A DNA stretch of 38,860 bases from Candidatus Eiseniibacteriota bacterium (lineage in GTDB: Bacteria > Eisenbacteria > RBG-16-71-46): NCBI GenBank assembly GCA_025357055.1, contig JANXPZ010000019.1:1-38860 (forward strand). Reading direction: 5' to 3'. Below the pieces are notes generated by a model that was not told the DNA's origin, ran no database searches, and saw nothing but the letters and a program-made list of their open reading frames with translations. Below, piece after piece: positions 1 through 38,860 of this stretch (positions are counted from its first letter, which is position 1; every line of letters starts with the position of its first letter). The position numbers were made by a program, and so were the translations under genes.

Positions 1-111
1 CCCTCCGGCCTTCCGCCGTCACCCGCCGGCCGTCCCTCTCATCCCGGCCCGCGCGCCTTGTCGCCGCGCCCCATTCGCACTCTCGGCTGGCGGTTCCTGA
101 ATCGTCCGGGC

Positions 112-117
112 TAGACT
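112..117 (+). promoter_or_regulatory. -10-like element upstream of LctP permease
   Basis: TAGACT preceded by C, the same CTAGACTGC string found before tryptophanase and ferredoxin in this window. No convincing -35 hexamer lies 16-18 bases upstream, so this is weaker than the other two. A transcript from here would have a leader of about 45 bases. Confidence 0.4.
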
Positions 118-168
118 GCGCGCGATCCGACGCCTGGCCGCTGGGCACCTTCTCCGGAGACAGTCCCC

Positions 169-1785
169 ATGAGCGTCTTCCTCGCCGTCTCACCCCTGAT
201 CCTGATCTTCCTGCTCATGACCTGGGGCCGCCGCACGGCCGACGTGGCCGGGCTCCTCGGCTGGCTCTACACGGCGGTGCTCGCCGCGCTCTACTTCCGC
301 ACCGCGTGGCAGGTGATCCTGATCGGTTCCGTGGCCGGCGTGGTGGCCAGCCTTCCCATCAGCCTGATGGTCGTGACCTCCATCTTCCAGATCAACGTCA
401 TGGAGGAGGCGGGCGCGATCCGGCGGCTCGTGGTCTTCATGAAGACGCTCGCGCGCGACAGCCGCTCGGCGCAGGTGATGCTCATCAACGTCGGCGCGGG
501 CACGATGCTGGCCGCGCTCGGGGCCACGCCGGTCTCGATCCTGCCCCCCATCATGCTGTCGCTGGGCTACAGCGCGTTCGTGGCCATCGCGCTGCCCGCC
601 ATCGGCTACGACGCCCTGTGCACCTACGCGCTGCTGGGCGTGCCGGTCGTGGTGTTCGCCGACGTGGCCAAGGGCATCACCGGCCACGATTTCACCCCGG
701 CCGAAGTGGGGCTCTACTTCGCGCAGTACATGCCGGTCGTGACCTCGCTGATCGCCCTCTCGATGCTGTGGCTGGTGGGCGGCTGGAAGGAGATTGGGCG
801 TGGCTGGCCCGCGGCGCTCCTCACCGGGCTCACCGCGGGCTTCGTCGCCATCGGCATGAACCTGGCGGGGCTGCCGACGCTGACCGGCGTCGTGGCCGGG
901 ATCGCCGTGGTGCTGATGATGCTCGCCTACGTGCGGCTCAGCGGACGCAGGCTCATCGATCGCTCGGCGCTCACCGAGGAGGACCGGCGCACCGAGCAGG
1001 GGATGGGGCTCGCTCTCGCCGTGCTGCCCTGGCTGCTGCTCGTGGCCTTCAGCGCGCTCACCAACTACAGCGGCTTCGGGCTCTACGAGGTGCTCTTCAA
1101 GCGGCTGGCGATGCCGCTCGAGATCGTGCCGGGCAGGCCCGAGCGGTTGCGCATGCTCTGGCAGGCCTACACCTGGGTGCTGATCGCCACCGTGATCGCG
1201 ATCCCCTTCTACCGCATGGCGTCCGCCCGGCTCGCGGCCGCGGGCCGCAAGACGCTGCGCCGCGCACCGCGCCCGGCCTTCGCCGCGGCGATCTACTTTG
1301 CCATCGCCTTCGTGCTCAACCACAGCGGCAAGACGCCGGCCGTGGTCGATGGCAGGCCCGGCTGGGCCACCGATCCCGCCGGCGGCCTCAACATGGTGAA
1401 AGTCGTGGCCGACGCCAGTGCAGGCGTCTTCCACCAGGCCTACGCCGGCGTGGCGGCGTTCCTCGGGCTGCTGGGCGGCTTCATCAGCGGGAGCGAGACC
1501 AGCAGCATCGCCATGCTCACGAAGCTGCACTTCGACACCATCGCCCAGGTCTTCGCTTCGGCGAGCCCCGAGCGACTGCTCCGGATCAGCCTGCTGGTCG
1601 CGGCGGTGAGCGGCATCGGTGGCGGGCTGGCGTCGGTCATCAGCCCGGCCAAGCTGCAGAACGCCGCGGCGGTGATCGACAAGATCGGCATGGAGAGCCA
1701 GGTCATCCGCGCGACCGCGGTCATCGCGCTGCTCATGGTGCTGGCCGTGGCGCTGATGACCTTCGTGTTCCTCGCGCGGATCTGA
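169..1785 (+). CDS. L-lactate permease (LctP/LldP) family transporter
   Basis: A 538-residue, highly hydrophobic protein with about a dozen membrane segments over its whole length. It matches the lactate/glycolate permease family in two places: the N-terminal region containing MVVTSIFQINVMEEAGAIRR, which corresponds to the family's helix with a cytoplasmic acidic patch, and the C-terminal block GGFISGSETSSIAML followed by VISPAKLQNAAAVIDKIG, where family members have FISGSxTSSN and MISPQ. Members import L-lactate, D-lactate or glycolate with protons across the inner membrane. Length is typical of the family (about 530-560). The ATG is preceded by a CGGAGA ribosome site about nine bases upstream. 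No lactate dehydrogenase gene is adjacent, so the substrate is not settled by context. The gene is convergent with the porin that follows. Confidence 0.85.
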   Translation: MSVFLAVSPLILIFLLMTWGRRTADVAGLLGWLYTAVLAALYFRTAWQVILIGSVAGVVASLPISLMVVTSIFQINVMEEAGAIRRLVVFMKTLARDSRSAQVMLINVGAGTMLAALGATPVSILPPIMLSLGYSAFVAIALPAIGYDALCTYALLGVPVVVFADVAKGITGHDFTPAEVGLYFAQYMPVVTSLIALSMLWLVGGWKEIGRGWPAALLTGLTAGFVAIGMNLAGLPTLTGVVAGIAVVLMMLAYVRLSGRRLIDRSALTEEDRRTEQGMGLALAVLPWLLLVAFSALTNYSGFGLYEVLFKRLAMPLEIVPGRPERLRMLWQAYTWVLIATVIAIPFYRMASARLAAAGRKTLRRAPRPAFAAAIYFAIAFVLNHSGKTPAVVDGRPGWATDPAGGLNMVKVVADASAGVFHQAYAGVAAFLGLLGGFISGSETSSIAMLTKLHFDTIAQVFASASPERLLRISLLVAAVSGIGGGLASVISPAKLQNAAAVIDKIGMESQVIRATAVIALLMVLAVALMTFVFLARI

Positions 1786-1833
1786 CAGCCAGGCGGATCC
1801 GAGGCCTGGCCCATCGACGTCGCGCCCGGCGCG

Positions 1834-3210
1834 CTACAGCGCGAAGGATTTCTTGAAGGAGTAGAGCACCTCGACGCGCAGGAACCAGCCCGCATCCGTG
1901 CCCACGTAGAAGTCGCCGGGCACCAGGTACTCGCCCACGACGTGTCCCCGCCAGTTGCCGTTCACCAGGAGGTCGGCGCGCGCCGCGTAGAGGTCGCCGC
2001 GCTGTGTCCCGCCCCCGAAGAGCGCCGGTTTGGCCGGGAACGGGTGGAAGGCTCCCGTGGGATGGAAGGCTCCCATGCGGTAGTACGCCGCCCGCAGATC
2101 GAGCGGCTTCACCGGCGTCAACCGCACTTCGGCCTGCCACATCGAGAGGTTCGTCCAGTACGACGCGCCGCGTTCCGAGCCCAGCGAATAGATGTACAAC
2201 TCGCTCCACTTCGGGTAACGCGAGAAGAGCGGGTCCCAGCCCTCGTTCGCGGTCGTCGCGGGATCGTCGCCCGAGAGGCCGGTCCAGCCGAGCAGGATGG
2301 ACGGCTTCATCGCGTGCGCGAACGACTTCTTCACCGAGGTCTGCGCGCCCCAGGCGCGGATGCCGGAGCCGGGCTGCTGGCCGCCGGCCTGCCCGGCCAG
2401 TTCCGCCTTCACCGACCAGTCGCCGGCCAGGTCGCGCGTGCAGCGGCCGCCGAGCGTGTGGAACATGCGATCGCCCTGGCGCGCCGGATTCGTGAGCGCC
2501 CGCGTATCGCCGGTCTCGGCCTTGAAGAAGTAGTAGGCGTCGAGCGTGGTCTTCGGGCGGCCCGCGTCGGTCCAGTAGAGGCCGAGCGCGTTCTCGTCCC
2601 ACTCGATCAGCGACTTGCGGAGATCGTGGATGCGTGGCAGGTACTCGTCGCGATACGGGTCGGAGATGACCAGCAGGTCGAGCCGCGACTTCCCGGCGGT
2701 CCAGCCCAGGTCCACCGCGTTGAAGTAGGCGGTGCGCGAGCCGTCGCCCGGACCGCCGTCCGCCAGGATGAAGCCGTCGCCCCGCGTGAGGTTCTGCCGT
2801 CCGACGCGGATCGCGGCGCCGTCGGTGAAACGGCGGTCGAGATAGAGGTTCTCGATCACGATCTCGTCCATCGCGAGCGCGAGGTGGGGGGTGGTCAGCT
2901 TGCGGCTCTCGTTGTTGAGACCGAACGCGAACTCGGTGTTCGCGCCGAGCTCCAGCCTCGCCCAGGCGCGGGTGCGGAGGCGCAACTGGTGGCGGGCGTC
3001 CAGCGCCTTCACGTTGAAGTCGGTGCTGTTGTCCCAGTTCTCGGTGCGGGCCCGCTCCTCGAAGCCGAGCTCGAGGCGGTTCGCCGACGTCGCGCCCCCG
3101 GCGGCGGTGCAGGCGAGGGTCGCCAGGGCGAGGGTCATGAACGCGGTGGTCGTGAAGCGAAGTGAGGCGGTGCGCTTGCGCGCGGCGGGCACTGCGATGG
3201 CGGCCTTCAT
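1834..3210 (-). CDS. Alginate-export (AlgE-like) family outer-membrane porin
   Basis: A 458-residue exported protein. The chosen ATG (MKAAIAV) gives a signal peptide with a basic start and a hydrophobic core (FMTLALATLACTAAGGATS); an upstream in-frame ATG at 3339 would add an unlikely arginine-rich tail. The mature part alternates polar and aromatic residues like a beta-barrel and contains VGRQNLTRGDGFILADGG and a later run of paired strands, features of the alginate_exp family (PF13372-like). It ends in SFKKSFAL. Members are barrels that let anionic sugars, alginate or unknown solutes cross the outer membrane. The substrate here is unknown. A promoter lies so close that the mRNA may start at or near the ATG. 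Confidence 0.75.
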   Translation of the reverse strand: MKAAIAVPAARKRTASLRFTTTAFMTLALATLACTAAGGATSANRLELGFEERARTENWDNSTDFNVKALDARHQLRLRTRAWARLELGANTEFAFGLNNESRKLTTPHLALAMDEIVIENLYLDRRFTDGAAIRVGRQNLTRGDGFILADGGPGDGSRTAYFNAVDLGWTAGKSRLDLLVISDPYRDEYLPRIHDLRKSLIEWDENALGLYWTDAGRPKTTLDAYYFFKAETGDTRALTNPARQGDRMFHTLGGRCTRDLAGDWSVKAELAGQAGGQQPGSGIRAWGAQTSVKKSFAHAMKPSILLGWTGLSGDDPATTANEGWDPLFSRYPKWSELYIYSLGSERGASYWTNLSMWQAEVRLTPVKPLDLRAAYYRMGAFHPTGAFHPFPAKPALFGGGTQRGDLYAARADLLVNGNWRGHVVGEYLVPGDFYVGTDAGWFLRVEVLYSFKKSFAL

Positions 3211-3217
3211 GGACGGG

Positions 3218-3246
3218 AACGTATCCGGGTGGCGCGGCGCGCGCAA
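3218..3246 (-). promoter_or_regulatory. Promoter of AlgE-like porin, probably near-leaderless
   Basis: Reading leftward: TTGCGC (3246-3241), a 17-base spacer, then TACGTT (3223-3218). The -10 ends only seven bases before the ATG at 3210, so the expected transcription start is at or just before the start codon, with no room for a ribosome site. Confidence 0.55.
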
Positions 3247-3371
3247 ACCGCCCACGCGCTTCCAACGCCGGCGCCGGGAGCGGTGGGTGAGCAGAGGCAC
3301 CGTGCGTCCGCCCGCCGCCACTCCCGGCGCCCGCCACATCAGCGGCCACGGCGCCCGTGGCCCGCGGCGCC

Positions 3372-3400
3372 TTGTCTCCGTCGCGCACGACGACTAGACT
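3372..3400 (+). promoter_or_regulatory. Promoter of tryptophanase, near-leaderless
   Basis: TTGTCT (3372-3377), a 17-base spacer and TAGACT (3395-3400). The ATG at 3411 is ten bases after the -10, leaving at most a few bases of leader. No Shine-Dalgarno sequence is present before this gene. Confidence 0.6.
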
Positions 3401-3410
3401 GCCGCACGCC

Positions 3411-4784
3411 ATGCAAGAGCCCTTCCGCATCAAGGTCGTCGAGCCGCTGCGGCGCGTGACGCGCGAAGAGCGCGAACGTCTCCTGGCGGAGGCCGGCCTC
3501 AACCTCTTCGCGGTGCCCGCCGAGAGCGTCTCCGTGGACCTGCTCACGGACAGCGGCACCTCGGCCATGAGTGACCGCCAGTGGGCCGGGCTCATGATGG
3601 GCGACGAATCCTACGCCTGCAGCCGCAACTTCTATCACTTCCGCGACACCATCCGGGACATCTTCGGCTACCCCATCGTCATCCCGACCCACCAGGGCCG
3701 GGCCGCCGAACACCTGCTGTTCTCCAGCGTGCTCAAGTCCGGCGACGTGGTGCCCGGCAACACCCACTTCGACACCACGCGGGCCAACATCGAGCACCAG
3801 GGCGCCGAGGCGCGCGACCTGGTCATCGACGAGGGGCTCGATCCGTCCTGCCTGCATCCCTTCAAGGGCAACCTCGACCCGCTGAAGCTCGATCGCACGA
3901 TCCGCGAGGTCGGGCGCGAACGCGTGCCGCTCGTGATGCTCACGGTCACGAACAATTCGGGCGGCGGGCAGCCGGTCTCGCTCGCCAACGTGCGGGCGGT
4001 GCGCGAGGTCTGCGACCGGCACGGCGTGCCGCTCATCTTCGACGCCTGCCGCTTCGCCGAGAACTGCTGGTTCATCCGCGAGCGCGAGCCGGGCTGCGCG
4101 CAGCGCAGCGTCAAGGTCATCGCCCGCGAGCTGTTCTCCCACGGCGACGGCTGCACGATGAGCGCCAAGAAGGACGCGCTGGTCAACATCGGCGGCTTCC
4201 TGGCGCTCAAGAACGAGGGCTGGGCCGAGAAGATCCGCAACCTGCTCATCCTGGTCGAGGGCTTCGCCACCTACGGGGGGCTGGCGGGGCGGGATCTCGA
4301 GGCCATCGCCATCGGTCTCACCGAGGTGCTGGACGAGGACTACCTCGCCTACCGGGTCGGGCAGGTGGCGTACCTGGGCGGGTTGCTGGACGAGGCCGGC
4401 GTGCCCATCGTGAAACCGGTCGGCGGCCACGCCGTCTACCTGGACGCGCGGGCGTTCCTGCCGGACGTGCCCCAGTCGCAGTTCCCGGGCCAGGCGCTGG
4501 TCGTGGCGCTCTATCGCGAGTTCGGCATCCGCGCGGTGGAGATCGGGAGCCTAATGTTCGGGCACCGGGATCCGAAGACCGGCGAGTGGGTGTTCCCGAA
4601 GCTCGACCTGGTGCGGCTCGCCATCCCGCGCCGCGTCTATACCAACGAGCACATGCGCTACGTGGCGGAGTCGGTCATCGCCCTGCACCGCGAGCGCGGG
4701 CGGCTCCGGGGCCTGCGCATCATCTGGGAGGCGCCGGCGCTGCGCCACTTCACGGCGCGGCTCGAGGAGCTGGTCCGGCCGTGA
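3411..4784 (+). CDS. tnaA: Tryptophanase (L-tryptophan indole-lyase)
   Basis: A 457-residue PLP-dependent beta-eliminating lyase of the tryptophanase / tyrosine phenol-lyase family. It splits L-tryptophan into indole, pyruvate and ammonia in the cytoplasm. Hallmarks include DLLTDSGTSAMSDRQWAG, PTHQGRAAEHLL, TNNSGGGQPVSLAN and MSAKKDALVNIGG; the second lysine of the last (about residue 254) aligns with the PLP lysine. The two sister enzymes differ at three specificity positions, and all three here are of tryptophanase type: Asp in HFDTT (residue 121; Thr in tyrosine phenol-lyase), Ile in RAVEIGS (Arg in that enzyme) and His in LRHFTARL (Phe there). The LVNIGGF stretch looks more like the phenol-lyase, so substrate range deserves a test. 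The ATG at 3411 was preferred to 3357, which lies upstream of the promoter. It overlaps the next gene by four bases. No tnaC-like leader is seen. Confidence 0.9.
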   Translation: MQEPFRIKVVEPLRRVTREERERLLAEAGLNLFAVPAESVSVDLLTDSGTSAMSDRQWAGLMMGDESYACSRNFYHFRDTIRDIFGYPIVIPTHQGRAAEHLLFSSVLKSGDVVPGNTHFDTTRANIEHQGAEARDLVIDEGLDPSCLHPFKGNLDPLKLDRTIREVGRERVPLVMLTVTNNSGGGQPVSLANVRAVREVCDRHGVPLIFDACRFAENCWFIREREPGCAQRSVKVIARELFSHGDGCTMSAKKDALVNIGGFLALKNEGWAEKIRNLLILVEGFATYGGLAGRDLEAIAIGLTEVLDEDYLAYRVGQVAYLGGLLDEAGVPIVKPVGGHAVYLDARAFLPDVPQSQFPGQALVVALYREFGIRAVEIGSLMFGHRDPKTGEWVFPKLDLVRLAIPRRVYTNEHMRYVAESVIALHRERGRLRGLRIIWEAPALRHFTARLEELVRP

Positions 4785-5500
4785 GCGCCGTCAACCGGGG
4801 CTTCGCGCTGACCTGGCTGGGGCACCACACGTTCAAGCTCGTCACCCGCGGCGCGCGCACCGTGCTGATGGACCCGTGGGTCGAGAGCAACCCGGCCTGC
4901 CCGAAGGAACTGAAGTCCTTCGACAAGATCGACGTGATCACCATCTCGCACGGGCACAACGACCACCTGGGCGATGCCGTGATGCTGGCGAAGAAGTTCA
5001 AGCCGGTGCTGGTGTGCAACCTCGAGATCAGCCTGTTCCTGGACCGCAAGGGCGTGGCGAACACGCTCAGCATGAACAAGGGTGGCACGGCGGAAGTCGC
5101 GGGCCTCCGGTTCACGATGGTCCACGCCGTCCATTCCAGCGGCATCGAGGATGGTGGGCAGGTGTTCTACGGCGGCGAGGCGGCCGGTTTCGTGATCACG
5201 CTCGAGGACGGGACGCGCATCTACCACGCCGGCGACACCGCCGTGCATTCGGACATGGCGTTGATCGGCGAGCTCTACCCGCCCGACATCGCCCTGCTGC
5301 CGATCGGGGACCACTACACGATGTCCCCGCGCGAGGCGGCGGTGGCGGCGCGCATGCTCAAGCCGAGATGGATCGTGCCGGCCCACTACGGCACCTCCCC
5401 GGTGTTCACCGGCACGCCCGAGATGCTGCGCGAGGAGCTGAAGAAGCTCAACGTCACCAGCGAGGTCGTGGCCCTGAGGCCGGGCGAGACGCTCTCGTAG
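4781..5500 (+). CDS. UPF0173-type metallo-beta-lactamase-fold hydrolase
   Basis: A 239-residue cytoplasmic protein starting at GTG, which overlaps the tryptophanase stop (GTGA). It carries the metal-binding motif SHGHNDHLGD, then HAVHSSGIEDGG, YHAGDTAVHSDM, LLPIGDHYTM and PAHYGTSP, which together define the UPF0173 (YtkL-like) branch of the metallo-beta-lactamase fold. These are two-metal hydrolases whose physiological substrates are mostly unknown. Length is normal for the family. The overlap means it is translated with tryptophanase, so a role in disposing of or modifying a product of that pathway is possible, but nothing in the sequence proves it. Confidence 0.85.
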   Translation: MSAVNRGFALTWLGHHTFKLVTRGARTVLMDPWVESNPACPKELKSFDKIDVITISHGHNDHLGDAVMLAKKFKPVLVCNLEISLFLDRKGVANTLSMNKGGTAEVAGLRFTMVHAVHSSGIEDGGQVFYGGEAAGFVITLEDGTRIYHAGDTAVHSDMALIGELYPPDIALLPIGDHYTMSPREAAVAARMLKPRWIVPAHYGTSPVFTGTPEMLREELKKLNVTSEVVALRPGETLS

Positions 5501-5578
5501 CGGGAGACCGGCATGCTCGGCCGTCGTGGGAGGGGCCAGAGGTGGGATCGCCACATCTGCGGGACTCGCGCCACGATT

Positions 5579-5611
5579 CCGATCATGCGGACACGCGAAG
5601 GTACCGATCAT
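5579..5611 (+). repeat. Pair of CCGATCAT direct repeats before the barrel gene
   Basis: CCGATCAT occurs at 5579-5586 and 5604-5611, 25 bases apart on the same strand, in the 156-base gap before the small barrel gene. It could be a regulator site. No clear -10/-35 pair was found beside it, and an octamer pair in a short gap may be chance. Confidence 0.25.
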
Positions 5612-5656
5612 CGAAGAGAAGGACTCATTCTCATTGAAGGGATCAAGGAGGAGCCC

Positions 5657-6388
5657 ATGAGGATCCGTGGCCTGTCGGTCTTGGCGTGCCTCTTGATGAC
5701 GTGCGCCCTTGCGGGGCCGGTCGCAGCCGGTGTCGCCCCCTACGTCCGCCTCGATTACGGCGGGAGCCAGTTGCGGATGACCGACGTGAACCTCGGCATC
5801 CGGAGGGCGGAGGCCGCGCTCAGGACGGAGGGATACCCGGCCGCCTTCGAGACGGTCGGATCCAGTTACGGCCCGGGTGCCTCCGTGGGTCTGTGGATCC
5901 TCCCCGCGTTCCGGGTCGGAGCCACCTATTCGTATCTGCGGGCCGTCCGATACAACCGCCTCGACGTGCCGGACTCGCTCTCCTACTCCGACGACCTGGA
6001 CTTCCGGATCCACGAGGTCGGCGCGGAGGCCGCGGTGCGCATCCGGCGTCTGGCGGGGTTGACGGTCGGCATCAACGTGGCCCAGGGCTGGGCGAAGCTG
6101 ATCGAGGGGTACTCGCGCGAGGACGCAGGCGGATCGAATTCCTGGGATGAGACGTCGCACCGGACCCGGACGACCGGCGGCGCATTCGTGGGCCTGGACC
6201 AGACCAACGCAGCCGGCGTCGCGGGGTTCGTCCGGGTGGGCTTCCAGTACCGCGACATGGGCCGCATGCCCACCCGGCGGACCTCGTTCGACGGCACGAA
6301 CACGGTCCAGACGACGGGCAGGACGATGTGGCTGGACTACAGCGGCGTCTACGCCACGGTCGGTCTCGGCTTCGACCTCGTGCGCTGA
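5657..6388 (+). CDS. Exported outer-membrane beta-barrel protein, function unknown
   Basis: A 243-residue protein whose ATG follows an excellent ribosome site (AAGGAGGAG at 5645-5653), so the longer in-frame starts upstream were rejected. The first ~25 residues are a signal peptide (MRIRGLSVLACLLMTCALAG, then PVAA). The rest has short alternating hydrophobic/polar strands ending in YATVGLGFDLVR, as expected for an eight-strand OmpA/OmpW-type barrel with a C-terminal strand. The internal stretch ASVGLWILPAFRVGATYSYL is barrel-like. I do not recognise a named family. It stands apart from tryptophanase by 156 bases and is convergent with the CPBP gene. Confidence 0.6.
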   Translation: MRIRGLSVLACLLMTCALAGPVAAGVAPYVRLDYGGSQLRMTDVNLGIRRAEAALRTEGYPAAFETVGSSYGPGASVGLWILPAFRVGATYSYLRAVRYNRLDVPDSLSYSDDLDFRIHEVGAEAAVRIRRLAGLTVGINVAQGWAKLIEGYSREDAGGSNSWDETSHRTRTTGGAFVGLDQTNAAGVAGFVRVGFQYRDMGRMPTRRTSFDGTNTVQTTGRTMWLDYSGVYATVGLGFDLVR

Positions 6389-6413
6389 CGCCTTCGCTGC
6401 GCCGCCGCGTCAC
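6387..6413. terminator. Possible bidirectional hairpin between convergent genes
   Basis: TGACGC and GCGTCA form a six-base stem around a CG-rich loop across the 21-base gap between the barrel gene and the CPBP gene. No T-tract follows on either side, so termination is only suggested. Confidence 0.25.
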
Positions 6414-7576
6414 GTCTTCGAAGCGGCCACGGCGAGCAGGTTGTAGAGCCCGTGCACCAGGATCGCGGCGGTCGTGCTGCTGCGCCGGCGGATCACGCCC
6501 AGGAGCAGGCCGAAGACCAGGATCGAGAGCATCCCGTACCACGAGTACTGGACGTGGAGCGCCGCGAAGAGCAGCGAGGTCAGCGCGATCCCGAGCTTCG
6601 GCTGCAGCGCGCCGCGCAGCGTGATCTCCTCGCCGAGGCCGCTGCTCAGGCTCAGCAGCAGCATCAGGCCCGGGCCCATGACGCCGGCCAGGGCGGCGGT
6701 GAACGCCTGGTCGCTCGCCCAGAGCGCCGGGAACGCGCTCTGCTCGAGCCCCTCGCTCCCGAGATTGAACACCCACAGAGCCGCGACTCCGGCGATGACC
6801 GTCAGTCCGTCGGCGGGACGCAGCGCGGTGAGGCCCAGGCGCTCGAACGATCCGCGCCGATCGCGGCGCACCAAGAAACCGACCGCGGCGAAGGCCAGCA
6901 CGACGTAGCCGACGAGCCCGCCCACGAGCTTCGAGGCGCTCACCAGTCTGGCTGGATCCCGCAGCAACTCGGCAAGCTGGTCGCGGAACGTGAGCCACGC
7001 CGGGAGCGCCACCCACAGGATCGCGAAGACGATGCTGGCGGTGAGCCGCAGCGTGTGGCTCGAGCCACGGTCGCGGAACAGGATCCGGACGAGCCGGTCC
7101 GCCACCGGGGGCAACAGGATGGCGAGGCTCGCGAGCGCCCCGAGGCCCGAGCAGATGGCGAAGCCGATGCGCAGGGGCGTGAGCGGACCGTTCGTGACCA
7201 GCAGGCTCGCGAGCGCACCCAGCACGAGGGCGCACGTGACGGGCGGGATCCAGGCGAGGAGCGCGTATACGCGGCCCATCGCAGGGTGGACGTCGGCGCC
7301 CTGAGCCACGAAGTAGAGGGCCGCGATCGCGATGAGGAGCGCAGCCTCGACCTGTCCGAGGAGCAGGGCCGCGAGGCCGAGCAGCGCGATCGCCAGGGCG
7401 CTGTGCAGCACCTTTCGGGGCATGGGCAAGGGTGCGTCGGGTTCGGGTGGGCCGAACCTCTCCGGGTCGCCCGGGGTGGTCTCGAGGAACTCGAACGCCG
7501 GATGGGGCGCGGGCGGACGGTCAAGGTGTGAGGGGGATCCGCCAGGCGGTGGGGGCGCTTGATTCTCGTCGCTCAT
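6410..7576 (-). CDS. CPBP family intramembrane glutamic protease
   Basis: A 388-residue membrane protein with a proline-rich cytoplasmic N-terminus (about 50 residues) followed by roughly ten hydrophobic helices. The C-terminal third has the CPBP (Abi/CAAX protease) motifs: GLGEEITLRGALQPKL with the EExxxR box, FAALHVQYSWYGM with the second-motif His, and ILVHGLYNLL with the third-motif His/Asn. Family members act in the inner membrane; some remove prenyl-protein tails and others protect against bacteriocins, but most bacterial ones have no known substrate. The longer N-terminal half with extra helices is beyond the minimal ~200-residue CPBP domain. The start at 7576 (MSDENQ) was chosen because a -10 element lies six bases upstream. 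Confidence 0.85.
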   Translation of the reverse strand: MSDENQAPPPPGGSPSHLDRPPAPHPAFEFLETTPGDPERFGPPEPDAPLPMPRKVLHSALAIALLGLAALLLGQVEAALLIAIAALYFVAQGADVHPAMGRVYALLAWIPPVTCALVLGALASLLVTNGPLTPLRIGFAICSGLGALASLAILLPPVADRLVRILFRDRGSSHTLRLTASIVFAILWVALPAWLTFRDQLAELLRDPARLVSASKLVGGLVGYVVLAFAAVGFLVRRDRRGSFERLGLTALRPADGLTVIAGVAALWVFNLGSEGLEQSAFPALWASDQAFTAALAGVMGPGLMLLLSLSSGLGEEITLRGALQPKLGIALTSLLFAALHVQYSWYGMLSILVFGLLLGVIRRRSSTTAAILVHGLYNLLAVAASKT

Positions 7577-7582
7577 CCGGCG

Positions 7583-7612
7583 AGCATAGCGACTCACAGG
7601 GGAGAGCGTCCA
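7583..7612 (-). promoter_or_regulatory. Promoter of CPBP gene, apparently leaderless
   Basis: Leftward TGGACG (7612-7607), an 18-base spacer and TATGCT (7588-7583). Only six bases separate the -10 from the ATG, so transcription should begin at the start codon. It overlaps the moaD ribosome site on the other strand. Confidence 0.45.
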
Positions 7613-7857
7613 TGAAGGTCACCGTGTTGTTCTTCGCCCAGGTCCGGGAGCGCGCCGGTCGCGCGAGCGCCGGGTTGTCGCTGCCGGAGGGAAGCAGGCT
7701 CGCAGACGCGCTCGCCGTGTTAGTGCGCGAACATCCCGCGATCGAACCGCTGTGGCCGCACCTCGCGGTCGCCGTGAACGGCAAGCTCGCGCGGCCCGAC
7801 ACGCCGCTCACGGAGGGCGCCGAGCTGGCGCTGCTGCCGCCGGTGAGCGGGGGCTGA
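7612..7857 (+). CDS. moaD: Molybdopterin synthase sulfur-carrier subunit MoaD
   Basis: An 81-residue ubiquitin-fold protein that ends in Gly-Gly (PPVSGG), the tail that is adenylated and thiocarboxylated before giving sulfur to precursor Z. It opens with MKVTVLFFAQVRERAG and contains AVAVNGKLARPDTPLTEGAELALLPP, normal for MoaD. The ATG follows an AGGGGAG ribosome site. It lies two bases before moaE, so the two subunits of molybdopterin synthase are made together. No other molybdenum cofactor gene is nearby. Confidence 0.93.
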   Translation: MKVTVLFFAQVRERAGRASAGLSLPEGSRLADALAVLVREHPAIEPLWPHLAVAVNGKLARPDTPLTEGAELALLPPVSGG

Positions 7858-7858
7858 C

Positions 7859-8278
7859 GTGGCGGATCTGGTCGAGGGCCCGATCGGCGTCGAACGGCTG
7901 CTCGCAGGGGCTGCGCGTCGCGACTGCGGCGCGGTCGTCCTCTTCCTCGGCACCACGCGCGATCACCACGAGGGACGCGAGGTCGTGCGCCTCGAGTACG
8001 AGGCCTACCGCCCCATGGCGCTCGCGGCACTCGAGCAGACGGAGCGTGACACGGTGGAGCGCCACGGGGTGGCGTCCTGCCGCATCGTCCACCGGCTCGG
8101 CGTGGTGCCGCCCGCGGAGGCGGGCGTCGCGGTGGTCGTGGCTGCGGCACACCGCGGCGCGGCTTTCGATGCATGCCGCTGGGCGATGGACCAGGTCAAG
8201 AGCGCGGCGCCCATCTGGAAGAAGGAGCACTACGCCGACGGCGGTGCCGGGTGGGTGGCGGGGGCGAGACTGGAGTGA
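7859..8278 (+). CDS. moaE: Molybdopterin synthase catalytic subunit MoaE
   Basis: A 139-residue protein that with MoaD inserts the two dithiolene sulfurs into cyclic pyranopterin monophosphate. Recognisable blocks are CGAVVLFLGTTRDHHEGREV, LEYEAYRPMA, IVHRLGVVPPAEAGV, AAAHRGAAFDACRWAMD and the active-site VKSAAPIWKKEHY with the conserved lysines. It starts at GTG immediately after the moaD stop. The next gene is on the other strand and converges 25 bases away. Confidence 0.93.
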   Translation: MADLVEGPIGVERLLAGAARRDCGAVVLFLGTTRDHHEGREVVRLEYEAYRPMALAALEQTERDTVERHGVASCRIVHRLGVVPPAEAGVAVVVAAAHRGAAFDACRWAMDQVKSAAPIWKKEHYADGGAGWVAGARLE

Positions 8279-8303
8279 CGCGGCGCTCCCGTGGAGGCCG
8301 CTC

Positions 8304-9167
8304 TCAGGCGCGAAGGGCGGCGGGCTCCGGTTCCGCGGCCCGGCCGGGGAACAGCTTCCCGGTGTCCAGGACCAGCAGGAGATCGTCGCTCCGCTCGCGG
8401 CGGGCCGTGCGTGAGATCACGGCGGCGCCCTCCCGGTCGAGCAGGGCGGGCAACTCCATCATGTCCTCTTCCAGGATGGTCTCGACGACATCGGCGCTGT
8501 CGACCGTGATCGCGAGGGCATCCGCGTCATGTTCGAGGATGACCACGACTTCGCGGTTGGACTGGAGGACCGCCTTCGTGGCCGCGGCGAACTCGCGGAC
8601 CAGGACAGCGAGGGCCGTCGTTCGCGTCTGCTCGATCAGCGCCAGCGCCTGCTCGAACTCGCCGCGCTTCTCGTGTTCGGTGACGACGTCCGCGACGGCG
8701 TGGATCCGCTTGTGGGGCTGGTCGAAACCGCTCCAGACCGATTCCAGCCCCGCGTTCGTCGGATGGTAGGTGTCGTACCACTTCCCGAACTTGCACTGAT
8801 GGGGGTCGCGCGCCAGCGTGAAGGCGCGCCGCTCCGTCACCGAGGCCTCGAGCTCGTGGATCCAGTTGCGGTGGTCCTGCTCCCGGGCGCGCAGGATCTC
8901 CACGAGTTCGTCGATCTCGTTCGTCAGGTGCGGCATTCCCAGCCGAAGGCGCAGGTCGATGACCTGCAGGACCTCCCCGCGGACGTCGATGACCCCGCGC
9001 ACGTGCGGCGGAGCGCCGGGCAGCGGAACCACCTGCGGGGTGCGGAGGATCTCGCGGACGTGCTGGGTGGGGATCGCGATGCTCTGCCGGTGCAGCGAGA
9101 CGATGAGGTGGAGCCGCGTGTCGCTCGAGGATCTCCTGGCACCCGCGTCGTGCTGGACTGCCTTCAT
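8304..9167 (-). CDS. CheW-type scaffold protein split by a CZB zinc-binding domain
   Basis: A 287-residue soluble protein. Residues ~19-80 are the first half of a CheW domain (IPTQHVREILRTPQVVPLPG, VRGVIDVRGEVLQVIDLR). Residues ~84-196 form a helical CZB domain with the usual zinc ligands His99 (DHRNW), Cys125 (CKFGKWY), His152 and His156 (HKRIH). Residues ~205-273 return to CheW (VVVILEHDADALAITVDSADVVE ... LLLVLDTGKLF). The CZB sits where CheW passes from its first to its second barrel subdomain. CheW couples chemoreceptors to CheA; CZB domains sense zinc or hypochlorous acid in other receptors. I infer that this protein tunes array signalling by oxidant or zinc. The ATG at 9167 was chosen over 9173 because GAGGAG is then correctly spaced. 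No other chemotaxis gene is in the window. Confidence 0.85.
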   Translation of the reverse strand: MKAVQHDAGARRSSSDTRLHLIVSLHRQSIAIPTQHVREILRTPQVVPLPGAPPHVRGVIDVRGEVLQVIDLRLRLGMPHLTNEIDELVEILRAREQDHRNWIHELEASVTERRAFTLARDPHQCKFGKWYDTYHPTNAGLESVWSGFDQPHKRIHAVADVVTEHEKRGEFEQALALIEQTRTTALAVLVREFAAATKAVLQSNREVVVILEHDADALAITVDSADVVETILEEDMMELPALLDREGAAVISRTARRERSDDLLLVLDTGKLFPGRAAEPEPAALRA

Positions 9168-9354
9168 GGTCATCTCCTCGAAACGGGTGCGCCGGGCCTC
9201 CGCGATGCCGTGACGGGCCGTCGCCGGGCGAAGTGCGGGTGCGGGCCGGCCGAAGGTCTCGTAGGCAGCGCCTGTCTCCATTGAGAGTCGGTCGAACCGG
9301 GCGGGGCTTGAGGGGCCAACGCGGATGTGCCGCCCGGTCAACGGGATACCGCTC

Positions 9355-10488
9355 TCACCTCCGCCCGGCCGCCCCGGGCCGACGCGCGATCTCGTCCAGC
9401 GCCCACGCGGCGTGCTCGCGCACCAGCGGGTCGGGGTCGGCGTCGCGCGCGCGGGCGAGGGCCGGCGCGGCCGCGGCCTGGCCGCGGTTGCCGAGTGCGA
9501 CGCAGACGTTGCGCAGGAATCGACCGCGGCCCGGGCGCCGGATCGTGCTCGCGGCGAAGAGCGCGCGGAAGCCCGGTTCATCGAGCGTGAGGAAGCGCTC
9601 GAGCATCCAGTTGTCGAACGGGAGTGCGCGCAGGCGGGCGACCCGCGGGGGCGGGGCGAAGCGATTCCAGGGACAGACCTCCTGGCAGACGTCACAGCCG
9701 AAGATCCAGTCGCCCATGAGCGGGCGCAGTTCCGGCTCGATCGGCCCGGGATGCTCGATCGTGAGGTAGGAGATGCACCGCCGCGCGTCCACCTGGCCGG
9801 GCGCGACGATGGCGCCGGTGGGGCAGGCTGCGAGGCAGCGCGTGCAGGTGCCGCAGCGCTCGCGGTCGAAGGGCGCGTCGGGCTCGAGTTCCCGGTCGAC
9901 GAGCACTTCGCCCAGCAGCAGCCAGGAGCCCAGCGCGGGCGAGATCAGGCCCGAGTGCTTCGCGTTCCAGCCGAGCCCCGCGCGCTCGGCCCAGCCGCGC
10001 TCGAGGATCGCTCCCGTGTCCGCGTACCACAGGGCGCGCGCGCCGGGCAGCGCCTCCTCGATGAAGCGCGCCAGCGTGCCGAGCAGGTCGCGCATCACGC
10101 GGTGGTAGTCCTCGCCCGCGGCGTAACGGGCGATGCGTCCGAGGCGCGCGATGCGCGCGTCGTCGGCCTCCGGTTCGTGGCACATCACCACGCAGAGGAT
10201 CGAGCGGATGCCGGGCAGGATGCGTGCGGGGTCGGACCGGCGCGCGCGGTGGCGCGCGCTGGCGAGCCAGGGCATTTCGCCAGGGCGCCCGGCGCCGAGC
10301 CAGGCCTCGAAATGTCCGGCGCCCGGTGTGCCCGCGGGCGCCGGAGCCCGGGCGGTCGTCTCCGGTGTGCCCGCTGCCGCCGGCTCCGGGACGTTCCCGT
10401 CGTCCTGGCGCGATGGGACGGTTGCGATGCGTACCGCATCGAAGCCCAGTTCCAGCGCGCGGGTCTTGATGCGGTCGGTGGTGTTCAC
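9355..10488 (-). CDS. queG: Epoxyqueuosine reductase QueG
   Basis: A 377-residue cytosolic cobalamin and iron-sulfur enzyme that reduces epoxyqueuosine to queuosine in tRNA, the last step of the pathway. Key features are YADTGAILERGWAERAGLGW with the catalytic Asp, the first cluster motif CGTCTRCLAACP (about residues 210-222), GCDVCQEVCPWN (about 259-270) for the second, and a C-terminal HEAT-like repeat (DADPDPLVREHAAWALDEIA). An unusual insertion of about 30 residues rich in Pro/Ala near residues 30-60 interrupts the N-terminal region. It lies ten bases downstream of the DUF6600 gene on the same strand and may share its transcript. Confidence 0.92.
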   Translation of the reverse strand: MNTTDRIKTRALELGFDAVRIATVPSRQDDGNVPEPAAAGTPETTARAPAPAGTPGAGHFEAWLGAGRPGEMPWLASARHRARRSDPARILPGIRSILCVVMCHEPEADDARIARLGRIARYAAGEDYHRVMRDLLGTLARFIEEALPGARALWYADTGAILERGWAERAGLGWNAKHSGLISPALGSWLLLGEVLVDRELEPDAPFDRERCGTCTRCLAACPTGAIVAPGQVDARRCISYLTIEHPGPIEPELRPLMGDWIFGCDVCQEVCPWNRFAPPPRVARLRALPFDNWMLERFLTLDEPGFRALFAASTIRRPGRGRFLRNVCVALGNRGQAAAAPALARARDADPDPLVREHAAWALDEIARRPGAAGRR

Positions 10489-10498
10489 GCTCGCCTGG

Positions 10499-11500
10499 TC
10501 ACCGCGGTCGCGTGCTGTCGGCCCCGGCCTGGTCGCGACCCGGCTTCCGCGGCCCCTCGCCCGGGGCGGTCCCGTGCTTCGCCGTGCGTCGCAGCACGCC
10601 GATGCTGGGTGGCGGCGCGGTGTTCCTCCCGGTCACCGAGCGGGCCGACCGGGCGGCTTCCTCGGCGGCACGCCTCATCGCCTCGACCGTGGTGGTGTCC
10701 TCGGCCGTCCCGGTCGGCGCGGACCGCGACCCGGGCCTCCGGACCGAGGGCGACGTGGGTGCGGGCGGGCGATCGGGGCTCCCGCCCGACTTCGTGACCG
10801 GACCGCCATCGGGCAGGAGGTCTTCGATCTTCACGCGCCGCAGTGGTCCGGAGCGCCGCTCGATCACGTCGAACCTCGGTCCCGCGTTGAACCGGATGCC
10901 ATCACGTTCCACCGGGTTCTCGATGGGTCGCGGCGAGCCGAGCTGCTCGCCGATCTGGTCCTTCGTGCGGGCCCGGGTCTGCACGTCGGTGGCCGGGAGC
11001 TCCGCCGTCGGCACGTACACGTACGCGCCGCCTGGCACCAGCCCCGGGCCGTAGCCGGCCGGGGACATCGGGGCCCAGCCGATGTAGTCGGGGGTCTCCT
11101 CCCAGGAGACCCACGCCGGTCCCCAGTCGAGGCCGGGCATCCAGACCCAGCCCTGATAGCGGTCGAAGAACCATTCGCCGTAGTGATAGGTCGCCCAGCC
11201 GTAGGGCTCGGCCGAGATCCACACCCAGCCATACACGTCACTCGGCGCCCAGTAGCCGCACTGGTAGGGACGCCAGCCCTCGACGTTCCCGTAGGGGCGG
11301 AACAGGTAGCCGAAGGGCTCGATGAGGGTCCAGTCGCCGTAGTCCTGGAGCGCGTCGTAGAAGAGCCGGTACTCCGGTGACAGCCCCGCACGCGCCGCGG
11401 GCATGGAATCCTGCAGGGGCGTCAGCCCGATCGTCGCGCAGGAGAGTTGGGTCAGGGCGAGCAGGGTCAGGGCGAGCAGGCTCCGGGAACGGATGCGCAT
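10499..11500 (-). CDS. DUF6600-type exported YxxW-repeat protein
   Basis: A 333-residue exported protein. The ATG at 11500 follows AGGAGA and gives a signal sequence (SLLALTLLALTQLSC); Cys at the end could be lipidated although the residues before it are a poor lipobox. Residues ~45-165 are rich in Trp and Tyr with repeats such as GYWAPSDVYGWVWISAEPYGW, GWVWMPGLDWGPAWVSW and YIGWAPM, the hallmark of DUF6600 proteins. The C-terminal half is low-complexity, Pro/Arg/Thr-rich and probably disordered. Function is unknown; members often lie with FecR-like or envelope genes. It is transcribed divergently from the TonB receptor operon across a 376-base control region. Confidence 0.7.
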   Translation of the reverse strand: MRIRSRSLLALTLLALTQLSCATIGLTPLQDSMPAARAGLSPEYRLFYDALQDYGDWTLIEPFGYLFRPYGNVEGWRPYQCGYWAPSDVYGWVWISAEPYGWATYHYGEWFFDRYQGWVWMPGLDWGPAWVSWEETPDYIGWAPMSPAGYGPGLVPGGAYVYVPTAELPATDVQTRARTKDQIGEQLGSPRPIENPVERDGIRFNAGPRFDVIERRSGPLRRVKIEDLLPDGGPVTKSGGSPDRPPAPTSPSVRRPGSRSAPTGTAEDTTTVEAMRRAAEEAARSARSVTGRNTAPPPSIGVLRRTAKHGTAPGEGPRKPGRDQAGADSTRPR

Positions 11501-11876
11501 GACGTCTCCTCGTGGCGGACTGTGGCGCGAGCGGCCGGTTTCGACGGCGGCCGACCGCGACATTGTATACCCGAAACGGGGCGCTCTGCCCGGTCGCGAC
11601 GGCGCCGCGCGGTCCGGTGGCTCCGGCCGGACCGGGAGAGCGGTCCCGGGAGGCGGGCCGGCCCGGCGGTGAGCGCCCTGGGGCTGAGCCCGCGATCGCG
11701 AACCGTTCGACCGGGCCGACCCGCGGCGCCGCTCAAGTCGAGTGGGCCGCTTGCCGATACCGATGACAGCACTTGGTTCCCGGTGCGCGCATCCCCGTGG
11801 GCGATCGCCACGGCCATCGAATCGTGGCACCACGCCGCAGTGACACGGGGAGTGTGAGGCTGGGAGGATAAGTGTC
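11501..11876. other. Divergent control region between DUF6600 and TonB-receptor operon
   Basis: This 376-base gap holds no credible gene. On the minus strand TATACAAT (11569-11562) is an AT-rich -10-like element for the DUF6600 gene; no good -35 is seen. At 11610-11646 are three CGGWCC motifs that can pair in alternative ways. At 11841-11877 TGACAC and GTGTCA bracket the ribosome site of the receptor gene. The rest is GC-rich sequence in which I see no known riboswitch consensus; a cobalamin riboswitch was looked for because of the receptor and not found. Confidence 0.4.
11610..11646 (+). promoter_or_regulatory. Triple CGGWCC element with two exclusive hairpins
   Basis: CGGTCCG at 11610-11616, its exact complement CGGACCG at 11628-11634, and CGGTCC at 11641-11646. 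As RNA, arm 2 can pair with arm 1 (seven bases, 11-base loop) or with arm 3 (six bases, six-base loop), as in attenuators. As DNA, each motif is itself a near-palindrome and could be an operator half-site. Confidence 0.35.
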
Positions 11877-11877
11877 A
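11841..11877 (+). promoter_or_regulatory. Inverted repeat around ribosome site of TonB receptor
   Basis: TGACAC (11841-11846) and GTGTCA (11872-11877) are perfect complements; the second arm includes the A of the ATG start and the loop holds the GGGAGGA ribosome site. It could limit translation initiation. Six bases is short, so chance is possible. Confidence 0.3.
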
Positions 11878-14009
11878 TGAGACGACCCCCGATTTCCGGG
11901 ACCTGTGCGGCTGTCGCCCTGGTGCTGTTCGCGGTGGCATCGGCCCTGGCCGCCGCGAACTCCGACGACGACGATCTCACGCAGGCGAGCCTCGAAGAGC
12001 TCCTGCGCACTCCCGTTGTCACGGCCTCGCGCCACCCACAACGCCGCATCGACGCACCCCGGTCGGTCTCCATCATCACGGCTGCCGAACTGCGCCGGCG
12101 CAATTGCCGCACCGTCCCCGAGGCGCTGAACGAGGTGGCAGGCGTCCTCGTGCAGGAGACCAACTACGGGGGCGGCTCGCCGATCATCCGCGGACTCGTC
12201 GGCAACCAGATCCTGCTGCTGCTCGATGGCGTCAGGCTCAACAACGCCATCTACCGCCTCGGCCCGAACCAGTACCTGAACCTGATCGACATCGGCCAGG
12301 TCGAACAGATCGAGGTCGTCCGCGGGAACGGCTCCGTGCTCTATGGCAGCGATGCGCTCGGCGGCGTGGTGAACGTCATCACGAAGAGCCGGAACCTCGC
12401 GACCAGCCCGCGCGGTCTGAGACTTGCGACCAGTGCGCGCCTCTCCTCGGCGGACCGCGGAGCCACGGGCCGTCTGGAGTTCGACGGGGGAACCCGGCGA
12501 TTCGGGCTGAACGGGGGCTTCAGCCTGAAGAGTTTCGGCGACCTTCGGGGCGGACGCCGGACCGGCGTGCAGGCCTCCACCGGCTACCACGAACTGGATG
12601 GCGACCTCAAGCTGCAGCAGCAGTTCACGCCGGGCGCACGCGCCACCCTGGCGGCCCAGCACGTGGCCCAGCGCGACGTGCCGCGCACCGACGTGCTCCG
12701 TTCGGGCACGAACCTGCAGTACGAGTGGGACCCGCAGGAGCGCACCCTGATGGACCTGCGCTGTGAGTTCGAGCCTCGGGGTCCATTCGTCCGGACCGTG
12801 ATGCTGGGCACCTCCTACCAGGATCACGACGAACGCATCCGGCGCATCGAGATGTCGGCCCCGAACGTCCAGCGGCGCCTGCACGATCAGGTGCTCTCCA
12901 ACGGATACACGCTCCAGTTGAGCTCTGTCCTCGGCGCCCGGCAGACCTGGACCTACGGCAGCGAGTACTACCGGGACCGCGTGAACAGCTCGCGTGTGGA
13001 CCACGCTCTGCTCACGGGCGTCGCGACCACGAAGCCGGGCGCCTTTGCGAACGGGGCCCGCTACGCATCCGGCGCGTTGTACGTCCAGGACGAGATCCGC
13101 CTGCTCGAGCGCTGGTCGGTGGACCTCGGCCTGCGTCACAGTCGCTACTGGCTGAACGCGACCGTCCAGGATCCGTCCAGCAGGGCCGTCTCCGTGCACT
13201 ACACGCCGTACGCCACGACCGGCAGCCTGCACTCGCTCTTCCGCCTCGCCCCGGACTTCCACCTGGTCTGTGGGATCGCCCAGGGCTTCCGCTCTCCCAA
13301 TCTGGACGACATCAGCGCCCTCGGCAGCTTTGGCGGGGGCTTCGAGGTTCCCAATCCCCGGCTCGCTCCCGAGCAGAGCCTCGACTACGAGCTGGGAGTC
13401 AAGGTGCAGCGCGGCCGGACCTATGCCACGGCCTTCGGCTTCCTGAGCGATCTGCGGGACATCATCCAGCGCCAGCCGGGGACCTACGAAGGGCTCTCCT
13501 TCATCGACGACAACGCCAACCTCACCCAGGACTCGGGCGAGCCGGACGTGTACCAGCGGAAGAACACTGGCCTGGCCCGGGTCGTGGGCGCGGAGCTCGA
13601 GGCGCAGGTGCAGGCCAGTGGAGCCGTCGACGTCTATGGGAATCTCGGCTGCACCCGTGGAAACGACCAGATCGCAGATCAGCCTCTGCGTCGCATCCCT
13701 CCGCTCAAGGGAGTGGTCGGCTCCCGCTGGCAGGTGTGTCCGGACCTGTGGCTGGACTTCCACGCCGTGTTCGCGGGGCGTCAGGACCGGCTCGCACCCG
13801 GCGACGTGACCGACCCGCGCATCCAGACCGGCGGCACTCCCGGGTTCGCGACCCTCGACTTGAGTGGCGGGCTCGAGTTGAACGGCATCGGGACGTTCAC
13901 GCTGGCGCTCGAGAACCTCACCAACGAGTCCTACCGGCTCCACGGATCGGGGATCGATGGGCCAGGCTTCAACATCGTCCTGGGCTTCCAGTCGTCCCCG
14001 CGGCCATGA
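11877..14009 (+). CDS. TonB-dependent outer-membrane receptor
   Basis: A 710-residue receptor. A signal peptide (VALVLFAVASALAA) is followed by an acidic stretch and SLEELLRTPVVTASR, a TonB-box-like segment. The plug domain spans roughly residues 50-165 (APRSVSIITAAELRRR, VLVQETNYGGGSPIIRGLVGNQILLLLDGVRLNN, IEVVRGNGSVLYGSDALGGVVNVIT). The remainder is a 22-strand barrel with LAPEQSLDYELGVKVQRG and FATLDLSGGLELNG typical of the C-terminal half. Such receptors import iron chelates, cobalamin, nickel or sugars using TonB energy. The substrate cannot be told from sequence. The gene overlaps the YfiR-like gene by four bases, which places receptor, periplasmic protein and sensor kinase in one operon and suggests the receptor may also take part in signalling. 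Confidence 0.92.
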   Translation: MRRPPISGTCAAVALVLFAVASALAAANSDDDDLTQASLEELLRTPVVTASRHPQRRIDAPRSVSIITAAELRRRNCRTVPEALNEVAGVLVQETNYGGGSPIIRGLVGNQILLLLDGVRLNNAIYRLGPNQYLNLIDIGQVEQIEVVRGNGSVLYGSDALGGVVNVITKSRNLATSPRGLRLATSARLSSADRGATGRLEFDGGTRRFGLNGGFSLKSFGDLRGGRRTGVQASTGYHELDGDLKLQQQFTPGARATLAAQHVAQRDVPRTDVLRSGTNLQYEWDPQERTLMDLRCEFEPRGPFVRTVMLGTSYQDHDERIRRIEMSAPNVQRRLHDQVLSNGYTLQLSSVLGARQTWTYGSEYYRDRVNSSRVDHALLTGVATTKPGAFANGARYASGALYVQDEIRLLERWSVDLGLRHSRYWLNATVQDPSSRAVSVHYTPYATTGSLHSLFRLAPDFHLVCGIAQGFRSPNLDDISALGSFGGGFEVPNPRLAPEQSLDYELGVKVQRGRTYATAFGFLSDLRDIIQRQPGTYEGLSFIDDNANLTQDSGEPDVYQRKNTGLARVVGAELEAQVQASGAVDVYGNLGCTRGNDQIADQPLRRIPPLKGVVGSRWQVCPDLWLDFHAVFAGRQDRLAPGDVTDPRIQTGGTPGFATLDLSGGLELNGIGTFTLALENLTNESYRLHGSGIDGPGFNIVLGFQSSPRP

Positions 14010-14605
14010 GCGCTGTGCCGCACCGGCGCCACCTGCTGCCCGCGCGGACGGGCCCGGCGATCCTGCTCGGACTGGCGCTCCTCGCGACCTGGGCGGCCGT
14101 CCCGCCGGCCCACGCCGCGCGTCCCCGTGACGAGTACGAGGTGAAGGCGGCGTTCCTCTACAGCTTCGCCCACTTCGTCGTCTGGCCCGAGGGGGTCGCT
14201 GCCCGCGACACGATCGTGGTCGGGATCGTGGGCACGGACCCCTTCGGAGAGGTGATCGACCAGCTCTTCGCGGGAAAGGCCCCGGCCGGCCGGTCGATCC
14301 TCATCCGCCGCTTCTCCTCCTTCGACGATGCCGCGAATTGCCAGATCCTGTTCGTCGGCGACACCCGGAAGAGGTCTCTCGCCGGGGAGCTGGGCAAGCT
14401 CCGCTCGAAGCCGGTACTCACCGTGGGGGAGCAGGATGACTTCGCCGTGGCCGGCGGCATCATCCACCTCAAGATGGTGGGGAATCACGTGCGCTTCGAC
14501 ATCAACCTGGCCGCGGCCGACTCCGCGCACCTGAGGTTGAGCTCGAGCCTGCTGCGGGTCGCGGACTCCATCCTGGGCCAGGAGCCCGCCGGAGGGACGC
14601 GATGA
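14006..14605 (+). CDS. YfiR-like (DUF4154) periplasmic regulatory protein
   Basis: A 199-residue exported protein beginning at an ATG that overlaps the receptor stop. A signal peptide (LLGLALLATWAAVPPAHA) precedes the conserved opening YEVKAAFLYSFAHFVVWPEG, and further on come IVGTDPFGEVIDQLFAGK, CQILFVGDTRKR, VLTVGEQDDFAVAGGIIHLKMVGNHVRFDIN, all YfiR family hallmarks. In Pseudomonas YfiR sits in the periplasm and represses the membrane diguanylate cyclase YfiN through its CHASE8 domain. Here the next gene has a CHASE8-like sensor fused to a histidine kinase, so by analogy this protein probably gates that kinase. A Cys (NCQIL) is present that could serve in redox control. Confidence 0.88.
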   Translation: MSAVPHRRHLLPARTGPAILLGLALLATWAAVPPAHAARPRDEYEVKAAFLYSFAHFVVWPEGVAARDTIVVGIVGTDPFGEVIDQLFAGKAPAGRSILIRRFSSFDDAANCQILFVGDTRKRSLAGELGKLRSKPVLTVGEQDDFAVAGGIIHLKMVGNHVRFDINLAAADSAHLRLSSSLLRVADSILGQEPAGGTR

Positions 14606-16578
14606 AGTTCCATCAGCGGTTCTCCCTTCGCGGCAAGCTCACCCTCGTCAACATGCTCACGAGCGTCGCCGCGCTGCTGCTCGCGAGCGTGGCGTTCCTG
14701 GTGTTCGACGTCTACTCGTTCCGGGCCCGGATGGTGGGCGACCTGGAGACGCTCGCGCAGGTGGTCGGTGAGAACTGCGAGGCCCCGCTGGTGTTCGACG
14801 ACCCGGCGGCGGCGGGCAATGTGCTCGCGGCCCTGGCCGCCAAGCCGGCGGTCGAAAGCGCCATCCTCTACCGGCCTTCCGGTCAGCTCTTCGCCGAGTA
14901 CGTGTCGCGGCAGGGCAAGCCGGCGGCCCGGCCGCAGCATCCGGAGCGGGACGGGCACCGGTTCGACGCCGGTCACCTGGTCCTCGGGCGCACGGTGCTG
15001 GTGGACGGAGAGCCGATCGGTCGGCTGGTCGTCGTCTCGGACCTGCTGGAATTGCGCGTGCGGCTGATCCGCTACGGTCTGATCGTGGCGCTCGTGCTCC
15101 TGCTGACCTGCGGAGTCGCCTTCCTCCTGTCGAACGCGATCCAGCCGCTGGTCTCGCTGCCGATCCTCCGGCTGGCCCGGGTGGCGAAGAGCGTCGCCGA
15201 GCGGCAGGACTTCTCGGTCCGCGTCCCCGAGGAGGGCCGCGACGAGGTCGCGCACATGGCCCGGGCCTTCAATGGCATGCTGGCCCAGATCCAGAACCGG
15301 GACAGCGCCCTGTACGAGATCCGCCTCGAGCTGGAAGGCAAGGTCGCCCAGCTCGAGGCGGAGGTGGTCGAGCGTCGCCGCGCCGAGGAGGCCCTGCGTC
15401 ACAGCGAGGAGCAGCTCCTCCAGGCGCAGAAGATGGAGGCCATCGGCCGGCTCGCGGGAGGTGTCGCCCACGACTTCAACAACCTGCTGACCATCATCAA
15501 GGGCCACGGCGACCTGCTCGTCCGCCGCCTCGAGGCGGATTCGCCGCACCGTCGCGGCGTCGGGGAGATCCTCAAGGCGTCCGAGCGCGCGGCGGGACTC
15601 ACACGGCAGTTGCTGGCGTTCAGCCGCAAGCAGATCCTCGCGCCCAAGGTGCTCGACGTAGGTGCCGTCGTCGGCGACCTCGGGAGCATGCTCGAGCGCC
15701 TGATCGGCGAGGACATCGAGCTGGTGATCCGCATGCCGGAGGGCCTGGGTCGCGTGAAGATCGACCCCGGGCAGCTCGAGCAGGTGATGATGAACCTGGC
15801 CATCAACGCCCGCGATGCCATGCCCCAGGGTGGACGGCTCGTGATCGAGGCCTCCAACGTCCGGCGGGAGCCGGGGCCCATGCTGGGCACCGACGACGTT
15901 CCCCCGGGGGAGTACGTCATGCTCGCGGTGACCGACAACGGCTGCGGCATGAGTCGCGAGGTGCTGGCGCGGGTGTTCGAGCCCTTCTATACGACCAAGC
16001 CCAGGGGCCAGGGAACCGGCCTCGGGCTCTCGATGGTCTACGGCATCGTCCGGCAGAGCGAAGGCCGCATCACGGTCTACAGCGAGCCCGGCACGGGAAC
16101 CACGTTCAAGGTCTACCTCCCGCGCGTGGACGCCGCGCAGGAGGCCCCCGCGATCCCCGCCGTGTCCCGGGGGAGCCTGCGGGGTCGGGGCGAGACGATC
16201 CTCGTGGTCGAGGACGAGGCGCCGGTCCTCGGTCTGATCACCGAGACCCTCGGCGAGGGCGGCTATCGCGTCCTGTCCGCCCGGGACGGCGCGACGGCGC
16301 TCCAGCTCGTCGCCACCCATGACGGGGACATCCACCTGGCGCTCACCGACATGATCATGCCGGGGATGAACGGCAAGGAGGTCGCGCTGGGACTCGGCCG
16401 GCTCCGGCCGGGTCTGCAGGTCCTCTACGTGTCCGGCTACTCCGACACCGGGATCGTGCATGACGGACGTCTCGATGAGGGCGTCATGCTCCTGCAGAAG
16501 CCCTTCTCTCCGGTCGACCTGCTGGAACGCGTTCGCGACCTCCTGGATCGCGGATCGGCCGGCCAGGCCGCGGCCTAG
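14602..16578 (+). CDS. CHASE8-type hybrid sensor histidine kinase
   Basis: A 658-residue inner-membrane protein. Residues 1-35 are a membrane anchor (LTLVNMLTSVAALLLASVAFL). The next ~120 residues resemble CHASE8 (QVVGENCEAPLVFDDPAAAGNVLAAL ... ESAILYRPSGQLFAEY). A second membrane helix (about 157-180) leads into HAMP and a short coiled coil. The phospho-acceptor His290 lies in GGVAHDFNNLLT, followed by the ATPase domain with N, G1 and G2 boxes (VTDNGCGMS, GQGTGLGLSMVYGI). A C-terminal receiver domain has LTDMIMPGMNG with Asp583 as the probable acceptor. It overlaps the YfiR-like gene by four bases. No separate output regulator lies next to it, so its downstream partner is unknown. Confidence 0.92.
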   Translation: MKFHQRFSLRGKLTLVNMLTSVAALLLASVAFLVFDVYSFRARMVGDLETLAQVVGENCEAPLVFDDPAAAGNVLAALAAKPAVESAILYRPSGQLFAEYVSRQGKPAARPQHPERDGHRFDAGHLVLGRTVLVDGEPIGRLVVVSDLLELRVRLIRYGLIVALVLLLTCGVAFLLSNAIQPLVSLPILRLARVAKSVAERQDFSVRVPEEGRDEVAHMARAFNGMLAQIQNRDSALYEIRLELEGKVAQLEAEVVERRRAEEALRHSEEQLLQAQKMEAIGRLAGGVAHDFNNLLTIIKGHGDLLVRRLEADSPHRRGVGEILKASERAAGLTRQLLAFSRKQILAPKVLDVGAVVGDLGSMLERLIGEDIELVIRMPEGLGRVKIDPGQLEQVMMNLAINARDAMPQGGRLVIEASNVRREPGPMLGTDDVPPGEYVMLAVTDNGCGMSREVLARVFEPFYTTKPRGQGTGLGLSMVYGIVRQSEGRITVYSEPGTGTTFKVYLPRVDAAQEAPAIPAVSRGSLRGRGETILVVEDEAPVLGLITETLGEGGYRVLSARDGATALQLVATHDGDIHLALTDMIMPGMNGKEVALGLGRLRPGLQVLYVSGYSDTGIVHDGRLDEGVMLLQKPFSPVDLLERVRDLLDRGSAGQAAA

Positions 16579-16608
16579 TCGCCCGGCCAGCCGCCCGCGG
16601 CGAAACGC

Positions 16609-18297
16609 CTACAGGTCCTTGTAGTCCGGGCCGTCGCCGCCCTGGGGGGGGACCCAGGTGATGATCTGGTACGGGTCGGCGATGTCGCAGGTCTTGCAGT
16701 GCACGCAGTTCGAGGCGTTGATCTGCAGCCGCAGCGCATCGGGCTTCGACTCGTCCGGCACCATCTCGTAGACACTGGCCGGGCAGAAGTGCTGGCAGGG
16801 GTTGCCGAATTCCTCGCGGCACCGGGTGGCGCAGACGCTCGTGTCGGTCACGATCAGGTGCACGGGCTGGTCCTCGTCGTGCTTCGTGCCCGAGAGGTAC
16901 ACGTCGGCCAGTTTGTCGAAGGTGAGCACGCCGTCGAACTTCTGCGGCGCGGGCTTGCCGCCCCGGTGCCGCTCGCGCAGCCGGCGCATGTGCTCGTGCC
17001 CCGGCACGCTCGGGAGCCGGTCGCCGAAGGGGTCGCGTCCGCCCAGCACCATCTGGATGCCGGCGCTCACCATGCCGGCGTAGAGCCCGCCCGCGAAGCC
17101 CTGGTGGAAGTTGCGCACGCTCCTCAGTTCGTCGGCGGCCCACGAGTGCCGGACCCGCTCCTCGTACTTCGCCAGGCGTTCCTTCGAGAAGTCCTTCGCC
17201 AGCAGGCACTCGAACAGCGTCTCGGCGGCGAGCATGCCCGACTTGATGGCGAGGTGGATGCCCTTCAGGCGCGCGCCGTTCAGGAACCCGCCCGAGTCGC
17301 CGGCGATCAGCAGCCCGTCAGCCGCGAGCTTCGGCATGGCCCACCAGCCGCCCTCGGGAATGGCCTTGGCGCCGTAGGCGACCGGCTTGCCGCCCGCGAG
17401 CAGCGGGCGCAGCAGCGGGTGCGTCTTCCAGCGCTGGAAGAGGCCGTGCGGATCGTTCACCGGGTCGGGCGCGTCGAGGCCGGTGACGAGACCGAGCGCC
17501 CAGTGCGAATCGTCCATGCCGTAGGCGAAGCCGCCGCCGAAGGTGTCGTCGGGGAGCGGCCAGCCCATGGTGTGGATCACGCGCCCCTGCTGCGCGCGGC
17601 CCGCGGGGACCTCCCAGACCTCCTTCACGCCGGTCGAGTAGACCTGGGCGTTCCTGCCGACCGTGAGACCGAGCGAGGTCTCGAGCGCCTTCGCCAGCGT
17701 GCCGCGCGGCCCCTCGCACAGCACGGTCGCCTTCGCCCTGCAGTCGGCACCGGGCTGGTGGTTGGGCTTCTGCGCGCCCGACTTGTCCACGCCCTTGTCG
17801 CCCGTGCGCACGCCCGCGAGCCGGCCGTCCTCGATCAGCGGCTGAGTGGCGGCGGTCTCGGTGACGACCAGCACGCCCTTCTCCTCGGCGATGCCGGCGA
17901 GCCACTCGACCAGGCGCCCGAGCGAGACGATGGAGTTGCCGTGGTTCTGGAGGATGGGCGGCAGGACCGGTAGGCGGAACTGGCCGGTCTCCCACAGGAA
18001 GTAGACGTCGTCCGTGATCACCTCGCACGCGACCGGGCAGCCCTTCGCGCGCCAGTCGGGGATCAGCTCGGCCAGCGCGCGCGGGTCCAGGACCGCGCCC
18101 GAAAGGCCGTGAGCGCCCACGCGCTTGCCCTTCTCGATCACGGCGATGGCGATCTCGCCCAGCGGCTCACCCGGCGTGCCCGCGGCCACGTTCGCGTCGT
18201 GGCGTGCGATCAGGTTCGCGAGGTGGATCGCACCCGCGAGCCCCGCGGGGCCCGCGCCCACGAACTGCACGTCGAACTCGAGGACTTCGCGCTCCAT
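16609..18297 (-). CDS. Electron-transfer flavoprotein:quinone oxidoreductase
   Basis: A 562-residue monotopic membrane flavoprotein that passes electrons from reduced ETF to the quinone pool. It opens with an FAD fold (VQFVGAGPAGLAGAIHLA), and carries the ETF-QO signatures VGAHGLSGAVLDPRAL, LCEGPRGTLAKAL, HTMGWPLPDDTFGGGFAY, GDSGGFLNGARLKGIHLAIKSGMLAAE. The C-terminus holds the cluster Cys set (CREEFGNPCQHFCPASVYE; NCVHCKTCDIADPYQIITWVPPQGGDGP). Length agrees with bacterial ETF-QO (about 545-560). No etfAB or acyl-CoA dehydrogenase lies in the window, so the ETF partner must be elsewhere. It is 21 bases downstream of trxB and probably cotranscribed. Confidence 0.93.
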   Translation of the reverse strand: MEREVLEFDVQFVGAGPAGLAGAIHLANLIARHDANVAAGTPGEPLGEIAIAVIEKGKRVGAHGLSGAVLDPRALAELIPDWRAKGCPVACEVITDDVYFLWETGQFRLPVLPPILQNHGNSIVSLGRLVEWLAGIAEEKGVLVVTETAATQPLIEDGRLAGVRTGDKGVDKSGAQKPNHQPGADCRAKATVLCEGPRGTLAKALETSLGLTVGRNAQVYSTGVKEVWEVPAGRAQQGRVIHTMGWPLPDDTFGGGFAYGMDDSHWALGLVTGLDAPDPVNDPHGLFQRWKTHPLLRPLLAGGKPVAYGAKAIPEGGWWAMPKLAADGLLIAGDSGGFLNGARLKGIHLAIKSGMLAAETLFECLLAKDFSKERLAKYEERVRHSWAADELRSVRNFHQGFAGGLYAGMVSAGIQMVLGGRDPFGDRLPSVPGHEHMRRLRERHRGGKPAPQKFDGVLTFDKLADVYLSGTKHDEDQPVHLIVTDTSVCATRCREEFGNPCQHFCPASVYEMVPDESKPDALRLQINASNCVHCKTCDIADPYQIITWVPPQGGDGPDYKDL

Positions 18298-18318
18298 GTC
18301 GCTCTCCCGGGAGATGCG

Positions 18319-19263
18319 CTAGCCGTGCGCCTGCGCTTCGAGCCAGCGCTCGGCGTCGATCGCCGCCTGGCAGCCGCTGCCGGCGGCCGTCACCGCCTGG
18401 CGATAGACCGAGTCGGCCACGTCGCCGGCCGCGAACACGCCGGGGATCCCCGTGCGCGTGCTGCCCGGCACGACGACCACGTACTCCTTCGCGTCGAGCG
18501 GCAGCGAGCCCTTCAGGAACGCCGTGTTGGGCTGGTGCCCGATGGCGACGAAGATGCCGTCGATCGGATGCTCGCTGAGCGCGCCCGTCTTCGTGTCGCG
18601 CAGCTTCACGGCCGTCACCACGTGCCGGGGCGCCGTCTCACCCAGCACTTCCTCCACCGTCGCGTTCAGGAGGAAGCGGATCTTCGGGTTCTGCTGCGAG
18701 CGCTCCTGCATGATCTTCGAAGCGCGCATCTGGTCACGCCGGTGCACCACCACCACCTCGGTGCAGAAGCGCGCGAGGAAGTTGGCCTCCTCGAGTGCGG
18801 TGTCGCCGCCGCCTACGACCATGACGCGCTTGCCCTTGAAGAAGAAGCCGTCGCAGGTGGCGCAGGCCGAGACGCCGAAGCCGAAGAACTCCTGCTCGCT
18901 CGGGATCCCCAGCAGGCGGGCCGAGGCGCCGGTCGAGACGATGACCGTCCTTGCCAGGAACTCGCCCGCTTCGGTGCGCATCACGAAGGGCCGCTTCGCG
19001 AAGTCCACGCTCTCGACCGTGGCCTCGACGATCTCCGTGCCGAAGCGCGCCGCCTGGTCGCGGAAGTGCTGCATCAACTCCGGCCCGTTGATGCCCTGGG
19101 GGAAGCCCGGGTAGTTCTCGACCTCGGTGGTGATCGTGAGCTGTCCGCCGGGCTGTGGCCCGACGATCATGAGCGGCTGCAGATTGGCGCGGGCGGCGTA
19201 GATGGCGGCCGTGTATCCGGCCGGGCCCGAGCCGATGATGACGACGTCGTGGATCGAAGGCAC
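18319..19263 (-). CDS. trxB: Thioredoxin reductase
   Basis: A 314-residue NADPH-dependent flavoenzyme that keeps thioredoxin reduced. It has the FAD motif IGSGPAGYTAAIYAARA, the redox-active CATCDG in SACATCDGFFF, the NADPH-binding VVGGGDTALEEANFLA, and the C-terminal FAD block GIPGVFAAGDVADSVYRQAVTAAGSGCQAAIDAE. The GTG at 19263 was selected: it follows a GGAG site at the right spacing and gives the usual N-terminus, whereas the in-frame ATG at 19380 lies upstream of the promoter. Confidence 0.93.
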   Translation of the reverse strand: MPSIHDVVIIGSGPAGYTAAIYAARANLQPLMIVGPQPGGQLTITTEVENYPGFPQGINGPELMQHFRDQAARFGTEIVEATVESVDFAKRPFVMRTEAGEFLARTVIVSTGASARLLGIPSEQEFFGFGVSACATCDGFFFKGKRVMVVGGGDTALEEANFLARFCTEVVVVHRRDQMRASKIMQERSQQNPKIRFLLNATVEEVLGETAPRHVVTAVKLRDTKTGALSEHPIDGIFVAIGHQPNTAFLKGSLPLDAKEYVVVVPGSTRTGIPGVFAAGDVADSVYRQAVTAAGSGCQAAIDAERWLEAQAHG

Positions 19264-19298
19264 GTTGGACTCCGGGTTGAAGGTGACTGAGTCGCTGG

Positions 19299-19326
19299 AT
19301 TCTAGCAGCCTGTGGAGAAAGGTCCA
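19299..19326 (-). promoter_or_regulatory. Promoter of trxB
   Basis: Leftward TGGACC (19326-19321), 16-base spacer, TAGAAT (19304-19299). The leader would be about 30 bases and includes the GGAG ribosome site before the GTG start. Confidence 0.45.
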
Positions 19327-19390
19327 CCGGGTGGGAGGTGCGCGGGCCGGTGTCCGAAGAGGTGCCCCGGTCTGGGCCACCGCTCCGGTA

Positions 19391-20011
19391 TCAGCGGGCC
19401 GGAATCCCCGCCGCCCATGCCCACAACTGCCACACCCCCAGTCCGGCGAGCGCCAGGGCTGAGCATCCGATCAGCGCGCGGTTCGCGCGCGGGCCCAGGC
19501 CTCGCGCGGTTCCCGCGAGCATGATGATGACGGCCATGCTCGAAACCATCACTCCGTAGAAACCGGCGAGCAGCGCGATGCCGTTCGCGGGGGCCTCGCT
19601 CCAGCCCTTCAGCAGCAGTGGGCCCATCACCAGGCTCCAGCCCAGGTACGGCCCCGGGCTCATCAGATTGACCGCGGTCGCCCCCAGCAGGCTCCGCGGC
19701 CGGGCAGTCGATGGTGCGGGCCCGCCGGCGTCGTGGCGCCACCACGTCCGCGCCGCGAGGAAGGCGAACAGGAGCAGGAGCAGACCGCCGGCGAGGCGCA
19801 CCGCCGGGATCAGCCACGCGGGCAGGTGGGTCAGGACGACGAGCATCAGGACGATGATGGGCCCGTCGCTCAGCAGCGGCGAGCAGGCCGCGGGCAGCGT
19901 GCGGCGCCAGCCATGGCGGATGGTCTGGGAGATGATGTAGGCCTGCAGCGGTCCGGGTTGCACGGCTGACGCGAAGGCGTAGGTCATCCCGATGACGAGG
20001 TAGGTGAGCAT
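19391..20011 (-). CDS. LysE/RhtB family exporter
   Basis: A 206-residue protein with five to six hydrophobic helices. The LysE signature is visible near the start (YAFASAVQPGPLQAYIISQTI, with the conserved PGP) and again after a cytoplasmic loop (GATAVNLMSPGPYLGWSLVMGPLL). LysE-family members export amino acids or related metabolites through the inner membrane. Substrate unknown. The gene starts 22 bases after the end of the peptidase gene on the same strand. Confidence 0.75.
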   Translation of the reverse strand: MLTYLVIGMTYAFASAVQPGPLQAYIISQTIRHGWRRTLPAACSPLLSDGPIIVLMLVVLTHLPAWLIPAVRLAGGLLLLLFAFLAARTWWRHDAGGPAPSTARPRSLLGATAVNLMSPGPYLGWSLVMGPLLLKGWSEAPANGIALLAGFYGVMVSSMAVIIMLAGTARGLGPRANRALIGCSALALAGLGVWQLWAWAAGIPAR

Positions 20012-20033
20012 GCGATGGTCGGGTCTCCGCGCG

Positions 20034-22163
20034 CTACTTGCCGACCTTCTTCAATGCCTCAGCGGTGGCGTCCAGCAGGGCCTCGGGGCCCACGGGGCTG
20101 CCGGTGGCCTGCGTCATCCAGAGGTCGGGGGCGACGTTGCCGATGCGGCACATGCGCTCGACCTCGCCGGCCACATCACCGCTCTTCGCGATCTGCGTCT
20201 CCACCTGCACGCCGATCAGGTGCCCGACGGCGTAGTCCGGAATGTACAGGAACGAGTGGACGATGTGGCTGTAGATGGCCAGCAGCGTGCAGTCCTTCTG
20301 GCCGAAGACGGGGGCGAACCAGGCGTTCCACACGTCCTTCGAGATCTGCAGCACGGCCACTTTCAACTCGGCCGGCGTGGCGTCGGGGTGATCGTACATC
20401 CAGTGCCAGATGGCCATGTCCACCAGGGACACGCCGGAGATCTCGTAGGTCTGCCAGAACTCGCCCAGCGTCTTCAGCGCCTGGGTCTGCGCGTCCGCGG
20501 ACCTGCGCGGCACGCCGAGGATCTCGAGGTCGCGGTTCTGGAAGGTGTAGGCCACGGCCTCGGTGAACGCGGTGTTGGGCACGCCCTGCAGCAGGGTGTG
20601 GTCCACCAGATTGAGGCCGAAGACCTGCTCGACGTTGTGGCCCAGTTCGTGGACGGCGATGTTGAAGCCCTTGTAGTCCATGCCGCTCTTGCCCACGCGG
20701 GTGCGCAACCGGGCGTTGTCGTCGCGGCGTGACGCGCCGGCCGCGTGACCGGAGCCACGCGCCGGGTCCACGTCGATCTTGGAGGCGAGGAACGTGGCGC
20801 GCTCCTCGCTGAAGCCGACGGACTTCAGGATGTTGGGCAGGTCCTGGTCGAAGGCCGCGGGGGTCGGATAGCGCTTCTGCGTGATCGCGTCCAGCTCCGC
20901 CTCGCTCACGCTGCTGGCGGGGCGCAGGCCGTTGTACCAGATGTCGAAGGGCTCGAGCTTGCGGCCGAGGCGGTTCTCGATCACACGCGCCACGTCCTTC
21001 ACCCGCGGGCTGCCGCAGATGTCCTCGAGCATCTTCTTCACGCGGGCCTCGGGGAGCTGGCGGCCCTCCTCGAAGCTGCGGGCGATGTGGGTGGGCGTGC
21101 GTGGGCTGTAGGGATCCTGGAGCTTCACGGCCTGGAAGCACTTCAGGAGCACTTCGTAACGGCGGTCGGGCTCGGGCGCGCTCGAGACCTGCAGGTCGGC
21201 CGGCACGGGCCGGTCGCTGTCCTTCACGGTGGACGCCTTCACCTCGTTGGCGAAGGGGTTCCAGTCCACGAACGGGTCGTCGATGACGCAGGCGGGGATG
21301 GTCTGATCCACGATGCGCTCCATGGCCCGGGCCATGGTCCGTTGCGCATCGAGGCCCGCCGCGCCCCGGGCGTAGTGGGCCTTCAGTTCGTCCCGCAGGT
21401 TCCAGTGGCTGAGCAGCCGCTTGCCGGCCGCGAAGGGACGCTGGTCCCTGGCGTCGAGCAGGTGATGCACCCACAGGTTGTAGCCCGCGATGTAGGTCTC
21501 GGCTTCGGCGCTGGCCTCGGCGTAGGCCTGGTTCACGTCGGCGGGGATGCGCCTGGCGAAGCGGTCCACGAGTCTCGCCTCGGCCCACTGCCGGCGCGTC
21601 CAGGTCGCGCCCGCGCTCTGGCGCTGCTCGAGCGTGCTCAGGGGGAAGTTCAGGAGCACGACGAAGGCCAGCTTGTTCCGGTAGCTGTCATCCAGGAAGT
21701 GCGCTCCGGGCGCATAGCCGGCCATCAGCTCGTCGAAGGCGTAGGCCGGCCCCAGCTCCAGCTCGGACTGGCTCCGCCAGTCGCGCGAGATCTCGAGCAG
21801 GTGCCCGTCCAGGCTCTCGAGATTGGCCTCCATGCGTGCGAAGAGCGCATCCAGCTGGGGGTCTGCGGGCGCGAAGTAGGTCTCCGTGAACGCGGCGAAG
21901 TCCGCGGCGCTGCCGTCCCCGACGCGCCAGGTGTCGGCCACCTGCGCCAGACCGGTGGCGATGCGGCCGCGCTCGGCCCCGCCATGCCTGGCCACCAGGG
22001 CCTGCTCCTGGGTCTGCACGGATGCGGCCATCCAGGCTGGACGGTCGGCTCCGGGCGCGGCACTGGATGCTCCGGCGGCGGACTGCGCGATGAACCCGGT
22101 GCCGAGGGAGAGGAAGGCCGCCAGGGTGGCGGCAAGGAGGGCGCGGCGGTCTGGAGCGGACAT
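20034..22163 (-). CDS. Exported M3-like zinc metallopeptidase (gluzincin)
   Basis: A 709-residue protein with a signal peptide (LLAATLAAFLSLGTGFIAQSAAGA). It carries the zinc motif HELGH (His505, Glu506, His509), and Glu535 in AFTEAVAYTFQ, 26 residues on, is the likely third ligand, the spacing seen in M3-like gluzincins. The protein is mostly helical, as M2 and M3 peptidases are, with VWNAWFAPVFGQ and a C-terminal helical tail. The region immediately before the motif (KSGMDYKGFNIAV) fits the M3 pattern. It lacks a clear hit to a named subfamily in my reading, so substrate and exact family are uncertain. It probably works in the periplasm or envelope. Confidence 0.6.
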   Translation of the reverse strand: MSAPDRRALLAATLAAFLSLGTGFIAQSAAGASSAAPGADRPAWMAASVQTQEQALVARHGGAERGRIATGLAQVADTWRVGDGSAADFAAFTETYFAPADPQLDALFARMEANLESLDGHLLEISRDWRSQSELELGPAYAFDELMAGYAPGAHFLDDSYRNKLAFVVLLNFPLSTLEQRQSAGATWTRRQWAEARLVDRFARRIPADVNQAYAEASAEAETYIAGYNLWVHHLLDARDQRPFAAGKRLLSHWNLRDELKAHYARGAAGLDAQRTMARAMERIVDQTIPACVIDDPFVDWNPFANEVKASTVKDSDRPVPADLQVSSAPEPDRRYEVLLKCFQAVKLQDPYSPRTPTHIARSFEEGRQLPEARVKKMLEDICGSPRVKDVARVIENRLGRKLEPFDIWYNGLRPASSVSEAELDAITQKRYPTPAAFDQDLPNILKSVGFSEERATFLASKIDVDPARGSGHAAGASRRDDNARLRTRVGKSGMDYKGFNIAVHELGHNVEQVFGLNLVDHTLLQGVPNTAFTEAVAYTFQNRDLEILGVPRRSADAQTQALKTLGEFWQTYEISGVSLVDMAIWHWMYDHPDATPAELKVAVLQISKDVWNAWFAPVFGQKDCTLLAIYSHIVHSFLYIPDYAVGHLIGVQVETQIAKSGDVAGEVERMCRIGNVAPDLWMTQATGSPVGPEALLDATAEALKKVGK

Positions 22164-22198
22164 GGGGCACCTCGGGGTTGGGATCGCGACGGACTTCG

Positions 22199-22228
22199 AA
22201 CCTAGCCCGGAGCGCTCACGAACCGCAA
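22199..22228 (-). promoter_or_regulatory. Promoter of exported metallopeptidase
   Basis: Leftward TTGCGG (22228-22223), 18-base spacer, TAGGTT (22204-22199), with a GAGG ribosome site before the ATG at 22163. Confidence 0.5.
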
Positions 22229-22284
22229 GCCGGAGACACCGCGTGCTCCGGCTGCGGTTCCCGGGGCCGGCGTCCGGGCGCAGG

Positions 22285-22887
22285 TCAGCGGGACAGCCGT
22301 ACCACGCGATACGGCATGTCGATCGAGAAGTCGGTGCGGTCGCGGAACTCCTGGGCGCGCCGGATCACGCACTCGCCCAGCGTCTCGATCCTGGCGAGCA
22401 ACTCCGCGTAGTCGCGGAAGCGCTGCACGCCCTGGAAGATCCGGTCGAGCGCGAGCGGGTGTCGCTCGACGGCTGCCCAGCCCCGCTGGGTCTTCTCCGT
22501 CTCGCACAGATGCCAGGCCCAGCGGGAATCCACCGCCGGGTCCACGACGAGCACCTCGGGCGCGAGGGTCTGCGCGTGGCGGAGAGCGGTGAGTGGGTCC
22601 ACGATCTCGTGGAGGCAGAACTCGAAGAAGACCACGTCTGCGCGCTCCCCGACATTGAGGATGTCGCCCCGCAGAACGTTGAAGCGGCCCTCCAGGCCCT
22701 GCTCGCGGATGGCCTGCTTCAGCCGCTCCACCGCGGCGGCGTCGGGATCCACGCCGAGCACCCTGCGTGCCCTGGCGGCGTAGCGGATGAATTGCCCGCC
22801 GCCGGCGCCCACGTGGATCACCGACTTGCCGGTGAAGTCGTGGCACGACTCGATGTTCCGGAGGACTGCCTCGATGTCCGTCGCCAT
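22285..22887 (-). CDS. Class I SAM-dependent methyltransferase
   Basis: A 200-residue cytosolic protein with a Rossmann methyltransferase core: KSVIHVGAGGGQFIRYAA (motif I, SAM loop), RRVLGVDPDAAAVERL (motif II with acidic residue), NVLRGDILNVGERADVVFFEFCLHEIVDP (motifs III-IV). The C-terminal part (AVERHPLALDRIFQGVQRFRDYAEL) is not of a type I can link to a substrate. Small-molecule methylation is likeliest. The ATG at 22887 was preferred to 22977, which adds a polar tail with no homology. It stands alone on the minus strand between the peptidase and the ABC module. Confidence 0.75.
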   Translation of the reverse strand: MATDIEAVLRNIESCHDFTGKSVIHVGAGGGQFIRYAARARRVLGVDPDAAAVERLKQAIREQGLEGRFNVLRGDILNVGERADVVFFEFCLHEIVDPLTALRHAQTLAPEVLVVDPAVDSRWAWHLCETEKTQRGWAAVERHPLALDRIFQGVQRFRDYAELLARIETLGECVIRRAQEFRDRTDFSIDMPYRVVRLSR

Positions 22888-23080
22888 GCTCGCGATTCCC
22901 GGTGCCTTCCTCGGTGCTTCGCCGGGACGGGGATCAGCGTCGCATGTGCTGAGACCGTGGGTTCCCCGCCGGCGCACGGACGCCAGCCTATCGCAGGAGA
23001 AGGTGCGTGAGACGCCGTCGATCCCGCGCGCGGCGGGTGGCTGCCGGGCGCGGTGGAAGCGGCGACGGAAGCGGGGCGGC

Positions 23081-24247
23081 TCAGGCGCCGCGCAGCGCGG
23101 CGGCGAGCGGCTGCCGCGAGGCCTTGAGCGCGGGCAGGAAGCCGCCCACCAGGCCCATCACCGCGGCCACGGCGAGCCCGGTGAGCAGGATGCCGGGGGT
23201 CACCCGGAAACCGAACGCCAGCTCACTGAACGAGGAGAAGTTCGTGGTGCTGGTCACGATCCGGTTCAGGGGCAGCGCCATGAGGCAGCCGACCAGGCCG
23301 CCGAAGAGCGAGAGGATCACCGACTCGAACACGAACGAGACCATGATCGACAGCGGGCTGAAGCCCAGCACGAGCAGCATGGCGATCTCGCGCGTGCGCG
23401 CGCCGACCGCGGCGAACATGGTGTTCATGGCGCCGAAGATCGCGCCCACCGCCATGATGATCGTGATGAACCCGCCCAGGACGCGGATCAGGTTCGCCAG
23501 CATCTCGGACTGTTTCGCGTAGAACTCGCTCTCGCGCTGCACGTCCACGCCGAGGCGCGGGTCGCTCTCCAGCTCGCGCCGGATGGCGTCGAAGCGCGCC
23601 GGGTCCCGCATGCGGAAGGTCACACTCTGGAAGACCTCGCCGCGGAAGACGGGCATCAGCACCTCGTTGTCGCCCCAGATCTCGGACTCGAACGTGGCGC
23701 CGTTCGCGCTGAACAGGCCGACCACGGTGAAGTCGCGCTGGCCGAAGCGGACGCGGTCGCCCAACCTGCAACCCTCGAAGCGGGTCGAGATGCGCCGGCC
23801 CACGACGACCTCGGCCGCGCCGGGCTCGAACCAGCGGCCCGCGACGACCTGGACGCCGCGGCGCAGGACGAGGGCCTCGTGGTCGATGCCGCGCACGGTG
23901 ACGTTCGAGTTGCCGGGCTGGCCGACGCGGCGGCGGTTGTTGACCACCACGACCTCGGGGCTCAGCAGCGGCCGTGACCGGGCGTCGGTCGCGACCTCGC
24001 CGTAGGCGCGCAGGATGGCGGCCGTCTGGCGCGAGATGCCGCTGGAGATCTCGCTGTTGGCGCCCTTGCGCAGCACGATGAGGTTGTCGGCGGAGCCGGT
24101 CTGCACGAGCGCCGCGCGGAAGCCGGCGGCGAGCGACAGGGCGCCGATGAGGATGGCGATCGTGAGGCCCACCCCGACCGCGGTGGTGAGGGTGGAGACC
24201 GGCCGCTGCATGACGTTGCGGACGTTGTAGGAGAGCGGCAGCGCCAT
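23081..24247 (-). CDS. FtsX/MacB-type ABC transporter permease 2
   Basis: A 388-residue permease with one helix near the N-terminus (TAVGVGLTIAILIGALSLAAGF), a periplasmic domain of about 220 residues, and three helices at the C-terminus (VLGGFITIIMAVGAIFGAMNTMFAAVGARTRE..., FVFESVILSLFGGLVG, LLTGLAVAAVMGLVGGFLPALKA), the MacB/LolCE topology. The GARTREIAMLLVLGFS stretch is the coupling segment that contacts the ATPase. Two bases separate it from the first permease gene, and it is last of four genes of an export module. Confidence 0.88.
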   Translation of the reverse strand: MALPLSYNVRNVMQRPVSTLTTAVGVGLTIAILIGALSLAAGFRAALVQTGSADNLIVLRKGANSEISSGISRQTAAILRAYGEVATDARSRPLLSPEVVVVNNRRRVGQPGNSNVTVRGIDHEALVLRRGVQVVAGRWFEPGAAEVVVGRRISTRFEGCRLGDRVRFGQRDFTVVGLFSANGATFESEIWGDNEVLMPVFRGEVFQSVTFRMRDPARFDAIRRELESDPRLGVDVQRESEFYAKQSEMLANLIRVLGGFITIIMAVGAIFGAMNTMFAAVGARTREIAMLLVLGFSPLSIMVSFVFESVILSLFGGLVGCLMALPLNRIVTSTTNFSSFSELAFGFRVTPGILLTGLAVAAVMGLVGGFLPALKASRQPLAAALRGA

Positions 24248-24249
24248 GG

Positions 24250-25536
24250 CTACTCCACCCGCCGCAAGGCGTCGACGATGCGCATGCGCGAGGCCTGCCA
24301 GGCGGGGAGGAGGCCGCTCGCGGCGCCCACCACCCCGGCGGCGGCCACCGCGGTCATCACCGTGGACCAGTGCACGCGCATGGGCGGCAGCAGCCCGCCC
24401 GCGTTGAAGCCCGAGGTGTCGATGAGCAGCTTCGCGAGCAGCGCCCCCAGCAGGCCGCCGCCCAGCGTGATGAGCGCGCCCTCGGCCAGCACGATGCGGA
24501 AGACCGTGCCGTCGCTGAAGCCCAGGGTCTTGAGCACCGCCACCTCGGCGGTGCGTTCGCGGACCGCCATGGCCATGGTGTTCGCCGCCACCAGCAGGAT
24601 GGCGAAGACCACCGCGAGCCCGATGATGCGGATCACGAACGGCAGGTTGCCGTAATAGGAGATGAAGCCGGCCTGGAACGCCTGCTCGCTCTCGGTGTGG
24701 GTGGCGGCCGAGGAGTTCTCGAACAGCACGTCCACCTGCCTGGCGATGTCCGCCGCGCGCCCGGGGTCGTCGAGGCTCAGGTAGTAGACGCCGACGCCCG
24801 CGCGCCGCTGGCTGTTCTCGTAGAGGTACTTCCAGTCGAAATACATGGATTCGCCGTAGAAGGACTTGGACTTCGGCCGGTAGACCGCGCGGATGGTAAA
24901 CGCCCACGAGCCCGGGTAGATCGTGCCGTTGAGCCGGATGGTCTGGCCCAGCTTCCAGCCCTGCTTCCTGAGCAGGTCCTCGCCCACCACGCAGGCCGTG
25001 CGGTCCTCGAGGAACGCGGTGAGCTTCGGGTCCACGCCGGGCGGCGCGGTGCCGGCCGCGGGGGTGGCCTGCACGATGTCGAGGTCGTTCGCGTACATGG
25101 GGAAGAACGTCCCGGCGTCCACGGCGAACTGCGGGAAGAAGTTCCGCGGGTTCACCGGGTCGCGTCCGCCGAACCAGTTGGACCAGCTCACCGCCCGCAC
25201 GCCGGGCACCGTGCGGAGCCGCTCGAGGTAGGAGAGCGGCAGCGGGAAGACCAGCGCGATGGCGTTGCGCGTGATGATGCGGGTCTCGCTGCCGATCCGG
25301 ATCGAGTCGGAGATCGTGTCGAGGACGCCGCCCAGGGCGCTGAACAGGAACAGCGCCACCGCCACGCTCAGCGTGGTGAGCAGCGTGCGCAGCTTGTTGC
25401 GGCTCAGGTTGACGAAGACCAGCATGACGGGCGAGAGCGTCAGGCGCTGCTGGAGGCGGTCGGAGAGCTTCGCCAGACCCCACAACAGGAGCGGCACGAG
25501 GACGATGACGGCGAGCGGGAGCAGGGCGGTGAGCAT
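24250..25536 (-). CDS. FtsX/MacB-type ABC transporter permease 1
   Basis: A 428-residue permease with an extra helix at the very start ([20 protein letters not shown]), then the FtsX layout: helix, large periplasmic domain, three C-terminal helices. [21 protein letters not shown] is the coupling segment, and [20 protein letters not shown] the typical end. With the second permease it forms a heterodimer served by the ATPase upstream. Such systems extrude lipoproteins, lipids, peptides or drugs into or across the periplasm using a membrane-fusion protein, but no outer-membrane TolC partner is encoded here. Confidence 0.88.
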
Positions 25537-25545
25537 GGGTGGGGA

Positions 25546-26217
25546 CTACTGCGACAGCACGCCCTTGTCGAGCTGGAACACCCGGTGCGCGCGCTCCGCC
25601 GCGTGCGGGTCGTGGGTGACCATGACGACGGTCTTGTGGAACTCGCGGTTGAGCCGCTCGAGCAGGTCGAGGATCTCGCCCCCCGACGCGCGGTCGAGAT
25701 CGCCGGTGGGCTCGTCGGCCAGCAGCAGCTCCGGGTCGCTCACGACCGCGCGCGCGATGGCCACGCGCTGTTCCTGCCCGCCCGAGAGCTGGCGCGGGAA
25801 GTGGTCGAGGCGGTCGCCGAGGCCCACGATCTCGAGCGCGGTCCGGGCGCGCTGCCGGCGCTCCCTGCCGCTCATCTTCACCAGCAGCAGGGGCAGCTCC
25901 ACGTTCTGGTGCGCGGTGAGCACGGGCACCAGGTTGTAGAGCTGGAAGATGTAGCCGATGTTGCGCGAGCGCCACTTCGCCAGAGCCGGGCCGCTCAGCC
26001 GCGCGATGTCCGTGCCGCCCACGAGCAGCTGTCCGGAGGTCGGCGTGTCGATGCCGCCGATGAGGTTCAGCAGCGTGGTCTTGCCGCTGCCCGAGGGGCC
26101 CATGAGCGCGACGAAGTCGCCGTCCGGGATGTCGAGTGTCAGGCCATCGAGGACGGGGATCCTCTGCGAGTCGCGCTGGTAGACCTTGCTGAGGTCGCGC
26201 ACCTGGATGGAGGCCAT
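25546..26217 (-). CDS. ABC transporter ATP-binding protein (MacB/LolD type)
   Basis: A 223-residue ATPase with Walker [13 protein letters not shown]-loop region [18 protein letters not shown], signature LSGGQEQR, Walker [15 protein letters not shown] and H-loop [13 protein letters not shown]. The [16 protein letters not shown] string is typical of the LolD/MacB branch. Its ATG shares one base with the stop of the membrane-fusion gene (TGATG). The next permease starts nine bases on. Confidence 0.93.
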
Positions 26218-27407
26218 CAGCGCTCCTGGGAGGTCCCGACGCGCACGCGCGCGCCCGCCTTCAGCCCGGCGGGCGGCCGCAGGACGACACTTTCGCCGCC
26301 CGTGAGTCCGTCGCGTACCTCGAGGTCGGCGCCGTGCGCGGTGCCCAGGGACACCGCGCGCGCGGCCACCCGGTCGTTCTCGATCACCCAGACGCTGGTC
26401 GCGCCGCCCGCGCGCACCACCGCGCTCCCGGGCACCAGCACGCGGCGCGGCTCCGCGTTCGCGGGGGCCGTCTCGCGCAGGAAGACCACCTTGGCCCCCA
26501 TCTCGGGCAGGATCCGGGGATCGCGGTCGAGGATCGAGACCTTGACCAGCACCGTGGCCTTCTCGCGGTCGGCGGTGGGCACCACCTGCCGCACGCGCCC
26601 GGCGAACGAGGTGTCGGGGTAGGCGTCGAGCGTGATGCGCGCGACCTGGCCGTTGCGGATCTGCGCGATGTAGGCCTCGTTCACGTCCACCTCGACCTCG
26701 AGCGTCGCGAGGTCGGCCATGGTCACGATGGAGGTGCGCGTGAGGGAGCCGCCCGCGGAGGCCGGCGCGACGATCTCGCCCACCTCGGCATCCTTGCGCA
26801 GCACCGTGCCATCGAAGGGCGCGCGCACCCGGGTGTTCTCGAGGCCCACCTCGGCGAGCTGCACCTGCGCGCGCGCCTGCCCCAGCTGGGCGTCCAGCAC
26901 GTCCACCCGCGTCCGCGCGTTCTCGAGGTCCGCCGCCGAGAGCACCTGCTCGGTCGCGAGGCGCTGTGCGCGAACGAGGTCGTGCCGGCCCTGGTCGAGG
27001 CCCGCCTGCGCCTGCGCCTGCGCCGCCTGTGCCTGCGCCAGCGCGGCCTGCTGGTCGCCGCTCTGGATCCGGGCGAGCACCTCGCCGCGGCGCAGGCGCG
27101 AGCCTTCGCTGACACCCAGGTACTCGAGCTGGCCCGCGATCCGGGCTGCGACGGAGGCCTTGGTGCGCGCCACGACGTAGCCATTGGCGGTGATGCCCTC
27201 GCCCGCGCCGCCCGCGCCACCGGTCACCGCCACGGTCACCGCCTCGACCTGCGGAGGGCGGGAGCGCAGCGCGAAGCCCGCAACCGCCAGCACGAGGACG
27301 ACGACGACGGCGACGAGCCAGACGCGGCGGTGGCCGCCGCCCGGCAGGGAGGCGGGATCGCCCCGCGGGATGCGCAGGCTGGAAAGGTCGGGAGGTGCGG
27401 CGTTCAT
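26217..27407 (-). CDS. Membrane-fusion (HlyD/MacA-like) periplasmic adaptor
   Basis: A 396-residue protein anchored by one N-terminal helix (VWLVAVVVVLVLAVAGFAL). It has the lipoyl-like first half (YVVARTKASVAARIAGQLEYLGVSEGSRLRRGEVLARI), a coiled coil rich in Ala/Gln (about residues 120-170), the second lipoyl half (VRAPFDGTVLRKDAEVGEIVAP) and beta-barrel and membrane-proximal domains. Such adaptors link inner-membrane ABC exporters to the outer membrane or stimulate their ATPase. It is first in a four-gene operon. The ATG at 27407 follows a GAGGA ribosome site; the in-frame ATG at 27443 has none. Confidence 0.88.
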   Translation of the reverse strand: MNAAPPDLSSLRIPRGDPASLPGGGHRRVWLVAVVVVLVLAVAGFALRSRPPQVEAVTVAVTGGAGGAGEGITANGYVVARTKASVAARIAGQLEYLGVSEGSRLRRGEVLARIQSGDQQAALAQAQAAQAQAQAGLDQGRHDLVRAQRLATEQVLSAADLENARTRVDVLDAQLGQARAQVQLAEVGLENTRVRAPFDGTVLRKDAEVGEIVAPASAGGSLTRTSIVTMADLATLEVEVDVNEAYIAQIRNGQVARITLDAYPDTSFAGRVRQVVPTADREKATVLVKVSILDRDPRILPEMGAKVVFLRETAPANAEPRRVLVPGSAVVRAGGATSVWVIENDRVAARAVSLGTAHGADLEVRDGLTGGESVVLRPPAGLKAGARVRVGTSQER

Positions 27408-27482
27408 GGATCCTCGTTTCGATGGAGTCGCGGCCGATGCCACGAGCGCGTCCTGGCGATGAAGCCCCCGAAGGGCGCTGCG

Positions 27483-27488
27483 AGCATA
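27483..27488 (-). promoter_or_regulatory. -10-like element before the ABC export operon
   Basis: TATGCT on the minus strand, the same hexamer that precedes the CPBP gene. The -35 window (about 27506-27512) does not hold a TTG, so the assignment is tentative. The leader would be about 70 bases. Confidence 0.35.
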
Positions 27489-27550
27489 CGCCTTCTTGGA
27501 TGCAAGTGGTCGCGTCCGGTTGCGGCCCGGGATCGGGCGGCGGCCCGCGC

Positions 27551-27580
27551 TTGCGCCCCCTGCGGACCCGGCCCTAGACT
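27551..27580 (+). promoter_or_regulatory. Promoter of ferredoxin operon
   Basis: TTGCGC (27551-27556), an 18-base spacer and TAGACT (27575-27580) inside CTAGACTGC. Predicted start near 27587, which gives a leader of about 120 bases that contains the nested stem described next. Confidence 0.5.
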
Positions 27581-27657
27581 GCCGCCCACTTTCCAGTGAG
27601 TCGTTGGGGTGGCGCGGATCGCGTTCGCGTCACTCGTCACCTGCCGCGGCCGCGGAC

Positions 27658-27697
27658 CCCAGCCGGGACACCCACCGAAGGTGGGTCGGAGGCTGGG
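27658..27697 (+). ncRNA. Nested stem-loop in the ferredoxin mRNA leader
   Basis: An outer stem CCCAGCC/GGCTGGG (27658-27664 with 27691-27697) encloses an asymmetric internal loop (GGGAC against CGGA) and a perfect inner stem ACCCACC/GGTGGGT (27670-27676 with 27680-27686) closed by GAA. The GAGG ribosome site follows four bases after the outer stem. It may control ferredoxin translation. I do not recognise a known riboswitch class. Confidence 0.4.
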
Positions 27698-27709
27698 CCG
27701 GAGGAACGC

Positions 27710-27949
27710 ATGCCGTTCGTCATCGCGGAACCCTGCATCGGCGTGAAGGACAAGTCCTGCGTCGAAGTCTGCCCCGTGAACTGCATCTACGAGGGCGAGG
27801 ACCAGTACTACATCCACCCGGATGAGTGTATCGACTGCCAGGCGTGCGAAGCGGCGTGCCCGGTGCAGGCCATCTTCCCGGACAATACCGTCCCCGAGAA
27901 GTGGCTGGACTACATCGAGAAGAACCGCGCGTTCTTCGAGGACAAGTGA
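27710..27949 (+). CDS. 7Fe ferredoxin ([3Fe-4S][4Fe-4S])
   Basis: A 79-residue low-potential electron carrier. Cysteines follow the Azotobacter FdI-type pattern: Cys9, Cys17, Cys21 and Cys50 fit a [3Fe-4S] cluster, while Cys25, Cys40, Cys43 and Cys46 fit [4Fe-4S]. The first motif is C-x7-C-x3-C-P, which lacks the extra cysteine of an 8Fe ferredoxin. The C-terminal segment (PEKWLDYIEKNRAFFEDK) is a helix typical of this type. GAGG lies just upstream of the ATG. The HD-domain gene follows 68 bases on and may be cotranscribed. Partner enzymes are not nearby. Confidence 0.9.
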   Translation: MPFVIAEPCIGVKDKSCVEVCPVNCIYEGEDQYYIHPDECIDCQACEAACPVQAIFPDNTVPEKWLDYIEKNRAFFEDK

Positions 27950-28017
27950 GCACGTCCTTCCCGCGACGCTGAACGAACGGCGCCAGGCTGCGCCGCCTTC
28001 TGCGTGAGGACCCCACC

Positions 28018-28587
28018 ATGACCGAACCCGCCCTCCCGACCCGCGAGCAGGCGCTCGCGCTGCTGCACGAGTGGATCCAGAATCCGAACCTGCGCAAGCA
28101 CTGCCGCGCGGTCGAAGCCGCGATGCGCCACCACGCGCGGCGGCTGGGCGCCGACGAGGAGCGCTGGGGCCTGGCCGGCCTCATCCACGACTTCGACTGG
28201 GAGCGCCATCCCGATGCCGCGCGCCACCCGGTCGAAGGGGTGAAGGTGCTGCGCGGCCTGGGCTGGCCCGAGGACATCTGCCAGGCGGTGCTCGGACACG
28301 CGACCCACACCGGGGTGCCGCGCGAGACGCCGATGGCGCAGATGCTCTACGCCTGCGACGAACTCTGCGGGTTCCTGGTGGCCTGCGCGCTCATCACGCC
28401 CCACAAGTCGCTCGACGAGGTCGAGGTGGCGGGGGTGAGGAAGAAGATGAAGCGCGCCGACTTCGCCCGGAACGTGAGCCGTGAGGACATCGTGAGCGGC
28501 GCGACCGGGCTGGGCGTGGAGCTCGATTCGCACATCGCCGCCACGCTCGACGCGCTGCGCGGCATCCGGGACGAGCTGGGGTTGTAG
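28018..28587 (+). CDS. HD-domain phosphohydrolase
   Basis: A 189-residue cytosolic protein with the metal-binding H...HD...H...D set: HCRAVEAAMRHHARRLG, GLIHDFDWERHPDAARHPVEG, VLGHATHTGVP and YACDELCGFLVA. This matches small HDIG-type hydrolases often annotated as hydrolases of nucleotides or phosphorylated small molecules; the substrate is unknown. The C-terminal half (KKMKRADFARNVSREDIVSGATGLGVELDSHIAATLDALR) is conserved with relatives of this size. GAGGA precedes the ATG. Confidence 0.8.
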   Translation: MTEPALPTREQALALLHEWIQNPNLRKHCRAVEAAMRHHARRLGADEERWGLAGLIHDFDWERHPDAARHPVEGVKVLRGLGWPEDICQAVLGHATHTGVPRETPMAQMLYACDELCGFLVACALITPHKSLDEVEVAGVRKKMKRADFARNVSREDIVSGATGLGVELDSHIAATLDALRGIRDELGL

Positions 28588-28628
28588 CTGGCGCGAACGC
28601 CGCAGGCCGGCCGGCACGTGCGGATCAT

Positions 28629-28655
28629 GGCGGGCCCGCAGCCCGCGGGCGCCTG
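28629..28655 (+). terminator. GC hairpin after the HD-domain gene
   Basis: GCGGGC paired with GCCCGC around a short CCGCA loop, followed by the palindromic GCCCGCGGGC, about 45 bases past the stop codon. No T-tract follows, so a role in ending the transcript is only plausible. Confidence 0.25.
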
Positions 28656-28706
28656 TCAGGACCGGGGCCCCGAGGGGGCTGCTCCAGGCGTCACGCCCAC
28701 GATAAA

Positions 28707-28922
28707 TCGACGCCGATCGTTCGTCGCTCGGGGACTTTCGACTCGACTCGTGTCCCTGGGTGGCGCTCAACCGGCGTCGTCATCACTGTCCGCCGTCGGA
28801 CTCCCCAAGGAGCCCGTTCCCGGCCCGGCCCCACTCCATGCGTGGGGGGTGAGTTCACGCCCGACCTCGTTGCGTCGTGGCGTCACGAACAACATTGTTC
28901 CGCGCCCGGGATCCGTCAAGGG
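28707..28922 (+). repeat. Interspersed repeat, copy A (upstream of cytochrome operon)
   Basis: A 216-base non-coding element that fills most of the 436-base gap between the HD-domain gene and the cytochrome operon. It matches 35411-35625 in the same orientation at about 80% identity by hand alignment, with a few short gaps. Identical stretches include TCGACGCCGATCG, GTGGCGCTC, AAGGAGCCCGTTCCCGGCC, TGCGTCGTGGCGTCA and the terminal ATCCGTCAAGGG. Internal inverted repeats kept in both copies: GACGCCG with CGGCGTC, GGGGAC with GTCCC, and CCCCAC with GTGGGG. The indels differ from multiples of three, so reading frames shift between copies and no shared protein can be encoded. Bases 28590-28706 before it hold only the hairpin listed separately. 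Confidence 0.8.
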
Positions 28923-28936
28923 CTGGGCTGAAGAAT

Positions 28937-28976
28937 TTCCTGACCGGGAAGATGCACCTTCCCACCGAACGGAAGG
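28937..28976 (+). repeat. Two tandem inverted repeats before the cytochrome promoter
   Basis: TTCC...GGAA (28937-28950, six-base loop) and CCTTCC...GGAAGG (28957-28976, eight-base loop) sit between repeat copy A and the -10-like TAGTAT. They share the half-site TTCC/GGAA and lie 20 bases apart, as paired operator sites often do. Confidence 0.35.
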
Positions 28977-28987
28977 GCGACTAGTAT
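28959..28987 (+). promoter_or_regulatory. Candidate promoter of the redox-signalling operon
   Basis: TTCCCA (28959-28964), a 17-base spacer and TAGTAT (28982-28987). A second A/T-rich palindrome, AGTACT, follows. The leader would be about 30 bases with the strong GGAGGGAGG ribosome site at 29011-29019. The -35 overlaps the second inverted repeat. Confidence 0.4.
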
Positions 28988-29023
28988 CCGTAGTACTACT
29001 CACCCCGTTGGGAGGGAGGCTGA

Positions 29024-29746
29024 TTGAACACCGGGTCCTTCCGCGTCCTGTGGTCCTTGCCAGTACAGGTTGGCCTGCTGGTCCTGCAACTCGTCGCCCC
29101 CGCGGCCGCCACGAGCGCCGCCCGGAGCGCGCGCGATTCCTCGCGGGTGGCTCCGATCGAGCTGCGCCTGCCCGCCGACATCGTCTATCACCTTGTCGTT
29201 GGCCCCGATAGCGCGGTCGTCTTCAGCCACCAGACCCACGTGGCGTTCGCTGGGAACCGCTGCACCGGCTGCCATTCACGGCCGTTCCCCATGCTGCGCA
29301 GGGGGCCGGCCCAGGAACATCGCGACATGAACGCCGGGGGTGGATGCGGGATGTGCCACGATGGGAAGAAGGCGTTCGGGATCCTGGACTCCGGCGAATG
29401 CCGCACCTGCCATTCCGGGGCCCCGGTGACTCGCGGGACCGCCGCGGGGGCCCGGACTCAGTCGGGCGCCGCCGCCCGCCGCCTGCCGGGACCCCACGCC
29501 TACCCCCGCAGCGAGTCCTCCCCCGGGATCGTCTCGTTCCGGCACGAGCCGCATCTGGTCGGCGCTGGTGGCTGTGCCGAATGCCACCCGAAGCCTTTCC
29601 AGATGACCTCCGCTCCCCCGCGGCCCGGTGGCGGGATGCACGAACGCGCCGCGTGCGGGGCCTGCCACGACGGGAAGAAGGCCTTCGCCGCCGAAGACCC
29701 CGACGCCTGTTCGCGCTGCCACGTCGATGCCGGAGGCCAGCCGTGA
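29024..29746 (+). CDS. Periplasmic hexahaem c7-type cytochrome
   Basis: A 240-residue exported electron carrier with six CxxCH haem motifs (CTGCH, CGMCH, CRTCH, CAECH, CGACH, CSRCH). They form two homologous triheme units, each reading FSHxxH or FRHxxH ... CxxCHxxPF.M ... CG.CHDGKKAF ... C..CH, i.e. two cytochrome c7 domains. A signal peptide (VQVGLLVLQLVAPAAATSA) puts it outside the inner membrane. The start is TTG: it follows an ideal GGAGGGAGG site at the right spacing, and no ATG or GTG in frame comes before the signal peptide. It overlaps the ferredoxin subunit gene by four bases. I infer that it takes electrons from, or passes them to, the quinone-linked membrane subunits encoded next; no terminal reductase is present. 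Confidence 0.9.
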   Translation: MNTGSFRVLWSLPVQVGLLVLQLVAPAAATSAARSARDSSRVAPIELRLPADIVYHLVVGPDSAVVFSHQTHVAFAGNRCTGCHSRPFPMLRRGPAQEHRDMNAGGGCGMCHDGKKAFGILDSGECRTCHSGAPVTRGTAAGARTQSGAAARRLPGPHAYPRSESSPGIVSFRHEPHLVGAGGCAECHPKPFQMTSAPPRPGGGMHERAACGACHDGKKAFAAEDPDACSRCHVDAGGQP

Positions 29747-30525
29747 GCCGGGGGATCCTGTTCGATTCCACCCGCTGCATCGGTTGCGGCGCATGTTCGG
29801 CGGCGTGCAAGGAGCAGAACGGCCTGCCCCCCCGGATCGAGGAGCGGACCACGGCGTACACCTGGACCGTCGTCGAGCGCCGGGGCGGGGCGAACGTGCG
29901 CCGGCTCTGCATGCACTGCCTCACGCCGACCTGCGCCTCGGTGTGCCCGGTCGGCGCCATGAAGAGGACGGCGGCGGGGCCGGTGGTCTACGACTCCAAA
30001 CTCTGCATCGGGTGCCGCTATTGCATCATGGCGTGCCCGTTCGAGGTCCCGAAGTACGAGTGGGACCGGCCGATCCCGCTGGTGGGCAAGTGCGTGATGT
30101 GCGCGCCGCGGGTCGCGGCCGGCCAGGCGGTCGCCTGCGCCGTGGTGTGCCCGACGCGCGCCACGGTCTTCGGCGAGCGCGAGGCGCTCGTCCGCGAGGC
30201 GAGGGAGCGGATCGCGTCGGAGCCGGCGCGCTACGTGGATCACGTCTACGGGCTCGACGAGGCCGGCGGCACCTCGGTGCTGCTGCTCTCGGGGGTGCCG
30301 TTCGCGCGCCTCGGGCTGCCGGGCGGCCTTCCGCGCGAGCCGCTGCCCACGCTCACCTGGCAGGTGCTCTCGCAATTGCCCGACATCGTCATGGTCGCGG
30401 CGGTGTCCCTCTTCGGCGTCCACTGGATCACGAGCCGCCGCGTGGAGGTCCGCCGGAGCGAAGGTCCCGACGCGCCGGTCGAGCCGCCCTCCGGAGCGCC
30501 CCGCGACGAGCGGCCGGGACCATGA
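29743..30525 (+). CDS. HybA/NrfC-like four-cluster ferredoxin subunit, membrane-anchored
   Basis: A 260-residue protein with the four cysteine groups of the DMSO-reductase-type iron-sulfur subunit: TRCIGCGACSAACKEQN, LCMHCLTPTCASVCPVGAM, LCIGCRYCIMACPFEVPKYEW and CVMCAPRVAAGQAVACAVVCPTRA. A C-terminal helix (DIVMVAAVSLFGVHWI) anchors it to the membrane, as in HybA. It starts at GTG inside the cytochrome stop (GTGA). No twin-arginine signal is seen at the start (MSRGILFDSTRC), so the clusters probably sit on the cytoplasmic side or the protein is carried by a partner; this differs from HybA, which has a Tat signal. It links the NrfD subunit to the cytochrome. Confidence 0.88.
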   Translation: MSRGILFDSTRCIGCGACSAACKEQNGLPPRIEERTTAYTWTVVERRGGANVRRLCMHCLTPTCASVCPVGAMKRTAAGPVVYDSKLCIGCRYCIMACPFEVPKYEWDRPIPLVGKCVMCAPRVAAGQAVACAVVCPTRATVFGEREALVREARERIASEPARYVDHVYGLDEAGGTSVLLLSGVPFARLGLPGGLPREPLPTLTWQVLSQLPDIVMVAAVSLFGVHWITSRRVEVRRSEGPDAPVEPPSGAPRDERPGP

Positions 30526-31721
30526 GCGCGGCGCACGGAGTCCCGCGCCGGCGCCCGCGCATCGGCTTCTGGACCGCGGTCTTCTTCGCCGTCCTCGCCG
30601 TCTTCCTGTTCGTCACGGTGCTGCGCTTCACGCGAGGCCTCGGCGCGACGACGAACCTGAGCGACCGCGTGCCCTGGGGCCTGTGGATCGGATTCGACAT
30701 CCTCTGCGGGGTCGGCCTCGCGGCCGGGGCGTTCACGATCATGGCGGTCGTGCACCTGTTCCACCTCCGCCGCTTCGAGCCGATCGTGCGTCCCACGGTG
30801 CTGACCGGGTTCCTCGGCTACCTGTTCGTGGTGTTCGCACTGCTCTTCGACCTCGGGCAGCCGTGGCGCATCTGGCACGCGCTGGTGTTCTGGAATCCGC
30901 ACTCGGTGATGTTCGAGGTCGCCTGGTGCGTGATGCTGTACACCACGGTGCTGACGCTCGAGTTCGTGCCGCTCGTGCTCGAGCGCTTCGGCTTCGAGCG
31001 GGCCCGGCGCATCCTGCACGGGGTGAACACCCCGCTCGTGGTCGTCGGGGTGCTGCTCTCCACGCTCCACCAGTCCTCGCTGGGGTCGCTCTACCTGATC
31101 GTGCCCCAGAAGCTGCACCCGCTCTGGTACTCGCCGATGCTGCCGCTGCTCTTCTACGTCTCGGCCATCGGCGCCGGGCTCGGGATGATCATCGTCGAGT
31201 CGCACCTGAGTGGCCGGGCCTTCGGCCGGAAGCTCGAGATGGACCTGCTCGAGCCGCTCGGGCGGGCGATGGTCGTGGTGCTCGCCGTGTTCGGCGTCCT
31301 GCGCCTGCAGTCGCTGGCGCGCAGCGGAGCGCTGCCGCTCGCCCTGCAGCCCACCTACGAGGGCCGGATGTTCCTGATCGAGTTCGGGCTGGGCGTCGTG
31401 CTGCCCGTCGCGCTGCTGGCCTGGCCGCGCATCCGCAACTCGTCCACCGGACTCGTGACCGGCGCGGCCTTCGCTGTGCTAGGCTTCATCATGCACCGGC
31501 TCGACGTGAGCGTGACCGGTCTCGAGCGCGCGAGCGGCACGCACTACGCGCCGACCTGGATGGAGGTCATGGTGTCCGTGGGGCTGGTCGCCATCGGATT
31601 CGCCGCCTTCGCGCTCGCGGTGCGCTTCCTCCCCGTCTTCCCCGTGCAGGGCCACGCGCCCGCCGGCGGGTCTGCGCCCGCCCGGCGGCGGGGCGCGGAG
31701 TCAGCGGGAGGGGAGCCTTGA
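30522..31721 (+). CDS. NrfD/HybB-type quinone-interacting membrane subunit
   Basis: A 399-residue integral membrane protein with about ten helices of the NrfD/PsrC/HybB fold. The characteristic N-terminal block DRVPWGLWIGFDILCGVGLAAG, FDLGQPWRIWHALVFWNPHSVMFEVAW and TLHQSSLGSLYLIVPQKLHPLWYSP is close to HybB of hydrogenase-2 in its pattern. Such subunits exchange electrons with the quinone pool and some pump protons. It overlaps both neighbours by four bases. No hydrogenase large subunit is nearby, so it must work with the cytochrome and ferredoxin subunits as a free-standing quinone:cytochrome module. Confidence 0.9.
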   Translation: MSAAHGVPRRRPRIGFWTAVFFAVLAVFLFVTVLRFTRGLGATTNLSDRVPWGLWIGFDILCGVGLAAGAFTIMAVVHLFHLRRFEPIVRPTVLTGFLGYLFVVFALLFDLGQPWRIWHALVFWNPHSVMFEVAWCVMLYTTVLTLEFVPLVLERFGFERARRILHGVNTPLVVVGVLLSTLHQSSLGSLYLIVPQKLHPLWYSPMLPLLFYVSAIGAGLGMIIVESHLSGRAFGRKLEMDLLEPLGRAMVVVLAVFGVLRLQSLARSGALPLALQPTYEGRMFLIEFGLGVVLPVALLAWPRIRNSSTGLVTGAAFAVLGFIMHRLDVSVTGLERASGTHYAPTWMEVMVSVGLVAIGFAAFALAVRFLPVFPVQGHAPAGGSAPARRRGAESAGGEP

Positions 31722-33742
31722 AGCCGGGCATCGGGATGCTGGCGATCCTCGGGGTGGCGGTCGTGACGGCCGCCGTGATCGGGGTCATGTCGGTCATCAT
31801 CCTCCGCGCCCACCAGGGGGCGTTCATCGCCCAGCTCACCCGCAGCGCCGACCAGTTGAGCGAGACCATCGCCAGCACGACCCACCACGACATGCTCGAG
31901 AACCGGCGGGACGCGGTCCACCGCGAGATCGTCACGATCGGCCGGCAGCAGGGCATCGAGCGGGTCCGGCTCTTCAACGGCACCGGGACCGTGATGTTCT
32001 CCTCCGACGAGGCCGAGATCGGCCGGGCCGTCGACAAGCGGGCCGAAGCCTGCTACGCGTGCCACGCGGCCGGGCGTCCGCTCGAGCGGCTGCCGATCCA
32101 CGCCCGCGCGCGCATCTACCGCGCGCCGGACGGGCACCGCGTGCTCGGCATGATCCGGCCGATCGCCAACCAGCCGAGTTGCTGGTCCGCCGACTGCCAC
32201 GCGCACTCGCGCGGGGAGTCGGTGCTCGGCGTCCTCGACGTGAACCTGTCGCTCGCCGAGGCCGACCGCCAGATCGCGCGGGACCAGCGCAACCTCATCT
32301 TGCTCGCCGTGCTGGCGATCGCGGCGAGCAGCACGCTGTTGTGGTGGCTGAGCCGCCAGCTGATCCTGCGTCCCGTGGCGATGCTCATCGCGAGCACGCG
32401 CCGGGTCGCCCAGGGCGACCTCTCGACGGCCGTGCCCGCGACGGCACGGCACGAGCTCGGGGACCTCGCGCGCGCCTTCAACCACATGACGAGCCGGTTG
32501 AACGAGGCGCAGCGCCAGCTCGCCCAGGCCGACAAGCTCGCCTCCGTCGGGCGGCTCGCCGCCGGGGTGGCGCACGAGATCAACAACCCGCTCACCGGCG
32601 TACTCACCTACGCGTCGTTCCTCGAGAAGCGCGCCGAGAACGATCCCGAGACGCGCGCGGACCTGGGCGTCATCGTGCGCGAGACCAAGCGCTGCCGCGA
32701 GATCGTGCGCGGGCTCCTCGACTTCGCCCGTCAGACCCCGCCGAAGCGGCTGCCCACGGACCTCAACGAGGTCGTGCGGCGGGCCGCGACGATCGTCACG
32801 AACCAGCTGGCGCTGGCGCACGTGGGCGTGGAGCTCGAGCTGGCGGCCGAACTCGAGCCGGTGCCCGCGGACGCGAACCAGATCCAGCAGGTCGTGGTGA
32901 ACCTGCTGCTCAACGCGGCGGACGCGATGGCGGGCGACGACGGGTCGAGGGGCGGCTCGATCCGGGTGCGGACCTCCGCGGTGGCGGTGCCGCCGCGCGG
33001 GCACGCCACGATCCGCAGCGCGACGTGTCCCAGGGGCTGCGATCTGCTCGACAGCCACGTGCGCCTCGCGGGGGTCCCGGCGATCCGCGTGATCCGGCGT
33101 GTCCTGGACCGCGAGGCCGTCGTCCACCTGGATCCGGTGTACGGCCGCACGAATCATCGCGCGTCCGAGCCCTGCGACGAAGGCGTCCTCGCCACCTACC
33201 TGTGCCCCGCCTGCCGCACGCGGCTCGAGGTGCCGGAGCGCCGCTGCGGGGAATGCGGGGCGCCCATGTTCGGCGTGCAGGTGGCGCGTTTCGGCCTGGC
33301 GGACTGGTGCACGCGCAAGGGTTGTCCCGGCAGCTGCTGGGAGGCGCTCGACACGATCGGACCGCAGCCGTACGCGCAGATCGAGGTGGCGGACACGGGG
33401 CGCGGCATCACGGCGGAGGAGATGGACCGGTTGTTCGAGCCCTTCTTCACGACCAAGGGCGCGCGGGGCACGGGACTCGGACTGGCGGTGACCTGGGGCA
33501 TCGTCGAAGGCCACGACGGCTCGATCGCCGTCGAGAGCGAGCCTGGCCGCGGCACGCGCTTCACCCTGCGCATCCCCTGCCAGGTGCTCGATCCCGCCGG
33601 CGCCGAGGCGCGGACCGGGCGGCCGACCCCGATGCCCGACGCACGCGGCGTGGCGGCCTCGGGGCGGACCGCGCCGGTCGCCCCCCGCGTGACGGCCCGA
33701 CCGGCCGGCGGCACCCGGGACGAACCACGAGGCGAGTCATGA
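31718..33742 (+). CDS. c-type-haem sensor histidine kinase with Cys-rich ATPase insert
   Basis: A 674-residue inner-membrane kinase. TTG at 31718 overlaps the nrfD-like stop and follows GGGAGGGGAG; an in-frame ATG lies six codons later. After the first helix (IGMLAILGVAVVTAAVIGVMSVIIL) a periplasmic domain of about 160 residues carries a CxxCH haem motif (Cys112-Cys115-His116 in CYACH) and a CX4CH variant (Cys155-Cys160-His161 in CWSADCH). A second helix (about 189-210), HAMP and a dimerisation domain with His286 (GVAHEINNPL) follow. In the ATPase domain, a ~120-residue insert between the N box (near 395) and the G1 box (VADTGRGI, ~557) holds ten cysteines, including CPRGC (437-441), a CPAC...CGEC zinc-ribbon pair and CTRKGC. 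I infer a redox sensor for the neighbouring respiratory module. The two receivers that follow are its likely targets. Confidence 0.88.
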   Translation: MKPGIGMLAILGVAVVTAAVIGVMSVIILRAHQGAFIAQLTRSADQLSETIASTTHHDMLENRRDAVHREIVTIGRQQGIERVRLFNGTGTVMFSSDEAEIGRAVDKRAEACYACHAAGRPLERLPIHARARIYRAPDGHRVLGMIRPIANQPSCWSADCHAHSRGESVLGVLDVNLSLAEADRQIARDQRNLILLAVLAIAASSTLLWWLSRQLILRPVAMLIASTRRVAQGDLSTAVPATARHELGDLARAFNHMTSRLNEAQRQLAQADKLASVGRLAAGVAHEINNPLTGVLTYASFLEKRAENDPETRADLGVIVRETKRCREIVRGLLDFARQTPPKRLPTDLNEVVRRAATIVTNQLALAHVGVELELAAELEPVPADANQIQQVVVNLLLNAADAMAGDDGSRGGSIRVRTSAVAVPPRGHATIRSATCPRGCDLLDSHVRLAGVPAIRVIRRVLDREAVVHLDPVYGRTNHRASEPCDEGVLATYLCPACRTRLEVPERRCGECGAPMFGVQVARFGLADWCTRKGCPGSCWEALDTIGPQPYAQIEVADTGRGITAEEMDRLFEPFFTTKGARGTGLGLAVTWGIVEGHDGSIAVESEPGRGTRFTLRIPCQVLDPAGAEARTGRPTPMPDARGVAASGRTAPVAPRVTARPAGGTRDEPRGES

Positions 33743-34137
33743 CGGAACGCTGCGACGTCCTGGTGGTGGACGACGAGCCGGTCGTGTCGGACGCGATCCG
33801 GCTGGTCATCGGCCACGCGGGCTTCGAGGTCACGGCGGTCCCCGACGCGGAGACCGCGCTCGCGCATCCGGCGCTGGACGGCTGCCGGCTCGTCATCTGC
33901 GACCTGATGCTTCCCGGGCTCTCCGGGTTCGACGCGCTGCAGTCGATGCGCCTGCGCCGTCCGGAGCTGCCCATCGTGATGACCACCGGGTACGCCACGC
34001 CCGAGCAGGAGGAGCACGTCCTCGCCGCGGGTGCCACGGCGTTCCTGCCCAAACCTTTCGACGATTCGGAGCTGTTGACCCTGGTGCGGCGCGTGCTTTC
34101 CCGGGCGTCGGCCGCCGGTGAGGAACGGAAACCATGA
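33739..34137 (+). CDS. Single-domain response regulator (receiver only)
   Basis: A 132-residue CheY-like protein. It has the acidic pair in VLVVDDEP, the phospho-acceptor Asp in LVICDLMLPGLSG, the Thr in IVMTTGYATP and Lys in FLPKPFDDSEL. No DNA-binding or enzymatic output is attached. It overlaps both neighbours by four bases, so kinase and regulators are produced together. It probably receives phosphate from the haem kinase and acts by binding a partner protein, possibly as a phosphate relay or sink. Confidence 0.92.
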   Translation: MTERCDVLVVDDEPVVSDAIRLVIGHAGFEVTAVPDAETALAHPALDGCRLVICDLMLPGLSGFDALQSMRLRRPELPIVMTTGYATPEQEEHVLAAGATAFLPKPFDDSELLTLVRRVLSRASAAGEERKP

Positions 34138-35282
34138 CTGCTCTGCTGATGATCCTGCTGGTCGTCTTCTTCGTCATCGCCGACCTGATCGTGCGCACGG
34201 CCTCGAAGCGAATGGCCGCGGCGCGCGAGCAGCGTGAGCGCGAGGCCGTCCTGACCAGCGCGCTCCAGCTCTCGTTCGCCGACGAGGCGAAGAGCCTGAA
34301 GCGCGCGGAGCTGCCGGGCGCGCGTGCGCGCATCCTCGCCGTGGACGACGAACCCGTCGTGCTCGACAGCTTCCGCAAGATCCTGGTGCTCGCCGGCTTC
34401 AGCGTGGACACCGTGGAGAGCGGCCCCGAGGCTCTCACCCTGCTGCGCGCGCATCCGTATGACTTCCTGTTCACCGATCTCAAGATGCCCGTGATGGACG
34501 GCGTGGAGGTCGTGAAGGCGGCGCGGCACCTGCGGCCCGATCTCGACGTCGTGGTGATCACCGGCTATGGCACCATCGAGACCGCGGTCGAGACCATGCA
34601 GTTCGGCGCCGTGGACTACGTGCAGAAGCCGTTCACCGAGGAGGAGCTGGTCACGCTGGCGAAGCGCCTGCTCATCAAGCGCGAGGCGCGGCTCGAGGCC
34701 CAGCTGCGGCCGGCGGTGCGCGTGGTCGCCCCGGCGCGGGCCGAGAGCGTGGCCGCGGGCGAGTACTGCGTGCCGGGCGGGGCATTCGTCTCGCCGGGGC
34801 ACGCCTGGGCGCGGATCGACCCGGCCGGCCAGGTCTGGACGGGGCTCGACGACTTCGCGCGCAAGGCGTTGAGATCCGTGGAGCGCGTCGAACTTCCGGC
34901 GGTGGGCACGCGGGTGCGGCGGGGCGAGCCGCTCTTCACCGTGCGCCGGGGGGGCGAGGCTGTGCGCATCCTGGCGCCGCTGGCTGGTGAGGTCACCCAG
35001 GTGAACGAGGAGCTGAAGCACGCGCCGCGGCTGGTCATCGAAAGCCCCTACGACCGCGGTTGGGCCTGCCTGCTGCGGCCGGCCGACCTCGCCGCGGACT
35101 TGGCGGGCCTGCGGATCGGCAAGCCGGTCGTGGCCTGGTACCAGGACGAGGTCACGCGCCTGCGCAAGGAGCTGGAGGCCTCGGGTCTGCCGGAGTGGGC
35201 GTGGGCCGACCTCGAGAGGCGCTTCTTCGGTTCCGGCGTGGCGGTGAATGCGCCAGTGACCGGGACGGTGGACGCGGGGTGA
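34134..35282 (+). CDS. Membrane-anchored receiver fused to a GcvH-like domain
   Basis: A 382-residue protein of three parts. Residues 1-21 are a membrane helix (LLMILLVVFFVIADLIV). Residues ~62-190 are a receiver with DDEP, the acceptor Asp in FTDLKMPVMDG, TGYGTIE and the Lys of VQKPF. Residues ~215-340 resemble glycine-cleavage H protein (FVSPGHAWARIDPAGQVWTG, VELPAVGTRVRRGEPLFTV, LAPLAGEVTQVNEELKHAP, YDRGWACLL). In true H proteins a lipoyl-lysine occurs in ESVKAVSDL; the aligned segment here is RRGGEAVRI, with Glu (or Gly) in place of the Lys, so lipoylation is unlikely. No DNA-binding domain is present. It is last in the six-gene operon and probably acts at the membrane. Confidence 0.88.
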   Translation: MTALLMILLVVFFVIADLIVRTASKRMAAAREQREREAVLTSALQLSFADEAKSLKRAELPGARARILAVDDEPVVLDSFRKILVLAGFSVDTVESGPEALTLLRAHPYDFLFTDLKMPVMDGVEVVKAARHLRPDLDVVVITGYGTIETAVETMQFGAVDYVQKPFTEEELVTLAKRLLIKREARLEAQLRPAVRVVAPARAESVAAGEYCVPGGAFVSPGHAWARIDPAGQVWTGLDDFARKALRSVERVELPAVGTRVRRGEPLFTVRRGGEAVRILAPLAGEVTQVNEELKHAPRLVIESPYDRGWACLLRPADLAADLAGLRIGKPVVAWYQDEVTRLRKELEASGLPEWAWADLERRFFGSGVAVNAPVTGTVDAG

Positions 35283-35289
35283 CTCCGCC

Positions 35290-35319
35290 GGGCGGCCCGT
35301 CGCTCCGGGTCCGTCGCCC
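35290..35319 (+). terminator. Hairpin after the redox-signalling operon
   Basis: Outer stem GGGCG/CGCCC and inner stem GCCCG/CGGGT (ending in a G-T pair) around TCGCTC, beginning eight bases after the last stop codon. It is followed by GATCA rather than a T-tract, so it may stall polymerase weakly or protect the mRNA end. Confidence 0.35.
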
Positions 35320-35410
35320 GATCAGGTCGAGGGCTCCGGCGGCGCGGCGATCCGCCTGCACACCGCACACCCGTCTGCGATCCAGCGGGTGGGTGATGCG
35401 CCCGAAATAC

Positions 35411-35625
35411 TCGACGCCGATCGCTCGTCGCTCGGGGACTCTCGGTTATGCCCGTGTCCCGGGGTGGCGCTCGACCGGCGTCGTTCGCAGTGTTGGCCGT
35501 GGGACTCGCAAAGGAGCCCGTTCCCGGCCTGGCCCCACTCTATGCGTGGGGTGGGTTCACGTCGCGACCTTGCTGCGTCGTGGCGTCATTCACAATGTTT
35601 GTCCCGGGGCCTCATCCGTCAAGGG
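35411..35625 (+). repeat. Interspersed repeat, copy B (downstream of the operon)
   Basis: A 215-base element in the 459-base gap between the operon and the next gene, in direct orientation with copy A at 28707-28922. The same inverted repeats are present: CGACGCCG with CGGCGTCG, GGGGAC with GTCCC, CCCCAC with GTGGGG. An AT-richer AATACT just before it is placed like TAAAT before copy A, but promoter activity is not established. Bases 35320-35410 and 35626-35741 show nothing else. Several short ORFs cross it, but their frames are not kept in copy A. Confidence 0.8.
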
Positions 35626-35741
35626 GGAATCTAGCGGCACTCCGGCTTCCCGGCATCGGCGGACGGCCGGCGCGTTGCATCCTGCACGATTCGCGAGTGG
35701 ATGAGTGCGGTGACAGGGCGGACGAAGGAGCGGGACTTGCG

Positions 35742-36602
35742 ATGAAGGGCCGGCACGGCAGGTTCCGGTTCCACGGCCTCGTGGTGGCGGCCGCACCGTG
35801 CATTGGCGCGATGCTGGCCGCGGCGGTACTGCTCTGCTCGACCGTCACGCCGGCGATGACGGCGCCGGCGGCGCAGGTGCCCGACCCGCACGCGGTTCAG
35901 CCGGAGCGTCCGACGCTGGCCACCCATGCGCACACGGTCGCTCCCGGCTGGGTCGAGCTCGAAGCCGGGATCGAGCGCGACCGCCTGTCCGACGGCGGGC
36001 GGATCGAGAGCGCGGTCACGACCGCCAAGATCGGGCTCACGACGCACACTCAACTCGGCCTCACGGCCAACGCGCTGCGCGAACTGGCGCGCGACTCGCG
36101 CACCTCGGGTGTTGGTGACCTCGGGCTGGCACTCAAGTGGCGGCTGCTCGACCATGGGCCGCTGATCGGCGACTTCGCCCTGCTTCCCGGCCTCAAGCTG
36201 CCCACCGGGTCGCGGAGCCGCGGGACCGGGACCGGCACGACCGACGCGTCCCTGGTCCTGATCTCCAGCCACGCCTTCGGGCCGCTGTCGCTGGACGTGA
36301 ACGTCGGCGGGACGGTGCGGAGCGGGGATGGCGCAGCGGCGCCGAAACGCGCGGTGCTCTGGACTGCCGCGCTCGGTCTGCCGCTGGCGGGGACGCTCGG
36401 CTGGGCCGCCGAGTTGTATGGTCTTCCGGGCACCGCCGGTCCGAGCGGCGCGGCGCCACTGCTCGCCGCGCTCCTCGGTCCCACGTGGACGCCGCGTCCC
36501 TGGCTGGAGTTGGATGCCGGCGCGATCGTCCCGGTCTCCGGTCCCCAGCCCCATGCGCTCTATGCGGGGCTGGTGTGGAACACGAGGAAGTTCTGGCATT
36601 GA
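35742..36602 (+). CDS. Exported beta-barrel-like (transporter/MetA-degradation-like) protein
   Basis: A 286-residue exported protein. Its signal peptide (GAMLAAAVLLCSTVTPAMTAPAA) is followed by a barrel-like chain with LATHAHTVAPGWVELEAGIERD, GLTTHTQLGLTANALRELARD, SGVGDLGLALKWRLLDHGPLIGDFALLPGLKLPTG, AELYGLPG and the C-terminal LELDAGAIVPVSG. The GVGDLGLALKWR...ALLPGLKLPTG pattern is that of the phenol-degradation (MetA-pathway) outer-membrane family. Function is unknown. The ATG at 35742 was chosen for the signal peptide; GAAGGAG lies upstream at a longer than usual distance. DUF1003 follows 27 bases later. Confidence 0.6.
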   Translation: MKGRHGRFRFHGLVVAAAPCIGAMLAAAVLLCSTVTPAMTAPAAQVPDPHAVQPERPTLATHAHTVAPGWVELEAGIERDRLSDGGRIESAVTTAKIGLTTHTQLGLTANALRELARDSRTSGVGDLGLALKWRLLDHGPLIGDFALLPGLKLPTGSRSRGTGTGTTDASLVLISSHAFGPLSLDVNVGGTVRSGDGAAAPKRAVLWTAALGLPLAGTLGWAAELYGLPGTAGPSGAAPLLAALLGPTWTPRPWLELDAGAIVPVSGPQPHALYAGLVWNTRKFWH

Positions 36603-36629
36603 TCGTCCACCTCACGATGGGAGGGATCC

Positions 36630-37094
36630 ATGGATTCGAGACTGCGCTCGCCGTCACTCGAGGAACTCAAGGCGCTCCGCCGGCCCGTGCAGAACGTCAA
36701 CCTGGTCCATGCGGAGAGGCTGGGAGCCGTGGATCGGCTCGCGATCTGGATCACCGATCGCGTCGGCTCGATGGGCTTCTTCATGGTCATCTTCATCTGG
36801 ACCGCGGCGTGGCTGGGCTGGAACGCCCTCGCGCCGAGACCGCTGCGTTTCGATCCGTTCCCGGCCTTCGTCCTGTGGCTGTTCATCTCCAATATGATCC
36901 AGATCTTCCTGATGCCCCTGATCATGGTGGGCCAGAACCTCCAGAGCCGTCATTCCGAGGCACGAGCCGAGTCGGATTACGAGGTGAACGTCAAGGCCGA
37001 GCGGGAGATCGAAGCCATCCTGCTTCACCTGGAGACGCAGGCGGACAGCATCGAGAGGATCCTCAAGGCCATGTCGAGCGAGAAGCGACCGTAG
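36630..37094 (+). CDS. DUF1003 inner-membrane protein
   Basis: A 154-residue protein of the DUF1003 family. It has the cytoplasmic start, ERLGAVDRLAIWITDRVGSMGFFMVIFIWTAAWLGWN (first helix) and FPAFVLWLFISNMIQIFLMPLIMVGQNLQS (second helix), then a soluble helix with REIEAILLHLETQADSIERIL. Family members have two membrane helices near the middle and no known biochemical role. GGGAGGG precedes the ATG. Confidence 0.85.
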   Translation: MDSRLRSPSLEELKALRRPVQNVNLVHAERLGAVDRLAIWITDRVGSMGFFMVIFIWTAAWLGWNALAPRPLRFDPFPAFVLWLFISNMIQIFLMPLIMVGQNLQSRHSEARAESDYEVNVKAEREIEAILLHLETQADSIERILKAMSSEKRP

Positions 37095-37197
37095 CCCGTA
37101 CGGCTTCCTCCCGATGCGTGCTCCGGCGCTCCGCTCACCCGGGAGCGATGCAGGCTCGTGCCCGCGGCCCCGGTCTCGCTTCAGGCGAAGGGCTCTG

Positions 37198-37203
37198 ATA
37201 CGA
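37198..37203 (+). promoter_or_regulatory. -10-like element before the eight-repeat protein
   Basis: TACGAT in the stretch TGATACGATCGAATCG, an A/T-rich spot in GC-rich DNA. A TTCAGG sits about 17 bases upstream as a weak -35. Confidence 0.35.
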
Positions 37204-37239
37204 TCGAATCGTCGGCGATGAACCTGATTCCCATGGGGA

Positions 37240-38844
37240 ATGGAGCGCAGAATGTCGGTGGCCTTCCCGGATGCGCCAGGTCATTGCAGCATGGTGGCCG
37301 GTCGGCCCCGGGAGTCCGCCGGAAGCCGGCTCGACATTCTGCGCTCCACCACCCGGGGCGTGAGGCGCCTCCTCCGGCCTCGCGTGCGGCCGCTGCGCGA
37401 TGAATGGCGCGCTCCGTTCCACGGCCGGAGATCGGCGCTCCCGGTCGGCGCATGGTTGCTGCTTGTTGCGACCTTCTGCCCGGCTGCCGGGTCCGCCGCC
37501 CCCGTCCCGAACCTGCCGATCTGCACGACTCCGCTGAGCCAGGATCTGCCACAGATCATTCCCGATGGATCGGGTGGGGTGATCATCACCTGGCAGACGA
37601 CGACCACCAGCGGCGTGAAGGGGATCTTCGCGCAGCGCATCGATCGCGAGGACCACGCCGCGTGGGGTGAGAACGGTGTCGCTGTCTGCCCGCTCCCCGC
37701 GGACCAGCAACGACCGATGCTCGTCCCGGATTCCTCCGGCGGGGCCATCGTCGTGTGGCAGGACTACCGGTCCGGGAACGACTGGGATGTCTTCGCCCAG
37801 AGGATCGATCGATCCGGCACCCTGCGCTGGCCCCGGGCAGGCGTGCCGATCTCCAGCGCCGCGAGCGACCAACTCGGGCCCGAGGTCGCGTCGGATGGAC
37901 ACGGCGGCGCCCTGGTCGCGTGGCGGGATCTTCGCGAAGATCCCAGTTCGGACCTCTACGCTCAGGCCATCGACGGCACCGGCCAGGTGCGATGGTCGAC
38001 CAGCGGGATCCCGATCTCTGCCGGTCCAGGGGCGCAGCTGGTGTCCCAGGTCGTCATGAGCGGGGCAGGCGGCGTCTTCGTCTGGAGAGACTCGCTCGGT
38101 GACGGGGCGTACGCCCGCATCCACGCGCAGCGCGTCGATGCGATGGGGAATCCCCTGTGGGGCCCGGGCGGGCTCCTTCTCGACGATGGCGCCGCGCCCG
38201 ATGCTCACCCGGTGTCCGTCGCCGACGGCCGCGGTGGGCTCGTGGTCGCGTGGGAATCCGGGCCCATCCACGCGCAGCGGCTGGACGTGTCCGGACGCCG
38301 CCTGTGGGGGGACGACGGGATCGTGCTCTCGACCGCAGACGGTTCGGCGCCTTCGGTCCTATCGGACGGTGACGGCGGCGTGACCGTCGCCTGGCAGACG
38401 CGGTCGTTCGACGACGAGGCGTCGGACATCCGGGCGCAGTCGGTGCGGGCCTCCGGAACCCCGCGATGGGGCCCTGACGGGATCGCGGTGTGCGAGGCTT
38501 CGGGAGCGCAGACGGAGGTCGTGGCAGCCCAGGCCGCGGCCGGTGGTGCGATTGTGATGTGGCGTGACGCGCGCAGCGACCCGTTCGGCGACCTCTGTGC
38601 GCAGCGGGTCGACAGCTCCGGGACCGCGCTCTGGAAGGCGGATGGCATCGTGGTCAGCGACGCTCCGGGGTTCCAGAGCGCCCTCACGATCTGTTCCGAT
38701 GGCCTCGGTGGAGCCGTCGCAGCGTGGACGGACGGCCGCGCCGGACGGCACATCTACGCCCAGCGGGTGAGCCCCCAGGGGAGGCCGGTCGGCCATGAGG
38801 GCACGCGCCCGGCGAAGCCGCCAGATCACCGCGGTTTGCGGTGA
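37240..38844 (+). CDS. Exported eight-repeat (beta-propeller-like) protein
   Basis: A 534-residue frame from the ATG at 37240. A signal segment (PVGAWLLLVATFCPAAGSAAP) starts about 65 residues in, so the true start may be a later GTG (near 37384, VRPLRDEW) or the N-terminus may be long and arginine-rich. The mature part consists of eight repeats of about 48-55 residues on the pattern (D)GxGG.xVAW.D.R......(D)IxAQRVD..G...W...Gi.v, such as PDSSGGAIVVWQDYRSGNDW and AQRIDRSGTLRW. The repeat number and Trp spacing suggest a propeller or beta-solenoid. Such proteins are common in Eisenbacteria-like genomes, often with a FlgD-like sorting tail; none is visible here. Extracellular or envelope location is likely; function unknown. 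Confidence 0.7.
   Translation: MERRMSVAFPDAPGHCSMVAGRPRESAGSRLDILRSTTRGVRRLLRPRVRPLRDEWRAPFHGRRSALPVGAWLLLVATFCPAAGSAAPVPNLPICTTPLSQDLPQIIPDGSGGVIITWQTTTTSGVKGIFAQRIDREDHAAWGENGVAVCPLPADQQRPMLVPDSSGGAIVVWQDYRSGNDWDVFAQRIDRSGTLRWPRAGVPISSAASDQLGPEVASDGHGGALVAWRDLREDPSSDLYAQAIDGTGQVRWSTSGIPISAGPGAQLVSQVVMSGAGGVFVWRDSLGDGAYARIHAQRVDAMGNPLWGPGGLLLDDGAAPDAHPVSVADGRGGLVVAWESGPIHAQRLDVSGRRLWGDDGIVLSTADGSAPSVLSDGDGGVTVAWQTRSFDDEASDIRAQSVRASGTPRWGPDGIAVCEASGAQTEVVAAQAAAGGAIVMWRDARSDPFGDLCAQRVDSSGTALWKADGIVVSDAPGFQSALTICSDGLGGAVAAWTDGRAGRHIYAQRVSPQGRPVGHEGTRPAKPPDHRGLR
37241..37348 (+). repeat. Perfect 17-base inverted repeat at 37241-37257 and 37332-37348
   Basis: TGGAGCGCAGAATGTCG at 37241-37257 is repeated exactly in reverse complement at 37332-37348, with 74 bases between the arms. 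The left arm begins inside the ATG at 37240 and the right lies before the signal peptide, within the first 110 bases of the frame. A palindrome of this length is unlikely by chance. Confidence 0.7.
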
Positions 38845-38849
38845 CCTGG
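38821..38849 (+). terminator. Strong hairpin spanning the last stop codon
   Basis: TCACCGC and GCGGTGA pair perfectly around GGTTT (38826-38844) and are extended by CCAG/CTGG beyond one mismatch. The TGA of the eight-repeat gene is part of the stem. No T-tract is seen before the window ends. Confidence 0.4.
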
Positions 38850-38860
38850 CGCGGGGGGGG

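Follow-up and report, generated by a model that had tools for sequence, protein, structure and literature searches.

A duplicated repeat flanking a cytochrome operon very probably represents a small-RNA gene uncatalogued in Rfam

A repeat of ~215 nt is present twice in the window, the whole 38,860-nt stretch of DNA analysed here, and very probably represents two copies of a small-RNA gene, ~180 nt long, that is uncatalogued in Rfam. We consider it likely, from sequence comparison, that each copy constitutes a stand-alone minus-strand gene with a promoter of its own, a terminator hairpin (H4 in Table 1) and a product that would act in trans, and that this gene was duplicated around a redox operon. 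Homologs in eight other genomes share the fold and the conserved ends of the window copies and lie at one syntenic place. This adds an RNA family that is unrecognised by Rfam 15, with predicted ends, fold and synteny.

The two copies (28707-28922 and 35411-35625) are 82-85% identical; direct comparison gave 141 nt at 85% and 61 nt at 74%, and blastn gave 82% over ~215 nt. They lie in direct orientation, 6.7 kb apart (28700-35622), and bracket a cytochrome/NrfD/two-component operon. The assembly to which the window belongs, as contig C143, comprises 3.3 Mb in 234 contigs. Neither blastn nor the covariance model R3 (see below) found a third copy of the repeat in the whole 3.3 Mb genome, the best further blastn match being 24 nt long (E 0.015). 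The initial annotation had read the repeat as a structured RNA with three stems, GACGCCG/CGGCGTC, GGGGAC/GTCCC and CCCCAC/GTGGGG, that stay in place while the loops drift. All three stems are present in both copies; the first closes a long hairpin whose upper part is the second, and the third is a separate hairpin. In a two-copy model only one of 42 pairs was changed on both sides, a count equalled by 263 of 500 shuffles. The two window copies alone prove little, and the claim of a structured RNA is solid only with the eight further homologs.

The homologs were collected with covariance models. R1, built from the two window copies and run over 385 genomes, returned a full-length match in genome G002 (73.4 bits, E 6.6e-15) and a match of 26.2 bits in G012, both near an HD-domain gene that also precedes copy 1. 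When the flanks of the HD gene were searched in 18 loci, G008 (28.8 bits), G014 (28.6 bits) and G006 (13.9 bits, E 0.026) joined the set. R2, built from these five foreign sequences and run over 47 genomes, found G007, G004 and G009 as well as both window copies (52.7 and 48.1 bits), neither of which had been used to build it. R3, built from all eight foreign copies, recovered both window copies from the first to the last model position on the minus strand (Table 1). Carriers of the RNA number nine of the 20 genomes of the family, the window genome included. The other 11, five of which belong to genus g2, gave no credible match with R2 or R3 under strict filters, by which diverged members may be missed, and R3 gave no credible match outside the family among 385 genomes.

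Several covariance-model matches were dropped, namely G020, G014:C87 and G065 from the R1 search; G028 (26 bits, E 5e-4), G023 (three places), G022 (two places), G001, G006:C11, G010 and G007:C116 from the R2 search; and G119 and G028 from the R3 search. G028, G065 and G119 were dismissed after reading the DNA, which held no full element, and the others by score, partial extent or printed alignment. Reverse-strand matches of the palindromic H4 and a second G004 match, due to a contig overlap, were not counted as copies. Blastn with the repeat found nothing real in plasmids, phages, 145 other relatives or 46 other genomes of the phylum (overlapping sets), and a 30-nt match in locus L011 was rejected as falling in an apparent coding region. 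A 19-nt stretch that is invariant between the two copies was scanned over genome contigs and hit three records, in which similarity does not span the element (L033 is the longest, with 56 nt at 71% and 52 nt at 79%); in hindsight, the family is conserved elsewhere than in this stretch. Viral contigs gave no match to one exact pattern of the H3 core of the homologs, a result that says little since the query was that single exact pattern.

Pair counts were taken from alignment A12, without the window copies, because in alignment A9 the model had displaced helix 1 of both window copies by two positions and so inflated the double changes; in alignment A11 the window copies were off by one in H3. 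The eight foreign copies align over 48 pairs, with 87.2% of cells paired and 13 pairs carrying double changes (16 such cells), values that none of 500 shuffles reach. With these added homologs, the reading of the repeat as a structured RNA whose stems are retained while its loops drift is borne out. The covariation score was reached by one of 500 shuffles and the number of further pair types by 74 of 500. When partners were moved by 1-3 columns, 37-48% of cells were paired and 2-10 pairs had double changes (10 versus 13 at -2 columns), a comparison that is biased towards the proposed structure over its slid versions, the structure having been derived from folds of the same sequences. Since the slid controls reach up to 10, the double-change count alone is not decisive.

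All ten copies have the same order of parts on the minus strand: TTGAC, then after 30-32 nt the first stem with the predicted +1, a total of four hairpins and finally a T-rich tail. Counted through H4, the predicted RNA measures 159-177 nt; with the tail it comes to about 180 nt. The linker after H1 is often GAAC, H2 is CCCAC/GTGGG, and a purine-rich linker separates H3 from H4. H3 is near GGCCG-AGN-GCGG-RA-CCUC-UGA-GGGG-RA-CCGC-CGGCC in most homologs; the window copies differ in that its internal loop has turned into a more continuous stem.

A repeat known from two copies may suggest the wrong strand as long as homologs are lacking, because a palindromic hairpin scores well both ways. The strand first assumed here was the opposite of that of the RNA, which most likely lies on the minus strand. 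With the ten copies side by side, GTCAA is the sole invariant part of an otherwise drifting tail, and every copy has an A-rich string ahead of the long hairpin. Read on the minus strand, that string becomes the T-rich tail past a putative terminator hairpin, and the invariant GTCAA of the opposite end, which reads TTGAC there, is the likely promoter. The AT-rich string that the initial annotation had noticed before both copies is thus real, and occurs at all ten, while the promoter role suggested for it gives way to that of a probable minus-strand terminator tail.

Seven copies have 30 nt between the -35 hexamer and the first stem, and three have 31-32 nt; identity, high in the hexamer itself (Table 1), is 0.39 in the spacer, 0.42 in the -10 hexamer and, further upstream, 0.27-0.39. 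TTGAC is found at only 19 of the window's 77,720 positions, and the pattern TTGAC-N18-[TA]NNNNT, searched on both of its strands, has exactly two matches, which are the two copies. A looser promoter pattern gave 25 matches in 14 fetched loci, only eight of which were the RNA gene. No TTGAC was seen upstream of 12 6S loci of the phylum (one of them in a carrier) that were inspected by eye. The 10 nt past H4 contain 4-7 T in all ten copies, the tails of the window copies being among the weakest. A generic consensus scan for promoters and terminators called neither at either window copy, and at the two homologs tried it left the proposed promoter and the H4 terminator uncalled.

The alignment energy was -55.9 kcal/mol on the minus strand versus -39.2 kcal/mol on the plus strand (z -11.8 versus -8.0), and on minus none of 100 column shuffles was as low. 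The mean single-sequence z was -3.26 on minus and -2.08 on plus; it was lower on minus in nine of the ten copies, copy 2 among these as a near tie, and copy 1 scored better on plus. Without H4, the core was more stable on minus in nine of ten, the exception being copy 2, whose core is more stable on plus. H4 itself was more stable on plus in four of ten (copy 1, -42.8 versus -36.0; copy 2, -47.2 versus -41.8; G009; and G012, by 0.4). G-U versus A-C cells leaned 24 to 14 towards minus (p 0.14), on a structure taken from minus-strand folds. The plus strand was given up as the RNA strand on the z values, the TTGAC/tail layout, core stability and alignment energy.

Table 1. Features of the two repeat copies and of their neighbouring genes in the window.
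Feature	Position	Strand	Evidence
Copy 1, predicted small-RNA gene (-35 to T-rich tail)	28700..28919	-	RNA itself ~28883 down to ~28700; R3 match 28883-28702, 55.4 bits, E 7.5e-13, model 1-180 of 180
Copy 1, candidate -35, TTGACG	28914..28919	-	TTGAC in 10/10 copies, 30-32 nt before +1; identity 0.91 versus 0.27-0.42 in neighbouring segments
Copy 1, candidate -10, AATGTT (family consensus TNNAAT)	28891..28896	-	17-nt spacing; A+T 0.68 versus 0.21 in spacer; final T in 9/10; uncalled by generic promoter scan
Copy 1, hairpin H1, starting at predicted +1	28857..28883	-	Minus-strand fold; pair counts in 8 foreign copies
Copy 1, hairpin H2 (CCCCAC/GTGGGG)	28829..28847	-	Fold and pair counts
Copy 1, hairpin H3, best-conserved arm among homologs, altered in window genome	28792..28824	-	Fold and pair counts
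Copy 1, hairpin H4, predicted terminator (GACGCCG/CGGCGTC, GGGGAC/GTCCC)	28708..28779	-	Fold and pair counts
Copy 1, T-rich tail past H4, ATTTATCG on minus	28700..28707	-	T 0.56 in the 10 nt after H4 (10 copies) versus 0.15 in the next 20
Copy 2, predicted small-RNA gene	35404..35622	-	R3 match 35586-35403, 48 bits, E 5.5e-11; promoter spacing
Copy 2, candidate -35, TTGACG	35622-35617	-	
Copy 2, candidate -10, AACATT	35599-35594	-	
Copy 2, predicted +1	35586	-	
Copy 2, hairpin H4	35483-35412	-	
Copy 2, T-rich tail	35411-35404	-	
HD-domain gene, convergent neighbour of copy 1, outside RNA	28018..28587	+	Pfam HD, E 5.1e-9
c7-type cytochrome gene, divergent neighbour of copy 1, outside RNA	29024..29746	+	Pfam Cytochrome_C7, E 6.6e-29
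Outer-membrane-type protein gene, divergent neighbour of copy 2, outside RNA	35742..36602	+	Weak Pfam Phenol_MetA_deg match, E 1.2e-5

The layout suggests that a sigma-70-type promoter (TTGAC, ~17 nt and a TNNAAT-like -10) would start an RNA of ~180 nt whose first nucleotides form H1. H2 and H3 would come next, and H4 with its T-rich tail is predicted to end transcription unaided. The conserved promoter-like end, a fold that stays constant and flanking genes that change argue for trans action of the product, which is most likely a regulatory RNA and would either pair with mRNAs or bind a protein via H3 and the unpaired linkers. The family appears to have been inherited vertically at a locus bounded by the HD gene and a dnaE-type gene, and a duplication in the window genome would have produced the copies that now flank the cytochrome c7/NrfD/histidine kinase/response-regulator operon.

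All eight other carriers have the RNA flanked by the HD gene, which is convergent with it, and by the dnaE-type gene, which is on the same strand and upstream of the RNA. The HD gene is 74-78% identical and on the same side of the RNA in all eight; its distance from the RNA is about 3-4 kb in G007 and G004, and in G004 the HD/dnaE placement was deduced across a 141-nt overlap of two contigs at the RNA. The dnaE-type assignment comes from Pfam and NCBIfam matches for one or two genes and from tblastn similarity for the rest, the NCBIfam match above cut-off being to a superfamily model and to no equivalog or subfamily model. Variable neighbours include DUF3224 (G012) and other genes on the HD side, and TonB_C (G002) on the dnaE side.

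Copy 1 keeps the HD gene in the window genome, and the dnaE-type gene is on another contig (locus L132, G000:C89:12182-15763), with one in-frame TAG. The gene next to copy 1 is the c7-type cytochrome, its operon ends in an atypical response regulator, and copy 2 follows the operon. The product of 34134-35282 fuses a response-regulator receiver domain to a glycine-cleavage-H-like domain; relatives of this protein occur in G013, G016 and G019 at 60-72% identity, adjoined in G013 and G019 by kinase and NrfD-type homologs. Upstream of the orthologous c7 cytochrome operon of G019, at the position that copy 1 takes in the window, there is a long inverted repeat, CGGACGATTCATGA ... TCATGAATCGTCCG (L030, ~6150-6300).

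These surroundings bear on the rather unlikely reading that the RNA lies on the plus strand, as a riboswitch-like leader of the cytochrome and outer-membrane operons or as a plus-strand small RNA. Both window copies do lie 100-120 nt upstream of plus-strand genes, both beat shuffles on plus (z -2.1 and -2.9) with an H4 that is more stable there, and G002 has a plus-strand TonB_C gene downstream, before dnaE. However, no homolog precedes the same kind of gene, as the next gene on that side is the opposite-strand dnaE in seven of the eight other carriers and TonB_C in G002. The orthologous cytochrome operons of G013 and G019 were fetched, and the RNA is absent upstream of them and from anywhere else in either genome; the cytochrome operon is therefore not the constant partner of the RNA. 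A cis-regulatory leader was rejected, its position upstream of the same gene not being conserved. On plus, the alignment folds less stably, and neither the invariant GTCAA nor the A-rich string has an obvious function.

Under the preferred reading of a stand-alone minus-strand gene, it is distinctly unlikely that the product represents a new class of RNA, a clade-specific global regulator whose structured H3, with its GG-RA-CC loop, would bind a protein and not act as antisense, and whose window duplicates, with H3 changed alongside the apparent absence of CsrA, would serve the redox operon. A DNA-level element, i.e., a bidirectional terminator or a hairpin-rich spacer between convergent genes that is no gene itself, is very unlikely. 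The element sits between the convergent HD and dnaE genes in all eight other carriers, and H4 with its T-rich tail could terminate dnaE transcripts; yet H1-H3, unneeded for termination, covary, a spaced -35/-10 pair with a drifting spacer is conserved inside, and the copies of the window genome do not lie between HD and dnaE.

CsrA is present in all eight other carriers and the GG-RA-CC internal loop of H3 is retained in most homologs, as might suit a CsrB-like sponge that sequesters CsrA via GGA motifs. Such a role is nevertheless highly improbable because GGA is not enriched (44 observed versus a shuffle mean of 51.9, and only 19 mostly unpaired over the ten copies) and the window genome itself yielded no CsrA. 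CsrA occurs in 18 of the 20 family genomes, with no match in the window genome (G000, 97% complete) or in G005. The hairpin-prone mobile element offered as an alternative in the initial annotation, here taken to be MITE-like, HEARO-like or omega-RNA-like, would account for strong hairpins and two copies in one genome but is extremely unlikely, as each of the eight other carriers has a single copy at the one syntenic locus, with no match to Rfam and none by blastn in plasmid or phage records.

The earlier statement that no known RNA family is recognised agrees with the comparison with Rfam models, none of which significantly matched at either copy. Rfam 15 gave nothing at gathering score in the window, and at E up to 10 the matches around both copies, like those in five homologous loci, did not exceed chance level. 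The match of mir-934, an animal microRNA model, to H4 of copy 2 (17.4 bits versus a cut-off of 80, E 1.3) means no more than the presence of a hairpin. 6S RNA (RF00013) was rejected, with no match at the element up to E 10; the 6S RNA of the window genome lies elsewhere (G000:C115:15183-15405, 63.5 bits). The 6S cut-off is passed by 36 of 47 genomes of the phylum. No title found in literature searches describes this RNA, and its absence from print is not claimed.

HEARO, which belongs to Rfam's models, and omega RNA are structured, as is the RNA repeated in the window, but the latter has no Rfam match and no dispersal in other carriers, and there is no TnpB/IscB-type nuclease among the neighbouring genes that were scanned. 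CsrB/RsmZ-type CsrA sponges share with it the tandem hairpins and the stand-alone gene, and differ in the GGA enrichment and the CsrA partner that are missing here. 6S RNA is of similar length, structured and likewise encoded by a stand-alone gene, but its shape is one rod with a central bubble, whereas this RNA folds into four tandem hairpins. From trans-acting bacterial small RNAs in general it is set apart by having no significant Rfam match and a structured arm, H3, as its most conserved part, with no obvious open seed; it resembles them in its promoter-like end, its length within 150-200 nt, its final hairpin with a T-rich tail, its intergenic location and its apparent vertical inheritance in a narrow clade.
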